Shown here: one piece after another, positions 1 through 64,000 of the stretch
Numbering within the stretch: the first letter of the stretch is position 1
Layout: each line of letters starts with the position of its first letter
Source: Chromobacterium sp. IIBBL 290-4
GTDB lineage: Bacteria; Pseudomonadota; Gammaproteobacteria; Burkholderiales; Chromobacteriaceae
Reading direction: 5' to 3'
Assembly: GCF_024207115.1 (NCBI RefSeq)
Contig: NZ_CP100128.1
Span: 496,001-560,000 of the forward strand
DNA: 64,000 bases
Made by a program: the position numbers and the translations under genes
Notes under the pieces: model-generated
What the model was told of the DNA's origin: nothing
Databases searched by the model: none
What the model saw: the letters and a program-made list of their open reading frames with translations, nothing else

Positions 1-1265
<1,265 letters not shown>

Positions 1266-1382
1266 AATCTCATAGCAAATTTTCTGGCACGCAAGTTCAA
1301 AGAAATAAACAAGTATCTCTTGTCTCTTGCAGTGCAAGTATTTGGCTTTCACCAAGTACTTACACCTATCGGTTATTCGTTC

Positions 1383-1394
1383 TGTTAAAGAGCA
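1383..1394 (-). promoter_or_regulatory. rrn boxA antitermination element
   Basis: The minus strand reads TGCTCTTTAACA, matching the consensus boxA of bacterial rRNA leaders that binds NusB/NusE. It lies about 120 nt upstream of the mature 16S 5' end and about 70 nt downstream of the predicted P1 start. Confidence 0.85.
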
Positions 1395-1472
1395 GTGCCG
1401 GACGCTGTTTTCGTCACACCGGAAACCGTTCCGTTTCCGCTGCTTCGTTCGCTGCGTCAGCTGAGGAGGCGA

Positions 1473-1501
1473 ACTATACGCCCGGGGCCTGGGATCGTCA
1501 A
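1473..1501 (-). promoter_or_regulatory. rRNA operon P1-type promoter
   Basis: On the minus strand a -35 TTGACG (1501-1496) and a -10 TATAGT (1478-1473) are 17 bp apart. The stretch after the -10 is GC-rich (CGCC), like the stringent-response discriminator of rRNA promoters. A/T-rich sequence just upstream (about 1505-1530) could act as an UP element. The leader from about 1466 to 1266 holds boxA and no gene. Confidence 0.8.
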
Positions 1502-1590
1502 CACCTTTTGCGAGAAAAAATGAACTTTCTGCGTACTTACGCGGCAAGCCCATGATTTGCAAGGAAACAGAAGTCAAAGAATTTTCAAAA

Positions 1591-1620
1591 CAGCAGCGCC
1601 GCCTTGCGGCGGCGCTGCTG
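1591..1620 (-). terminator. Rho-independent terminator of the glutathione peroxidase gene
   Basis: A perfect 13-bp inverted repeat (CAGCAGCGCCGCC / GGCGGCGCTGCTG) with a 4-nt loop is followed on the minus strand by TTTTGAAAATTC. It begins 11 bp after the stop codon at 1631. Confidence 0.8.
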
Positions 1621-1630
1621 AAATGCCGGC

Positions 1631-2191
1631 TCAAGGTTGAGCAGGCGCTGTCGATTGCGTGGTTTCCGGCTTCAAATAAGGCAAAAACGCCCCCACCACC
1701 TCAGGCGCGTCCGGCTTGGTGCGCGTGCCTATGCTGATGACCTTGCTGGCGCCCGGCAGAATCAGGTACTTGTGGAAATTCCACACCGGCGCATCCTCTG
1801 TGGCCGCGATCAACGCCTTGAAGAATGGCTGCGCGTCATCGCCGCGCACATGTCCCTTGCCAGCCATAGGAAAAGTCACGCCGTAATTGGCTTGGCAGAA
1901 TGCGCCGATTTCGCTGGGCTTATCCAGCTCCTGGAAAAAATCGTTGCTGGGAAAGCCGACTATCACCAGCCCGCGAGGACCATATTGCTTATAGAGCGAC
2001 TCCAACTGGGTGAACTGCGGCGTGAAACCGCAGTGGCTGGCGGTATTGACCACCAAGATGGGCTGCTCTTCGTATTTGCACAGATTGATCTCGCCGCCCA
2101 TCAAGCCCGGAACCGTATAGTTGAGCAAAGCCGGACAACTCGCCAACGCCGCTTGCCCCCACAACAGCAGCAACAAACCCCAACGCTTCAT
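1631..2191 (-). CDS. glutathione peroxidase family protein, exported
   Basis: Predicted 186-residue thiol peroxidase of the glutathione peroxidase family, which reduces hydrogen or organic peroxides. The peroxidatic cysteine is C54 in NTASHCGFT and the WNF motif is at 137-139. The first 18 residues are a hydrophobic signal peptide (MKRWGLLLLLWG...ALA), so it probably works in the periplasm. The ATG at 2191 was chosen because GGGGAGGA precedes it by 4-5 nt; a longer frame upstream has no signal peptide. The usual FPCNQFG segment reads FPSNDFF, so the position of the classical catalytic Gln is Asp. The family is clear from the motifs, but the physiological reductant cannot be told; the thioredoxin gene next door is a plausible partner. 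Confidence 0.85.
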   Translation of the reverse strand: MKRWGLLLLLWGQAALASCPALLNYTVPGLMGGEINLCKYEEQPILVVNTASHCGFTPQFTQLESLYKQYGPRGLVIVGFPSNDFFQELDKPSEIGAFCQANYGVTFPMAGKGHVRGDDAQPFFKALIAATEDAPVWNFHKYLILPGASKVISIGTRTKPDAPEVVGAFLPYLKPETTQSTAPAQP

Positions 2192-2311
2192 GACATCCTC
2201 CCCGTCGGACAAGATCCGACTCAGGCACCGCTCCAGATATAAGAATAGGGCAATACGCCCCGGCATTGCCCTATCGTCTCACAATTGCGCCCGCGCCATG
2301 CGCGGGGCCTG

Positions 2312-2674
2312 TCATTCTTGCTGGCTGGCGATATCCGCCCTCACCTTGTCCATATCCAGCTCGCGCAGGCTCTGGATCAGCTGTTCGAACTGCGCGCCCA
2401 TCATGGCGCCGGCCTGATTGAACACCATGATGCCGTCCTTGACTGCGATCAGCGTCGGAATGGAGCGGATATTGAAATGCCCCGCCAGATCGCGCTCGTC
2501 TTCGGTATTGATCTTGCCGAACACGATGTCCTCATGCTTGGCCGAGGCGGCCTCGAACACCGGGCCGAACATCTTGCACGGGCCGCACCACGGCGCCCAG
2601 AAGTCCAGAATGACCAAACCCTCTTCCTTCATATTGGCGTTGAAGTTGTCGGCGGTGAGATTGACGAAGGACAT
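2312..2674 (-). CDS. thioredoxin family protein
   Basis: A 120-residue thioredoxin-fold protein with the classical WCGPC redox centre (W29-C33) and the cis-proline in SIPTL (P73). There is no signal peptide, so it should be a cytoplasmic disulfide reductase. A GAAAGAGAG Shine-Dalgarno-like run precedes the ATG. It lies on the same strand as, and about 120 bp upstream of, the peroxidase gene. The C-terminal 15 residues (after QSLREL) are longer and more charged than in canonical TrxA, so it may be an accessory thioredoxin rather than the main one. Confidence 0.9.
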   Translation of the reverse strand: MSFVNLTADNFNANMKEEGLVILDFWAPWCGPCKMFGPVFEAASAKHEDIVFGKINTEDERDLAGHFNIRSIPTLIAVKDGIMVFNQAGAMMGAQFEQLIQSLRELDMDKVRADIASQQE

Positions 2675-2806
2675 GATGGCTCTCTTTCTATATGGCTGCG
2701 CCCATCAGCGACGGGCTCTTCACAGCCAAAGATATGAACAGGCCGCCGCCATTGCAAGACGCGGGGCGGGTTGAATTTTTCAATCGCCCCGATAGCCGCG
2801 CGCGCC

Positions 2807-4009
2807 TCAGGCGATGAATGGCATGGCCAGATAGAGCTTGATCACGATGGCGTTGACGATATCGATGAAGAAGGCCCCCACCATGGGCACCACCAGGAAG
2901 GCCAGATGCGAAGGGCCGAAACGCTCGGTCACCGCCTGCATATTGGCGATGGCGGTGGGCGTGGCGCCCAGGCCGAAGCCGCAATGGCCTGCCGCCAGCA
3001 CCGCTGCGTCGTAATTACGGCCCATCACCCGGAAGGTGACGAACACGGCGTACAGCGCCATCGCCAAGGTCTGCAACAACAACAGAGCGAAGATAGGCAG
3101 CGCCAAGGCGGCCAAATCCCACAAGCGCAGCGACATCAGCGCCAGCGCCAGGAATAGCGACAGGCTGACATTGCCCACCACAGACACTTCGCGCTCGAAG
3201 ATCTTGTACCACCCCAGCGCCGCCAGGCCATTGCTGATCAATACGCCGACAAACAGCACGCAGACAAAGGTCGGCAGCTCCAGCGCCGTGCCTTTCAGCA
3301 AGCCGCCGAGGAAAGTGCCGCCCAACAGGCAGACCGCGATCAAGGCCAGCGATTCGATGAAGGAATGCGGTGTGATCAGACGCTGCGCGTCAGGTTGTTC
3401 GAAGCCTTGCGGCGCTTGGTCGGCGTTATGCTCGGCGCCGGGCGTTTTCACCCGTTTGACCAGGAAACGCGCCACCGGTCCGCCGATCAAGCCGCCCAAC
3501 ACCAGGCCGAAAGTGGCGCAAGCCATCGCCAATTCCGCGGCGGAGGCCAAACCGTATTTGTCTGCGAAGGTGCCGCTCCAGGCCGCGCCGGTGCCATGGC
3601 CGCCGGACAAGGTGATGGATCCGGCCAGCAAGCCCATCAGCGGATCCAGGCCCAAAGCGCTGGCCACCGCCACGCCCAGGGTGTTCTGCACCAGCAGCAG
3701 GCCCACCACCACGCCGAGGAAGATACCCACCGTCTTGCCGCCCTGTTTCAGGCTGGACAAATTGGCGGTCAGGCCGATTGCGGCGAAGAAAGCCAGCATC
3801 AGCGGTGTTTGCAAAGAAGTATCGAAGCGCACCTCCATGCCTGAGAATTGCCGCCACGCCAGCAAAGCTGCCGCCACCAGCAGGCCGCCGGCTACCGGTT
3901 CTGGAATGTTGTAAGTGCGCAGCACGCCAGTATGGGCGACCAGTTTGCGTCCCAGCAGCAGGACGAGCGAGGCGGCCACCAGCGTGCCGTAGAAGTCGAG
4001 TTGGATCAT
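2807..4009 (-). CDS. gltS: sodium/glutamate symporter GltS
   Basis: A 400-residue polytopic inner-membrane protein of the glutamate:Na+ symporter family, which imports glutamate with sodium. Two features fit the pair of re-entrant family motifs: the SGGHGTGAAW segment in the N-terminal half and the GHCGFGLGATPTAIANMQAV segment in the C-terminal half. Ten or more hydrophobic helices are visible and the length is typical for GltS. The start at 4009 (MIQLDFYGT) has a GGGAGAA ribosome-binding site. It is probably transcribed alone. Confidence 0.93.
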   Translation of the reverse strand: MIQLDFYGTLVAASLVLLLGRKLVAHTGVLRTYNIPEPVAGGLLVAAALLAWRQFSGMEVRFDTSLQTPLMLAFFAAIGLTANLSSLKQGGKTVGIFLGVVVGLLLVQNTLGVAVASALGLDPLMGLLAGSITLSGGHGTGAAWSGTFADKYGLASAAELAMACATFGLVLGGLIGGPVARFLVKRVKTPGAEHNADQAPQGFEQPDAQRLITPHSFIESLALIAVCLLGGTFLGGLLKGTALELPTFVCVLFVGVLISNGLAALGWYKIFEREVSVVGNVSLSLFLALALMSLRLWDLAALALPIFALLLLQTLAMALYAVFVTFRVMGRNYDAAVLAAGHCGFGLGATPTAIANMQAVTERFGPSHLAFLVVPMVGAFFIDIVNAIVIKLYLAMPFIA

Positions 4010-4024
4010 CGGTTCTCCCTTTAT

Positions 4025-4042
4025 CGTTTTCGAGCGAAAACG
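4025..4042. promoter_or_regulatory. palindrome just upstream of gltS
   Basis: CGTTTTCG-AG-CGAAAACG forms 8-bp perfect arms 16 nt upstream of the gltS start codon. It could be an operator or a small hairpin next to the ribosome-binding site. No regulator is recognised. Confidence 0.35.
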
Positions 4043-4244
4043 CGTCCGCGCCGCGACGCAGACAAACCGATGAATCAGGAAGGCATGGAGGCGCTCCGCA
4101 TCCCGCCGCGCTCGCGGCGAGGCGGCTGAAGAGCCGCCGGCTGGCTGGTCGGCGACTCCATGCGGAAACGCGCTTTACTGTACGAGTGCGGAACCGGCAA
4201 TAAAGTTCACGTAAAAACGTTTTACAATCAGCGGGATGCTGAAA

Positions 4245-5189
4245 TCAGCCGCGGCTGATGCGCCAGCATTGGTGGATTTTGCGGTTGCGGAAGTCTTCCG
4301 GCACCGACTGCGCGCTGATGTCGCGGATCTGGTAATCGTCGCCCAGCCGCTCGTCCAGCTCGAAAGTGCGCAGATTATTGGAGAAGTACAGCACGCCGCC
4401 CGGGGCCAGCAAAGCCATGGCGTAATCGATCAGCCAGACATGGTCGCGCTGCACGTCCAGGATGTCGCGCATCTTCTTGGAATTGGAGAAGGTGGGCGGG
4501 TCCATCACGATCAAATCGAACTGCTTGCCCTCGTCCACCGCTTCTTCCAGATACTGGAACACATCGGCGCGCACCAGTTGGTGCTTGGCCAGGTCCAGGC
4601 CGTTGAGCTCGAAATTGCGGCGCGACCAGTCCTGATAGGTATTGGACATGTCCACGGTTTCGGACGACACCGCGCCGCCGGCGCCGGCGTAGACGGTGAA
4701 GCTGCCGGTATAGGCGAACAGATTCAGAAAACGCTTGCCGGCCGCCTCTTCGCGCACCCGCTTGCGGGTATTGCGGTGATCCAGGAACAAGCCGGTGTCC
4801 AGATACTGGTCCAGATTGATGATGAAGCGCTGGCCGAACTCCTCGACGATGAAGTCCTCGCCTTCCACGCCTTCCTTTTCATACTGGCTGACGCCTTTCT
4901 GGCGGCGGCGATTCTTCAACGTCACGCCGGCGGCCGGCAGGCCGGTCACCTGCTCGATGGCCGCCACCACCGCGTCTATCCATGCGCGATACTCGTCGTC
5001 TTCCATTTCCCAGCCGGTGTCGTACTCCTGCAGATGCACGCGCTGGCCGTAGACATCGACCGCGAACGGGAACTGCGGCACGTCCTTGTCATAGACGCGC
5101 CAAGCGTCCAGCCCCTGACGGCGGGCCCATTTGGCGTAATGCTTGTAATTCTTGGCCAGACGGTTGGCAAAGGCGCTGACATCCTGCAT
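4245..5189 (-). CDS. rlmK: RlmK-like 23S rRNA methyltransferase (class I SAM-dependent)
   Basis: A 314-residue protein that matches the C-terminal (RlmK) half of E. coli RlmKL, which makes m7G2069 in 23S rRNA. The N-terminal part resembles the FANRL.KN..... KWAR segment and the R.YD.D.P....VD pattern of that domain. The SAM-binding motif is NLFAYTGSFTVYAG and the catalytic-loop motif is DPPTFSNSKK, followed by VQRDH and a FSNN segment. It is encoded as a separate gene rather than fused to RlmL. The ATG at 5189 was preferred because CGAGGA lies 7 nt upstream; a TTG seven codons earlier lacks a ribosome-binding site. The exact target nucleotide is inferred from family resemblance. Confidence 0.82.
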   Translation of the reverse strand: MQDVSAFANRLAKNYKHYAKWARRQGLDAWRVYDKDVPQFPFAVDVYGQRVHLQEYDTGWEMEDDEYRAWIDAVVAAIEQVTGLPAAGVTLKNRRRQKGVSQYEKEGVEGEDFIVEEFGQRFIINLDQYLDTGLFLDHRNTRKRVREEAAGKRFLNLFAYTGSFTVYAGAGGAVSSETVDMSNTYQDWSRRNFELNGLDLAKHQLVRADVFQYLEEAVDEGKQFDLIVMDPPTFSNSKKMRDILDVQRDHVWLIDYAMALLAPGGVLYFSNNLRTFELDERLGDDYQIRDISAQSVPEDFRNRKIHQCWRISRG

Positions 5190-5267
5190 GGGAAATCCTC
5201 GAAACGGCAAAACAAACGCGCCAGACGAATCTGGCGCGGCTGAACATTCAAAACTGCATTATAAGGC

Positions 5268-5762
5268 TTATTGCTGCGAATACATCTCCAGCATCTTGCG
5301 GTAAACCGGTTCCGGCAGATATTGGCGGATCACGCTTTCCCAACCGCGCGGCCCCACCAGGCCCTTGACCATGGTGGACGACACTTCGGCGTACTGCCGC
5401 GGCGGCAACAGGAAGAGAGTGGTGATGTCCGGATGCAAATCGGAATTGATGTAACGCATGGTGCGTTCGTATTCGTAGTCGCTGGCGGTGCGGATGCCGC
5501 GGACGATGTAGTTGGCGCCCACGCTTTGCGCGTAGTTGACCAGAAACTGGTTCTCGAAAACGTCTACCCTGAGCTTGGCCGATCCGGCCGTCACCTCGCG
5601 CAGCAGCGCCACGCGCTCCTCCACGCTGAAGGTGCAATGCTTGTCCGGATTGACGCCCACGGCGACGATCAGTTCATCGAACAGTTCCACCGCCTCGCGT
5701 ATCATCCACAAGTGGCCATTGGTCACGGGGTCAAAGCTGCCGGCGTATACGGCTCGTTTCAA
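5268..5762 (-). CDS. coaD: phosphopantetheine adenylyltransferase
   Basis: CoaD catalyses the fourth step of coenzyme A synthesis, adenylating 4'-phosphopantetheine. The nucleotidyltransferase signature [10 protein letters not shown] sits at the N-terminus. [15 protein letters not shown] and SSTMVKGL follow in the expected order. The start is taken as TTG at 5762: AGGAAG lies 7 nt upstream and the resulting 164 residues match the usual 160-residue family length. An in-frame ATG at 5798 would add 12 residues without a good ribosome-binding site. A longer frame extends even further upstream but runs into the neighbouring gene. Confidence 0.92.
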
Positions 5763-5889
5763 TTGGCGTCTTCCTCTGGCTTTGGCGATGTGTTCCATGG
5801 CGAATGTATCTTGCAGGGGCGGGGTGGTAAAGCGTTTTTTGTGCGATGCGGCAAAAAATGCGCCGCATCGCGACCTTGTCATCCTATGG

Positions 5890-6297
5890 TCACAACTGGC
5901 AGTTGACCATCCAGCAAACGCCGAATCTATCACTAAAACAGCCAAAAAGCGCGCCCCAGAATGTCTGATGCAGGTCCATCGTCACCTTGCCGCCGACGCT
6001 GAGCGCGGCAAACACCTTGCGGGCTTTGTCTGCATCGCCCTCCAGGTTGATGGACAAGGTGATTTGCGGCGTGGGCGCCATCGGCTGAGAGGTATCGGAA
6101 ATCATCAGCACATTGGGACCAAACACCAGCCGCGCATGCATGATCCAGTCGGGATTCGGCTCGCCCATGTCCGGCGCGCTCTCCGGCGCGTCGCCATAGC
6201 GCATCAGCATGGCGATCTCGCCTGACAAGGCGTCGCGGTAGAAGTTAAGCGCCTCCTCGGCGCGTCCATTGAAATTCAGATACGGATACACATGCAT
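5890..6297 (-). CDS. PhnB-like VOC-superfamily protein
   Basis: A 135-residue protein that begins [20 protein letters not shown], the typical opening of the PhnB/YjdN branch of the glyoxalase/bleomycin-resistance (VOC) fold. It continues with [21 protein letters not shown] and a closing [20 protein letters not shown]. Members bind a metal in a beta-alpha-beta-beta-beta fold; the substrate is unknown for most. GGAGG precedes the ATG at 6297 by 7 nt. It is not obviously linked to its neighbours. Confidence 0.88.
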
Positions 6298-6357
6298 GGC
6301 AAGCCTCCGTGGGTGGTGGGAAGCCCAGTGTACGCCGCGCGATACGACGATGAAATG

Positions 6358-6389
6358 AAAAAAGCCCGCGGCGCAAAACACCGCGGGCT
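6358..6389 (-). terminator. Rho-independent terminator of the dpp operon
   Basis: AGCCCGCGG and CCGCGGGCT form a 9-bp GC-rich stem followed on the minus strand by TTTTTTC. It lies 19 bp past the dppF stop. Confidence 0.88.
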
Positions 6390-6407
6390 GCCGATGCCGA
6401 TTTGGTC

Positions 6408-7371
<964 letters not shown>

Positions 7372-7379
<8 letters not shown>

Positions 7380-8352
7380 GCTGCTTCTCCTTGGCCAGCA
7401 ACGGGTAGTGGCAACGCACCGCGCCATGTTCGTGGGCGGTCAATCCGGGCCGCTGGCTGCGGCAGTTGTCCTGCGCGTACGGGCAGCGCGGCGACAGCAA
7501 GCAGCCGCTCGGGCGGTCGTACTGCCCCGGCACGATGCCGGGCAGCGTGGCCAAGCGGCGCGCGCCCTTGCTGTGCTCCGGAATGGACGACAGCAGCGCC
7601 TCGGTGTAGGGATGGACCGGGTGGCGGAAGATTTCCGGCACCGTGCCCATCTCCGCCGCCTGGCCGGCGTACATCACCACCAGGCGCTGCGCCACCTCGG
7701 CCACCACCGCCAGGTCATGGGTGATCAGGATCAGCGCCATGTTCTGGCTCTTCTGCAAAGACACCAGCAGTTCCATGATCTGCGCCTGGATGGTCACATC
7801 CAGCGCCGTGGTCGGCTCGTCGGCGATCAACAGCTTGGGGTTGCAGGCGATGGCCATGGCGATGGCCACGCGCTGGCTCATGCCGCCGGACAGCTGGTGC
7901 GGATAGGCGTCCAGCCGCGTCGCCGCCGCCGGGATCTCCACCAGCTCCATCAGCTCCAGCGCGCGCGCTTTCAAGGCCGCGCCGCGCAGGCCCTGGTGCG
8001 CCTTCAGCACTTCCATGATCTGGTAGCCGACGGTGTAGCTGGGGTTCAGCGCCGTCATCGGGTCCTGGAAGATCATCGAGATGTCTTTGCCGACGATCTT
8101 GCGGCGGCCGCGCGCCGAAATGGTCAGCAGGTCCTTGCCATCGAAGCTCAGTTCGTCGGCGACGATGCGGCCCTGCCCTTCCAGAAGGCCCATCATCGCC
8201 ATCATGGTGACCGACTTGCCGGAGCCGGACTCGCCGACGATGCCGACGATCTCGCCCTGGTCCACCGTCAATTCCAGCCCTTCCACCACGCGGAAGGGGT
8301 TCTTCTCCGAGCCGAACTCGACCGAGAGATTCTTGATTCGCAACAGACTCAT
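7372..8352 (-). CDS. dppD: dipeptide ABC transporter ATP-binding protein DppD
   Basis: A 326-residue ATPase partner of DppF. Walker A is GESGSGKSV, the signature [15 protein letters not shown], and Walker [13 protein letters not shown]. The C-terminal extension carries [14 protein letters not shown], the Cys cluster shared by oligopeptide-transport ATPases. GAGGATAAG precedes the ATG. It begins 10 bp after dppC ends and overlaps dppF. Confidence 0.93.
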
Positions 8353-8362
8353 ATTCTTATCC

Positions 8363-9283
8363 TCAGGCCACGCGCTTCAGCTTGGGGTCCAGCGCGTCGC
8401 GCAGGCCGTCGCCCATCAGGTTGATCGCCAGCACCGACAGCAGAATGGTCAGACCCGGCATGGTCACCACCCACCAGGCGCGCTCGATGTAGTCGCGCGC
8501 CGAGGCCAGCATGGTGCCCCACTCCGGCGTCGGCGGCTGCACGCCCAGGCCCAGGAAGCCCAGGGCGGCGATTTCGAGAATGGCCGAGGAAAAGCTCATG
8601 GTGGCGTGCACGATCAAGGGCGCCATGCAGTTGGGCAGCACGGTGACGAACATCAGCCGGAACAGGCCGGCGCCAGCCACACGCGAAGCCACCACGTAAT
8701 CGCGGTTCAGCTCAGTCATCGCCGAGGCGCGGGTCAGACGCACATAGGCCGGCAAGGACACGGTGGCGATGGCGATCATCGCATTGGTCAGGCCAGGTCC
8801 GAGAATGGCCATGATGGCTACCGCCAGCAGCAAGGACGGCAGCGCCATCATGATGTCCATCAGCCGCATGATGGTGGCGCCCAGCACCTTGGGGAAGAAG
8901 GCGGCCAACAGGCCCAGGATCACGCCCGGAATCAGCGCCAACAGCACCGACATCAGGCCGATGAATAGCGACATGCGCGCGCCGTAGATCAGCCGCGACA
9001 GGATGTCTCTGCCCAGCTCGTCGGTGCCGAACAGGAATTGCAGGCTGCCGCCCGCCTCCCATGCCGGCGGCGTCAGCAGGTGGTCGCGGTATTGCTCGAT
9101 CGAGCTGTACGGCGCCAATACCGGCGCCAGCAGCGCACAGGCGGTGATGAACAGCACGAAGACCAGACCGGCCACCGCGCCCTTGTTGTGGGAAAAGCCC
9201 TGCCAGAACTCCTTCAGCGGAGACGGATAGGACAACGCCAGGTCGGCCGTCTGCGCGGCCGCGGTTTGATTGCTTTGGCTCAT
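8363..9283 (-). CDS. dppC: dipeptide ABC transporter permease DppC
   Basis: A 306-residue inner-membrane permease with the N-terminal cytoplasmic segment and first helix typical of DppC/OppC, then the binding-protein-dependent transport domain. The EAA loop region is visible around the [11 protein letters not shown] segment, and the [13 protein letters not shown] motif is characteristic of the C-type subunit. It sits 13 bp downstream of dppB. Confidence 0.93.
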
Positions 9284-9296
9284 ATTGCGTCCCTGC

Positions 9297-10325
9297 TTAC
9301 TTGGCGTGACGGATGCGCGGATTGGCGATGCCGTACAGGATGTCGACGATGAAGTTGGTGACGATCACCAATGTGGCCACCATCAGGATGCCGTTCTGCA
9401 CCACCGGGTAGTCGCGGCGGGCGATGGCGTCGATCAGCCATTTGCCTATGCCGGGCCAGGAGAAGATGGTCTCGGTCAGCACCGCGCCGCCCATCAGCGT
9501 GCCCACTTGCAGGCCGATCACGGTCAAGACCGGAATCAGCGCGTTGCGCAGGGTGTGGATGAAGATCACGCGCGCCGGCGACAGGCCCTTGGCGCGGGCG
9601 GTGCGGACATAATCGTCGCGCAGCACTTCCAGCATCGACGAGCGCGTCATCCGCGCGATCACCGCCAGCGGAATGGTGCCCAGCACGATGGACGGCAGGA
9701 TCAGGTGCATCAGCGCGCTCTTGAACGCGCCGGAGTTGGCCTCGGGATCGGCCGCCTCGGCCAGCCAGCTGTCTATCAGCATGAAGCCGGTGCGCGGCGC
9801 GATGTCGAAGGTCAGATCCATGCGGCCGGATACCGGCGTCCAACCCAGCTTCACCGAGAAGAACATGATCAGGATCAGGCCCCACCAGAAGATGGGCATC
9901 GAAAAGCCGGTCAGCGAAACGCCCATCGCGCCGTGATCGAACAAGGAGCCGCGCTTGATGGCGGCCAGCACGCCGGCCAGCAGCCCCCAGAACACGGCGA
10001 ACAGCAGCGCGGACAACGCTAGCTCCAGCGTGGCCGGGAACAGGGTTTTGAATTCGGTCCAGACGCCGGCCTTGGTGACCAGCGACTCGCCCAGATTGCC
10101 ATGCAGCAGATTGCCGACATAGTCCAGATACTGGGCGTACAAGGGCTTGTCCAGCCCCAGGCGATGCAGCGCCTCGGCGTGCAGCTTGGGATCGAGCGTG
10201 CGCTCGCCCACCATCACTTCGACCGGGTCGCCGGGAATCATGCGGATCAGGCCGAAAGTCAGCAGCGTGATGCCGAAGAAGGTGGGCACCAGCAGGCCCA
10301 ACCTGCGCAGGATGAATGAAAACAT
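9297..10325 (-). CDS. dppB: dipeptide ABC transporter permease DppB
   Basis: A 342-residue permease of the DppB/OppB type. It opens with MFSFILRRLGLLVPTFFGITLLTF, has the IPGDPVE segment, and has the EAA-loop motif in YVRTARAKGLSPARV. It ends with the expected GIANPRIR tail. It pairs with DppC in the membrane. About 400 bp separate it from dppA, and a stem-loop lies there. Confidence 0.93.
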   Translation of the reverse strand: MFSFILRRLGLLVPTFFGITLLTFGLIRMIPGDPVEVMVGERTLDPKLHAEALHRLGLDKPLYAQYLDYVGNLLHGNLGESLVTKAGVWTEFKTLFPATLELALSALLFAVFWGLLAGVLAAIKRGSLFDHGAMGVSLTGFSMPIFWWGLILIMFFSVKLGWTPVSGRMDLTFDIAPRTGFMLIDSWLAEAADPEANSGAFKSALMHLILPSIVLGTIPLAVIARMTRSSMLEVLRDDYVRTARAKGLSPARVIFIHTLRNALIPVLTVIGLQVGTLMGGAVLTETIFSWPGIGKWLIDAIARRDYPVVQNGILMVATLVIVTNFIVDILYGIANPRIRHAK

Positions 10326-10732
10326 GGATACCTCTCCAGGGCGCTTGCGCCATCAGCGGCGGCGAGCGCCGTCAAACCTTGGATATAGAGCGTGCAGAAA
10401 GTCGGCGCGGGAGAGGCAAGACGGATGCGCGCGAGGCGCATGAACTTTGAAGAGGTGCCGGACAGCGGAATGGCAACTAAACCACCCACCAGCATTAGCT
10501 GCATCCACTGTCGCGGCAGGAGAGACAATATCAGCCCTAGCGCTTTGACAGATTGACGCAGGTCAAGCCGGCATCGCCGCCGCTCGCCCAAGCTTCTCCA
10601 GACTTGTATTCCCGTGCAGATACTGCCATGCCGAGCCGCCGTCCTCTCTAACGGAGGACTGATCGCCGCGACACTTGACGCAAGGCGGGAGCGCTTGCGC
10701 GCCCCGCCCTCTTGGCTTAATTCAAACCAGTC
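10326..10732. other. dppA-dppB intergenic region, no gene seen
   Basis: This 407-bp stretch holds no convincing reading frame on either strand. The only structure noted is the stem-loop at 10684-10708 next to the end of dppA. Whether dppBCDF has its own promoter here cannot be decided from the sequence. Confidence 0.6.
10684..10708 (-). terminator. stem-loop after dppA, possible attenuator
   Basis: On the minus strand GGCGGG-GCGC and GCGC-T-CCCGCC pair around a 4-5 nt loop, 25 bp after the dppA stop. No T-run follows, so it is more likely a read-through or mRNA-stabilising structure than a full terminator. Such a structure would let the binding protein be made in excess over the permease, as in many ABC operons. 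Confidence 0.45.
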
Positions 10733-12328
10733 TTACTTGACGCTGACGCCGTAGAAAGCGTTCAGGCCGAACGGGCTCACCTTGAACCCCTGCACCGACT
10801 TCAGCATCGGCTGATTGACGGTGGAGTGGGCGATCGAGGTATACGGCAGCTGTTGCTTCACGATTTCCTGCGCCTTGGTGTACAGCTTGGTGCGCTCGGC
10901 CACATTGGCAGTGGTCTTGCCCTTCTGGATCAGGTCCTCGAACGGCTTGTAGCACCACTTGGCGAAGTTGTTGCCATTGATCGCCTCGCAACCCAGCTGC
11001 GTGCCCAGCCAGTTGTCCGGATCGCCGTTGTCGCCGGTCCAGCCGATCAGCATGGCGTCATGCTCGCCGGCCTTGGCGCGCTTGATGTACTCGCCCCACT
11101 CGTAAGTGGTGATCTTGGCCTTGACGCCGATCTTGGCCCAGTCGGACTGGATCATCTCCGCCATCAGCTTGGCGTTGGGGTTGTACGGACGTTGCACCGG
11201 CATCGCCCACAGGGTGATGTCGAAGCCATTCGGATAGCCGGCCTTGGCCAGCAGCGCCTTGGCCTTGGCCACGTCGTACGGCGCATCCTTCAGGCTCTTG
11301 TTGTACGACCACTGGGTCGGCGGCATCGAGCTGACAGCAGCCTGGCCGGAGCCTTGGTACACCGCCTGCAGGATGGCCTTCTTGTTGATGGACATGTCCA
11401 GCGCTTCGCGCACTTCCAGCTTGTCCATCGGCTTGTGCTTGACGTTGTAAGCCAGGTAGCCCAGGTTGAAGCCGGCTTGAGAGATCACATTCATCTTCGG
11501 GTCGGCTTTCATCGCGGCGATGTCGGTCGGGCGCGGGAAGGTGGTGATCTGGCACTCGCCGGCCTTCAGCTTCTGGTAGCGCACCGAGGCGTCGGTGGTG
11601 ATGGCGAACACCAGGTTATCCACCTTGGGGCCGTCCACTTTGTCCCAGTATTGCTTGTTGGCGGCGAAGCGGATCTGCGCGTCCTTCTGGTAGCGCTTGA
11701 AGATGAAGGGGCCGGTGCCGATCGGCTGCTGGTTGATCAGCTGCGGCTTGCCGTCCTTCAACAGTTTGTCGGCGTACTCGGCCGACTGGATGGAGGCGAA
11801 GCTCATCGCCAGATTCTGCACGAAGGCGGCGTCGATCTTCTTCAGGCTGAACTTGACGGTGTTGGCGTCGACCTTTTCCACCTTGGCGATGTTCTCGTCC
11901 ATGCCCATGTCGGAGAAGTACGGGAACTCGGTCGGGTAAGCCTTGCGGAACGGATGGTTCTTGTCGATCATCCGCTGGAAGGTAAACAACACGTCATCGG
12001 CGTTGAAATCGCGAGTCGGCTTGAAATATTCCGTGGTATGGAACTTCACGCCCTTGCGCAGATGGAAAGTGTAGGACAGTCCATCGGCGGACACGTCCCA
12101 CTTTTCAGCCAAGCCGGGTACAACCTTGGTGCCGCCGCGCTGGAATTGCACCAGGCGGTTGAACACGGTTTCGGCGGAGGCGTCGAAATCGGTGCCGGTG
12201 GTGTACTGGCCCGGATCAAAGCCGGCCGGGCTGCCTTCGGAGCAGAACACCAGGGTGCCGGCGGCTTGCGCGCTCAGCGCGGAACCCGCCACCAGGCCTG
12301 CCAGCAGCAACTTCTTGAAAGCTTGCAT
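10733..12328 (-). CDS. dppA: periplasmic dipeptide-binding protein DppA
   Basis: A 531-residue extracytoplasmic solute-binding protein, family 5, that captures peptides for DppBCDF. The signal peptide is visible (MQAFKKLLLAGLVAGSALSAQA, cleavage before AGTLVFCSEG). The body has GFDPGQYTTGTDFDA, a W.VS.DGL.YTFHLRKGVKFH segment and a closing Y.SIAHS...P. The ATG at 12328 follows an AAGGGAAGGGAAA ribosome-binding region; a frame opening ten codons earlier would push residues ahead of the signal. It is the first gene of the operon. Confidence 0.95.
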   Translation of the reverse strand: MQAFKKLLLAGLVAGSALSAQAAGTLVFCSEGSPAGFDPGQYTTGTDFDASAETVFNRLVQFQRGGTKVVPGLAEKWDVSADGLSYTFHLRKGVKFHTTEYFKPTRDFNADDVLFTFQRMIDKNHPFRKAYPTEFPYFSDMGMDENIAKVEKVDANTVKFSLKKIDAAFVQNLAMSFASIQSAEYADKLLKDGKPQLINQQPIGTGPFIFKRYQKDAQIRFAANKQYWDKVDGPKVDNLVFAITTDASVRYQKLKAGECQITTFPRPTDIAAMKADPKMNVISQAGFNLGYLAYNVKHKPMDKLEVREALDMSINKKAILQAVYQGSGQAAVSSMPPTQWSYNKSLKDAPYDVAKAKALLAKAGYPNGFDITLWAMPVQRPYNPNAKLMAEMIQSDWAKIGVKAKITTYEWGEYIKRAKAGEHDAMLIGWTGDNGDPDNWLGTQLGCEAINGNNFAKWCYKPFEDLIQKGKTTANVAERTKLYTKAQEIVKQQLPYTSIAHSTVNQPMLKSVQGFKVSPFGLNAFYGVSVK

Positions 12329-12352
12329 AATTATTTCCCTTCCCTTTGTACA

Positions 12353-12364
12353 GACCATTTGGTC
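12353..12364. promoter_or_regulatory. small palindrome in the dppA leader
   Basis: GACCA-TT-TGGTC, 25 nt upstream of the dppA ATG, could be an operator half-site pair. A weak minus-strand promoter (TTGTCA, 15 bp, CATAAT) lies upstream near 12415-12436. Confidence 0.3.
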
Positions 12365-12420
12365 ATTTTTTGCTATTCAACCAGAGCCACGCTTTGGTCG
12401 ATGGGGGATACATTATGCAG

Positions 12421-12447
12421 AGAGGGCGCTTTTGACAAGCGCCCTCT
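12421..12447 (+). terminator. hairpin with T-tract between dppA and the KAS III-like gene
   Basis: AGAGGGCGCTT and AAGCGCCCTCT form an 11-bp perfect stem, and TTTTTT follows at 12451-12456 on the plus strand. No plus-strand gene ends here. The element may instead insulate the leftward KAS III-like transcript from dppA, although the T-run is on the opposite strand for that role. A second inverted repeat (CCGCGGT...ACCGCGG) lies at about 12464-12484. Confidence 0.55.
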
Positions 12448-12498
12448 GGCTTTTTTATCGCATCCGCGGTCATGACAACCGCGGCTTCTGACAATGGC

Positions 12499-13620
12499 TT
12501 ACAACTTCTTCAACGCCACGGAACCCACGGAATAGCCCGCCCCGAAAGAACTGATGACGCCAACATCGCCACTCCGCAAATCATGCGAATGGAGATGGAA
12601 GGCGATGATGGAGCCGGCGGAACTGGTGTTGGCGTAACGATCCAGAATCACCGGTGCCTCCACGGCATCGGCCTCGCGGCCCAGCACGCGCCTGGCGATC
12701 AGCTGATTCATCGCCAGATTGGCCTGGTGCAGCCAGAAGCGGCGCACATCGCCAGCCGCGATGCCCAGGCTGTCCAGATGCGACACGATATGCTCGCCCA
12801 CCATCGGACACACTTCCTTGAACACCTTGCGGCCCTGCTGGATGAACAGCTTGTCCGGCTGGCCGATGCCGGTCTCGTCGCAGCGGTTCAGGAAGCCGAA
12901 ATTGTTGCGGATATTGTTGGAAAACACCGTGGCCAGTTTGCAACCCAGCACTTCATAGCGATGAGCCGAAGCGGCCTGCTCCGCCCGCTCCAGCACCACG
13001 GCGGTGCAGGCATCGCCGAAAATGAAGTGGCTGTCGCGGTCGCGGAAGTTCAGGTGGGCGGAACAGATCTCGGGGTTCACCATCAGCACCGCGCGCGCCT
13101 GGCCGCTGGCGATGGCGTTGTAGGCCGTCTGAATGCCGAAGGTGGCGGACGAGCATGCCACATTCATATCAAAAGCGAAGCCCTGGATGTCCAGGGCCTG
13201 CTGCACCTCCACCGCCATCGCCGGATAGGCGCGCTGCATATTGGAACAAGCCACGATCACCATATCGATGTCGGCGCCGCGCTTGCCTGCCGCCTCCAAA
13301 GCCTGCCGCGCGGCAGCCACCGCCATCTCGGCCTGCAGCGACAGTTCCTCGTTGGCGCGCTCCGGCAGGTACGGCTTCATCCGCTCCGGATCCAGCACGC
13401 CCGACTTGTCCATCAGGAAGCGCTGCTTGATGCCGGACGCCTTTTCGATGAACTCCGCGCTGGATTCAGCCAGCGGCTGCATCGCGCCGGCCTCGATCTG
13501 CGCCTGGTGCTCGGCGTTATGCTTTCTGACGAAGGCATTGAACACCTCCACCAGCGCCTCGTTGCTGACCGCGTGCGGCGGCGTGAACAGGCCGGTGCCG
13601 CTGATTACGACTTTATGCAT
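12499..13620 (-). CDS. beta-ketoacyl-ACP synthase III-like condensing enzyme
   Basis: A 373-residue thiolase-fold enzyme of the KAS III/FabH superfamily. The predicted Cys-His-Asn triad is C156 in NVACSSATF, H298 in WLHQAN and N331 in ANTSSAGS. The carboxyl end has the SSFGAGYSVGSVAL segment. It is longer than housekeeping FabH (about 320 residues), with an extra N-terminal region at 25-85, so it may condense a specialised acyl substrate. AAGGA lies 8 nt before the ATG at 13620. It is a single-gene unit with no acyl-carrier protein or other fatty-acid gene beside it, so the substrate is unknown. Confidence 0.8.
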   Translation of the reverse strand: MHKVVISGTGLFTPPHAVSNEALVEVFNAFVRKHNAEHQAQIEAGAMQPLAESSAEFIEKASGIKQRFLMDKSGVLDPERMKPYLPERANEELSLQAEMAVAAARQALEAAGKRGADIDMVIVACSNMQRAYPAMAVEVQQALDIQGFAFDMNVACSSATFGIQTAYNAIASGQARAVLMVNPEICSAHLNFRDRDSHFIFGDACTAVVLERAEQAASAHRYEVLGCKLATVFSNNIRNNFGFLNRCDETGIGQPDKLFIQQGRKVFKEVCPMVGEHIVSHLDSLGIAAGDVRRFWLHQANLAMNQLIARRVLGREADAVEAPVILDRYANTSSAGSIIAFHLHSHDLRSGDVGVISSFGAGYSVGSVALKKL

Positions 13621-13824
13621 GGGTTCATCCTTTATCATCCCGCCACGAGATGCCGGATCGACGGCGAACCCTGCCGATCAGACGCCAAAACACGGGAGTT
13701 GAGCGTGATATGACGAGGATTTTACACAAGCGTCGAGAAAATGTAAGAAAACCATACCCAAGCAATCATTAAACCTAGTAAAATCACACCTTTGCCCCAC
13801 ATACCGGTTGGGTCTGCTTGGTAA

Positions 13825-13849
13825 ATACTTGACTAAAATACTCGACTAT
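13825..13849 (+). promoter_or_regulatory. IscR type 1 [Fe-S] binding site over the isc promoter
   Basis: The 25 bp beginning ATACTTGACT and ending CTCGACTAT match the published type 1 IscR consensus ATASYYGACTRWWWYAGTC... at 24 of 25 positions as compared by eye, the one mismatch being in the AGTC half. The site covers the -35 region of the predicted isc promoter, so holo-IscR should repress its own operon here. Confidence 0.88.
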
Positions 13850-13859
13850 TGGGTATAAT
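13829..13859 (+). promoter_or_regulatory. isc operon promoter
   Basis: -35 TTGACT (13829-13834) and a perfect -10 TATAAT (13854-13859) are separated by 19 bp, longer than the optimum. Transcription should start near 13866, about 25 nt before the iscR ATG. Confidence 0.75.
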
Positions 13860-13890
13860 CGGTCCTGAACCACCCACCGGAATGACAACC

Positions 13891-14379
13891 ATGCGTCTCA
13901 CCACCAAAGGCAGATTTGCCGTCACCGCGATGCTGGACCTCGCGATGCGCGAAGAGCGCGGCCCGGTTACCCTGGCCGGCATCAGCGAACGCCAAAGCAT
14001 TTCGCTGTCCTATCTTGAACAGCTATTTGGCAAACTTCGCCGCGCCGAGCTGGTAGACAGCGTGCGCGGGCCGGGTGGCGGCTACACGCTGGCCAAGCAG
14101 CTCCAAGACATCTCCGTCGCCGACATCATCGTCGCCGTGGATGAGCCGGTCGACGCCACGCAATGCGGCGGCCGCGAAAACTGCCGCGGCAGCCAGCGCT
14201 GCATGACCCACGATCTGTGGACCAATCTCAACGTCACCATTTTCGACTACCTATCCAAGGTCAGCCTCGCCAGCCTGGTGGAAGAGCAGCTCGCCAAGGA
14301 ACAGGCGGCCACGGAGAGCCGCGTGGTGCAAGACAAGCGCGACGGCCACGGCCATCACGCCGCCAGCGGCGCACTGTAA
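13891..14379 (+). CDS. iscR: Fe-S cluster-responsive regulator IscR
   Basis: A 162-residue Rrf2-family regulator. [18 protein letters not shown] is the canonical start of the winged helix-turn-helix. The three cluster-ligating cysteines are in CGGRENC...RC. The ATG at 13891 was chosen over one three codons upstream because CCGGAA lies 8 nt away and because family members begin at MRLT. IscR with its [2Fe-2S] cluster represses isc, and the site at 13825-13849 shows how. It is the first gene of iscRSUA-hscBA-fdx-iscX. Confidence 0.96.
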
Positions 14380-14406
14380 AAGCATACTCTTGCGGAGAAC
14401 ATATAA

Positions 14407-15624
14407 ATGAGCCAGCCCAAGCTACCGATCTATCTGGATTACTCGGCCACCACTCCGGTGGACCCGCGCGTCGCCGACAAGATGATTCCCTATCTGACCG
14501 GCAAGTTCGGCAACCCCGCCTCGCGCAGCCACAGCTTCGGCTGGGAAGCGGAAGAGGCGGTTGAGAACGCGCGCGCCGAAGTGGCCAAGCTGATCGGCGC
14601 CGATCCCAAGGAAATCGTGTGGACCTCCGGCGCCACCGAGTCCGACAACCTGGCGATCAAGGGCGCGGCCCAGTTCTACAAGAGCAAGGGCAAGCACCTC
14701 ATCACCGTCAAGACCGAACACAAGGCGGTGCTGGACACCTGTCGCGAACTGGAGCGCCAGGGTTTCGAAGTCACCTATATGGACGTGCAGGAAAACGGCC
14801 TGCTCGACCTGGAAGCCTTCAAGGCCGCCATTCGCCCGGACACCATCCTGGTGTCGGTGATGTACGTGAACAATGAAATCGGCGTCATCCAGGACATCCC
14901 GCAAATCGGCGAAATCTGCCGCGAAAAAGGCATCATCTTCCACGTCGACGCCACCCAGGCGCCGGGCAAGGTGAAGATCGACCTGAACACGCTGAAGGTG
15001 GACCTGATGAGCCTGTCCGCGCACAAGGCCTACGGCCCCAAGGGCATCGGCGCCCTGTACGTGCGCCGCAAGCCGCGCGTGCGCCTGGAAGCGCAGATGC
15101 ACGGCGGCGGCCATGAGCGCGGCTTCCGCTCCGGCACCCTGGCCAGCCACCAGATCGTCGGCATGGGCGAAGCCTTCCGCATCGCCCGCGAAGAAATGGA
15201 CAGCGAAAACGAACGCATCCGCATGCTGCGCGACCGCCTGTGGAACGGCATCAAGAGCATGGAAGAGGTGTACATCAACGGCGACATCGATCAGCGCGTC
15301 CCGCACAACCTCAACGTCAGCTTCAACTTCGTCGAGGGCGAAAGCCTGATCATGGCCATCAAGGACCTGGCCGTGTCCAGCGGCTCCGCCTGCACCTCCG
15401 CCTCGCTGGAGCCGTCCTACGTGCTGCGCGCGCTGGGCCGCAACGACGAGATGGCGCACAGCTCCATCCGCTTCACCCTGGGCCGTTTCACCACCGAGGA
15501 AGAGATCGACTACGCGATCGAGCTGCTGAAGTCCAAGATCGGCAAGCTGCGCGAGCTGTCCCCGCTGTGGGAGATGTACAAGGACGGCGTGGATCTGAAT
15601 AGCGTTCAATGGGCGGCTCACTAA
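14407..15624 (+). CDS. iscS: cysteine desulfurase IscS
   Basis: A 405-residue PLP enzyme that takes sulfur from cysteine and hands it to IscU and other acceptors. The PLP-binding lysine is in [12 protein letters not shown]. The mobile-loop active cysteine is in [15 protein letters not shown] near residue 328, and the IscS-type longer loop marks it as group I. The length equals that of E. coli IscS. GGAGAA precedes the ATG. Confidence 0.97.
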
Positions 15625-15685
15625 GCCGATAACAGATGACAGGCCGCGGGAAAGCTAACCCTCCGCGGCCAGCAGGAGCAAAGAC

Positions 15686-16069
15686 ATGGCATACAGCGAA
15701 AAAGTACTGGACCACTACGAAAACCCGCGCAACGTCGGCTCGTTCGAAAAGGGCGACGACAGCATCGGCACCGGCATGGTCGGCGCGCCGGCCTGTGGCG
15801 ACGTGATGAAGCTGCAGATCAAGGTGGGCGCGGACGGCGTGATCGAAGACGCCAAGTTCAAGACCTACGGCTGCGGCTCCGCCATCGCCTCCTCGTCGCT
15901 GGTGACCGAGTGGGTGAAGGGCAAATCGTTGGACGAGGCGCTGTCGATCAAGAACACCGCCATCGCCGAAGAATTGGCGCTGCCGCCGGTGAAGATCCAC
16001 TGCTCCATCCTGGCCGAAGACGCGATCAAGGCCGCGGTGGAAGACTACAAGCAGAAACACGCCAAGTAA
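15686..16069 (+). CDS. iscU: Fe-S cluster assembly scaffold IscU
   Basis: A 127-residue scaffold on which [2Fe-2S] clusters are built. The three ligand cysteines lie in [15 protein letters not shown] and KIHCSI. LPPVK, the binding site for HscA, precedes the third. AGGAG lies upstream of the ATG. Confidence 0.97.
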
Positions 16070-16082
16070 GCGGAGGCTGTCC

Positions 16083-16406
16083 ATGGCACTCACTCTTTCC
16101 GAACGCGCGGCCGAACACGTCGGCGCTTTCCTCGCCAAACGCGGCAAGGGCCTGGGCGTGCGCCTGGGCGTGAAGACCTCCGGCTGCTCCGGCATGGCCT
16201 ACAAGCTGGAGTTCGTCGATGTCGAAAACACCGAGGACGTCCGCTTCGAAAGCTTCGGCGTAGCCATCTACACCGACGCCAAGAGCTTGGCCTATCTGGA
16301 CGGCACCGAACTGGACTACGTCAAGGAAGGCCTGAACGAGGGGTTCAAGTTCAACAACCCCAACGTCAAGAACGAGTGCGGCTGCGGCGAAAGCTTCAAC
16401 GTTTGA
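16083..16406 (+). CDS. iscA: Fe-S assembly A-type carrier IscA
   Basis: A 107-residue A-type carrier with the three conserved cysteines, one in [10 protein letters not shown] and two in NECGCGESF. It begins 13 bp after iscU behind GCGGAGG. Its role is to pass clusters or iron to target apoproteins. Confidence 0.97.
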
Positions 16407-16485
16407 GTCCTCAAGCGGGCCTGGCCGCAGCCGGCGCGCAAGCGCCGGTTCGTCCGCCCGCGTTTCGCCGTTTCCGGAAGCCTTG

Positions 16486-17013
16486 ATGAGCCAAGAATTC
16501 AGCCAGGATTTCTTCACCCTGTTCGGCCTGCCGCGCCGTTTCGGCATTGACGCCGCCCAGCTGGACGCCGCCTGGCGCGCCGCCGCCGCCCAAGTCCATC
16601 CCGACCGCTACGCCGCCAGCCCCGACGCTGAAAAGCGCAGCGCGCTGATGCTGGCCACCCGCGTCAACGAAGCGTACCAAACCCTGAAGTCGCCGCTGAA
16701 CCGCGCGCGCTATCTGTTGCTGTTGTCCGGCGTGGACACCCAGGAAGAAAACAATACCCGCATGCCGGGCGACTTCCTGATGGCGCAGATGGAATGGCGC
16801 GAGAGCATAGACGACGCCCGCCGCAGCGTGGACGAGCTGGAAACGCTGTCCGGCCGCCTGCGCGCCGAGGTCAAGTCCATGCAGCAGGCGCTGGCCGCCG
16901 CGCTGGACGCGGAAGCCGATCTGGACGCCGCCGCCGTATGGGTTCGCAAACTGCGCTTCATGGAAAAGCTGGACCAGGAGATCGGCGACGCCATCGAGTC
17001 CCTGCTGGACTAA
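16486..17013 (+). CDS. hscB: co-chaperone HscB
   Basis: A 175-residue J-domain protein that brings IscU to HscA. The DnaJ-type HPD tripeptide is in VHPDRYA, within the N-terminal J domain, and the C-terminal half is the helical IscU-binding domain. ATG 16486 has GGAAG upstream; a TTG immediately before it is also in frame but less likely. Confidence 0.95.
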
Positions 17014-17048
17014 GCCCGCGCCCCGAGCAACGAGAAAAAGATCACGAC

Positions 17049-18908
17049 ATGGCCTTATTGCAAATCGCCGAACCCGGCCTCTCCGCCGCCCCCCATCAAC
17101 ACCGACTGGCCATAGGCATAGACCTGGGCACCACCAACTCGCTGGTGGCCACCGTCAGAAGCGGCTCCGCCGCCGTGCTGCCGGATGAAAACGGCCGCAG
17201 CCTGCTGCCCTCCGTGGTGCGCTATGGCGATGAGGGCGTGCTGGCCGTCGGCTACGAGGCGCAAAAGGAGCAGAACCGCGATCCGCACAACACCATCGTG
17301 TCGGTGAAGCGTTTCATGGGCCGCGGCGTCAGCGACATCAAGGACGCCGGCAGCCTGCCCTACCGCTTTGTGGACGCGCCAGGCATGGTGCAGCTGCACA
17401 CCCGCGCCGGCGTGAAAAGCCCGGTGGAAGTATCGGCGGACATTCTGCGCGCCCTGAAAGACCGCGCCGAGCAAAGCTTGGGCGGAGACCTGACCGGCGC
17501 CGTCATCACGGTGCCGGCCTATTTCGACGATGCCCAGCGCCAAGCCACCAAGGACGCCGCCCGCCTGGCCGGCCTCAATGTGCTGCGCCTGTTGAACGAA
17601 CCCACCGCCGCCGCCATCGCCTACGGCCTGGACAACAGCAGCGAAGGGACCTACGTGGTCTACGATCTGGGCGGCGGCACGCTGGACGTCTCCATCCTCA
17701 AGCTCACCCGCGGCGTGTTCGAGGTGCTGGCCACCAGCGGCGATTCCGCGCTGGGCGGCGACGACTTCGACCACCGCGTGTTCTGCTGGATGCTGGAACA
17801 AGCCGGCGTGTCCGGCCTGTCCGCCCACGACATGCGCCTGTTGCACACCCGCGCCCGCGAGGCCAAGGAAGCGCTGACCGACCACGCCAGCACCCGCATC
17901 ACCGCCATTCTGACGGACGGCCAGTCGCTGGATCTGGAACTGGACCAAGCCGCCTTGCACGCCATCACCAAGACGCTGGTGGACAAGACGCTGACCCCGG
18001 TGCGCAAGGCCCTGCGCGACGCCAAGATTTCCACCGACGACATCCAGGGCGTGGTGATGGTGGGCGGCGCCACCCGCATGCCGCACGTGCAAAAAGCCGT
18101 GGCCGACTTCTTCGGCCGCGCGCCGCTGACCAATCTGGACCCGGACAAAGTGGTGGCGCTCGGCGCCGCCATCCAGGCCAATGTGCTGGCCGGCAACAAG
18201 CAGGACGACGAGTGGCTGCTGCTGGACGTGCTGCCGCTGTCGCTGGGCATCGAAACCATGGGCGGCCTGACCGAGAAGATCATTCCGCGCAACAGCACCA
18301 TTCCGGTGGCCCGCGCCCAGGACTTCACCACCTTCAAGGATGGCCAGACCGCCATGTCCATCCACGTGCTGCAGGGCGAGCGCGAGCTGGTGACCGACTG
18401 CCGCAGCCTGGCCAAATTCGTGCTGAGCGGCATTCCGCCGATGGTGGCGGGCGCCGCGCGCATCCGCATCACCTTCCAGGTGGACGCCGACGGCCTGCTG
18501 TCGGTCACCGCCCGCGAGCAGACCTCAGGCGTGGAGGCCAGCATCGAAGTCAAGCCGTCCTACGGCCTGTCCGACGACGAAATCAGCCGCATGCTGACCG
18601 ACTCCATGGCCAACGTGCAGGAAGACATCGAGGCGCGCAAGCTGCGCGAAGCCATCGTCGATGCCGAGAGCCTGGCGGAAGCCACCCGCAACGCGCTGTC
18701 GCAAGACGGCGACCTGCTGGACGCGGCCGAGCGCGCCGAGGTGGAAGCCGCGGTCGCCGCCGTGAGCGCAGCCATCGCCGAAGGCGTCACCCGCCGCGTC
18801 AACGAAGCCAGCGCCGCGCTGAACCACGCTACCGAAACCTTCGCCTCCCGCCGCATGGATCGCAATATCCAGCGCGCGCTGAAGGGCCACAAGATTACCG
18901 ATTTGTAA
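17049..18908 (+). CDS. hscA: Hsp70-type chaperone HscA
   Basis: A 619-residue Hsp70 specialised for IscU. The nucleotide-binding domain shows [13 protein letters not shown], the [17 protein letters not shown] segment, [13 protein letters not shown] and the VGGATRMP motif. The substrate-binding domain follows. It ends in KGHKITDL rather than the acidic EEVD-like tail of DnaK. The ATG at 17049 follows ACGAGAAAAAG; an open frame continues upstream only because it overlaps hscB. Confidence 0.96.
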
Positions 18909-18917
18909 GGACTCGCC

Positions 18918-19259
18918 ATGCCGCGAATCATCGTACTGCCCCATCCCGACCTGTGCCCCGAAGGCGCGGTGATCGACAACGCCGAAACCGGCCAAAGCAT
19001 TTGCGACGCGCTGCTCGCCCACGACATCGAAATCGAGCACGCCTGTGAAATGTCCTGCGCCTGCACCACCTGCCACTGCATCGTCCGCGAAGGCGGCAAC
19101 TCGCTGAACGAGGCCGACGAGCTGGAAGAAGACCTGCTGGACAAGGCTTGGGGCCTGGAAGCCCAGTCGCGTCTGTCCTGCCAGGCCCTCGTCGCCGACG
19201 AGGATCTGGTGATCGAGATTCCGAAGTACACAATCAACCACGCCCGCGAACATCACTGA
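18918..19259 (+). CDS. fdx: isc-type [2Fe-2S] ferredoxin
   Basis: A 113-residue adrenodoxin-type ferredoxin that supplies electrons for cluster assembly. The cluster ligands are in HACEMSCACTTC, with the fourth Cys in RLSCQALV. It starts 9 bp after hscA. Confidence 0.96.
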   Translation: MPRIIVLPHPDLCPEGAVIDNAETGQSICDALLAHDIEIEHACEMSCACTTCHCIVREGGNSLNEADELEEDLLDKAWGLEAQSRLSCQALVADEDLVIEIPKYTINHAREHH

Positions 19260-19276
19260 CAGGAAGGGAACGACTG

Positions 19277-19471
19277 ATGAAATGGACCGACGTTAACGAC
19301 ATCGCCATCGAGCTGGCCGAAGCCCACCCGGACGTGGATCCGAAGGCCGTGCGCTTTGTCGATCTGCACAACTACGTGGTGGATCTGCCCGGCTTCGACG
19401 ATGACCACGCCCGCGGCGGCGAACGTGTGCTGGAAGCGATCCAGCAAGCGTGGATAGACGAAGTGGAATAA
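19277..19471 (+). CDS. iscX: Fe-S assembly protein IscX
   Basis: A 64-residue acidic protein that binds IscS and modulates desulfurase activity. It has the family features MKWTDV.DIAI.L, DP..VRFVDLHN and a terminal AWIDEVE. AGGAAGGGAA precedes the ATG. It closes the operon. Confidence 0.95.
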   Translation: MKWTDVNDIAIELAEAHPDVDPKAVRFVDLHNYVVDLPGFDDDHARGGERVLEAIQQAWIDEVE

Positions 19472-19485
19472 GCATCTCCCCATCC

Positions 19486-19520
19486 AAGACAAATGCCCCA
19501 GACCGGGGCATTTGTCTTTT
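19486..19520 (+). terminator. Rho-independent terminator of the isc operon
   Basis: AAGACAAATGCCCC and GGGGCATTTGTCTT form a 14-bp stem around AGACC, ending in TTTT. It lies 15 bp after iscX. Confidence 0.92.
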
Positions 19521-19602
19521 CCACGGCTGAAAAACGCCGCCGCCAAGGGTATGATCCAAGAACGCGAGCCGGCCTTCGCCGCCTCACCGCCCTGGAGCCG
19601 CC

Positions 19603-20238
19603 ATGTTCACCCTCGTCATCGGCAACAAAAACTATTCCTCCTGGTCGCTGCGCCCCTGGCTGGTGCTGAAAATGCTGAATGAACCGTTCCAGGAACAGCA
19701 GATCGACCTTTTCCTGTCCGATACCAAGGCGCGCATCCTCGCTGCCAACCCCGCCGGCAAAGTGCCGGTGCTGATCGACGACAAGCTGCGCATCTGGGAC
19801 TCGCTGGCCATCTGCGAATACCTGGCGGATTGCTTCCCCGCGGCCAGGCTGTGGCCGGATGACAACAAGCAGCGCGCCGTCGCCCGCTCCATCGTGGCGG
19901 AGATCCATGCCGGCTTCGAAGCGCTGCGCGGCAAACTGCCGATGGACATCTCCCATCAGGGCATCGCTTACGACCGCACGCCGGCGGTGAGCTTAGACAT
20001 TGATCGCGTCATCGCGCTGTGGGAAGAGCAGCGCGCGAAACACGCGGCGGATGGCGATTTTCTGTTCGGCCACTTCACCATCGCCGACGCTTTCTTCGCC
20101 CCAATCTGCACTCGCTTTCAAACCTATAACATCGCGCTGCAGCCCCAAGCCCAGGCTTGCGCCCGCCATATCCTGGAGCTGCCGGCCATGCTGGAATGGT
20201 ATCAAGCGGCGCGATGCGAGCGCCGACGCCCGGACTGA
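19603..20238 (+). CDS. glutathione S-transferase family protein
   Basis: A 211-residue GST. The thioredoxin-like N-terminal domain has NKNYSSWSLRPWLVL, with Ser/Tyr candidates for glutathione activation. GKVPVLIDD with its cis-Pro and WDSLAICEYLAD (glutathione gamma-glutamyl contact) follow. The all-helical C-terminal domain has the GHFTIADAFFAP signature. The nearest recognisable type is the YfcF-like/zeta-like bacterial GST. Substrate unknown. It stands alone between the isc terminator and udk. Confidence 0.88.
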   Translation: MFTLVIGNKNYSSWSLRPWLVLKMLNEPFQEQQIDLFLSDTKARILAANPAGKVPVLIDDKLRIWDSLAICEYLADCFPAARLWPDDNKQRAVARSIVAEIHAGFEALRGKLPMDISHQGIAYDRTPAVSLDIDRVIALWEEQRAKHAADGDFLFGHFTIADAFFAPICTRFQTYNIALQPQAQACARHILELPAMLEWYQAARCERRRPD

Positions 20239-20332
20239 ATCAAATCGTGTCGCAAATCGAGTGGAACAACGCGCCATAAGTCATTAGAATGGCGCGTTTT
20301 TTATATTTTCATTACATCAAGGAAAGTCCAAC

Positions 20333-20947
20333 ATGAGCACTCCGTTCATCATTGGCGTTGCCGGCGGCAGCGGCAGCGGCAAAACCACGGTTACCAATAA
20401 AGTGCTGGAAACCATTGGTTCCGAGATGGCGGCCGTAATCATCCAGGACTACTACTATCGCGACCAGAGCCATCTGACCTTCGAACAGCGCCTGGGCACC
20501 AACTACGACCACCCGCAAGCCTTCGACTGGCCGCTGTTGATCTCGCACATCGATGATCTGCGCAATGGCCGCTCCATCGAGATGCCGCTGTACGACTTCG
20601 CCAACCACACCCGCTCCGACAAGACAGTCACCGTGCAACCGGCGCCGGTGATCGTGATCGAAGGCCTGTTCCCGCTTTACGACGCCGCGCTGCGCGAAAT
20701 GATGTCGCTGAAGATCTTCGTCGACACCGACTCCGACGTGCGCTTCATCCGTCGCCTGAAGCGCGACATCGCCGAACGCGGCCGCACCATGGAAAGCGTG
20801 ATCGAACAATACCTGTCCACCGTGCGCCCGATGCACAACCAGTTCATCGAGCCGACCAAGCGCTTCGCCGACGTGATCCTGCCGCACGGCGCCAACGATC
20901 CTGCGGTGGACATCATCACCACCAAGGTGGCCAGCTTGATGGTGTGA
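20333..20947 (+). CDS. udk: uridine kinase
   Basis: A 204-residue P-loop kinase that phosphorylates uridine and cytidine in pyrimidine salvage. The P-loop is GVAGGSGSGKTT. DYYYRDQSHL, NYDHPQAFDW and IEGLFPLYD are typical Udk segments, followed by RFIRRLKRDIAERGR. AAGGAAAG precedes the ATG. Confidence 0.95.
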   Translation: MSTPFIIGVAGGSGSGKTTVTNKVLETIGSEMAAVIIQDYYYRDQSHLTFEQRLGTNYDHPQAFDWPLLISHIDDLRNGRSIEMPLYDFANHTRSDKTVTVQPAPVIVIEGLFPLYDAALREMMSLKIFVDTDSDVRFIRRLKRDIAERGRTMESVIEQYLSTVRPMHNQFIEPTKRFADVILPHGANDPAVDIITTKVASLMV

Positions 20948-20970
20948 TCAGGCCTTCCCTGACCATAAAG

Positions 20971-21000
20971 AATGCCAGCGGCGCGAGCCCTGGCATTTTT
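20971..21000. terminator. terminator between udk and the graspetide locus, likely bidirectional
   Basis: AATGCCAG and CTGGCATT pair around a GC-rich 11-nt loop. TTTTT follows on the plus strand for udk, and CATTCTTTAT follows on the minus strand for the ligase gene ending at 21004. Confidence 0.78.
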
Positions 21001-21003
21001 CGT

Positions 21004-22017
21004 TCAGGCCGGGCTCGCCACACGGCGAGCATCTCTTCTGGCCGCCTGCCCCAATAGCGTCTCCGCCAATGCATCGGCGATGGGAAAACCCGTAGCAGTC
21101 TGCATCCAGACAAACTCGCCGGCGGGATTGATCTCCAGAAACACCCACTCGCCGGCCGGCGTCACGATCAAATCCAGCGCGCCGTAATTAAGCTGCAGCG
21201 CATCCATCAAGCGCAAAATCCGCCGCCGCATCTCCTCCGGCACCGGATACGGCCGCCATTCCTCCCGCAAGCCCGCGCCATCGCGCCGCCAGTCCACCCG
21301 GCTCTTGTCTCCGCGCTGCGAATCCACCGCACCGCAGAACAGCCGCTCGCCCACCACCGTAATGCGCAGCTCCAGCGCCTTGGGAATGTATTGCTGAAAC
21401 GTCATGGGACCGTTTGCCAGACTATCCAGTTGACGCAGATGCTCCTCGCGCACGCGGTTGGTATACATGACCCGGGTGACGTCATCGTCGCGGATGGTCA
21501 AGGCGCGCAGAGGCTTGGCGACGATATCGCCGTCAAAGCGGTGGTAAAACGCGCGCACCGCCTCCGGATCGTTGCTGGTCAGCGTTTCCGGCACCGTCAT
21601 GCCAAGCTGGCGCGCCAGTTTGAGCTGCAAAGGCTTATTGTCGGCTTGATACACTCGCTCGAACGGATCCAGCTGGAAGGCGTCGCTGCAGGCCAGCATG
21701 CCCTGCAGCACCGCGTAGCATTCGTGATAAACCGCCTCTTTGTGCGGCTTCGGCATCTCATCCGGCAAATTCCGCGCCAATGCCAGACGGCGGAAATAAA
21801 TGGCTCCCAACTCGTCCAGGCTGAAGCGCTCGCCGGCGGGACCAGTCAGCAGCTCGCTGCGCTCCGCCGCGGACGACGGCGCCAGATTGAGCCTGACCGA
21901 TGTCGGATATTGGTCGGTATTCAAACGAATGGGTTCGGCGCCGCGCGCCTTGAGCGCGGCTGCGACCAAGTCCGGACAATAAGGATCGCGGCTGTGGCTG
22001 ACGATCAAAACCTTCAT
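21004..22017 (-). CDS. MvdD-like ATP-grasp ligase, graspetide-type RiPP maturase
   Basis: A 337-residue ATP-grasp enzyme of the MvdC/MvdD (graspetide synthetase) family. These enzymes phosphorylate Asp/Glu side chains of a precursor and link them to Thr/Ser/Lys. Visible features are KVLIVSHSRD at the start and IVAKPLRALTIRDDD (nucleotide-binding lysine with the KPL..R pattern). ELRITVVGERLFCGAVDSQ, DWRRDG and the metal-binding closing motif FLEINPAGEFVWMQ also appear. The ATG at 22017 has GGAGAGG 8 nt upstream. It is the last gene of the locus, after two precursor genes, and is separated from them by a stem-loop. Product chemistry is inferred from family and from the TTxxxxEE cores. Confidence 0.85.
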   Translation of the reverse strand: MKVLIVSHSRDPYCPDLVAAALKARGAEPIRLNTDQYPTSVRLNLAPSSAAERSELLTGPAGERFSLDELGAIYFRRLALARNLPDEMPKPHKEAVYHECYAVLQGMLACSDAFQLDPFERVYQADNKPLQLKLARQLGMTVPETLTSNDPEAVRAFYHRFDGDIVAKPLRALTIRDDDVTRVMYTNRVREEHLRQLDSLANGPMTFQQYIPKALELRITVVGERLFCGAVDSQRGDKSRVDWRRDGAGLREEWRPYPVPEEMRRRILRLMDALQLNYGALDLIVTPAGEWVFLEINPAGEFVWMQTATGFPIADALAETLLGQAARRDARRVASPA

Positions 22018-22031
22018 CTTGCTGCCTCTCC

Positions 22032-22061
22032 AAAACAAAACGGGCGAGCCTCGGCTCGCCC
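22032..22061 (-). terminator. attenuator-like stem-loop between precursor and ligase genes
   Basis: On the minus strand GGGCGAGCC and GGCTCGCCC pair and are followed by GTTTTGTTTTGG, which then leads straight into the ligase ribosome-binding site. An 18-bp perfect palindrome (GCATGGGCT/AGCCCATGC) lies just upstream at 22067-22084. Partial termination here would make precursor mRNA more abundant than ligase mRNA. Confidence 0.72.
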
Positions 22062-22098
22062 TTTCGGCATGGGCTAGCCCATGCTTAATACTGAAAAA

Positions 22099-22317
22099 TC
22101 ACACCTCGAACAGCGGCGGCTGGTCGCCCTCTTCGCCCACCGCCAGAGTCGTGATCTGGTCGCGCAGAGGCGTGGAGGCATGCGATTCCTCGCCGATCGC
22201 CAGCGTGCTGGCATGCGACTCTTCGCCAATCGCCAGAGTTGTAGCTTGCGCGCCGCCGCCAACCAAGGCGATCTCATGATCTTCCAAAAATGCTGCGAAC
22301 AACGGTTTCTGAGCCAT
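22099..22317 (-). CDS. graspetide precursor peptide A with three TTxxxxEE-type cores
   Basis: A 72-residue peptide. The leader (1-25) has KPLFAAFLEDHE and a double glycine, VGGG at 19-22. The core region has three copies of one motif: T26-T27-LAIG-E32-E33, S37-T38-LAIG-E43-E44 and T56-T57-LAVG-E62-E63. The first two are joined by SHA. TTxxxxEE is the core pattern reported for plesiocin-type (group 2) graspetides, in which Thr hydroxyls are esterified to Glu side chains. The ATG at 22317 has GGAGG 8 nt upstream; an ATG two codons earlier would sit too close to it. The gene lies directly before the ATP-grasp ligase. No lysine follows the leader, so ester links are expected. Confidence 0.88.
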   Translation of the reverse strand: MAQKPLFAAFLEDHEIALVGGGAQATTLAIGEESHASTLAIGEESHASTPLRDQITTLAVGEEGDQPPLFEV

Positions 22318-22341
22318 GCTCATTTCCTCCAAAAACTTTGC

Positions 22342-22518
22342 TTAAAAGTCCTGCGTCGGCAACGGTTCGCCCGGATGTTCCGGTATGGCCATGGTGACCT
22401 GATCGCCCAGCAAAGCGTGGGTCACATCGAATTTGAACGGCGGCACAGCCTGCCCGGCGCCGCCGACCTGCTCGACTTCATGAGCTTCCAAAAATTGGAC
22501 GAAAAACGCTTGTTGCAT
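22342..22518 (-). CDS. second graspetide-like precursor peptide B with degenerate core
   Basis: A 58-residue peptide read directly from the minus strand, too short for usual gene calling. Its leader aligns with precursor A: FFVQFLEAHEVEQVGGAGQA against LFAAFLEDHEIALVGGGAQA, including the double glycine. The core differs. VTMAIPEHPGE aligns with TTLAIGEE but keeps only one Thr and one Glu at the motif positions, and VTHALLGDQ could supply a Thr-Asp pair. AAGGA lies 7 nt before the ATG. Its stop is 24 bp before precursor A starts, so the two are probably co-transcribed. It may make a differently linked product, or may be decaying. Confidence 0.78.
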   Translation of the reverse strand: MQQAFFVQFLEAHEVEQVGGAGQAVPPFKFDVTHALLGDQVTMAIPEHPGEPLPTQDF

Positions 22519-22837
22519 TTTAATTTCCTTGTCATTGCGCGACCTGCCGCCAAGGTCGGGTTCATCACGAGCGGCCGGCTTCTCGCGCCAGTCCGACGCC
22601 AGAAGCGATAAAACTCACGCAATAGGGAGTGGGAGCGGCACTTATTCAGGCCAAGCCGCTCAATAATGCGCATAAAATCCCAAAGGCATTAAAATGCATG
22701 CCAAATGCATTTAAGTCAAGATCATAATTGTTTCATGGCATTCACAAACCGCAGCGATGCGACCCCTGCTCCATCTCATCAGAGGTCGCTTCAAACGACC
22801 AAACCAGCCAGTTGGCAAAAATCAGCATTGGCCGCGC
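22519..22837. other. regulatory gap upstream of the precursor genes
   Basis: This 319-bp stretch separates the exporter gene from the precursor genes. It holds the promoter-like sequence and dyad at 22688-22719. An 83-codon minus-strand frame starting at 22673 runs through here but overlaps precursor B in another frame, so it is not accepted as a gene. Confidence 0.6.
22688..22719 (-). promoter_or_regulatory. promoter with a dyad in a 20-bp spacer, upstream of the graspetide precursors
   Basis: On the minus strand TTGACT (22719-22714) and TTTAAT (22693-22688) are 20 bp apart. The inverted repeat AAATGCAT-N5-ATGCATTT (22692-22712) fills the spacer. A dyad in an overlong spacer is the layout of MerR-family promoters. 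No MerR gene is seen in the window, so this is a suggestion only. Transcription would start about 160 nt before precursor B. Confidence 0.5.
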
Positions 22838-24988
22838 TCATGCATGGCTGGCCTCGCTCAAACGCTCACTAGCCAACGCTCTCTCACCACTGGCTATTCG
22901 TCCGCCAGCCATCGCCACCACACGGTCCGCCATCGCGATCGTCTCTGGCCGGTGCGCGATCACCACCCGTGTTAGCGGCAGGTCCCGAAGCGATTGATTC
23001 ACCCGATACTCGTTTTCCACATCCAGATGACTGGTCGCCTCATCCAAAAATAGAATGCTTGGTCGTTTATGCAGGGCTCGAGCCAGCAACAGGCGCTGCT
23101 TTTGCCCGCCGGAGAGCACTGCGCCCATATCGCCGATCAGCGTTTGATAAGCCATAGGCATCGCCAACACATCCTGGTGTACTGCCGCCATACGGGCTGC
23201 CACCTGCACCCGCTCCATGTCTGGACTATTAGCAGAAAAGGCAATATTTTCAGCGATTGAGCCGGCAAACAACTGATCTTCTTGCATCACCGCACCCAAG
23301 CGGCTGCGCCATTGTTTCAAACCCAAGCTCTGCATCGGCACGCCATCCACCAGTACCTCGCCCTGGCTTGGCTTAAGCAGCCCCAGCATCACTTTCAGTA
23401 AAGTGGTCTTGCCACAACCGGATGGGCCAGTGATAGCCATTGACTCCCCGGCTGCGATGCTCAGATCTACGCCATCGAGTATCCACGGCTCGCCTTCCGC
23501 ATGGCGGAAGCGCACCCCTCGCAGCTCCAGCGCCGGCGGAATCATCGCATCAGCCTCCTCTATGACTGATCCCGCTGCTACAGCGCTTTCCGGTTCGCTC
23601 AGCACGATGTCAGCCAAACGTTCGCGCTGAATGCGCAGCATGCGGATCTGAAAGAACAAATCCACCAGGCCGCCTACTCGGCTGGAAAACTGCATCTTGT
23701 AGCTGCCATAGGCAAACATCATGCCAATGGAAAACTGGTGATCCATTACCAGCAGCGCGCCGAAGTAAGTCACCAGAATGCCCTCCAGGCCGAAAATCAA
23801 TCCATTGGCCAACTGATACAAAGTAGACATGCGCTGAGTCGCCAAACCGCGATTGGTGCTGTTCACCACCAGATTCAACCACTGGCTGCGTCGGTCGCTC
23901 TCGCGATTGAACAGCTTGATCGACTGCGCGCCGCGTATGCTTTCCATGAAATGGCTCTGCTCGCGCGCCGACAATACAATCTGCTCTTCATTCGCCTGCT
24001 TGAACGGCGCATAGGTCGCCGCCCTGATCAAGATGTAGATCGTCAGCGCCAGCAAGGTGATCATGGCCAGCTGAACGCTGTAAAACAGCATCATCGCCAG
24101 CGCCAAGACCGCCATCACGCCATCCAGGATGGAACTGAGCGCGGTGGTGGTCAGCGTCTGGCGGATGGTATTGATGGCGCCGAAGCGCGACAGCACATCG
24201 CCCAGATGCCGCTTTTCGAAATACGACATCGGCAAGCCCAACAGCCGGGTAAACACGCTGGCTACCCACTGCATGTTCAGCTGAGTGGAAAAATAGATCA
24301 CCAGCCAGGAGCGCAAAGTTCCAACCAACATTTGCACCAGCATCAACATCAAAAAACCTAGCGCCATCACCTTGAGCAGGTCGCGGTCGTTCTGCACGAT
24401 CACGCCATCTATCACCCATTGTTGAAAAAAAGGCGCCAACAGCGTCATCACTTCCAGCGCGGCGGACAAGGCCACCACCTGGAAAATGGACCGCTTCAGG
24501 CCGAGCACCTGCCCTACCAAGGCGCGCAGGCTGACATCCTGTTTCTCTTCCTTTTTTTCGAACTGCGGCGTCGGCGACAACTCCAACGCCACACCGGTGA
24601 AATGACGCGATGTCTCCTCAAAAGAAAGCTTGCGCGCGCCAAAGGCGGGATCGTGAATCTCCACCCGCCCTGCCGCCACCCGCTTGAGCACCACGAAGTG
24701 GTTCAAATCCCAATGCAGGATGCAGGGAGTCTGCAACTGGTCCAATTCATCCAGTTCCAGACGCAATGGACGGCTGGCTAAGTGCAAGGCATCAGCATGC
24801 TCCACCAATTGCTTGAGCGTGGCGCCCTTGGCCGAGATCGCATAGCGGCGGCGCAAGCTGGCGATGTCGGACACATGGCCGTGAAAGCTGGCGATCATGG
24901 TGAGGCAAGCCAAGCCGCACTCGGCCGCCTCGGTTTGCAACAACATGGGGAGACGACGGCCAAAGCCGTATTGCAAGGCGTCCAACAT
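22838..24988 (-). CDS. peptidase-containing ABC exporter (C39 peptidase, PCAT)
   Basis: A 716-residue bacteriocin-type exporter that should both cleave double-glycine leaders and pump the product. The N-terminal C39 peptidase has C24 in QTEAAECGLACLTMI, H97 in HWDLNHFVVLK and D113 in HDPAFG. The transmembrane domain spans roughly 160-450. The ATPase has Walker A GPSGCGKTT, signature LSGGQKQRLLLARAL, Walker B ILFLDEATSHLD and the switch His in VIAHRPET. The ATG at 24988 has AAGGAAAG upstream and lies 2 bp after the membrane-fusion gene ends. Substrates available in the locus are the two graspetide precursors and the double-glycine peptide at 26662-27024. Confidence 0.93.
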   Translation of the reverse strand: MLDALQYGFGRRLPMLLQTEAAECGLACLTMIASFHGHVSDIASLRRRYAISAKGATLKQLVEHADALHLASRPLRLELDELDQLQTPCILHWDLNHFVVLKRVAAGRVEIHDPAFGARKLSFEETSRHFTGVALELSPTPQFEKKEEKQDVSLRALVGQVLGLKRSIFQVVALSAALEVMTLLAPFFQQWVIDGVIVQNDRDLLKVMALGFLMLMLVQMLVGTLRSWLVIYFSTQLNMQWVASVFTRLLGLPMSYFEKRHLGDVLSRFGAINTIRQTLTTTALSSILDGVMAVLALAMMLFYSVQLAMITLLALTIYILIRAATYAPFKQANEEQIVLSAREQSHFMESIRGAQSIKLFNRESDRRSQWLNLVVNSTNRGLATQRMSTLYQLANGLIFGLEGILVTYFGALLVMDHQFSIGMMFAYGSYKMQFSSRVGGLVDLFFQIRMLRIQRERLADIVLSEPESAVAAGSVIEEADAMIPPALELRGVRFRHAEGEPWILDGVDLSIAAGESMAITGPSGCGKTTLLKVMLGLLKPSQGEVLVDGVPMQSLGLKQWRSRLGAVMQEDQLFAGSIAENIAFSANSPDMERVQVAARMAAVHQDVLAMPMAYQTLIGDMGAVLSGGQKQRLLLARALHKRPSILFLDEATSHLDVENEYRVNQSLRDLPLTRVVIAHRPETIAMADRVVAMAGGRIASGERALASERLSEASHA

Positions 24989-24990
24989 GA

Positions 24991-26235
24991 TTAAAACTTT
25001 CCTTTGATCGCCAGCAAGGGCTCGAAGATCCACTCGATGATGCGGCGCTTATCCACCAAGATGTCCGCCTCCACCAACATATCGGCCTGTAATGGCTCTT
25101 GGCGGCCATAGGCCAGCACCGATTGCTTGTCCGGCTGCACGGTTACGCGATACAAGGGATCTTGATTGACGGCGGCCGGATCGGCGCGTAGCGCTGTGCC
25201 TGGCTGGGCGCTGCGAGACACTTCCAGCACCGTGCCTTCGTATTGGCCGAATTTTTGATAAGGGAAGGCGGCATAGCGCAGTTGCACCCGTTGGCCGGGC
25301 CGCACAAAGCCGATGGCGCTGGAGGGCGCGTAAAACCAAGCTTGCAGACGCGAACGCGCCGGCACGATGCTGGCCAGCGCCTGACCAGCGACTACTGCTT
25401 GGCCTTCTGTGGCTTGCAAGGAAGTGATGATCCCGGCAATCGGCGCGACCACCGTCAACTCGCGGCGGGATTCCGTTTCCCCTTGCTCCTGCTGCAAACC
25501 GTAAAGCGATCGCTCGATATCGCTTTTTTGCGTGTCATAGCGACTGGGCTGCGCTTGGATATCTGATCGCGCGGCATTGATCTGCGCGCCCAGATCCGTC
25601 GCCGTCCGTTCCAGCGCCGCCAGGCGCGCCTGTTGATCCAGCAGAGCGTCGCTTCTTTCCTGCACCTGCTGCGGCGGAGCAAAACCAGACTGCCCCAGCG
25701 CCTGATAGCGCGCCAACTGCGCCTGCGCGGATTGGACCCGGCTGCGCTGCAGCGCGTGTTCGGTTTCCAACTGCTTGCGCTGGGTTTCCAAGTCTTGCAG
25801 TTTTTGCCGCAACGCTGCCATCTGCTCGCCATTGAGCCGCGCCAGATTGCCCAGCTCGGCGCGAAAGTTGTCTTGCCGCTTGCGCAGGCTCAGCAACGAC
25901 TCGGCTGTGGTCTCTCCCAGCTTGGTCACCCGCTCGGCGGACACTGTGAACAAAGGCTGGCCGCGCGTCACCAACTGGCCCTCGCGCACCAGCCTCGTCA
26001 CCACCACGCCGGCTTGCAAAGGCGCGGCTTGGGCTAAGCCCAAGTCCGGCTGCAAACTGCCATGCGCTGGTATACGGCGGGTATAGTCCAGTGCAAACAG
26101 CATGATAAGGATGAGCAAGGTAAAAAACGAGGACAACGCTACCAATAGCCCGATCATGCCATTCTGTTTCAACAATGCCTTACCAGAGGTATTATTTTGG
26201 CTCTGATAATCTACAGCTTCTTTTCGAAATAACAT
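24991..26235 (-). CDS. HlyD-family membrane fusion protein, partner of the PCAT exporter
   Basis: A 414-residue periplasmic adaptor of the type I secretion/bacteriocin type. It starts MLFRKEAVDYQ, as colicin V CvaA-like adaptors often do, and has one membrane helix at about 27-50. A biotinyl-lipoyl half (VTRLVREGQLVTRGQPLF) precedes a long coiled-coil (about 100-250). The second lipoyl half is ELTVVAPIAGIITSLQATEGQAVV. It ends in the usual beta-domain and short tail. The start has a weak ribosome-binding site. It is coupled to the exporter gene; an outer-membrane TolC-like protein would have to come from elsewhere. Confidence 0.9.
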   Translation of the reverse strand: MLFRKEAVDYQSQNNTSGKALLKQNGMIGLLVALSSFFTLLILIMLFALDYTRRIPAHGSLQPDLGLAQAAPLQAGVVVTRLVREGQLVTRGQPLFTVSAERVTKLGETTAESLLSLRKRQDNFRAELGNLARLNGEQMAALRQKLQDLETQRKQLETEHALQRSRVQSAQAQLARYQALGQSGFAPPQQVQERSDALLDQQARLAALERTATDLGAQINAARSDIQAQPSRYDTQKSDIERSLYGLQQEQGETESRRELTVVAPIAGIITSLQATEGQAVVAGQALASIVPARSRLQAWFYAPSSAIGFVRPGQRVQLRYAAFPYQKFGQYEGTVLEVSRSAQPGTALRADPAAVNQDPLYRVTVQPDKQSVLAYGRQEPLQADMLVEADILVDKRRIIEWIFEPLLAIKGKF

Positions 26236-26365
26236 GTTACAACAGTATGTTTATAATATTAATTTAAAGCCAAATTGAATTAGAATAAATGACTCCAAAA
26301 GCTTTAACTTATTAGCAAAGCTTCAATAATTTTCAACCCAAAATAACGACTAAAAAACATGCTTT

Positions 26366-26518
26366 TCACTTATTAAATGAAAAATAAATTGACACAACAG
26401 TCAACACAATAATAATCCAGAATGGGTAGCCAAATGGATCTCTAGCATCTGGCAGTGCGGAAAACATCAAACATGGCCATATCATAATCATGATAAGTTT
26501 CACAAGCCTACTTTTCAT
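26366..26518 (-). CDS. small two-helix membrane protein, possible immunity protein
   Basis: A 50-residue frame read directly from the sequence, beginning MKSRLVKLIMIMIWPCLMF and ending FWIIIVLTVVSIYFSFNK. It has two hydrophobic stretches separated by ALPDARDPFGYP, consistent with a hairpin in the inner membrane. It lies between the double-glycine peptide gene and the membrane fusion gene on the same strand, the usual place for a bacteriocin immunity gene. The ribosome-binding site is poor (GAGTAA) and the sequence is not recognised, so it could still be chance. Confidence 0.5.
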   Translation of the reverse strand: MKSRLVKLIMIMIWPCLMFSALPDARDPFGYPFWIIIVLTVVSIYFSFNK

Positions 26519-26661
26519 AAAATTACTCAACTCTCATTAGATTGAATAAACAACTCATTAAATAAAGCAATTTACCGCGAAAGGGCCTAGTGAATTTATT
26601 AAAATTACATGGCTTATTTAATAAACACAAAGGCCCTATCAAATTCAAGTCACGCCAAATG

Positions 26662-27024
26662 TCACTCTAAATATCTATTACAGCGGTTATTATTCATTCT
26701 TTGTTGGAATCTACTATTTTCCTTAATTAGCTTATACCCGGTATATGCTGCCTTAGCCGCTGCAACTATACACACTGGGGCAGTAAATCCAGTCTCTGCA
26801 GTCGCACAGATTTCCCCCGCACGAGCTCCTTGATACACAACTGCAACACCTAGAGGTACAGACTCACTAATATGCTCACCAATAATTGTTTGACAAGGCA
26901 AAGAAATAGGTTCGCTACCTTGATTGCCACTGTCAGACATTTCTCTTCTCAATTCCATCCTATCAGCCTCATCCATACGGCCTCCGGAAATAAAAGATAA
27001 ATTTTCCTCTTTTATCGTATGCAT
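26662..27024 (-). CDS. double-glycine leader peptide, candidate microcin/bacteriocin
   Basis: A 120-residue protein starting MHTIKEENLSFISGG, a textbook double-glycine leader of class II bacteriocins and microcins with cleavage after residue 15. The remaining 105 residues start RMDEADRMELRREMS. They include a small-residue, hydrophobic stretch with two cysteines (GEICATAETGFTAPVCIVAAAKAAY) and a basic tail with a further Cys. GGAG precedes the ATG at 27024 by 7 nt. The GC content is clearly lower than in the flanking housekeeping genes, which suggests transfer. The exporter downstream carries the matching C39 peptidase. The activity of the mature peptide is unknown. Confidence 0.68.
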   Translation of the reverse strand: MHTIKEENLSFISGGRMDEADRMELRREMSDSGNQGSEPISLPCQTIIGEHISESVPLGVAVVYQGARAGEICATAETGFTAPVCIVAAAKAAYTGYKLIKENSRFQQRMNNNRCNRYLE

Positions 27025-27077
27025 CATCACTCTCCAAAGCAATATATCAATGTAATTAATGGTACGAAACTGTAAAA

Positions 27078-27086
27078 CTTATAACA
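27078..27086 (-). promoter_or_regulatory. extended -10 promoter upstream of the double-glycine peptide gene
   Basis: The minus strand reads TGTTATAAG, an extended -10 element, about 54 nt before the ATG. No good -35 is present. Confidence 0.35.
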
Positions 27087-27426
27087 TACCACCTCAACAA
27101 GTCACATCAAAGCCCTGAAATGACAAATGATTAAAGCATGGGGAATTTCATTTTGCAATAGAATGTAAACAAATTGAAAAACCATAACGATCTTTGTTGC
27201 AAAACCGCCCTATGACACCCAATGCAAAGCAATGACATTGCTCCCCATCAACATACAAGGGCACCAACTGGAAACCTAAAAATCAACACTCAAAATGCAC
27301 TGGTCATTTATGATTTTACTGGAATTGGTACAGCATGATCGTATATCACGGTTCAGTTATGCCGCCATTTAGTTCTGCCTGATTGGAAAGAGAACAGCCA
27401 GGGCACGCAATTTTGTAACGAGATCC

Positions 27427-27557
27427 GGCTTTGTTGCATAACTAAAAATCATGCCAGAATGTGGAAGAATTATGGTGGAAAATTCCACACTAAATCAGCA
27501 ATTTTCTCTACCTTTCTTGCTACACCGTGGCACAAAAATTAGTTATGCAACAAAGCC
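27427..27557. mobile_element. 131-bp MITE-like element or IS remnant with perfect 19-bp terminal inverted repeats
   Basis: GGCTTTGTTGCATAACTAA (27427-27445) and its exact reverse complement (27539-27557) bound 93 bp of internal sequence with no gene. The ends resemble those of IS5/IS903-type elements, which start GGCTTTGTTG. No target duplication is visible in the flanks (…GATCC and TTTCT…). It is either a non-autonomous element or what remains after internal deletion of an insertion sequence. Confidence 0.7.
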
Positions 27558-27949
27558 TTTCTTATCTAATAAATTCATATCTCTCCTGACATTAATGCAG
27601 CTGATCCGTGCTGCACGATTTTCTCAACAGAATTCCTATCAACCAATGCATTTAAAATGGCTATAAAGAGAAAGAAATAACAATATGCTCTTCAAAATCC
27701 TATAAGTAGATGTTTTTCGAACCCAAGACCAGTACATTTCATTTACATTACACCAATTCAAAAATAAACTCAATTGTCATTTTTTGTTATGTGCAACGCC
27801 TCGTCCTCTTGACACCCCGTCTCCTCTTCCATGCGAGCTGACAGCATCGTATCGACATTGCTCGGCGGGAGCGTTCTTGCTACTTGACGCACCTGGTTTC
27901 GCCTTTCACAATCACCCAGCTATCTCGACATGACCAGCAAGAGGACAAT

Positions 27950-28249
27950 ATGCCTACCATCAAGCCGCGCAACCCATTGGCTTGCGCGCCGATACTGAAA
28001 AAGGGCGGAGCCCATGGCCAAAGCCGCTCCGGACAGCGCCGCAGCCAGAAACAAGCGATGTGGATGGAATGGGAAGACTGGCAAGATGAGCGACAGCTCG
28101 CCGCTCAACAGCAAGCATCAGACGCCGAGGAGGTTTTTTTGAAATCGGCAGCCCCAAAAGAAACAGGCCATCACCCGATGGCCTGTTTCTTTTGGGGCTG
28201 CCCCTCTCCCGCAGTCTTCGCGAGACGCGGATCTGCCTCTGGCATGTGA
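27950..28249 (+). CDS. small basic hypothetical protein, possibly frameshifted at its 3' end
   Basis: As read, a 99-residue protein starting MPTIKPRNPLACAPILKKGG and rich in Gln/Arg/Lys to residue 60. AGAGGA lies 5 nt before the ATG. The last 36 codons run through a 26-bp perfect terminator-like hairpin. A run of seven T (28134-28140) just before it decides the frame: with six T the protein would stop after ...DAEEVF at 63 residues, 8 nt before the hairpin. The short form looks more natural. Function not recognised. Confidence 0.5.
   Translation: MPTIKPRNPLACAPILKKGGAHGQSRSGQRRSQKQAMWMEWEDWQDERQLAAQQQASDAEEVFLKSAAPKETGHHPMACFFWGCPSPAVFARRGSASGM
28147..28202. terminator. 26-bp perfect hairpin, terminator-like
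   Basis: Arms 28147-28172 and 28177-28202 are exact reverse complements with a 4-nt loop ACCC. The right arm contains TTTCTTTT followed by GGGG, so it is not a classical T-tailed terminator. Its placement just after the likely true end of the small gene at 27950 suggests transcription termination or RNA stabilisation. Confidence 0.6.
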
Positions 28250-28478
28250 TTGATCGACGCGTGGCCAGTCGGCTAGGCAATGATATCGAACAGACGATCA
28301 AGCCCGCCCCGCTGGCTAGCGCGCAATCATCCAGCCCAAGCTTGCAGCAGCGTTCGACAAGAATGCCGCTGGACCCGCGTCTTAATCCGCGCAACAATTC
28401 AGCACACTCCGTTTACACAATAAGACAGTGGCGGCCAGTAGAATGCCGGCATTGTCTCCATCCCTTGGAATGTCTGTC

Positions 28479-28931
28479 ATGAAGTGGATCGTCAGCGCCC
28501 TGCTGCTGCTCAGCCTCGCCGGCTGCGGCAGCATGGGTTTCAAGAAGCCTCAGGTCAGCCTGAGCAATGTGGAACCGGGCAAGAGCACCCTGTTCGAGCA
28601 GAATTTCACCGTCACGCTGCGCATCGCCAACCCCAACCCGGTGCCACTGAACGCCAGCGGGCTGGACTTCGAGCTGATGCTGGGCGGCGACAAGCTGGGC
28701 AACGGCAACAGCGCCCAGGCCATCTCCATTCCGGCCAATGGCGAAGGACTGGTGCCCTTGCAGGTGCACACGTCCCTGGCGGCCTGGATTCGGCAGCTGG
28801 CCAATTGGCAGCAGCTGCCGGGCGGCAAGCTGGAGTATCAGATCCGCGGCGAGCTGAAAGATTTGAACGGCCTCGCCACGCTGCCCTTCGACAATCGCGG
28901 CGAATGGAAGCTGCCGCAGATCGGCAAATAA
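28479..28931 (+). CDS. LEA type 2 family lipoprotein
   Basis: A 150-residue predicted lipoprotein. The signal peptide MKWIVSALLLLSLAGC ends in the lipobox LAGC, so Cys16 would be lipidated. The mature part has the pattern of bacterial LEA14-like/WHy domains: VTLRIANPNPVPLNASGLDFELMLGG, IPANGEGLVPLQV and a closing PFDNRGEWKLP. GGAA lies 8 nt before the ATG at 28479. Function of such lipoproteins is not well defined; an envelope stress role is often assumed. Confidence 0.8.
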   Translation: MKWIVSALLLLSLAGCGSMGFKKPQVSLSNVEPGKSTLFEQNFTVTLRIANPNPVPLNASGLDFELMLGGDKLGNGNSAQAISIPANGEGLVPLQVHTSLAAWIRQLANWQQLPGGKLEYQIRGELKDLNGLATLPFDNRGEWKLPQIGK

Positions 28932-28934
28932 GCC

Positions 28935-29378
28935 TTATTGCTTAGGCAGGGCCAGGCAGTTGTTGCCGTCGAAACTGACGCTCAGCACTTCCTGGCTTTT
29001 CTTTTCCACCACGAAATTGGTATTGCACTGATAGTGCGTGGTGCCGCCGCCCGTCATGCCGTCATTCACCCAGCGGCCCGGCGTTTCCACTATCCGGCTC
29101 TGGCCGTCCTTGTCCGTCACCGTCACCTTGGTGCCCGGCTCGTACCGGGTATTCTGCCGCAGCGGCTCTTGCTCGGTGCTTTCCTTGACATAGGTATACA
29201 GGCTATTGCCATTCGGCATGGTCATGGTCTTGGTCGGCGGCCCCCAGGCGGCCAGCAGCTCGTTCACGTCTCTCCCTTGCCAGCGGAACACTTTCTGCGC
29301 GTAGCCTTCCTTGCTGGGAATCATCGAGCAGCCGGCGGCCAGGCTGGCCAGCAGCAAGGGCAACAGAACTTTGTTCAT
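28935..29378 (-). CDS. hypothetical lipoprotein
   Basis: A 147-residue protein with signal MNKVLLPLLLASLAAGC (lipobox LAAGC, Cys17). The mature protein contains FRWQGRDVNELLAAWGPPTKT, a segment also seen in small outer-membrane lipoproteins of beta- and gammaproteobacteria. It ends with HYQCNTNFVVEKKS and a second Cys near the end, so a disulfide is possible. It converges on the gene at 28479-28931 with only 3 bp between stops. Not assigned to a known function. Confidence 0.72.
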   Translation of the reverse strand: MNKVLLPLLLASLAAGCSMIPSKEGYAQKVFRWQGRDVNELLAAWGPPTKTMTMPNGNSLYTYVKESTEQEPLRQNTRYEPGTKVTVTDKDGQSRIVETPGRWVNDGMTGGGTTHYQCNTNFVVEKKSQEVLSVSFDGNNCLALPKQ

Positions 29379-29426
29379 CGTTTTCTTCTCAGTTGTGGGT
29401 TTGCTCTATTTTCCCGTCTGGGCATG

Positions 29427-29452
29427 AAAAACGCCAGCCCAAAGGCTGGCGT
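29427..29452 (-). terminator. Rho-independent terminator of the first chemoreceptor gene
   Basis: ACGCCAGCC and GGCTGGCGT form a 9-bp stem with loop CAAA, followed on the minus strand by TTTTC. It lies about 30 bp after the stop at 29481. Confidence 0.88.
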
Positions 29453-29480
29453 CGGATGGCGACGGCAAACGCCGCGCAAT

Positions 29481-31364
29481 TTACAGCTTGAAGCGGCTGA
29501 ACGCCTGCTGCATCGCTCTGGCCACGCCATCCAGCGTCAGCAAGGTCTTCTGCGCATTTTGCAGGGCGGCGTCGGAGTCCAGTATCTGGTTGTTGATCGA
29601 TTCCGTGCTCTGCGCCATCGCCGTGGTGGCATTGTGCTGCTCGCCGGTCGACAAGGCCACGTCGCCTATCTTCTCCACCACCTGCCGCATCGCGCTGGTG
29701 ATGTCCACCAAGCGGGTGCGGGCTTGCTCGGTCTGCGAGGCGCTGCTGTCCACCGCCTGGATGGTGCTGTGCATATTGCCCACCGCGCGGCCGGTTTCGC
29801 TGAGAATGTTTTGCACCATATTGCCGATTTCCACCGTGGCGCTGCCGGTGCGCTCGGCCAGCTTGCGCACTTCGTCGGCCACCACCGCGAAGCCGCGGCC
29901 CTGCTCGCCGGCGCGCGCCGCTTCAATCGCCGCGTTCAGCGCCAGCAGATTGGTCTGGTCGGCGATGTCGCGGATCACGCTGGTGATCTTGGAGATTTCC
30001 TGCGAGCGCTGCTCCAGGGATGACAACAGCTCGGACAGTTCGCTCACCGAGGCGCTGGTATCCGCCATCTGGGTGCTGATGCGCTGCAGCTCGTCGGCGC
30101 TGGCCTGGGAGCTCGCGCCGGTGTCGCGCGCCAGCGTGTCGGTTTCGCGGGTGGCGTCGGCGATGTGCGAGATGCTCACCGTCACCTCTTCGATGGCCGC
30201 CGCATTGGAGCTGGAGATATCCGCCAACACGTGCGAATCCTCGGCCAGCCGCGCCACATCGGCCCCCACCTCGATCACCCCGCGAGCCAGTTGCTCCGCT
30301 TCGTCCCGCAGATCGCGGAACATGCCGTTCAGCCGGCCGACGAACTGGTTGAAGGCATCCGCCATTTGCGCCACTTCGTCCTCGCCTTGCACATCGATGC
30401 GGCGGGTCAGATCGCCTTCGCCTTGCGAAATCTCGCGCAGCGCGTCGCGCACCTGGATCAAGCCCTTCATCAAACGGCCCAGATAGGCGCCGGACAACAG
30501 CAGCGTCACCACCAGCACCGCCAGCAGCGACAAGGCCATGTCTTCCACCATCTGGCGCAGCGGCGACTCCAGGATATCGCTGTCCACCACCACGCCCAGC
30601 ACCCAGTTGCTGCCTTCCACTGTGCTCAGTTTCAGCAGGCGGCCGCTGCCGTCCAGATCGATATGGGCCAGTTCCGGCTTGTCCACCAGGCTGGCGATTT
30701 TGGCCTCATCCATGCCAGGCATCAGATCGGCCAGCGGCTTGAGCGAGGTATCCGGCTTGGGATAGGCGATCAGTTTGCCGTCTTTGCTCATCAGGAACAC
30801 AAAACCATTGCCCGGCAACGATACCGACAGCACCGACTTCACCAGCTGGCCGATGGCGATGTCGCCGCCGGCCACCTTGTTGCCGCCCGGCACCGCCTGG
30901 GCGATGGTGATCACCAGATCGTTGATCGAGGCGCTGGCCGGCTTGTACGGCGCGGTGACGATGACGCCGCTTTGCGCCTTGGCCATCTTGAACCAGCCGC
31001 GCGAGGCCGGATCGTAATCCGGGCTGGGTTTCTGCTTGCCGGGAATCGAGTACACCATGCCTTTGGTGTCGCCGTCGCCGACGAAGATCTGGGTGTAGCC
31101 GCCGGCCTCGGCCAGCTGCTGCAGATACAGGGTGGGATCGGCTTCGCCGCCATGCCGCAGCGCGCTGGAAATGATCAGCTTGCGCTGCTCCAACCAACCA
31201 GACACGTAACGCTGCTGGCCTGAAATCGCCAGGTCCAGCTGCGTGGACACGCTGTCCGACAAATTGCTGCGGAACTTCAGATAAGCGCTGATGGCCGTGG
31301 CGCAGGTGGCCACCAACATGGCCAGCGCCAGCAACAGGGCAAGCTTGCTGCGAATGGATTTCAT
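29481..31364 (-). CDS. methyl-accepting chemotaxis protein with dCache-like sensor
   Basis: A 627-residue chemoreceptor. Helix 1 is at about 5-28. A long periplasmic region (30-280) has features of a double Cache sensor ([45 protein letters not shown]). Helix 2 (about 290-310), a HAMP region and the signalling domain follow. The hairpin tip reads [41 protein letters not shown], where only the first part is quoted family-wide. It ends in AFSRFKL without a CheR-binding pentapeptide. ATG 31364 was chosen because it begins the first helix. It is a tandem paralogue of the gene at 31797-33683. Confidence 0.92.
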
Positions 31365-31796
31365 GAACTCGGCTTCTCGTCTCGATAGGGCTGCCAGCTC
31401 GCCAGATGCGAAGAAAGGAACGCCAGGCGTCCCTTTCTGCATGCCGCCGCGCCAGTGGTGGCTTTCGGTTTTCAGCGGAGTGGCAAAATTTGACCGCCAT
31501 ATTGTAAACACGACTTACAAATACAGCGATACTTTAAAACAAGAATACGCCAAGCGTCTGCCACTCATCCTAAAATTAACTATACAACATGGCATTTTTG
31601 CCACAAGAAGCATCTACTCAGGCCAGGCTATGCCGCCTGGACAAACAATCGGGACACAAGCCGCCTGAATAAGAAAATGGAACGCCGCCAACCATCAGCT
31701 GCGAACCAGGCGCCAAGCCCCGTCCACGCTGCCGGATGAAAGCGCTCCATTCAGCAAGGAAAGCGCCGGGCCAAGCCGCCGCTATTTTTTGTCAGA
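31365..31796. other. gap between the two chemoreceptor genes
   Basis: 432 bp without a gene. It contains a near-perfect inverted repeat at 31412-31438 (13-bp arms with one mismatch and a single central base, AGAAAGG...CCTTTCT) in the presumed 5' leader of the downstream chemoreceptor. An AT-rich stretch (31500-31600) probably holds its promoter, but no clear -35/-10 pair stands out. Confidence 0.55.
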
Positions 31797-33683
31797 TCAC
31801 AGCTTGAAGCGGCCAAACGCCTCTTGCATGGTGCGCGCCAGACGGTTCAAGCCTTCCAGCGTCTGCATTGCGCCCTGCAGCGCGGCGTCGGAATCCAGAA
31901 TCTGGTTATTGATGGATTCGGTGCTCTGCGCCATCGCCGTGGTGGCATTGTGCTGCTCGCTGGTGGACAGCGCCACGTCGCCGATCTTGTCTATCACCTG
32001 CTGCATCGCGTCGCTGATGGCGATCAGACGGCCGCGCGCCTGGCTGGTCAGCTCCACGCTGGTATCCACCGCGCCGACGGTGCGCTGCATATTGCCCACC
32101 GCCTTGCCAGTTTCGCTGAGGATGTTTTCCACCATCTCGCTGATTTCCACCGTCGCCTTGCCGGTGCGCTCGGCCAGCTTGCGCACTTCGTCGGCCACCA
32201 CGGCGAAGCCGCGGCCCTGCTCGCCGGCGCGGGCCGCTTCAATAGCGGCGTTCAAGGCCAGCAGATTGGTCTGGTCGGCGATGTCGCTGATCACATTGGT
32301 GATCTTGGAGATTTCCTGCGAACGCTGCTCCAGCGAGGCCAGCAGCGCCGACAGCTCGCTCACCGACTGGCTGGTCTGCTCCATTTCGTTGCTGATGCGC
32401 TGCATGTCGCCCGCGCTCTCGCGCGAATGCTCGCCGGTGTTGCGCGCCAGCGAATCGGTTTCGCGCGTCGCCTCGGCGATGTGCGAGATGCTGACGGTCA
32501 CCTCCTCGATGGCCGCCGCGTTGGAGCTGGAAATATCGGCCAGGCGGTGAGAATCGTTGGCTACCTGCTTCACCGCGCCGCCCACTTCGATCACGCCGTT
32601 CGCCAGCTGTTCGGCCTCGCCGCGCAGCTCGCGGAACATGCCGTTCAAGCGGCCGACGAATTCATTGAAAGCCGCGGCGGTCTGCGCCACTTCGTCCTCG
32701 CCCTTCACTTCGATGCGGCGGGTCAGATCGCCCTCGCCTTGCGAGATTTCCTGCATCGCGTCACGCACCTGGATCAGGCCGCGCAACAGCTTGTTCAGAT
32801 AGCCGGAACTGAAGCCCACCAGCACCAGCAGCACCACCGCCACGCAGCCGCTGATCAGCCAGATCAGGTCGGTCACCGGCTTCAGCGTCGCCTCTTCGTC
32901 CGCCATCGCGCCCAGCACCCAGTCAGAGCCTTCGATCTGGCGCAGTTGCAGCAAATAGGTTTTGCCCTGGATATCGACTTCCACCACATCATTGCCGCTC
33001 AACAGCTGCTGGAAGCGGTTGTCGTCCAAAGCGGGAATCGCCTCGCCGATCTGCTTCAACTCCATGCCTGCTTGCGGGTAAGCGATGATCTTACCCTTGC
33101 GCGTCACCAGGAAGGCGCCGCCTTCGCCGGCCATCTTGATATCCAGCACCGACTTCACCAGCTTTTCGATCAGGATGTCGCCGCCCACCACGATTTCCTG
33201 GCCCGGCACCTTGTCGGCGATGGTGATCACCAGCTTGTCCTTGGTTTCCGGCTCGGAGTCCTTGTAGGGATCGGTCACCACGATGCCGCCTTGGGCCTTG
33301 GCCAGCTGGAACCAGGGGCGCTGCGCCGGCTGGTATTCCGCGCTCGGCTTGCCGCGTCCCGGCACCGAGTAGACCATGTCGCCGCTGTCGCCATGGCCGG
33401 CGTAGATGATGTTGAAGCCGCCGCCCTTGGCGATCTGCTGCAGATAGTAGCTGGCCTGCGGGTCGCCGGCGCGGCTGAGGCTGGCGCTGATCAAGTTCTT
33501 GCGCACTGTCAGCCATTCGGACACCAGCCCGCCTTGCAGCTGCAGCACCTGGGAGACTTCGCGTTTGGCCTCGCTGACCGCGTGGCTGCGGATATTCAGG
33601 CAAGCGATAAGAGTGACGCTGAGCGTGGCGATCAGAATGGAGACCGCCGTCAGCGACATGAGCTTGTGTCGGATGGAGCGCAT
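31797..33683 (-). CDS. methyl-accepting chemotaxis protein with dCache-like sensor (paralogue)
   Basis: A 628-residue chemoreceptor with the same plan as its neighbour: helix 1 at about 8-30, Cache-type periplasmic sensor (30-275), helix 2 at about 278-300, HAMP and signalling domain. The cytoplasmic halves of the two proteins are almost identical, while the sensor halves are clearly diverged (for example [19 protein letters not shown] against [19 protein letters not shown]). They therefore arose by duplication and probably sense different ligands. It ends AFGRFKL. Confidence 0.92.
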
Positions 33684-33796
33684 GAGATGATTAGCCGATA
33701 CTGATAAAAGGGCTATTATCCGTCATGTCAGCTGCCATGCATTGTTAAAAATCACATTCAGTTTAAATATTAATGGCAACTTTCAATTAAATCGCT

Positions 33797-34738
33797 TTAT
33801 ATCTTGACCAAAACCGCCGCCAGCCTCCTGGTCTGCTCCCATAGCAAGCGATGAATAAACAAGCGCAAGGCGTCGCTATCCCCGCGCGGATGCCAAACAT
33901 GCTCCACCGCGATGGACAATCCGGCATCGTCCAAGGGGCTGATGCGCAGACCCGCGCCGGAGCCCAAGGCCTCCACGATCAAATCCGGCAGCACCGCCAC
34001 GGCCGGCAGGCGCGCCAGCAATAAGGGAATCGCCAACAAGCTGGCCGTTGAGGCGATGACGCGGCGCTCCAAACCATGGCCGCGCAGATAATCATCCACC
34101 AGGCTGGCGCTATTGCCGGCATAAGAGGTATACACATGCGGCGGCTCCGCCAGTTGCTGGGCATCCAGCCGCGCCGGCAAGGTCAGCCGCGCCGGATGAT
34201 GCAGGCAGACAAAGCGGCTATGGAACAGCAGCTGGCGGCTCAGCCTGCCGGACAAGGCCGGAAAGTGGCCGATGGCGCCGTCTATCTTGCCCGCCGCCAG
34301 CGCCTCCTCCACTGCCGCCGCCGGCATCGCCATCCCCTCCAATCGCAAACCTGGCGCCTGCGTCTGCAAGGAGGCGATCAGCTCCGGCAGCAGCGCAGCC
34401 TCCAGCAAATCCGGCATCGCCAGCCTATATACGCCTTCCAAGCCGGCCGGGTCGAAAACCGGCGCGTCCAGCAAACGCTGCGCCTCTTGCAGCCAGGCCT
34501 CCAGCCTGGGCAGCAGCGCGTCGGCGAAGGGGGTGCGCTCCAAGCGCCGGCCATAGCGGCACAGCAAGGGGTCGCCGCATTGCTGGCGCAGCTTCTTCAA
34601 AATATGGCTGACCGCCGGCTGGCCCAGGCACAAACGCTCGGCGCTCTGGCTGACGCTGCGGGTGCTGAGCAAGGCATGCAGCGCCGCCAGGCTGTTCAGG
34701 TCCAGCCGGCGCAAGCGCAAAACATCTATATTATCCAT
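33797..34738 (-). CDS. LysR family transcriptional regulator
   Basis: A 313-residue LTTR. The N-terminal winged helix-turn-helix (about 12-70) has LDLNSLAALHALLSTRSVSQSAERL and QPAVSHILKKLR. The rest is the two-lobed effector-binding domain. It is divergent from the MFS gene at 34825 with 86 bp between starts, so it probably regulates that transporter. The effector is unknown. Confidence 0.92.
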   Translation of the reverse strand: MDNIDVLRLRRLDLNSLAALHALLSTRSVSQSAERLCLGQPAVSHILKKLRQQCGDPLLCRYGRRLERTPFADALLPRLEAWLQEAQRLLDAPVFDPAGLEGVYRLAMPDLLEAALLPELIASLQTQAPGLRLEGMAMPAAAVEEALAAGKIDGAIGHFPALSGRLSRQLLFHSRFVCLHHPARLTLPARLDAQQLAEPPHVYTSYAGNSASLVDDYLRGHGLERRVIASTASLLAIPLLLARLPAVAVLPDLIVEALGSGAGLRISPLDDAGLSIAVEHVWHPRGDSDALRLFIHRLLWEQTRRLAAVLVKI

Positions 34739-34768
34739 ATCGATATATTAGATGAAAAACATCGATTT
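34739..34768. promoter_or_regulatory. possible LysR operator in the divergent intergenic region
   Basis: Two ATCGAT hexamers (about 34739 and 34763) lie in the AT-rich space between the LysR gene and the MFS gene, separated by an ATATTAGATGAAAAAC-type spacer. Paired half-sites in this place fit an LTTR operator; the exact T-N11-A box is not certain. Confidence 0.35.
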
Positions 34769-34824
34769 TATTAAAGTCATAGCGCTTTCTACACTGGCGG
34801 CATCTCCCCATTAGCTGCCGCGCC

Positions 34825-36336
34825 ATGAACGACTCCGCCTCCCCCTCTCCCAGCCATGGGCTGCGCCTTTTGGCCATCGCCTTGATCGCCTGGCTGGAAT
34901 TCCTGCAAAACGGCCTGCTCAATTTCGCGTCCTCGCAAATCATGGGCGGCGTCGGCGCCGGGCCGGAGGAGTTCAGCCAGGCCGCGATGGCCTATGCCTT
35001 GTGTGCCGTCATGGCCTTGTTCAACCACCAATGGTGCGTGGAGCGCTTCGGCTCGCGCCGCCACCTGCAGGCTTCCATCCTGTTGTTTGGTTTGGGCGCC
35101 TTGCTGGCGGGCACGGCATCCTCCCCCGCCGGCTTCATCGCAGGCCGAGCGGTTCAAGGGTTGGGCGGCGCGGCCTTTTTCACGGCAGCCCGGCTGGAGG
35201 TGGCGCAGATATCGCCGGCCAAACGCGGCCTGGGACTGGTGGTGTTCGGCCAGGCGCTGCTGCTGGGCAGCGCCTTGGGGCCATTGCTGGGCGGCTGGCT
35301 GCTGCAAAGCCATGGCTGGCGCGCGCTATGCCTGGGCATTTTGCCCTTGCTGCCGCCCGCCTGGTGGGCGGCCAGCCTGTTGCCGCTGCGTCCGCCCGCT
35401 CGCCGCCCAGCCCATTATCCGACCGGCGTCTTTCTCTGCCTGCTGGCGGCGGCGTTTTTGCTGCAATGGCTGATCCAGCAGACGCCCTACCGCCTGTTCG
35501 CCCACCCGCAGTCGCTATGGCTGATCGCGGCAGCGGCGCTGGGCAGCTTCCTGGCATTCCGCGCGACGCATCGCCGCCAAGCCTCGGACCGGCGGCGCTG
35601 GCGGCTGCTGCGCCGGCCCAGCTATCGGATCGGCTTGCTGGGCTATAGCTGCTGTTATCTGCTGGTTTCGGCCAATAGCTACATCCTGCCCATGCTGACC
35701 ATGCAGGCGCTGGGCTATGACTTGCCCAACAGCGGGCTGTTGCTGTCCGTCAGCTATTTCGCCGGCCTGGTTTTTTCCTTGCTGTACGCCCGCCTGCTGC
35801 TGGGCAAGCGTCCGCCCAGCCTGCGCCAGACCCTGGTCGCCGCCTGCGGCTTGCTGGCGGCTTACGGCTGGCTGATGAGCGGCCTGGAGGGCAATGCCGA
35901 GCGCTGGCGCGTCGCCGCCATCCTGCTGCTCAATGGCGGCTTCATGTCGCTATTCATCATGGCGGTGGCGCAGGGCACCTTCCGCCGCATCGCGCCCGCC
36001 GCCTTTGGCCATGCCTATCAGACCAAGAACATCGTGCGCCAGGTGTCGGTGTCCGCCGGCGTGGCCTTGGCCAGCGTTTTCATGCAGGCGCGCAATGCGC
36101 TGCACTACACCCGCCTGGCCGAAAGGTTTTCTTGGAATTCGCCACAGTTTGTCGATACTTTGCATGTTTTGCGACAACAACTGCCCGATTTGAGCGATAC
36201 TCAACGCTTGGGAGTTTTGGCCGGTGAACTGGCCAAGCAGTCCGCCTTGCTTTCCTGCCTGGAGTTTTTCCGGCTGGAATGCTGGATCGCGCTGGCGCTG
36301 GCCATGAGCCTGCTTGCCTGGCGCGCAGCGGATTGA
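34825..36336 (+). CDS. MFS transporter, DHA2-like (drug efflux type)
   Basis: A 503-residue membrane protein with about 14 hydrophobic helices. The pattern of motif A (VERFGSRRHLQ) after helix 2 and motif C-like GSALGPLLGGWL in helix 5 puts it with the 14-helix DHA2 drug:H+ antiporters of the EmrB/QacA type. It lacks an adjacent EmrA-like adaptor. A LysR gene is divergent, and a TetR gene follows 51 bp downstream; both are usual for efflux pumps. Substrate unknown. Confidence 0.87.
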   Translation: MNDSASPSPSHGLRLLAIALIAWLEFLQNGLLNFASSQIMGGVGAGPEEFSQAAMAYALCAVMALFNHQWCVERFGSRRHLQASILLFGLGALLAGTASSPAGFIAGRAVQGLGGAAFFTAARLEVAQISPAKRGLGLVVFGQALLLGSALGPLLGGWLLQSHGWRALCLGILPLLPPAWWAASLLPLRPPARRPAHYPTGVFLCLLAAAFLLQWLIQQTPYRLFAHPQSLWLIAAAALGSFLAFRATHRRQASDRRRWRLLRRPSYRIGLLGYSCCYLLVSANSYILPMLTMQALGYDLPNSGLLLSVSYFAGLVFSLLYARLLLGKRPPSLRQTLVAACGLLAAYGWLMSGLEGNAERWRVAAILLLNGGFMSLFIMAVAQGTFRRIAPAAFGHAYQTKNIVRQVSVSAGVALASVFMQARNALHYTRLAERFSWNSPQFVDTLHVLRQQLPDLSDTQRLGVLAGELAKQSALLSCLEFFRLECWIALALAMSLLAWRAAD

Positions 36337-36387
36337 ACGCGCTAGCCGCGCTCCGCAAGCACCGTATTTGAATCAGGAAGAAAACCC

Positions 36388-37032
36388 ATGCGAAAAAGCG
36401 GCAGTCACTCTGAGACCTTCAACAAGATCGTCGAGGCCAGCCTGCAGCTGTTCAACCAGGAAGGCGAGCGGCTCATCACCACCAACCATATCGCCGAACG
36501 GATGAACATCAGCACAGGCAAGCTTTACTATCACTTCCGCAACAAGGAAGAAATCATCACCGAGCTCTACCACCGCTACGTCCGCGGCATGGGAGAGCAG
36601 CTCGCGTCCGCGCTGAACCACAGCAACTCCATCGAGGCGATGGTGATGGCGATGGAGAAAACGCTGCGCCACATCTGGAGCTTCCGTTTCCTGCCCAAGT
36701 GCATGCCCAGCCTGTTCTGCATCAACCCCAAGCTGGCGGAAGAGCACCAGGCGCTGTCGCGCGGCCAGCTCAACAGCAAGCTGGGGCAATTGTTCGGCCG
36801 CCTGCGCGAGCAAGGCATGATCCTGGTGGACGACCAGCAGCTTTCGCACCTGGTGCAACATTTCCAGATGGTGCAAACCGGCTGGATCAGCACCATCAAA
36901 CAGAACGCCAGCCCGGCGGAGCTGGAAAAGCTGATCGAATCCGGCTGCCGCAGCCTGATGTTCCTGTTGTCGCCCTACGTCAGCCCGCGTTATCAGCCGC
37001 CGTTCCAGCGCGCCTGCGCTCGGTTCGCCTGA
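36388..37032 (+). CDS. TetR/AcrR family transcriptional regulator
   Basis: A 214-residue regulator. The N-terminal helix-turn-helix has IVEASLQLFNQEGERLITTNHIAERMNISTGKLYYHFRNKEEII, of which the TGKLYYHF part is the recognition helix signature. The C-terminal helical domain binds an unknown ligand. It lies downstream of the MFS gene on the same strand, so it may repress that unit. CAGGAAG precedes the ATG. Confidence 0.9.
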   Translation: MRKSGSHSETFNKIVEASLQLFNQEGERLITTNHIAERMNISTGKLYYHFRNKEEIITELYHRYVRGMGEQLASALNHSNSIEAMVMAMEKTLRHIWSFRFLPKCMPSLFCINPKLAEEHQALSRGQLNSKLGQLFGRLREQGMILVDDQQLSHLVQHFQMVQTGWISTIKQNASPAELEKLIESGCRSLMFLLSPYVSPRYQPPFQRACARFA

Positions 37033-37102
37033 CTCGCCTGTCCTCGCCTCGCGGCATCGCCGCTGGCGAACCCGCGTAACAGGGCCCTACGGCATAGCCA
37101 AT

Positions 37103-37138
37103 AAAAAAACACCCCGCGATCGCTCGCGGGGTGTTTTC
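37103..37138. terminator. bidirectional terminator between the TetR gene and sucD
   Basis: AACACCCCGCGA and TCGCGGGGTGTT form a 12-bp stem with loop TCGC. A-runs on one side and TTTT on the other allow function on both strands, for the convergent TetR and sucCD transcripts. Confidence 0.9.
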
Positions 37139-37160
37139 GTTCAGACCGGATAAACCGGGC

Positions 37161-38045
<885 letters not shown>

Positions 38046-38072
38046 TTTGTATTCCTCAGCTCAGTGCGGGTC

Positions 38073-39245
38073 TCAGGCCACGGCCTTGACGGCGGCGACG
38101 ATCTTCTCGGCAGCGTCGTTCAGACCCTGGGCGGAAGTCAGTTTCAGACCGGATTCGTCCAGGATCTTGGCGCCCAGTTCGGCGTTGTTGCCTTCCAGAC
38201 GAACCACGACCGGCACGGTCACATTCACTTCCTTGACGGCGGCGATGATGGCTTCGGCGATCATGTCGCAGCGGACGATGCCGCCGAAGATGTTGATCAG
38301 CACGCCTTGCACCGAGGTGTCGGCCAGGATCAGCTTGAACGCTTCGATCACGCGCTCTTTGGTGGCGCCGCCGCCCACGTCCAGGAAGTTGGCCGGCTGG
38401 CCGCCCTTCAGCTTGATGATGTCCATGGTGGCCATCGCCAGGCCGGCGCCGTTCACCATGCAGCCGATATTGCCTTCCAGGGCCACGTAGTTCAGGTCGA
38501 ACTCGGAAGCCTTCACTTCACGCTCGTTCTCCTGGCTCTTGTCGCGCTGGGCCAGCAGTTCCGGGTGGCGGTACAGGGCATTGGAGTCCAGGTTGATCTT
38601 GCCGTCCACGCAAGCGAGCTCGCCGTTTTCGCGCAGCGCCAGCGGGTTCACTTCGAACAGGGCGAAGTCGTTTTCGACGAAGGCCTGGTAGGAGCCCAGC
38701 ATCAGCTTGGAGAAAGCGGTGATCTGCGCGCCGGACAGGCCCAGCGCGAACGCGGCGTCGCGCGCCTGGAACGGCTGCATGCCGACCAGCGGGTCCACTT
38801 CGATCTTGATGATCTTTTCCGGGGTCTCTTCAGCCACCTTCTCGATTTCCACGCCGCCTTCGGTGGAAACCATGAACACGACGCGCTGGCTGCCGCGGTC
38901 GACCACGGCGCCCAGGTACAGCTCGCGCTGCACCGGGTACATGTCTTCGCAGACCAGAACCGAGTTCACCGGCTGGCCGGCGGCGTCGGTCTGATAGGTC
39001 ACCAGATTGGTGCCGATCAGGGTCTTGGCGACTTCGGCGGCTTCTTCGCGGCTCTTCACCACTTTCACGCCACCGGCCTTGCCGCGGCCACCGGCGTGCA
39101 CCTGGGCCTTGACGACGGCGAATTTGCCGCCCAGCTTGTCGTAAGCGGCAGCCGCTTCTTCCGGCGACTTGGCCAGAATGCCTTGTTGCACCGGCAGGCC
39201 GTAACGGCTCAGCAGCTCTTTCGCTTGGTATTCATGCAGGTTCAT
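38073..39245 (-). CDS. sucC: succinyl-CoA synthetase beta subunit
   Basis: A 390-residue ATP-grasp subunit, [19 protein letters not shown] at the start, with [16 protein letters not shown] for nucleotide binding and the [15 protein letters not shown] and [10 protein letters not shown] motifs. It forms the heterotetramer with SucD. AAGGAAA is upstream of the ATG. Confidence 0.97.
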
Positions 39246-39409
39246 CTATGGTTTCCTTTCGGGGAAATGATGGCGGGCATGCGCCTCTGCCTCTATTCCT
39301 TGATCGCTTGCCAAACCTTTTGTTGGCACAGACCGACGGCCAGCCCCCCGGCTGGCCGCTCATCCGTTGCCGGTCGGGTCGTGCGCATTGTACACGACCC
39401 GGACCGACC

Positions 39410-40843
39410 TCAACCGTGCAACGCGCGCTTGTCGGCGGCGAGGGCGGCTTCGTGGATCACTTCCGACAACGACGGGTGGGCGTGGATGATGCGCGCCAGG
39501 TCTTCGCTGGCCGCCTTGAACTCCATGCTCACCACGCCTTCGCTGACCAGCTCGGACACCATCGGGCCTATCATGTGCAGGCCCAGGATGCGGTCGGTCT
39601 TGGCGTCGGCCAGAATCTTCACCGTGCCTTGCGCCTGGCCCAGGCCCAGCGCGCGGCCGTTGGCGCCGAAGCCGGACGTGCCCTTTTTGTACTCGACGCC
39701 CTCAGCCTTCAGCTGCTCTTCGGTCTTGCCGACCCAGGCGATTTCCGGCGAGGTGTAGATCACCCACGGGATCACGCCGAAGTCGACGTGCGGCTTCTGG
39801 CCGGCGATGCGCTCGGCCACGGCCACGCCCTCTTCCGACGCCTTGTGCGCCAGCATCGGGCCGCGCACCACGTCGCCGATCGCCCAGATATTGGGCAGAT
39901 TGGTGTGGCAATGCTCGTCCACAGCGATGAAGCCGCGCTCGTCCAGTTGCAGGCCCACCACATCGACGCCCAGGCCCTGAATGTTCGGCACGCGGCCGAT
40001 GGAGACGATCAGCTTGTCGAACTCGGCCTTCACCGCTTCGCCGTTCAGTTCGTAATTGACGGTGACGCTCTTCTTGCCGGCCTTCACTTCGCCGATTTTG
40101 ACGCCCAGCTTGATGTCGAGACCCGTATCTTTAGTCAGCGTCTTGAACGCTTCCTTGGCGATCTGCTGGTCGGCGGCGGCCAGGAAGGTCGGCGCGGCTT
40201 CCAGAATGGTCACCTCGGCGCCCAGGCGCTTCCAGACCGAGCCCATTTCCAGGCCGATCACGCCGGCGCCGATCACGCCCAGACGCTTCGGCACCGCGGC
40301 CAGCGCCAGCGCGCCTTCGTTGTCCAGCACCAGCTGGTTGTCGGTGGCCAGGCCCGGCAGCGCGCGCGGACTGGAACCGGTGGCCACGATCACGTGGACA
40401 GCTTCCAGCGTATCCACCACCGCGCCATTGTCGGTGACTTCGATCAGCCACTTGTCGCCCTGGCGGCCCTTGAAGGCGGCCAGGCCGTGGATGTTGGCGA
40501 CCTTGTTCTTCTTGAACAGGAAGCCGATGCCGGCGGCGTTCTTGGTGATGATGTCGGTCTTGCGGCTCAGCATCTGGCCGACGTCCATCTTGGCGCCGGA
40601 CACGGAAATGCCGTGCTTGGCGAAATCATGCTGCACGGCGTGGAAGTTTTCCGACGACTGCAGCAGCGCCTTGGACGGAATGCAACCCACGTTCAGGCAG
40701 GTGCCGCCAAGCGACGGCTTGCCTTCCGGGTTCTTGAACGCATCGACGCAGGCGGTGTTGAAACCGAGCTGGGCCGCGCGGATGGCGGCAACATAGCCGC
40801 CGGGGCCGCCGCCGATCACTACCACATCAAACTGTTGGCTCAT
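39410..40843 (-). CDS. lpd: dihydrolipoyl dehydrogenase (E3)
   Basis: A 477-residue flavoenzyme that reoxidises the lipoyl groups of 2-oxoacid dehydrogenases. FAD binding is in [20 protein letters not shown], the redox disulfide in [16 protein letters not shown] and NAD binding in [16 protein letters not shown]. The active-site His-Glu is in [15 protein letters not shown]. Because it lies after sucB it is probably the E3 of the 2-oxoglutarate dehydrogenase. Confidence 0.96.
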
Positions 40844-40859
40844 GGGATTTCCCTTGGGG

Positions 40860-41045
40860 TCAGGCCTTGCCGACTTTGAACAGCAAGGCCCCGAAAGCGA
40901 TCATGAACAGCGCGATGACGATCTTGCCGAACAAAACATAGCGGTCTTCCCGTATTCCCTGCTGGCGTTTCTTCCAGGTGAGGAACAACAGCGCCACCCC
41001 GGCCAAAACCGAGGCGATGGCGTAAACCCAATCCGGCAGATTCAT
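40860..41045 (-). CDS. small membrane protein between sucB and lpd
   Basis: A 61-residue protein, [30 protein letters not shown] then a charged linker, then a second helix ([17 protein letters not shown]). The topology is two helices with a cytoplasmic basic loop. GGAG lies 6 nt before the ATG and the gene sits in phase with the sucB-lpd transcription unit. No known role; a contribution to the complex is conceivable only from its position. Confidence 0.7.
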
Positions 41046-41101
41046 TCAAACTCCATTCATGTGAAATCAGACGGGCCTGCGCATGGCAGGCCCGGCCATC
41101 A

Positions 41102-42346
41102 TTACAGGTCGAGCAGCAGGCGAGCCGGATCTTCTATGGCGTCCTTGATGGCCACCAGGCTCAGCACCGCTTCGCGACCGTCGATGATGCGGTGGTCGTA
41201 GGACTGGGCAAGATACATCATCGGACGCACCACCACTTGACCGTTCTCAACCACGGCGCGCTCCTTGGTGGCGTGCATGCCCAGGATCGCCGATTGCGGC
41301 GGGTTGATGATGGGGGTGGACATCATCGAACCGAAGGTGCCGCCGTTGGAGATGGTGTAAGTGCCGCCGGTCAGCTCTTCCACCGTCAGCTTGCCCTCCT
41401 GGGCGCGCTTGCCGAAGTCGGCGATCTGCTTCTCGATCTCGGCCAGGGACAGCTGGTCGGCGTTGCGGATCACCGGCACCACCAGGCCGCGCGGGCTGCC
41501 CACGGCCACGCCGATGTCGAAGTAGCCGTGGTAGACGATGTCGTTGCCGTCAACCGAGGCGTTCACGATCGGGTATTTCTTCAGCGCGGCCACGGCGGCC
41601 TTGACGAAGAAGCCCATGAAACCCAGCTTGATGCCGTGTTCCTTCTCGAAACGGTCCTTGTACTTGGCGCGCAGGTCCATCACCGGCTTCATGTTCACTT
41701 CATTGAAGGTGGTGAGGATGGCGTTGGTCTGCTGGCTCAGCAGCAGGCGCTCGGCCACGCGCTGGCGCAGGCGCGACATCGGCACGCGCTGTTCGGCGCG
41801 GCCGGACAGGATGCCGGCCACGTTTACCGCTGCCGGGGTGGAGGACAGCGCCACGCCGGCGCTGGCGATCACCGGGCCGGCTTGCGACGGAGCGGATTGC
41901 TTGGCGGCGGCTTGCACGTCTTCCTTCAGCACGCGGCCATCGCGGCCGGAACCGGCCACCTTGGACAGGTCCACGCCGGTTTCGGCGGCCAGTTTGGCGG
42001 CGGACGGCATGGCGGCGGCGCCGGCAACCGGAGCGGCTTGAACCGGAGCCGGAGCGGCTGTGGGGGCCGGAGCGGCGGCAGCGGCCGGGGCGGCTGCGCC
42101 AGCCTTGGCGGCGGTGTCGATGCGGGCCAGCAATTGGCCGGAGGTGACGGTCGCGCCGTCTTGCTCAACGATTTCCACCAGCACGCCGGCTTGCGGGGCC
42201 GGCAGTTCCAGCACGACTTTGTCCGTTTCCAGGTCGATCAGGTTTTCGTCGCGGTTGACGAATTCGCCCACCTTCTTGTGCCAGCTCATCAGGGCGGCTT
42301 CGGATACGGACTCGGGCAGTTGCGGGACTTGGACTTCAATCAGCAT
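41102..42346 (-). CDS. sucB: 2-oxoglutarate dehydrogenase E2, dihydrolipoamide succinyltransferase
   Basis: A 414-residue E2. The lipoyl domain has its lysine in [12 protein letters not shown]. An Ala/Pro-rich linker follows (about 78-112), then the peripheral subunit-binding domain ([20 protein letters not shown]). The catalytic domain ends in the [13 protein letters not shown] active-site motif. The ATG at 42346 was preferred to one four codons upstream because GGAG lies 6 nt before it. Confidence 0.96.
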
Positions 42347-42398
42347 GTTCTTCTCCATGGCGGGGCGGCCGCGGTGCCGCCCCTTTTCTCTCGTTGGC

Positions 42399-45227
<2,829 letters not shown>

Positions 45228-45270
45228 GGTCTGGCTACCCTTTGTCTAAGACGTTGCAGCAATTACTCAA

Positions 45271-45303
45271 AGCGCTATGGCAAGGCGGCCTTGCCGCAGC
45301 GCT
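45271..45303 (-). terminator. stem-loop between gltA and sucA
   Basis: AGCGCT and GGCAAGG on one arm pair with CCTTGCC and AGCGCT on the other, with a 2-nt internal loop and a 3-nt apical loop. TTTGAGTAATTG follows on the minus strand. It may partly end the gltA transcript before sucA or stabilise it. Confidence 0.5.
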
Positions 45304-45357
45304 CTGAAAAAAGGGCTGGTCGAAGCCCCCGCTCCAACCAACCCCGATTCAGTCAAA

Positions 45358-46647
45358 TCAACGCTTGGCGACTTCCACGAAGTCGCGGCGGCCGGCGCCG
45401 GTGTACAGCTGGCGCGGACGGCCAATCTTCATGCCCGGATCGCCGATCATCTCGTTCCAGTGCGCGATCCAGCCCACAGTGCGGGCCAGCGCGAAGATCG
45501 GGGTGAACATCGAAACCGGGATGCCGATGGCGGCCAGCACGATGCCGGAGTAGAAGTCCACGTTCGGGTACAGCTTGCGCTCGATGAAGTACGGATCGTT
45601 CAGGGCGATCTTTTCCAGCTCCATCGCCAGCTTGAACTTCGGGTCATTGTGCAGGCCCAGTTCCTTCAGCACGTCGTCGCAAGTCTGCTTCATGATGGCG
45701 GCGCGCGGGTCCATGTTCTTGTACACGCGGTGGCCGAAGCCCATCAGTTTGTAGCGCTTGTCCTTCACGCCTTGCATGAAGTCGGCCACATTGTCCACGG
45801 AGCCGATTTCGTCGAGCATCTTCAGCACGGCTTCATTGGCGCCGCCGTGGGACGGGCCCCACAGGCAGGCGATGCCGGCGGCGATACATGCGAACGGGTT
45901 GGCGCCGGAAGAACCGGCCAGACGCACGGTGGAGGTGGAGGCGTTCTGCTCGTGGTCGGCGTGCAGGGTGAAGATGCGGTCCATGGCGCGGGCCAGAACC
46001 GGGTTCACCTTGTACTCTTCGCACGGGGTGGAGAACATCATGTGCAGGAAGTTTTCCGCGTAGGTCAGGCCGTTCTTCGGGTAGGAGAACGGCAGGCCCT
46101 TGTTGTAGCGGTAAGCTTGGGCGGCGATGGTCGGCAGCTTGGCGATCAGGCGGTGCGCCGAGATGCGGCGGTGCTCCGGATTGGAGATGTCCAGCGAGTC
46201 ATGGTAGAAGGCGGACAGCGCGCCCACCACGCCCACCATCACGGCCATCGGGTGCGCGTCGCGGCGGAAACCCTTGAACAGGCTCATCAGCTGGTCGTGC
46301 AGCATGTTGTGGCGCATCACGCCGCGCTCGAATTCCTTGCGCTGGGCCGCGGTCGGCAGTTCGCCGTTCAGCAGCAGGTAGCACACTTCCAGGTAGTCGC
46401 TCTTCTCGGCCAGTTGCTCGATCGGGTAGCCGCGGTAGTACAGCTGGCCCAGATCGCCGTCGATGAAGGTGATGCCGGATTCGCAGCTGGCGGTGGCCAG
46501 GAAGCCCGGGTCGAAAGTGAACATGCCGGTTTTGCCGAAGGAGCGGATGTCGACGACGTCCGGACCCAGGCTGCCCTCCAGCACGGGCAGGTCGATGGTT
46601 TCTTTACCCTCGTTGTAGCTGAGCGTTACTTTGCGATTCGTTTCCAC
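45358..46647 (-). CDS. gltA: citrate synthase
   Basis: A 429-residue type II (hexameric, NADH-sensitive type) citrate synthase that condenses oxaloacetate and acetyl-CoA. The catalytic His motif is [15 protein letters not shown], a second is [14 protein letters not shown] and the catalytic Asp is in [10 protein letters not shown]. It lies 48 bp after sdhE. Confidence 0.97.
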
Positions 46648-46695
46648 AGCAATACTCCCAGTCGTTTATTTCGTTGTTGTTGTGGTGGAAAACCA

Positions 46696-46944
46696 TCACA
46701 GCGATCGCAGGATCGCCACGATGGCCATTTCTTCCGGATCCTCGAGATCGGCCTTGCCGTTTACGATATCCAGAAAGTCAGTGTCCGGCAGGTCCAGCAA
46801 GCGCCGGTAGGCCTCGATCTCGGCCGGGGACAGCCGCTCGAACGGGCCGGCGAAGAATTTCTCCAGCACCAGGTCGAGTTCGAGCAGGCCCCGGCGCGAA
46901 CGCCAGCGGATCCGTTTCAGTTCGATCGGATCGTAAGCGGTCAT
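46696..46944 (-). CDS. sdhE: succinate dehydrogenase assembly factor SdhE
   Basis: An 82-residue protein needed to attach FAD to SdhA. It has the RGLLELDLVLEKF segment containing the family RG motif (here RSRRGLLELD) and the LDLPDTDFLD segment. Its ATG overlaps the sdhB stop codon as ATGA (46944-46941), which implies translational coupling. Confidence 0.94.
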   Translation of the reverse strand: MTAYDPIELKRIRWRSRRGLLELDLVLEKFFAGPFERLSPAEIEAYRRLLDLPDTDFLDIVNGKADLEDPEEMAIVAILRSL

Positions 46945-47651
46945 ACCGCGCGCCTTACCATCAGGTCCTTGATCTTGCCGATCGCCTTGGTCGGGTTCAG
47001 ACCCTTGGGGCAAACGTCGACGCAGTTCATGATGGTGTGGCAACGGAACAGGCGGTAGGGATCTTCCAGATTGTCCAGACGCTCGCTGGTGGCTTCATCG
47101 CGGGTATCCGCAATGAAACGGTAGGCCGCCAACAGGCCGGCCGGGCCGACGAACTTGTCCGGATTCCACCAGAACGACGGGCAGGACGTGGAGCAACACG
47201 CGCACAGGATGCACTCGTACAGGCCGTCCAGCTCCTTGCGGTCTTCCGGCGACTGCTTGCGCTCGCGTTCCGGCGGCGGCGTGTCGTTGATCACATACGG
47301 CTTGATCGAGTTGTACTGCTTGAAGAACTGCGCCATGTCCACGATCAGGTCGCGCACCACCGGCAGGCCCGGCAGCGGACGCAGCTCGATCGGCTGTTTC
47401 AGGCCGCGGAAGTCGGTCAGGCAGGCCAGACCATTCTTGCCGTTGATGTTCATGGCGTCGGAGCCGCACACGCCTTCGCGACAGGAGCGGCGGAAGGACA
47501 GCGTGTCGTCCTTGATCTTCAGCTTCACCAGCGCGTCTAGGAGCTTGTGCTCGGTGGAATCCATCTCCACGCTGATGTCCTGCATATACGGCTTGGCATC
47601 CTTGTCCGGGTTGTAACGGTAGATGCTGAATTTGATGGTTTCGGTCGTCAT
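46941..47651 (-). CDS. sdhB: succinate dehydrogenase iron-sulfur subunit
   Basis: A 236-residue subunit carrying three clusters. The [2Fe-2S] ligands are in CREGVCGSDAM...C, the [4Fe-4S] ligands in CILCACCSTSCP and the [3Fe-4S] ligands in CHTIMNCVDVCPKGLNP. ATG 47651 (MTTETIKF) lies 14 bp after sdhA. Longer upstream frames overlap sdhA and were rejected. Confidence 0.97.
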   Translation of the reverse strand: MTTETIKFSIYRYNPDKDAKPYMQDISVEMDSTEHKLLDALVKLKIKDDTLSFRRSCREGVCGSDAMNINGKNGLACLTDFRGLKQPIELRPLPGLPVVRDLIVDMAQFFKQYNSIKPYVINDTPPPERERKQSPEDRKELDGLYECILCACCSTSCPSFWWNPDKFVGPAGLLAAYRFIADTRDEATSERLDNLEDPYRLFRCHTIMNCVDVCPKGLNPTKAIGKIKDLMVRRAV

Positions 47652-47665
47652 CTCTGGTTCAACCC

Positions 47666-49438
47666 TTAGTAGGAGCGCGTCTTCAACGCGATCGTGTCCA
47701 CGGTCAACGGCTTCATGTTCACCGGCTTGTATTCCAGTCGATTGCCATCGCGGAACCACAGCGTGTGCTTGAGCCAGTTCTGGTCGTCGCGGCCGTTCGG
47801 GGTTTCATCGGTGTCCGGCGCGTCGTCGCGCACGTGGGCGCCGCGGCTCTCGGTGCGGGCGTTGGCGCTGATCATGGTGGCCTTGGCCACTTCGATCAGG
47901 TTTTCCAGCTCCAGCGCTTCGATGCGGGCGGTGTTGAACACCTTGGACTTGTCGCCGATTTCAGTCTTGGCGACCATCTTTTCCACTTCCAGGATCTTGT
48001 CCACGCCTTGGGACAGCATGTCCTTGAAGCGGAACACGCCGCAGTGCGCCTGCATGGTGCGCTGCAGTTCGGCGCGCGCTTCATGCACCGGCACGCCATT
48101 GGTCTGGTTGTCCAGGCGGGCGACGCGGGCGACGGAGCGCTCCACATCGGCGGTGGACAGTTCCGGCAGATCTTCCGGCTGCTGCTTGATGAACTCGATC
48201 ATCGAGTTGGCCGAGCTCTTGCCGAAGACCAGCAGGTCCAGCAGCGAGTTGGTGCCCAGGCGGTTGGCGCCGTGCACCGATGCGCAGGCGCATTCGCCGG
48301 CGGCGTAGAAGCCATGCACCGCTTGGCCGTGAATCACCACTTCGCCGTGGTAATTGGTGGGGATGCCGCCCATCTGGTAGTGGCAGGTCGGCACCACCGG
48401 GATCGGGGCCTTGATCGGGTCCACGCCGGCGAACTTGATCGAGATTTCGCGGATGCCCGGCAGCTTGGACTTGATCACCTCGGGGTCGAGGTGGGTGATG
48501 TCCAGCAGCACGTGATCCTTGTTCGGACCGCAGCCGCGGCCTTCGTTGATCTCGGTCACCATGGCGCGCGACACCACGTCGCGGGAAGCCAGGTCCTTAG
48601 CGTTCGGCGCGTAGCGTTCCATGAAGCGTTCGCCCTGCGCATTGCGCAGAATGCCGCCTTCGCCGCGCACGCCTTCAGTGATCAGCACGCCCGCGCCGGC
48701 CACGCCGGTCGGGTGGAACTGCCAGAATTCCATATCTTCCAGCGGAATGCCCGCGCGCGCCGCCATGCCCACGCCGTCGCCGGTATTGATGAAGGCGTTG
48801 GTGGACGAAGCGAAGATGCGGCCGGCGCCGCCGGTGGCGAACAAGGTGGCCTTGGCCTGGAACACCACGATTTCCGAGGTTTCCATTTCCATGGCCACCA
48901 CGCCTTGCACGCGGCCTTCGGCGTCGCGGATCAGGTCCAGCGCCATCCATTCCACGAAGAAATGGGTGTTGGCGCGCACATTGCGCTGATACAGCGCGTG
49001 CAGCATGGCGTGGCCGGTGCGGTCGGCCGCGGCGCAAGCGCGGCGAACCGGCTTCTCGCCGAAGTTCGACATATGGCCGCCGAACGGACGCTGGTAGATG
49101 GTGCCGTCGGCGTTGCGGTCGAACGGCATGCCGAAGTGCTCCAGCTCCACCACCACCTTCGGGGCTTCGCGGCACATGAATTCAATCGCGTCCTGGTCGC
49201 CCAGCCAGTCCGACCCCTTGACGGTGTCGTACATATGCCAGTGCCAATGATCTTCCTCGGAGTTGCCGAGCGAAGCGGACACGCCGCCCTGGGCGGCTAC
49301 GGTGTGGGAACGGGTCGGGAAGACTTTGGACAGCACGGCGGTCTTCAGGCCGGCCTCCGACAGTTGCAGCGCGGCACGCATGCCTGCGCCGCCGGCGCCC
49401 ACGATTACGGCATCAAAATGACGAACGGCTACGCCCAT
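47666..49438 (-). CDS. sdhA: succinate dehydrogenase flavoprotein subunit
   Basis: A 590-residue flavoprotein. VIVGAGGAGMRAAL begins the FAD domain, FPTRSHTVAAQGG holds the histidine that binds FAD covalently, and HGANRLGTNSLLDLLVFG closes it. The ATG at 49438 shares one base with the sdhD stop (TAATG). Confidence 0.97.
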   Translation of the reverse strand: MGVAVRHFDAVIVGAGGAGMRAALQLSEAGLKTAVLSKVFPTRSHTVAAQGGVSASLGNSEEDHWHWHMYDTVKGSDWLGDQDAIEFMCREAPKVVVELEHFGMPFDRNADGTIYQRPFGGHMSNFGEKPVRRACAAADRTGHAMLHALYQRNVRANTHFFVEWMALDLIRDAEGRVQGVVAMEMETSEIVVFQAKATLFATGGAGRIFASSTNAFINTGDGVGMAARAGIPLEDMEFWQFHPTGVAGAGVLITEGVRGEGGILRNAQGERFMERYAPNAKDLASRDVVSRAMVTEINEGRGCGPNKDHVLLDITHLDPEVIKSKLPGIREISIKFAGVDPIKAPIPVVPTCHYQMGGIPTNYHGEVVIHGQAVHGFYAAGECACASVHGANRLGTNSLLDLLVFGKSSANSMIEFIKQQPEDLPELSTADVERSVARVARLDNQTNGVPVHEARAELQRTMQAHCGVFRFKDMLSQGVDKILEVEKMVAKTEIGDKSKVFNTARIEALELENLIEVAKATMISANARTESRGAHVRDDAPDTDETPNGRDDQNWLKHTLWFRDGNRLEYKPVNMKPLTVDTIALKTRSY

Positions 49439-49782
49439 TACAGCCCCCAAACCACTTTAACGGAATAGATAAAACAGGAAACCAGCCACAGGATGGTGAA
49501 TACGTGCAGCGCCAGGCGGATGCCCACCGGCTTCACATAGTCCATCCATACGTCGCGGATGCCCACCCATACGTGCAGGAACAGCGCCAGCAGCGTCACT
49601 TGGGTGAACAGCTGCACCCAGGTCTGGCTGAACAATGCCTTCCAGCCGTCGAAGCCGTTGGGCAGCGCCAGCAGGAACAAGGCCATGGCCACGGTGTAGA
49701 TCACCATGACGGTCGCGGTGACGCGCTGCATCACCCAATCGCGCAGGCCGTAGCCGGCGCCGACAACAATGCGGTTTACCAT
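49438..49782 (-). CDS. sdhD: succinate dehydrogenase membrane anchor SdhD
   Basis: A 114-residue three-helix anchor. DWVMQRVTATVMVIYT begins helix 1 and HVWVGIRDVWMDYV carries the heme-ligand histidine. It binds heme b and quinone together with SdhC. It overlaps sdhC by 7 bp. Confidence 0.94.
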   Translation of the reverse strand: MVNRIVVGAGYGLRDWVMQRVTATVMVIYTVAMALFLLALPNGFDGWKALFSQTWVQLFTQVTLLALFLHVWVGIRDVWMDYVKPVGIRLALHVFTILWLVSCFIYSVKVVWGL

Positions 49783-50153
49783 AGTGCGATGCCTCCCAGG
49801 ACCACGGTCAGCACCAGGCTGACGGCCAACACGGTTTTGGCGGTGGCGCGGGCGGTCTCAAGCTCAAGACCTTTGTGAACGTCCAGAAACAGAAAACGGA
49901 TGCCTGCGCAGAAGTGGTGCATATAAGCCCAGATCAGGCCCAGCAATACCAGTTTCATCAGCGGGTGGGAGACGACGGCGCGGTAAGTTTCGAACGACTC
50001 GGCGGAGCTGAGCGAACCGTGCAGCAGATAGATCAACAGCGGGAGGGAAAAGAACAACGCCACACCACTGACCCGGTGCAGGATGGAGACGAAACCCGGA
50101 ACGGGCAGTCTGATCCTGGCCAAGTCCAGATGCTTCGGTCTTTGCTTCTGCAT
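49776..50153 (-). CDS. sdhC: succinate dehydrogenase cytochrome b556 subunit SdhC
   Basis: A 125-residue three-helix anchor. PVPGFVSILHRVSGVALFF is the typical first segment with the quinone-site HR.SG, and HHFCAGIRFLFLD holds the heme histidine. The ATG at 50153 starts MQKQRPKHLDL; an upstream open frame is too long for the family. It is the first gene of the TCA supercluster. Confidence 0.95.
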   Translation of the reverse strand: MQKQRPKHLDLARIRLPVPGFVSILHRVSGVALFFSLPLLIYLLHGSLSSAESFETYRAVVSHPLMKLVLLGLIWAYMHHFCAGIRFLFLDVHKGLELETARATAKTVLAVSLVLTVVLGGIALW

Positions 50154-50303
50154 AAGGCTTTCCTTGGATGTTTTGTGACCAAGTGGTTTACATAACGGGA
50201 GGCCCACCTGGGCGCCCGCCCGGAAGGTTCGGTCCTTGTCGGCGGGCCGATAACTTCCTTTTCCTTGCATATCGCGATAATCCATTTGCAATATGCGCCG
50301 GGG

Positions 50304-50312
50304 ATTCTAACA
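50304..50312 (-). promoter_or_regulatory. extended -10 promoter candidate for the sdh operon
   Basis: The minus strand reads TGTTAGAAT about 150 nt before sdhC, an extended -10 with one mismatch to TATAAT. No good -35 is found at 17 bp. A TTGACA farther upstream (about 50348) is too distant for this -10. Confidence 0.35.
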
Positions 50313-50373
50313 AAACTTCGCCTACACCGGGTCGATCACAACCCGTTTTAATCTATGTCAAATCCGCCACAGT

Positions 50374-51108
50374 TCAATCGTGCTTCACTGTGTAAGCCAA
50401 TTGGTGGGTCAGACAGTAACGCTGCCGCCACTCCAGCGGCTGACCGTCCATGCCCGCCGACAGGCGCAGCAGGCATAGCGCCGGCACATCGGCCACCATG
50501 CCGGTCACGCCCAGCAAACTCGCCTCTTCGCGCGGCAGCATTTCCGCGCGGAACTGCTCGCACACCACTTTCAAACGCACGCCGAAACGCTGCTGCAAGG
50601 TGGCGTGCACGCCTTCCGAACTCCGCAGCCAGCGCGCGTCCAGCGTGTCGAAGGTTTCCGCCGGCAGCAGCACATCGTCCAGCGCCACCGGCGCCGCATG
50701 CCAGCGCCACAACAAGCGCACCCGCCACAAGGGCGCCAATCGTCTGAGCTTCAGCGCGGCGGCGATATCCTCGCTCGCGTTCAGGCGCGACAAACCCAGA
50801 AACTCCCTCGCCAACTCGTCCGGCTGCTCCTGGAACAAGCCCGGCGTCAACAGGCTGGACTCGCCCCAATCGCTGGGCACCGGCGCCACGAAAGTGCCCC
50901 TGCCCTGCTCCCGGTACAACAAGCCATCCGCCACCAGCTCGGTCAGCGCCTTGCGCACCGTGCCCTGGCTGGCACCCAGCTCGCCGGCCAGGTCCCATTC
51001 GCTGGGCAGCGCGTCATGGGCTCGCCACTCGCCCTCGGCCATTCTTTGCCTCAGTACCTGTTTGACCTGGGCATAAAGCGGCTGTCTTTTCAGCGCATTG
51101 ACTGTCAT
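50374..51108 (-). CDS. GntR family transcriptional regulator (HutC-type)
   Basis: A 244-residue regulator. The GntR winged helix (about 8-75) shows PLYAQVKQVLRQRMAEGEW, LPSEWDLAGELGASQGTVRKAL and DGLLYREQGRGTFV. The rest is a UTRA effector domain, marking the HutC subfamily. The ATG at 51108 lacks a strong ribosome-binding site. It is divergent from mdh and lies between the TCA supercluster and mdh, so TCA genes are likely targets. Confidence 0.88.
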   Translation of the reverse strand: MTVNALKRQPLYAQVKQVLRQRMAEGEWRAHDALPSEWDLAGELGASQGTVRKALTELVADGLLYREQGRGTFVAPVPSDWGESSLLTPGLFQEQPDELAREFLGLSRLNASEDIAAALKLRRLAPLWRVRLLWRWHAAPVALDDVLLPAETFDTLDARWLRSSEGVHATLQQRFGVRLKVVCEQFRAEMLPREEASLLGVTGMVADVPALCLLRLSAGMDGQPLEWRQRYCLTHQLAYTVKHD

Positions 51109-51149
51109 GGTGTGTGTTGTATCACCAAACAAATCAAGCGTAAAGGCAA

Positions 51150-51170
51150 GTCTTATATAAGACATAAGAC
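51150..51170. promoter_or_regulatory. GntR operator candidate: perfect palindrome plus a third half-site
   Basis: GTCTTATATAAGAC (51150-51163) is a perfect 14-bp palindrome and is followed directly by another ATAAGAC. It lies between the divergent GntR and mdh genes. Such a site suits dimeric GntR binding and control of both directions. Confidence 0.6.
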
Positions 51171-51306
51171 TAAAACGGTTGTTTGACAGCTTATTCGCGC
51201 CGGGTAGTCCAAATCGATAAACAGCCGTGTTACACTCAGCGCCACACCTATACTGCAGAGCAACATCTGCAGCTCATTATCGGATACATCAAAGGAGAGT
51301 CCGCCA

Positions 51307-52287
51307 ATGAAAGCCCCCGTTCGCGTTGCCGTTACCGGCGCTGCCGGCCAGATCGGCTACAGCCTGCTGTTCCGCATTGCCAGTGGTGAAATGCTCGGCA
51401 AGGATCAACCGGTCATTCTTCACCTCCTGGACCTGCCGCAGGCCCAAACCGCGCTGAAGGGCGTGATGATGGAGCTGGAAGACTGTGCCTTCCCGCTCTT
51501 GGCCGGCATGGTGGCCACCGATGACCCGAACGTGGCCTTCAAGGACGTGAAGGTTGCATTGCTGGTCGGCGCCCGCCCGCGCAGCAAGGGCATGGAGCGC
51601 AAGGACCTGCTGGAAGCCAACGGCGCCATCTTCACCGTGCAGGGCAAGGCGCTGAACGATCACGCCGCCCGCGACGTCAAGGTGCTGGTAGTCGGCAACC
51701 CGGCCAACACCAATGCCTGGATCGCCATGAAGTCGGCTCCGGACCTGGATCCGAAAAACTTTACCGCCATGTTGCGTCTTGACCACAATCGCGCGCTGTC
51801 GCAGATCGCCGCCAAGACCGGCAAGCCGGTGGCTTCCATTGAAAAGCTGGCCGTATGGGGCAACCACTCGCCGACCATGTACGCCGACTACCGCTTCGCC
51901 ACCATCGATGGCCAATCGGTTAAAACCCTGATCAACGACGACGTGTGGAACCGCGACGTGTTCCTGCCCACCGTGGGCAAGCGCGGCGCCGCCATCATCG
52001 AAGCGCGCGGCCTGTCGTCCGCCGCCTCCGCCGCCAACGCCGCCATCGACCACATCCATGACTGGGTGCTGGGCAGCAACGGCAAGTGGGTGACCATGGG
52101 CATTCCGTCCGACGGCTCCTACGGCATTCCGGAAGGCGTGATGTACGGCGTGCCGGTTGTATGCGAAAATGGCGAATACAAGCGTGTGGAAGGCCTGGAA
52201 ATCGACGCGTTCAGCCGCGAGCGGATGGACCTGACCCTGGCCGAACTGGAAGAAGAGCGCGCAGCCATCGCTCACCTGTTTGGCTAA
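51307..52287 (+). CDS. mdh: malate dehydrogenase
   Basis: A 326-residue NAD-dependent malate dehydrogenase of the group with extended N-terminal motif ([19 protein letters not shown]). The substrate Arg is in [18 protein letters not shown] and the catalytic His in [21 protein letters not shown] precedes the ATG. It completes the TCA set in this window. Confidence 0.96.
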
Positions 52288-52398
52288 GACCCGGCCTGAC
52301 TCCTGACGAAGCGCACCAAATGGTGCGCTTTTGTCATTGGACAAACCGCCGCGCACTATTTGCATTTACTAATACAGACTGCCATTTGGAGCAAGAGC

Positions 52399-53506
52399 AT
52401 GATTGAAGTTGAAGTCCTGAACCAAATCGCGGCCAAAATCGAAGACCTGGCCGCCCGCGCCGCCGATATTCGGGGGTATCTTTGACTACGACGGCAAAAA
52501 AGACCGTCTGGAAGAAGTTAGCCGCCTGACCGAAGACCCGGAAATCTGGAACGAGCCGAAAAAGGCGCAGGATCTGGGCCGCGAGCGCAAGCAACTGGAA
52601 GACGTGGTACTGGTGCTGGACAGCATCAACGCCACCATCGCCGACAGCCGCGAACTGTTTGAAATGGGCAAGAGCGAGGAAGACGACGACACCATCTTCG
52701 CCGTGCAGGCCGATCTGGAAGAAGTGGAAGAAAAAGTGGCGAAGATGGAATTCCGCCGCATGTTCCACGACCCGATGGACCCGACCAACTGCTTCATCGA
52801 CATCCAGGCCGGCGCCGGCGGCACCGAAGCCCAGGACTGGGCCGGCATGCTGGTGCGCATGTACACCCGCTACGCCGAACGCAAGGGCTTCAAGGTGGAC
52901 GTACTGGAACTGTCCGAAGGCGAAGTGGCCGGCGTCACCAGCGCCACGCTGAAGATCGAAGGCGAATACGCCTACGGCCTGCTGCGCACCGAAGTGGGCG
53001 TGCACCGCCTGGTGCGCGTGTCGCCGTTCGACTCCAACGCCCGCCGCCACACCTCGTTCTCGTCGGTGTTCGTCTACCCGGAAGTGGACGACAGCTTCGA
53101 GATCGACATCAACCCGGCCGACGTGCGCACCGATACCTACCGCGCCTCCGGCGCCGGCGGTCAGCACATCAACAAGACCGACTCGGCCGTGCGTCTGACC
53201 CACATCCCGACCAATATCGTGGTGCAGTGCCAGAACGACCGTTCCCAGCACCGCAACCGCGACGAAGCCTGGCAGATGCTGCGCGCCAAGCTGTACGAGC
53301 TGGAACTGAAGAAGCGCAACGAAGCCAAGCAAGCGCTGGAAGACACCAAGACCGACGTGGGCTGGGGCCACCAGATCCGCTCCTATGTGTTCGACCAGTC
53401 CCGCATCAAGGATTTGCGCACCAGCTACGAAGTGGGCAACATCAAGGGCGTCATGGATGGCGACCTGGACGGCTTCATCGAAGCCAGCCTGAAACAAGGC
53501 GTGTAA
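52399..53506 (+). CDS. prfB: peptide chain release factor 2 (programmed +1 frameshift)
   Basis: RF2 reads UAA and UGA stop codons. The first 28 codons (52399-52482) end at an in-frame TGA (52483-52485) inside CGGGGGTATCTTTGAC, the classical RF2 autoregulatory frameshift. Skipping the T at 52483 joins the rest, giving about 368 residues. The GGQ catalytic motif is in [16 protein letters not shown] and the SPF stop-recognition tripeptide in [12 protein letters not shown]. Genes called only from 52604 miss the N-terminal domain. Confidence 0.97.
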
Positions 53507-53515
53507 TTGCTATCG

Positions 53516-53540
53516 ACCGGCCGCCCGCGGCCGGTTTTTG
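53516..53540 (+). terminator. prfB terminator
   Basis: ACCGGCCG and CGGCCGGT form an 8-bp stem with loop CCCG, followed by TTTTG and, a few bases later, another T-run. Confidence 0.88.
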
Positions 53541-53593
53541 CCGTTTTTTAAAAGTGTATTTGCCGAAGGACCCCAACCCGGCACGGAGTCATC

Positions 53594-55102
53594 ATGTCTG
53601 ATCACGAACAAGCACCGGCGCAAAGCCAAGACGAAAACCAGATCATGGCGGAACGCCGCCAGAAACTGCAGGCGATCCGCGAAAAAGGCATCGCCTACCC
53701 CAACGACTTCAAACGCAGCCACTTCGCCAAACCGCTGCAGGACGACCACGCCGCTAAAGAAGCCGAGGCGCTGGAAGCCGAAAAAATCGAAGTCGCCGTC
53801 GCCGGCCGCATGATGCTTAAACGTGTGATGGGCAAAGCCAGCTTCGCCACGCTGCAGGACGTGAGCGGCCGCATCCAGGCCTTCATCTCCCGCGACAACG
53901 TGGGCGAAGACGTCTACGCCGACTTCAAGCGCTGGGACTTGGGTGACATCATCGCCATCAAGGGCGTGCTGTTCAAGACCAAGACCGGCGAACTGACAGT
54001 GCAAGCCACCGAAGTGCGCATGCTGTCCAAGAACATCCGTCCGCTGCCGGAAAAATTCCACGGCATCGCCGACCAGGAAACCAAGTACCGCCAGCGCTAC
54101 GCCGACCTGATCATGAGCGAAGAGACGCGCGACACCTTCGTCAAGCGCTCCAAGATCGTGCAGAAGGTGCGCGACGTGATGGTGGGCGAAGGCTACCTGG
54201 AAGTGGAAACCCCGATGATGCACCCGATCCCGGGCGGCGCGTCGGCCAAGCCGTTTGTCACCCACCACAACGCCCTGGACATGCCGCTCTACCTGCGCAT
54301 CGCTCCGGAGCTGTACCTGAAGCGCCTGGTGGTGGGCGGCCTGGAACGCGTGTTCGAGATCAACCGCAACTTCCGCAACGAGGGGATGAGCACGCGCCAC
54401 AACCCCGAGTTCACCATGATCGAGTTCTACGAAGCGTATAGCGACTACCAGCGCATGATGGAGATGACCGAAACCATCATCCGCGAATGCGCGCTGGTTT
54501 CCTGCGGCTCCACCACCGTGAGCTACCAAGGCAAGGAAGTGGACCTGGGCAAGCCGTTCGACCGCTTCACCATCGTGGAAGCGATCAAGCACTACAACCC
54601 GCAATACACCGACGCGCAGCTGTCCGACGCCGCCTGGGTGGCCAGCGAGATCAAGCGCCTGGGCGGCAAGCTGCCCCCGGCGCCGGGTCTGGGCAGCCTG
54701 CAACTGGCGCTGTTCGAAGAATGCGCCGAGTCGCTGCTGTGGAACCCGACCTTCATCATCGACTACCCGGTGGAGGTCTCCCCGCTGGCGCGCGGTTCCG
54801 ACACGCAGCCGGGCCTGACCGAGCGTTTCGAGCTGTTCATCGTCGGCCGCGAGCACGCCAACGGCTACTCGGAGTTGAACGATCCGGAAGACCAGGCCGC
54901 GCGCTTCCAGGCGCAAGTGGCGCAGAAGGATGCCGGCGACGACGAAGCGATGCACTACGACGCCGACTACATCCGCGCCATGGAATACGGCCTGCCGCCG
55001 ACCGGCGGTTGCGGCATCGGCATCGACCGTTTGGTGATGTTGCTGACCGACGCGCCGTCCATCAGGGATGTTATTCTCTTCCCGCATATGAGGCCTGAGT
55101 AA
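53594..55102 (+). CDS. lysS: lysyl-tRNA synthetase (class II)
   Basis: A 502-residue class II synthetase. The N-terminal OB-fold binds the anticodon (about 55-165). Motif 2 is [24 protein letters not shown] and motif 3 is [20 protein letters not shown] precedes the ATG at 53594. It is probably transcribed from its own promoter after the prfB terminator. Confidence 0.97.
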
Positions 55103-55128
55103 GCATTTGGCTGGAGTTGGATATGTCG

Positions 55129-55160
55129 AAACCGCTCACCAAAAGTGAGCGGTTTTTTTA
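55129..55160 (+). terminator. lysS terminator
   Basis: AACCGCTCAC and GTGAGCGGTT form a 10-bp stem with loop CAAAA and end in TTTTTTT. Confidence 0.92.
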
Positions 55161-55231
55161 CTTACAACACACCAAAAGAAATGGAAAATCGTAAGTTATA
55201 CTGAAATAAAATAAGACCTAAGCCATACTTT

Positions 55232-56074
55232 TCAAGGCTGTGCGCAAGTCCAACCAGCAGAAATAGTATTAGTGCTAATATAATTTTTTACTGCCACTAC
55301 GGGTGCCACCCATAGATCTGAGCGACGGCTATATAAATAGCTTATAATCTTTTCATAAGCTGCCGCAGTAACAGAATAACCATCTCCGGTATCTCCTAAC
55401 GAGTGAAAAATGAGTACAGTCCAAGTCCCATGAGCAATTCCATTATCGATAGCTTGTTTTGCCATATTAAAAGCAGTCACATCATCGCCATGCACTGGTA
55501 GACCACCAATGTAATAACGCCGTTGCATTACAACTTCAGGATCATTTTCGCCTGTACCAGCTATTCGAGCTCCCGATACAACTGCCGACAACAATGCTGC
55601 ATATTCACAAGTACCAACTTGTCGACTTTGCACCCCATCTTGTGAACCAATACTATAAGCACCTTCTGGATATGCATAAGTATGGTCCGTTGGAACCATA
55701 GAGTAAATATTCTTTAACAACCACCATTCCATATTACTTACATCACTAGCAACATCAGTCCAACTTTTACTTACCAGAACAGAAGCCCCCCAATGAGAGT
55801 AGGAATGATTACCGATTTCATGCCCTCTTTGGAATGCCTGTTGCCACGATGCAGCATTAGTTACTACTGGTGGCATGCCCTGAGCTGTCAAATAGAATGT
55901 CCCACGAAATCCATAGCGATCCAAAATATTAACTTGGCTAAGTTGACTAGGCCATCCATCATCTGCCGATATGCTTACTGCACTCTTTACTGAGTTAGGC
56001 CATGTAATAGCAAAGGAAGAGCTAGGTAGCACTGCAGCCACCAACCATAGTACTTGACAAATAGTTTTTTTCAC
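55232..56074 (-). CDS. polysaccharide deacetylase-like protein, exported
   Basis: A 280-residue protein of the NodB/carbohydrate esterase 4 type. The signal peptide is VKKTICQVLWLVAAVLPSSSFA, cleaved before ITWPN. Motif 1 is SADDGW in place of T.DDG; motif 2 is GHEIGNHSYSH with both metal histidines; motif 3 is YAYPEGAYS; motif 5 is LIFHSLGD. The start is taken as GTG at 56074 because AAGGA lies 9 nt upstream. The substrate is unknown. GC content is well below that of lysS next door, so it was probably acquired. It may act on an extracellular polymer or cell wall. Confidence 0.82.
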   Translation of the reverse strand: MKKTICQVLWLVAAVLPSSSFAITWPNSVKSAVSISADDGWPSQLSQVNILDRYGFRGTFYLTAQGMPPVVTNAASWQQAFQRGHEIGNHSYSHWGASVLVSKSWTDVASDVSNMEWWLLKNIYSMVPTDHTYAYPEGAYSIGSQDGVQSRQVGTCEYAALLSAVVSGARIAGTGENDPEVVMQRRYYIGGLPVHGDDVTAFNMAKQAIDNGIAHGTWTVLIFHSLGDTGDGYSVTAAAYEKIISYLYSRRSDLWVAPVVAVKNYISTNTISAGWTCAQP

Positions 56075-56111
56075 AAGAACCAATCCTTTTCAAATAAAAT
56101 TAGCTAAAGTT

Positions 56112-56609
56112 TTACTTATTACAAATTTCATATTTTCTTTTAGCACCATGAATATCTCGACGAACCAAAGCCAGCTTCTCTTGAATCATTTTTAAATCTT
56201 GATAGTCCCCATCACCACCCTCTATAGAATTACGTTTAAAAGCGATGAGAGTTTCCATTGAGCTTGCCTTATTTTTTAAAGAATTTATTTCCTCAAATGC
56301 TTCCCTGCAATTTTTTTCATTATTTTTAGACACTGAATTAATAATATTTTTTTTACTACGTTCAGCCTCAAAAGATAAGTGTAGTGTTGCCAATTCAGCC
56401 TCTAACTCTTGATTCTTCTGTTTCAAAATCAACAACTCAGATAAATTATCCGATTTCACTACGATAGCCCTCTCGTCTGCGTGAGCCATGCCATTCTCCA
56501 CTGTGCTACTGCTCGGATTACTAAAAAAAAATCGACAAGTTCCAAACCCGGCAAGCCCACCGATAAAAAATATACTCACAAGAAACGGAACTCCCCCTCT
56601 AAGAACCAT
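56112..56609 (-). CDS. hypothetical membrane-anchored coiled-coil protein
   Basis: A 165-residue AT-rich protein. One membrane helix (FLVSIFFIGGLAGFGTC, about 9-25) is followed by a long charged helical region (55-165) with coiled-coil heptads (LKQKNQELEAELATLHLSFEA). It ends with RKYEICNK. AGGAGG lies 5 nt before the ATG. It lies 37 bp upstream of the deacetylase on the same strand, so the two are probably co-transcribed and acquired together. Function not recognised. Confidence 0.7.
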   Translation of the reverse strand: MVLRGGVPFLVSIFFIGGLAGFGTCRFFFSNPSSSTVENGMAHADERAIVVKSDNLSELLILKQKNQELEAELATLHLSFEAERSKKNIINSVSKNNEKNCREAFEEINSLKNKASSMETLIAFKRNSIEGGDGDYQDLKMIQEKLALVRRDIHGAKRKYEICNK

Positions 56610-56731
56610 AAATCCTCCTAACCACTATATGTAACTTCGTAAATTCAATAAATCATTCCAACCAGAACCTAAGAAATACTATAATACTTTATACTAATTT
56701 AACCAAGGCCCTAGGTTTGGCTGAGCCAGGC
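56610..56731. other. intergenic spacer before repeat R1
   Basis: AT-rich spacer between the hypothetical coiled-coil gene and repeat R1; no feature seen except the likely promoter for the leftward genes, which could not be pinned down. Confidence 0.4.
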
Positions 56732-57029
56732 GAAGCCCAACGTTTACCGCGCAATACGGATTAGTTTTGTGTCCGCTCCGCGGACAGATATTTACGTGCC
56801 GGTTCCGCCCTGCAGAACGGGTCCATTTCTTTTGCCTCGCCAAAAGAAATGGACGAAAGAAAAGGCGACCCAACAGCGCTGCGAAACCCCGCCTCCAAAG
56901 CCATTTTCAAGGAGCCGCCGGTACTAGCCGCGCGCGACCGTCGCGCGGCGTCGAACAGCCGGCGTCTTAAAACCTTGAAAATGGCTTCGGAGTCGGCGAG
57001 CGCTGATGGGATAGGGGCCAATCGGTTCG
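56732..57029 (+). repeat. dispersed structured repeat R1, copy 1
   Basis: About 298 bp repeated at 57711-58035 and, diverged and inverted, at 59727-60003. It contains two nested hairpins. Hairpin A: arms 56821-56834 and 56841-56854 (14 bp, loop CCTCGC). Stem B: arms 56898-56912 and 56973-56987 (15 bp) enclosing about 60 nt. Between and around them lie conserved segments such as GGCGACCCAACAGCGCTGCG. No protein-coding gene is present. Sequence 57030-57259 after it holds no gene and a small hairpin (GTCATCC/GGATGAC). Confidence 0.85.
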
Positions 57030-57259
57030 ACTCTAAGCGCAGGTTGCCGTCATCCAGCAGGGATGACGCACCACTTGTCCAACCCTTACTTTCCTGCTTT
57101 CTCCAACACCACGTACCTTGATATCATAAAGACTGCTAGGACGAAACAGTTAGGTTGAATATCCCATAGGGGCGATCCACCACTTTTACATGAGCCACTC
57201 ACGATAATCCATGCGGTACATAGTGGTAAAAACTCCCCAGATTCGCATCAATATAAAAT

Positions 57260-57670
57260 TTAGTCACTCATACGCAAATCCTCACAAACGCACTCCTTCA
57301 ACCACGCAACAAAATCTTCGTAAACTGTTACAGATGGAAAACCTTCACGCTCAGCCTTTCCAGACCAAGTCAAATGAACGACTATTACCGTTTTACTTAC
57401 CTTTTGTTCATCTAGTAAAAAACCTGCAATATCATCAGAATATGTGCTAACAGCAAAGGGTTGTATGTCTTTATATCGAATCGAGTTTGGCAATGCCGCT
57501 TCCAACCGAAACTCTCTACGCAACTTATCTGATCTATCTTGTGATGAAACAAATCTCCATGCCAAAAAATAATTTGCACCATTCAGAGCCATCTGCAAAT
57601 ATGGCTGCGGAAGCAATTGACGATTTGGTCCTCTTATATCTTGATGATCTATCAAATTAATAACTCCCAA
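57260..57670 (-). CDS. hypothetical protein
   Basis: A 136-residue AT-rich frame opening with a TTG at 57670 (MGVINLIDHQDI). It has no signal or membrane helix. The C-terminal half, VHLTWSGKAEREGFPSVTVYEDFVAWLKECV, resembles the end of small alpha/beta proteins of the SMI1/KNR4 (SUKH) kind. That would suggest an immunity protein, but the match is weak and by eye only. GTTATT precedes it and no ribosome-binding site is clear; the true start may lie elsewhere. It is bracketed by R1 repeats. Confidence 0.5.
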   Translation of the reverse strand: MGVINLIDHQDIRGPNRQLLPQPYLQMALNGANYFLAWRFVSSQDRSDKLRREFRLEAALPNSIRYKDIQPFAVSTYSDDIAGFLLDEQKVSKTVIVVHLTWSGKAEREGFPSVTVYEDFVAWLKECVCEDLRMSD

Positions 57671-57710
57671 AGTATAAATTCACCCTTATTTCCATAAAGC
57701 TATTCCGTGC

Positions 57711-58035
57711 AAAGCCGAACGTTTACAACACAATGCTGATTGGTTTTGCGTTCGCTCCGCGGACAGATATTTAAGTGCCGGGTCCGCCCGGCAGAACGGG
57801 TCCATTTCTTTTGCTTCGCCAAAAGAAATGGACGAAAGAAAAGGCGACCCAACAGCGCTGCGAAACCCCGCCTCCAAAGCCAACTCAAGGAGCCGCCGAA
57901 ACTACATGCATGCGAATCTTTGATTCGCCCAGCGGTACGCGCTACCGTCGAGCGGCATCGAACAGCCGGCGTCTTAAAACCTTGAGTTGGCTTCGGAGTC
58001 GGCGAGCGCTGATGGGATAGGGGCAAGTCGGTTCG
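57711..58035 (+). repeat. dispersed structured repeat R1, copy 2
   Basis: About 325 bp, closely similar to copy 1. Hairpin A: arms 57800-57813 and 57820-57833, loop CTTCGC. Stem B: arms 57877-57890 and 57980-57993 (14 bp). Stem B reads AAGCCAACTCAAGG here against AAGCCATTTTCAAGG in copy 1, and the other arm has changed to match. The enclosed region also has GCGAATC-TTT-GATTCGC and GGTA-CGCG-CTACC-type hairpins. Confidence 0.87.
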
Positions 58036-58067
58036 GTTCAAGTAACCGATTAAACAAACTCCAGCGG

Positions 58068-58150
58068 TAGGGTGGGCAAGCTTCAAAGCTTGCCCACACG
58101 CTTTCTGCATACCGTTAGCCGTGGGCAAATCAAGATTTGCTCACCCTATG
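58068..58150. repeat. dispersed TAGGGTGG repeat R2, copy 1
   Basis: Two hairpin modules, GGGCAAGCTT-CAA-AGCTTGCCC and GGGCAAAT-CAAG-ATTTGC, framed by TAGGGTGG and CACCCTA. Related blocks occur at 59523-59690 and 60722-60966. Similar TAGGGTGG... intergenic repeats are common in proteobacteria. Confidence 0.75.
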
Positions 58151-58154
58151 TAAC

Positions 58155-58622
58155 TCATTCCACTTGATTTTTATACGTTTTGGTAAATTTCACCCCATTA
58201 AAAGTATGAGTACAGCAGCGACAATGAGGCTCCAATGTTGATGGACCTATATTGGGATTAACAATTTGAAGCACTCCATCCTCTGCAACAAATAGCCCAC
58301 TAAAATAACTTGACTCACCAATCAATACATAATCTCTCTTCTGAAATTCATGCAATGCCACCATCCAGAAAATTGGTTCTGTTCTGTCTAGCCGAGCGCT
58401 TGCCTCAGAGAAAACATCATTCCAATTACTCCCAACCTTTGACAGAAGAAATTTAAACAGCGGAGTATAGTCCAAACCTCGCTGTACATTCCTCTTCATT
58501 CCTTGTCTCTTGACATCGGTTGAGTCTATTTTTTTCCCACTGCGCTTGTAGTCACTACCATGGTGATGGAAAACACCATGAGCCAATGTATTAACTTTAC
58601 GAAAAAGTGGCTTCTTGCCCAT
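58155..58622 (-). CDS. hypothetical protein
   Basis: A 155-residue protein starting MGKKPLFRKVNTLAHGVFHHHGSDY, basic and His-rich at the N-terminus, with a Cys-rich segment PHCRCCTHTFNG near the end. No signal peptide or membrane helix. The ATG at 58622 follows CGGGG. Central sequence YVLIGESSYFSGLFVAEDGVLQIVNP suggests a beta-rich fold. It is not recognised as a known family. It lies between repeats R1/R2 and the structured leader, on the opposite strand to the gene at 59053. Confidence 0.6.
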   Translation of the reverse strand: MGKKPLFRKVNTLAHGVFHHHGSDYKRSGKKIDSTDVKRQGMKRNVQRGLDYTPLFKFLLSKVGSNWNDVFSEASARLDRTEPIFWMVALHEFQKRDYVLIGESSYFSGLFVAEDGVLQIVNPNIGPSTLEPHCRCCTHTFNGVKFTKTYKNQVE

Positions 58623-58821
58623 TACAACCCCGCTTGTACCCACAGATTCAAATATTTATTTGCACAGTTTACGCTTATTTACATTAGTGTGCTGCTCATC
58701 CCGCACTTCTTGCTTGCGAAATAGCCTGTATTCCCTGGCCCTGAATCTCTGGCTCAAAGCACAGCTCTTTTTTCATTTTATTTGCTTGCCTGAGCAACCA
58801 TCCAGCCGGATAATCTAACCC

Positions 58822-59052
58822 GTGCCGTTCAATAGCGGCACCGGGATTGGCGTCCCGCATTCAGGCGGACTTGTGTGCAAGGCTGGGCCTTGTCGCGTCC
58901 GTACACCATTGCACGTCCTCTATGGCGGGCCATGGTGGGAGCATCTATGATGCGCCGCTCCTGGATCGGTACGCCAATCCCGCCATGTGCCTGCCACCCC
59001 TACTTGGCGTTGGGGTTGGCAGGGTTAAGCACCTATCCAGGAGGGTTTTGCC
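58822..59052 (+). ncRNA. multi-hairpin structured leader RNA upstream of the gene at 59053
   Basis: Several stems are visible. They are GTGCCG/CGGCAC (58822-58841) and a long-range helix GGGATTGGCGT (58843-58853) with ACGCCAATCCC (58971-58981). Inside that are CAAGG-CTGGG-CCTTG and GCATC-TAT-GATGC, and then CCTGCCACCCC with GGGGTTGGCAGG (about 58990-59023). AGGAGG and the ATG of the next gene follow. The layout is like a structured leader or antisense control RNA such as phage C4, but identity is unproven. The gap from 58623 holds no gene besides this. Confidence 0.5.
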
Positions 59053-59469
59053 ATGCCTAGCATCACCCGCAGTTCGTCGCACCTCGCGTTTTCCCTGAAC
59101 AACCGTCACCCTGCCCGCAGCCGCTGGCTGCTGAACAAGCAAGCTCCTACGCATCCGCCAAGCTTGTTAGCCATGACGCGGCTGCACGAGGCCTTTGCCG
59201 CCTTGCAGGAACAATTGGCCAACAAGGATCAGTCAAAAGTCAGAGAGCCGGCCGCGCGTGTGGCGCATTTGTGCCACGACATCGAACAGGCGGTGGTGGA
59301 GTCCATCTGCCACTTGTCCCACGGCCAGTTGGGTTTGCAATCCGTGATCGAGCTGCTGGCTTGCCTGGGCGATGATGTCCGCCTGCCTTCCAGCCGCATC
59401 AAGGAGCTGCTGGAGCCGCTGGATAAACGGATGAGCCAGTCCCTCCCCCTGCTCACCCGCGTGCTGTAA
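59053..59469 (+). CDS. hypothetical helical protein
   Basis: A 138-residue protein with a strong AGGAGG 8 nt before its ATG. Residues 1-40 are Ser/His/Pro-rich and basic; from about 41 (MTRLHEAFAALQEQL) it is helical and amphipathic to the end (ELLEPLDKRMSQSLPLLTRVL). The layout recalls small DUF1484-like proteins of betaproteobacteria, but the match is by memory and weak. A terminator follows at once. Confidence 0.62.
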   Translation: MPSITRSSSHLAFSLNNRHPARSRWLLNKQAPTHPPSLLAMTRLHEAFAALQEQLANKDQSKVREPAARVAHLCHDIEQAVVESICHLSHGQLGLQSVIELLACLGDDVRLPSSRIKELLEPLDKRMSQSLPLLTRVL

Positions 59470-59487
59470 GCCCTGTGCCATAAGCCG

Positions 59488-59521
59488 ACAGCCTGCGCGC
59501 TTCCCAGCGGCAGGCTGTTTT
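59488..59521 (+). terminator. terminator after the gene at 59053
   Basis: ACAGCCTGC and GCAGGCTGT form a 9-bp stem with a GC-rich apical region, followed by TTTT. Confidence 0.82.
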
Positions 59522-59522
59522 G

Positions 59523-59690
59523 GTAGCGTGGGCAAATCAAGATTTGCCCACCCTACCGGTCCTCTTCTCGACAGCCGATCGATTTGGATTCGACCGATTT
59601 TGTAGGGTGGAATCCCGGCCATGCCGGGAGTTCCACCGCAATGCGTTCCACCGCAGTGGCGGATCGCCCCTCCGGGGCATCCGCCCTACC
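59523..59690. repeat. dispersed TAGGGTGG repeat R2, copy 2
   Basis: Starts with GTGGGCAAATCAAGATTTGCCCACCCTAC, then CGATTTGGATTCGACC, then TAGGGTGGAATCCCGGCCATGCCGGGAGTTCCACC and a final CCGGGGCATCCGCCCTAC block. All parts recur in the same order at 60722-60966, so the block behaves as a composite of several hairpin units. Confidence 0.8.
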
Positions 59691-59726
59691 TCGTACCAGC
59701 CGCACGCTCATTAGAACGAATACAAC

Positions 59727-60003
59727 GCGCCCCTTCCCCCTTCAGCACGCGCCGGCCAAAAAACGTCGGGCGAGGTTTTAAGACGTCGGCTGTTCGACAC
59801 CGCGCGACGCTAGCGCGTACCGCTGAGCGAATCAAAGATTCGCACGCATGTAGTTCCGGCGGCTCCTCGCTCGGCGCTTTTTTGCCGGGGTTTCACGGGC
59901 TGCTGGGGCGGCCGGGGATAAAAGGGGGCTGGCCGCACAACCCCCTTTTCCGTCCGCCGGGCGGAACCGGCACCCACACATCGTCCGCAAAGCGGGCTCT
60001 ACA
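59727..60003 (-). repeat. dispersed structured repeat R1, copy 3 (inverted and diverged)
   Basis: On the minus strand it keeps the order of R1. A hairpin-A equivalent (AAAAGGGGG...CCCCCTTTT) is followed by stem B (59865-59886 pairing with 59754-59775, 22-nt arms). It also shares GCGAATC-TTT-GATTCGC and AACAGCCG.CGTCTTAAAACC. Both stems differ in sequence from copies 1 and 2 yet remain paired. Confidence 0.72.
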
Positions 60004-60092
60004 TCTGCGACGCAAACTGGCAGTTCTGCCGAGCCCCTGCCCCTTGAGCCATTTTTAACGGCAGACTGGCATTTTATCTTCACGAGTCGTCA
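60004..60092. other. spacer before the toxin-antitoxin genes
   Basis: Short region after repeat copy 3 with no gene; the toxin promoter begins at 60093. Confidence 0.4.
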
Positions 60093-60120
60093 TTGCCACC
60101 ATACGGCAATGCCGTATAAT
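60093..60120 (+). promoter_or_regulatory. promoter and operator of the toxin-antitoxin operon
   Basis: -35 TTGCCA (60093-60098) and -10 TATAAT (60115-60120) are 16 bp apart. The palindrome ATACGGCA-A-TGCCGTAT (60101-60117) overlaps the -10. It suits repression by the antitoxin. Transcription should start near 60127, the first base of the toxin ATG, so the mRNA looks leaderless. Confidence 0.8.
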
Positions 60121-60126
60121 GATGCT

Positions 60127-60441
60127 ATGTACACCGTCATTGAGACACACGTCTTCAAGCGTTGTGCTGATGAAGTTTGGTCCACGTCAGAACGTTTGGC
60201 CTTCATCGAGTGCCTGGCAAACAATGCCCTTGCAGGCAGCGTTATTCCTGGTTCTGGCGGCTTACGCAAAATTCGCTGGAGTCGAGCAGGGATAGGCAAG
60301 CGGGGTGGTGTCAGAGTGGTCTATTACAATCTGCTTGAAGATGGCTGCATTTACTTGCTCATCGCGTATACCAAGGCCAAATTCGACAATTTGCCCGTGG
60401 CATTTCTCAAGCAGTTACGTGAAGAGGTGGAAGGTGGATAA
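60127..60441 (+). CDS. RelE/HigB-type toxin
   Basis: A 104-residue toxin of the RelE/ParE superfamily, whose HigB-like members cut mRNA on the ribosome. GLRKIRWSRAGIGKRGGVRVVYYN is the typical basic core, followed by YLLIAYTKAKFDNL. The toxin precedes its antitoxin, as in higBA. There is no ribosome-binding site; the predicted transcript starts at the ATG. Confidence 0.88.
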   Translation: MYTVIETHVFKRCADEVWSTSERLAFIECLANNALAGSVIPGSGGLRKIRWSRAGIGKRGGVRVVYYNLLEDGCIYLLIAYTKAKFDNLPVAFLKQLREEVEGG

Positions 60442-60445
60442 GGAA

Positions 60446-60718
60446 ATGGAACAGTTTCAGGCAGACCTGCTGCAATCGGTCAGGGAAATGAAAGCGGGCG
60501 AAGCCGCCCGCATCACCAAAGTGGAAATGTCCCCCATAGCCGCCACCCGCGCCAAAACAGGCTTGTCGCAAGCCGCTTTTGCTGGCCTGCTGGGGGTAAG
60601 CACACGTACCCTGCAAGACTGGGAGCAAAACCGGCGGCAACCCACTGGCGCGGCCAAGACGCTCTTGAAAGTGGCCGCGCAGCATCCAGAAATTCTGCGC
60701 GATCTCAAAACCACATAA
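60446..60718 (+). CDS. XRE-family antitoxin (HigA/NadS-like)
   Basis: A 90-residue protein with a helix-turn-helix TGLSQAAFAGLLGVSTRTLQDWEQNRRQPTG. It neutralises the toxin and should repress the operon at the ATACGGCA palindrome. AAGGTGG lies 8 nt before the ATG at 60446, inside the end of the toxin gene; the two frames are 4 bp apart. The N-terminal MEQFQADLLQSVREMKAGEAAR resembles NadS-type antitoxins. Confidence 0.88.
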   Translation: MEQFQADLLQSVREMKAGEAARITKVEMSPIAATRAKTGLSQAAFAGLLGVSTRTLQDWEQNRRQPTGAAKTLLKVAAQHPEILRDLKTT

Positions 60719-60721
60719 GCT

Positions 60722-60966
60722 GGGCATCTGGGCAAGCTTCAAAGCTTGCCCACGCGCTTGCCGTACATGGCTACCCGTGGGCAAATCAAGATTTGCCCGC
60801 CCTACTGGTCCTCTTCTCGACAGCCGGTCGATTTGGATTCGACCGATTTTGCAGGGTGGAATCCCGGCCATGCCGGGAGTTCCACCGCAATGAGCTCCAC
60901 CGAATGCATCCCCTCAATGCGCTCCACCGCAATGGCGGATCGCCCCGTTGGGGCATCCGCCCTACA
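60722..60966. repeat. dispersed TAGGGTGG repeat R2, copy 3
   Basis: The longest R2 block. GGGCAAGCTTCAAAGCTTGCCC, GTGGGCAAAT-CAAG-ATTTGCCC, the GATTTGGATTCGACC segment, the CCCGGCCATGCCGGG hairpin and the GGGGCATCCGCCC end follow one another. The region between the antitoxin and the next gene holds no other feature. Confidence 0.82.
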
Positions 60967-61000
60967 ACTTGCTGCCAGATGGCCATTTCGCGCAGATCAT

Positions 61001-61031
61001 AAAAAAAACCCGGCGTCTCAACCGGGGTTTT
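61001..61031 (-). terminator. terminator of the FabMG-like gene
   Basis: CCCGG and CCGGG arms with a short loop, followed on the minus strand by TTTTTTTT. It lies 19 bp after the stop at 61050. Confidence 0.78.
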
Positions 61032-61049
61032 ATTGGCTTGAACGTTCGC

Positions 61050-62366
61050 TCAGCCGTGCATACGCGCCAGCTGGCGGGCGATGATGTCGTGGTTGAGCCA
61101 TAGCACCGGGGCCGAAGGCGCGGCGGCTTCGCCGAACATCAGCGGGCCGGTGCCTTCCAGCACCAGGCTGCTCAGCAGGTCGGTCACCAGCGCGTTGCGG
61201 TCTTTATGCTTGCTGGTGATGTCTTCGGAGGTGCCTATCATCACCTCGGCCAGTTCCGGCGAGTTGTCCATCGGCCAGGCCGGGAAGTCGCGGAAGGTCT
61301 GCATGGTCGCGCTGGTATTGTAGGCCTCGATCTGCGACAGCAGATCCGCCACCGAATAGCCGTCTTGCAGCAGCGCTTCGCAGGCCGCCCATTGCGCTTC
61401 CGCCCAGTTGCCGCCGCCTTCCTGCTTCAGCGCCTTCAGCAGCGGGAACAGCGACAGCTCCACGCCGACGAAGATGTCGGACGAATTGGTGCGGATTTCC
61501 GGGCAGTTGAACACCGTGGCCTTGACGCCTTGCGACCAGGCGGCGCGGGCGTGGTCTTCCAGCCGCTTCTTGGCGCGGCCCTGGGTGTAGTTGGTATAGG
61601 TCTGCCACTGGTATTGGCCGTCGATCAGAATCTCGGTGCCGTGATAGCCGTAAGCCGTGTAGCGCGCCTGGCCGCCAGTGCGTTCCAGCCGCTCGCGCAG
61701 CGCGGCGCTGCCTTCGATCAGGTACTGGAAAGTATTGGCGGTGACTTCATCGAAGTTTTGCAGGATCAGCTTGCCCAGGTCGCTGTCCAGCAGCGCGCGC
61801 GTGGACAGGAAACGGTCGCCGCGGCCTTTGTAGATGCGGTTGGCGATGGCCAGGAACACTTTCACCTTGGGGATGCCGCCGGCCATGGTGTGGGCGAACA
61901 GCACATTGCCGCCGTCTTTCACCAGCGGGTCCAGTTGGGCCATCACTTCGGCCACGCCTTGCTTGAAACGCGCCACGCCGGCCTGGCGGCAGCGCTCCAC
62001 TTGCGCCCAGTCCAGCTTTTGTTCTTGCCAGTTCTTCAGCGTCAGCGGCGCCAGCAGCTCGGTCGGCGTCGCTTCGCCCGCCGGCGCGTCCAGGTCGAAA
62101 CCGGCCATCAGCGGCACATTGATCACCTTGCCGCCCAGACGCGCCTCGGCTTCAGCCAGTTCTTCGGCGTTCAGCGGGCGCAGGCTGTTGTCGGCCTCGC
62201 GGCGGCCCACGGTCAGACCGATGATGGTCATGCCGGCTTCGCGCGCCTGGTTGATCAGGCCGTTGGCGTAGCCGCGGCCAAACAGTTCGCCAAACAGGAC
62301 GAACACATCGCCTTGGCGGAACAATTGGCCTTGCGGGAGGTTTCTCAGGGATGTCGGTGCATTCAC
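61050..62366 (-). CDS. FabMG-like enoyl reductase family protein
   Basis: A 438-residue cytoplasmic protein starting (GTG at 62366) MNAPTSLRNLPQGQLFRQGDVFVLFGELFGRGYANGLI. It contains TIIGLTVGRREADNSLRPL, NVLFAHTMAGGIPKVKVFL, YGYHGTEILIDGQYQWQTYT and VFNCPEIRTNSSDIFVGVELSLFP. I recall this pattern from proteins named enoyl-ACP reductase FabMG family, but I cannot confirm the activity from the sequence. The GTG start was chosen because upstream codons run through promoter-like sequence. It stands alone. Confidence 0.55.
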   Translation of the reverse strand: MNAPTSLRNLPQGQLFRQGDVFVLFGELFGRGYANGLINQAREAGMTIIGLTVGRREADNSLRPLNAEELAEAEARLGGKVINVPLMAGFDLDAPAGEATPTELLAPLTLKNWQEQKLDWAQVERCRQAGVARFKQGVAEVMAQLDPLVKDGGNVLFAHTMAGGIPKVKVFLAIANRIYKGRGDRFLSTRALLDSDLGKLILQNFDEVTANTFQYLIEGSAALRERLERTGGQARYTAYGYHGTEILIDGQYQWQTYTNYTQGRAKKRLEDHARAAWSQGVKATVFNCPEIRTNSSDIFVGVELSLFPLLKALKQEGGGNWAEAQWAACEALLQDGYSVADLLSQIEAYNTSATMQTFRDFPAWPMDNSPELAEVMIGTSEDITSKHKDRNALVTDLLSSLVLEGTGPLMFGEAAAPSAPVLWLNHDIIARQLARMHG

Positions 62367-62478
62367 GGCGCGTCGCTCGGATAGGTCAAAGGCTCTAATT
62401 CTAATGTCAAGCGGACGCGGCGGCAATTCAGCGCTTACGCGGCCGGAGGCCTGCCAGCCCCCGGCAAGGGCTCACGCG

Positions 62479-63669
62479 CTAGGGCATGATCTCGACGTAC
62501 TCGTACACCTCGCAATCGCGCAATTGCTTGCGCGCCGCCAGGCTGGCTCGCTCAAACCAGGCTTGCGGGCCATGGCGGTCTATCTCCTGGCCGATGAAGC
62601 ACAGCAGCTCGCAGATCGGCTCCACCACGTTCTGGCGGTAGCGGGCGTCGTTTTTCTCATAGCCCAGATAGAGGTTTTTCATGCAATTGCCGCGGCACCA
62701 GCTGTAGGCCTCGCAGCCAGGGCAGGGCATGGCCGGCGTGGCTTGCAGCGGGCTGGCGCGCAGCCAGTTGCCTTTCACGTCGCCCATTTTCATTTGCGGC
62801 AGATACATCATGTCCGGGCAGGGGTAGATTTCGCCGCTGGGCATGACATTGAGCAGATGGGTGGAGACCCGGCATTGGGTGCGGCCGGCGTAAAGCTCCT
62901 GGGCGCGATCCGGAAACAGCTTGTTGCGGACGATGCCCATCAGGGGAATCAGCGGGTAAAGGCGGTCGGTAGCGGCGAAAAAACGGGCGATCAGCTGGCG
63001 CAGCACCGCTTTGCGCTGGTCCAGCGACGCCTGGCCGTACATTTCGTCGGCCACGAACTGCCAGTACAGATAATCAAAAGGCGAATCTTCAGCCAGCAAT
63101 TGGTCCAGCTCTTCAAAACTGGTATCCGGATTGCCCCAGGTGACGCGCGCGGTCAGCGTGCCGCCCAGCAAGGGCCGAACCTTGGCGAGGTTGCGCATCA
63201 CCTGCCGGTAAATGCCGCGGCCGCGGTAGCCGTCGGTAATGGCTTCGCCGCCGTCTATCGACACCAGCACATTGGACAGGCGCGCCAGCGCCCAGGCTGG
63301 CATATCGTCCAGCAGCGTGCCATTGGTTTGCAGTTGAAAACGGAAGCTGGGGAAACGGCGCATCGCCTCCAGCATCAGCGGCTGGTTCAGCGTCGGCTCG
63401 CCGCCGTAGAAAGTGATGTATACGTCTTTGCCAGCCAAATGGGCATCGACAAAGGCGGCCAGCTGTTCAATGTCGTACTGGATTTCGGTTTGCGAGCCCA
63501 GCACCTCGCCGACGCCCAGCGAGCAATAGGTGCACTTGAGATTGCATTTCAGCGTGGTGAGCAGTTGCAGCTCCGCCCGCGCGCCGACGATGGGCGGTTC
63601 GGCGCCGGCCTTGGGCGGGCAGGAATCGTGAAAATGGACGGGGGCCAGCGGCAAAGGGGAAGCGATCAT
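62479..63669 (-). CDS. radical SAM/SPASM domain protein
   Basis: A 396-residue protein. The radical SAM cluster motif is CNLKCTYC near residue 42-49, followed by YITFYGGEPTLN and VSIDGG. The SPASM region has CRVSTHLLNVMPSGEIYPCPD with later Cys in CPGC, SWCRGNC and a PICELLC. Many such proteins modify ribosomal peptides or enzymes, but no precursor gene is seen next to it. GGAG lies 8 nt before the ATG at 63669. It may act on a distant substrate. Confidence 0.85.
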   Translation of the reverse strand: MIASPLPLAPVHFHDSCPPKAGAEPPIVGARAELQLLTTLKCNLKCTYCSLGVGEVLGSQTEIQYDIEQLAAFVDAHLAGKDVYITFYGGEPTLNQPLMLEAMRRFPSFRFQLQTNGTLLDDMPAWALARLSNVLVSIDGGEAITDGYRGRGIYRQVMRNLAKVRPLLGGTLTARVTWGNPDTSFEELDQLLAEDSPFDYLYWQFVADEMYGQASLDQRKAVLRQLIARFFAATDRLYPLIPLMGIVRNKLFPDRAQELYAGRTQCRVSTHLLNVMPSGEIYPCPDMMYLPQMKMGDVKGNWLRASPLQATPAMPCPGCEAYSWCRGNCMKNLYLGYEKNDARYRQNVVEPICELLCFIGQEIDRHGPQAWFERASLAARKQLRDCEVYEYVEIMP

Positions 63670-63776
63670 CTTGAAGCTCCGGTTGGTCAAACCGGGCATC
63701 TTGCTCCCGCCGCTCGCCGGACTTCTTGATCTGCGCCAAACGGGGCCGCCTTGCCGCGCGGCCCCAAACGGAACCC

Positions 63777-64000
63777 TTACAACCGATATTGCTTGAGCGT
63801 GGCGATTTGCTGATTGGCCAGATCATCCAGCCGCACCGCGCTATTGGCTGCCTCCTGCGCGGCGGAGGATGATTCCTCGGTCATCTGCGCGATCTGCTCC
63901 ACCCTTTGAGCGATATTGTTGGTGGCGTCGCCCTGCTCCTTGATGGCGCCGGATATCTCGGCCACCATGCCCACTGTTTCCTCGGTCGCCTGGCCGATCT
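63777..64000 (-). CDS. methyl-accepting chemotaxis protein (C-terminal part)
   Basis: Only the last 74 codons lie in the window; the gene continues beyond its right edge. The visible sequence QATEETVGMVAEISGAIKEQG, IAQRVEQIAQMTEESSSAAQEAAN and LKQYRL fits the methylation-helix bundle of chemoreceptors. It is distinct from the two receptors at 29481-33683. Confidence 0.85.
   Translation of the reverse strand, partial: IGQATEETVGMVAEISGAIKEQGDATNNIAQRVEQIAQMTEESSSAAQEAANSAVRLDDLANQQIATLKQYRL

Follow-up and report, generated by a model that had tools for sequence, protein, structure and literature searches.

Within the window (the whole 64,000-nucleotide stretch of Chromobacterium sp. IIBBL 290-4 DNA analysed here), the seven minus-strand genes described in the initial annotation are all present with refined starts. 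They encode an MvdD-type ATP-grasp graspetide ligase (337 aa, 21004..22017), graspetide precursor 1 (72 aa, 22099..22317, leader MAQKPLFAAFLEDHEIALVGG), precursor 2 (58 aa, 22342..22518, leader AFFVQFLEAHEVEQVGG), an ABC exporter with peptidase C39 (716 aa, 22838..24988), an HlyD-type periplasmic adaptor (414 aa, 24991..26235), a small membrane protein (50 aa, 26366..26518) and a double-glycine peptide (121 aa, 26662..27027, leader MMHTIKEENLSFISGG). The C39 exporter was named correctly, as PF03412, PF00664 and PF00005 all scored above cut-off, so that one protein unites the C39 peptidase with the ABC membrane and ATPase domains, as in peptidase-containing ABC transporters (PCATs). The adaptor matched PF13437 above and TIGR01843 under cut-off, and the small membrane protein matched no family above cut-off. 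The names BioW, CbiD, YadA_head and CorA were rejected for small proteins, their Pfam/NCBIfam scores being under cut-off. A terminator-like hairpin of eight pairs, seven of them G-C, lies on the minus strand between precursor 1 and the ligase (22042..22061) and might act as an attenuator; the number of hairpin sites in the region is not above that in shuffles. A second locus, located elsewhere in the genome outside the window and carrying a ligase 62% identical to the first, likewise has a hairpin followed by T between precursor and ligase.

The window ligase matched PF21068, the MvdD-type pre-ATP-grasp domain, at 98.5 bits (cut-off 27) and NCBIfam TIGR04184 at 349.3 bits (E 1.9e-104, under the equivalog cut-off of 475). 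Its closest solved structure is 5ig9 (MdnC, 278 bits); 7mgv (CdnC) gave 208.7 bits and 7drm, which we take to be PsnB, 53.5 bits. In a 60-row tree, which included 38 MvdD ligases out of the 80 collected, the two ligases of the genome form a pair (support 100/100) that is sister to three MvdD ligases of Roseateles/Pelomonas/Mitsuaria (Sphaerotilaceae; 99/98) and stands apart from the MvdC group (100/100), the deep forks dividing MvdD rows from MvdC being weak (83/70, 87/69, some open). The domain match and the MvdD placement bear out the earlier call of a graspetide-type ATP-grasp ligase.

Precursor 1 adjoins the ligase, has a leader and carries Ser/Thr ahead of Asp/Glu in its core. The core contains three [ST]TLA[IV]GEE motifs, TTLAIGEE (22219..22242), STLAIGEE (22186..22209) and TTLAVGEE (22129..22152), and one STPLRD (22159..22176), all on the minus strand. 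Three [ST]TxxxxEE motifs were reached in 0 of 100,000 shuffles, and among the 1,134 stop-to-stop frames of at least 30 aa in the window precursor 1 alone has at least two. TTxxxxEE is taken here, as in the initial annotation, to be the plesiocin-group core motif. The TTxxxxEE core proposed earlier was found in precursor 1 and is missing from precursor 2, whose core includes DQVTMAIPEHPGE and which is either decayed or a variant; in the genome as a whole, TTxxxxEE repeats occur in three of the four precursors. From one locus to the other the motif residues hardly change, whereas the linkers vary. Precursors 1 and 2 do share a leader family as claimed. The leader elements of the four precursors are PLFAAFL, AFFVQFL, PLFVSFL and PLFAAFL, in which the position and type of PFFARFL are kept and the Arg is lost (in precursor 1 the element PLFAAFLE, 22282..22305, minus strand, is PFFARFLE-like with Arg changed to Ala), and all four leaders end in ExxxVGG. 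The TxKxPSD core and LFIEDLG, the plesiocin-type leader as it occurs in P0155-like proteins, are both absent from the precursors of the genome.

The initial annotation had grouped the locus with plesiocin, and the TTxAxGEE core does resemble the cores of plesiocin-like precursors, for instance P0155, which has an LFIEDLG leader. Like plesiocin and other TT[LM]A[VIL]GEE precursors, the locus combines a repeated core motif with a single ligase (one ligase suffices for plesiocin according to PMC8939145), but it differs in both leader and ligase group. That ligase, leader and core are all of the plesiocin line is highly improbable, as the structure-match scores given above favour MdnC over 7drm and the leader is of the PFFARFL type; moreover, four ligases from loci matching the TTxxxxEE precursor profile stand apart from both genome ligases in the tree and score 78-160 bits on the ligase profile vs 459-549 bits for the 80 relatives. 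The plesiocin grouping was rejected on structure matches, leader comparison and tree together.

Relatives of the ligase were collected by an alignment scan, an earlier contig scan with a single protein as query having given no match, and the best 80 of 271 loci were read. Precursor, core and leader counts rest on regular expressions. Precursors with PFFxxxL leaders and TxxxPSD cores were found in 76 of these 80 loci; the other four (L019, L027, L045 and L080) have no readable precursor, and in the first three the ligase lies at most 350 bases from the end of the available sequence. All 76 readable loci thus keep the ligase without TTxxxxEE in their precursors, an outcome that the initial annotation had named as refuting its reading. 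Neither [ST]TxAxGEE nor two [ST]TxxxxEE motifs occurred in any of 27,073 short open frames of the best 80 loci, and all 97 other TTxxxxEE proteins collected lack a PFFARFL-like leader. Among what was searched, therefore, a ligase and leader of the microviridin lineage appear joined to a TTxxxxEE core only in the source genome, where both loci show the combination, and the seven-gene synteny was seen in none of the other genomes searched. The best database matches to the ligase (e.g., P0013 at 49%) come without known gene neighbours, so other genomes might hold the same combination. A family search gave a ligase match in three of 61 genomes, two of them weak and partial (32% and 24% identity) and not accepted as family members. 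The candidate precursor relatives G334 and G083 were discarded, being weak class profile matches in frames of 765 and 325 aa. Two Archangium loci (L159, L162) have TTxxxxEE precursors with no ligase recognised nearby by profile; in L163 the precursor and ligase frames overlap on opposite strands, which makes that pairing doubtful.

Aligned with the sister group, TSP[IL]KDD..VTLKYPSDGDD corresponds to [ST]x4D..[ST]TxxVGEE. The chryseoviridin (CdnC) core pattern is TxxxxDxxxTxKxPSDxD[DE] in PMC8939145, and the STPLRD of precursor 1 is the [ST]x4D counterpart of its TxxxxD. Judged from these alignments, the precursors keep a chryseoviridin-like scaffold, an [ST]x4D element followed by the bicyclic motif, in which TxKxPSD is replaced by TTxAxGEE. 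The ligase family, the PFFARFL-type leader and the GG leader end are likewise shared with chryseoviridin; the differences are TTxAxGEE in place of TxKxPSD, loss of the motif lysine and of the leader Arg, and a lactam ligase that was not found. The new core might also have come from a plesiocin-like precursor through recombination, instead of arising step by step out of TxKxPSD; such an import is suggested by identity that extends to non-reacting residues (TTLAVGEEG). We consider this somewhat unlikely, because TLKYPSDG and TLAVGEEG align without gaps within a conserved scaffold, Lys-less cores (TMAYPSD) occur in Paraburkholderia, and LAxG occurs with many leader types, so that function may force it.

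No MvdC/MdnB lactam ligase was detected in the genome: PF21068 and the ligase profile, both of which detect MvdC (PF21068 matches a sister MvdC), gave only two matches, neither in the MvdC group. The motif lysine is also gone from the TTxAxGEE cores. Among relatives with readable cores, Lys is present in every core in 63 of 65 two-ligase loci vs 2 of 11 one-ligase loci. The single-ligase loci of Paraburkholderia and Methylococcaceae (L029, L040, L057 and L085) are similar in having no MvdC nearby and in having lost the core Lys (TMAYPSD-like), but they keep PSD, have PFFAHFL, PFFSHFL or PFFARFL leaders and carry no TTxxxxEE. With microviridin (MdnA/MdnB/MdnC, MvdC/MvdD) the locus shares the ester-forming ligase type and the leader helix; unlike microviridin, it has no detected MvdC/MdnB and no TxKxPSD, and each TTxxxxEE precursor carries two to three core units.

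The leader Arg contacts Asp192 of MdnC, as described in PMC7823629. Arg is paired with an acidic residue at this position in 67 of 67 relative loci (including L016, leader PFFARYL), and six of the nine loci without leader Arg are non-acidic there; the three exceptions are Paraburkholderia loci with leader His and Asp kept. Some of the loci without Arg are related to each other (Bacteroidota, Phycisphaerae), so independent Arg-loss events are few. Both genome ligases have His at this position (His193 in the window ligase, where the MdnC Glu191 equivalent is kept as Glu192), and all four leaders are without Arg. Of the three leader contacts of MdnC, the Asp192 equivalent is the single one at which neither ligase has an acidic residue; the second-locus ligase has Glu at 195.

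The two ligases deviate at 25 sites that show at least 90% conservation among the relatives, and the three sister ligases retain the consensus at 17 of these. Five otherwise conserved positions within residues 169-176 are changed in both, a possible sign that activity is modified or lost. Together with the motif-less precursor 2, these changes might indicate a decaying locus, with a ligase that has lost its cyclising activity and precursors that survive as relics. Such decay seems quite improbable, as both ligase frames are open over their full length and the near-invariance of the motif residues between loci argues against it. The residues K168, D282, E295 and N297, presumably the ATP-grasp active-site candidates, are invariant in 29 sequences and retained in both ligases.

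From ligase group, leader, core, the lack of a detected MvdC, leader-ligase covariation and exporter adjacency, we propose, with a probability of roughly 80%, that a plesiocin-like TTxAxGEE has replaced the bicyclic core motif in this graspetide locus, which has a single ligase and belongs to the microviridin/chryseoviridin (MvdD) lineage. Its product would best be read as an ester-only graspetide with a switched core. The ligase would bind the PLFAAFLE leader helix and, with ATP, activate core Glu/Asp side chains and join them to Thr/Ser hydroxyls, so that each TTxxxxEE unit would receive two esters and [ST]x4D perhaps one. Precursor 1 could thereby undergo up to seven dehydrations (-126 Da) and each second-locus precursor up to five (-90 Da). 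Amide bonds are not predicted, since the cores have lost the motif lysine and the genome yielded no MvdC. As for ring pairing, the ligase may have been re-tooled for TTxAxGEE while the MvdD six-residue Thr-acid spacing was kept, so that T1-E7 and T2-E8 rings would be staggered vs nested in plesiocin and the topology would have been reached independently; we think this unlikely. Protease inhibition is the likeliest activity, since all characterised graspetides are protease inhibitors according to PMC8939145.

Both loci are predicted to yield ring-bearing peptides, and what is new in them is the combination of core and lineage. The same core motif is found on two very different leader/ligase lineages, and its likely ancestor, TxKxPSD, can be read from the sister group. 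Core motif and ligase group are commonly taken to have coevolved, as a review states for plesiocins, microviridins and thuringinins (PMC7823629); the present case is a reason not to place a graspetide in a group by its core motif only. It also lends itself, as a natural experiment, to asking whether ring topology is determined by the core sequence or by the enzyme, how the lactam ligase is lost and which residues rewire recognition (leader Arg, ligase Asp192, ligase segment 169-176).

The C39 exporter would cut after the leader GG and the peptide would leave through HlyD; the exporter may also carry the unrelated double-glycine peptide, whose GG leader would suit a class II microcin-like bacteriocin, and one exporter for two peptide types is plausible. 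The exporters of the two loci are nothing new as PCATs in domain make-up and GG substrates; each has graspetide precursors as well as a further double-glycine peptide close by. Alternatively, the exporter and HlyD could form, with the membrane protein and the double-glycine peptide, a separate bacteriocin system next to the graspetide genes, the graspetide being exported otherwise. In favour of this are the differing GC content of peptide and membrane protein (see below), a gap of about 320 bp between exporter and precursors, and the close relatives of the second-locus exporter in 11 sister species, whose 14-kb regions have no ligase; in nine of these regions a permissive pattern picked out candidate double-glycine peptides. 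None of the regions contained the flanks of the second locus. In L009-L011, some 10 kb around showed no homologue of exporter or HlyD. A separate system is nevertheless rather doubtful, as a C39 exporter and HlyD lie near the ligase in both loci, all four precursor leaders have the same GG ending, and PMC8939145 names C39/ABC genes as the most frequent partners of ATP-grasp graspetide loci. Searches of 19 genomes of the genus, 369 of the class and the plasmid collection gave no relative of the double-glycine peptide. Its gene and that of the membrane protein, possibly an immunity protein, have a GC content of 35-41% vs 57-62% for the other genes, and the two may therefore be a separate acquisition. 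The exporters of the two loci share 51% identity and do not have the same orientation with respect to the ligase, and an "empty site" was counted in 11 of 17 loci.

The locus lies on the minus strand, running from 27027 to 21004 in the order double-glycine peptide (121 aa, starting at 27027), membrane protein (50 aa), HlyD adaptor, C39-containing ABC exporter, two short precursors, and ATP-grasp ligase. All of these genes, listed in the initial annotation, are present. The ligase (22017-21004, 337 aa) matches the Pfam family PF21068 (MvdD pre-ATP-grasp) at 98.5 bits and, as its top NCBIfam match, TIGR04184 (E = 1.9e-104, 349.3 bits, below the equivalog cut-off of 475), the exporter matches PF03412, PF00664 and PF00005, and the adaptor PF13437. 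The claimed TTxxxxEE core holds for precursor 1 (22317-22099, minus strand, 72 aa), which carries three [ST]TxxxxEE motifs, a number reached in 0 of 100,000 shuffles, and which is the sole open frame with at least two such motifs among 1,134 in the window. It does not hold for precursor 2 (minus strand, 58 aa), which has a leader in common with precursor 1 and no [ST]TxxxxEE motif. The core of precursor 2 (22342-22518) reads VTMAIPEH at the place of TTLAVGEE, and the peptide may be either a decayed or a one-ring variant.

The locus had been proposed to be of the plesiocin type. We dropped this label, since the ligase, the tree, and the leader all point to the microviridin lineage and the core alone is plesiocin-like. 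Among solved structures, the window ligase is nearest to MdnC (5ig9, 278 bits), with further matches to CdnC 7mgv (208.7 bits), 5ig8 (197.8), AMdnB 7m4s (193.2), 9bou (119.2), 7drm (53.5), which we take to be PsnB of plesiocin, and 3vpb (22.4). An IQ-TREE analysis was carried out on 60 ligases, i.e. the two of the source genome, 38 of the best 80 MvdD ligases, nine MvdC, seven database proteins, and four "TTxxxxEE-side" ligases taken from loci matched by the TTxxxxEE precursor profile. The two source-genome ligases pair (100/100) and are sister to the MvdD ligases of Roseateles, Pelomonas, and Mitsuaria (99/98), while MvdC forms a single group (100/100) without them; the forks separating MvdC from MvdD rows are weak (83/70 and 87/69), and the tree is rooted by midpoint only. 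The TTxxxxEE-side ligases (Scytonema L157, Brasilonema L158, Calothrix L160, and Archangium L163) stand apart as a group (100/99) and score 78-160 bits with the ligase profile, versus 459-549 for the best 80 relatives; L160 was matched by the precursor profile and not by the strict TT[LM]A[VILM]GEE pattern, and L163 has a very long branch and a doubtful precursor-ligase pairing. No ligase was recognised for the TTxxxxEE precursors of Archangium L159 and L162. Judged by sequence similarity and tree position, the window ligase is one of the microviridin line.

The precursors of the relatives were compared in the best 80 of 271 loci matched by ligase alignment, all from named genomes. A PFFxxxL-leader precursor with TxxxPSD-type cores is found near the ligase in 76 of the 80, the other four having no readable precursor, so that the ligase is kept without a TTxxxxEE precursor in 76/76 readable loci, a further result against the plesiocin-type reading. 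Neither [ST]TxAxGEE nor a pair of [ST]TxxxxEE motifs occurs in any of the 27,073 open frames (26-249 aa) of these 80 loci. Among 100 proteins with at least two [ST]TxxxxEE motifs, drawn from proteins with short words common to the queries, only three have a PFFARFL-like leader, all of the source genome; the other 97 have different starts, including LFIEDLG, LYIADLPE, MNHPFDLDPAELE, and MKPITxQQAEQVTGA. Precursor 1 is nevertheless alignable with three sister precursors of the Roseateles/Pelomonas/Mitsuaria group at 31-33% identity, the Roseateles stretch TSPIKDDVVVTLKYPSDGDD corresponding to STPLRDQI-TTLAVGEEGD, TSPLNDLIHMSTMAVGEEGP, and TTPLVDQHHFTTMVVGEEEH in the source genome. Without gaps, TLKYPSDG aligns to TLAVGEEG with a Thr or Ser added in front, and on this alignment the second alcohol is shifted to the N-terminal side of the core motif. 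Set against the chryseoviridin pattern TxxxxDxxxTxKxPSDxD[DE] (PMC8939145), the precursors retain the [ST]x4D-type element and have the bicyclic motif exchanged: chryseoviridin shares this element with the peptides described here, but has TxKxPSD instead of TTxAxGEE. An [ST]x4D-like element precedes TxxxPSD in 16/80 relative loci, a pattern match that includes some by chance. We propose, as the best reading, that the locus encodes a graspetide of microviridin lineage whose core has switched to a plesiocin-like form with esters only, and that this core is present twice in one genome. Such a switch is less surprising given that ligases of one branch are reported to accept varied cores behind a common leader (PMC8939145). 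A keyword-level search of the open-access literature, outside which two main surveys lie, found no report of a TTxxxxEE core behind a leader of the PFFARFL type, and TTxxxxEE as written was in no plesiocin paper found by open-access search.

The genome has exactly two PF21068 matches. The second belongs to a graspetide locus (L007, 8960-15657) that contains a ligase of 62% identity located ~0.92 Mb from the window ligase, two precursors (TTLAVGEE/STMAVGEE and TTYVVGEE/TTMVVGEE), a double-glycine peptide, and a divergently transcribed HlyD adaptor and C39 exporter with 38% and 51% identity to their window counterparts. Across both loci T, T, G, E, and E are nearly invariant in the first core unit, as are T, V, G, E, and E, preceded by S or T, in the last, while the linkers are variable, which speaks for selection on the core motif. 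In each locus the stretch that separates the last precursor from the ligase contains a hairpin followed by T, which is no more than a hint, since such sites are not commoner over the region than in shuffles (10 versus 8.9).

In microviridins, two esters are formed by MvdD and a Lys-Glu amide by MvdC (PMC7823629). No MvdC was found in the source genome, where the two ligases are the sole matches both of PF21068 and of the ligase profile; both models are able to detect MvdC (PF21068 on a sister MvdC, 101.1 bits; the ligase profile elsewhere). Lys is absent from every TTxxxxEE motif of the source genome. Lys in the core goes with a second ligase in the relatives too: where cores are readable, Lys is present in all of them in 63 of 65 two-ligase loci (mixed in two), versus two of 11 one-ligase loci (mixed in four, no Lys in five), where one-ligase status means that a second ligase is absent within the DNA fetched around the locus. 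Four single-ligase Paraburkholderia/Methylococcaceae loci (L029, L040, L057, and L085) have TMAYPSD-like cores with no Lys at the motif position, and may form a sub-line of microviridin-type peptides that carries esters only.

Leader Arg17 contacts Glu191, Asp192, and Asn195 of MdnC (PMC7823629). Wherever the leader Arg is present, the residue at the MdnC-192 position is acidic (67/67 loci; 65 Asp, 2 Glu). Among the nine of 76 loci without it, six are non-acidic at this position and three, from Paraburkholderia, have leader His and keep Asp. Both source-genome ligases have His at the 192 position and all four leaders are without Arg; Glu is kept at 191 in the window ligase, and the second-locus ligase has Glu at 195. 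Leader recognition may thus have shifted together with the core switch, for which this covariation is support rather than proof because loci without Arg are few in number and in part related to one another. Both ligases leave a consensus of at least 90% at 25 sites, 17 of which the sister group keeps; five of these 17 lie between 169 and 176 and are candidates for core recognition.

In the proposed mechanism, the leader helix would dock on the ligase, ATP would activate Glu/Asp carboxylates for esterification by Thr/Ser, so that each TTxxxxEE unit would gain two esters and [ST]x4D perhaps one, and C39 would cut behind GG in the course of export. Rings are nested in plesiocin and interlocked in microviridins (PMC13097080). 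The first MvdD link, Thr38-Asp44, spans six residues (PMC7823629), and in microviridin K one-residue changes of ring size gave no cyclic product (PMC12291112). If the MvdD spacing preference persists, T1-E7 and T2-E8 links are predicted, i.e. staggered rings with the letters of plesiocin in another topology, an outcome that we regard as rather unlikely.

All four leaders end in ExxxVGG, a fit for a C39 peptidase, and the pairing of exporter and graspetide is ordinary, as C39/ABC genes top the list of proteins tied to ATP-grasp graspetide loci (PMC8939145). Exporters 79-88% identical to that of the second locus occur in 11 further species of the genus; their 14-kb regions contain no ligase, and in nine of the 11 a permissive pattern picks out putative double-glycine peptides. 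It is therefore plausible that a resident exporter takes both graspetides and double-glycine peptides. The earlier suggestion that one exporter serves two peptide types is plausible in this light, and each of the two exporters stands near peptides of both kinds. Against a single module stand the GC content of the double-glycine peptide and membrane protein genes (35-41% versus 57-62% for the remaining genes) and the lack of such an exporter within about 10 kb in three other fetched loci (L009-L011). The GC fall to 35-41% spans 26366-27900, comprising the membrane protein, the double-glycine peptide, and the stretch upstream. Near the second locus, a small family of minus-strand double-glycine peptides (L007 2255-2431, 2499-2666, and 10892-11104) has similar leaders (F[DE]xQLxxSLxIAxxVRL...) and short, unlike tails, with PLTGKxV repeated in one.

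When 17 udk loci from the other species of this genus were compared, 11 had udk and the equivalent of the gene at 28476-28931 within about 0.5 kb of each other (the remaining six showed no such neighbour in the 1.5 kb examined). In this genome about 7 kb separate the two (20947-28476), so that the block resembles an accessory insertion specific to this species. Ligase matches occur in two of 19 genomes of the genus at E 0.001, strong only in the source genome itself, in three of 61 genomes of the family, and in eight of 369 of the class at 1e-40, source genome counted. One distant ATP-grasp homologue occurs in a sister species (L004, G022:C1:3509007-3509573; 32% identity over query 116-308) and possibly belongs to another peptide-modifying locus. 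A perfect 26-nt inverted repeat with a 4-nt loop lies at 28147-28202, and a MITE-like element with 30-nt inverted repeats (83%), starting GGCTTTGTTGCATAACTAA, at 27427-27557; its end motif occurs at one more genome site with one mismatch.
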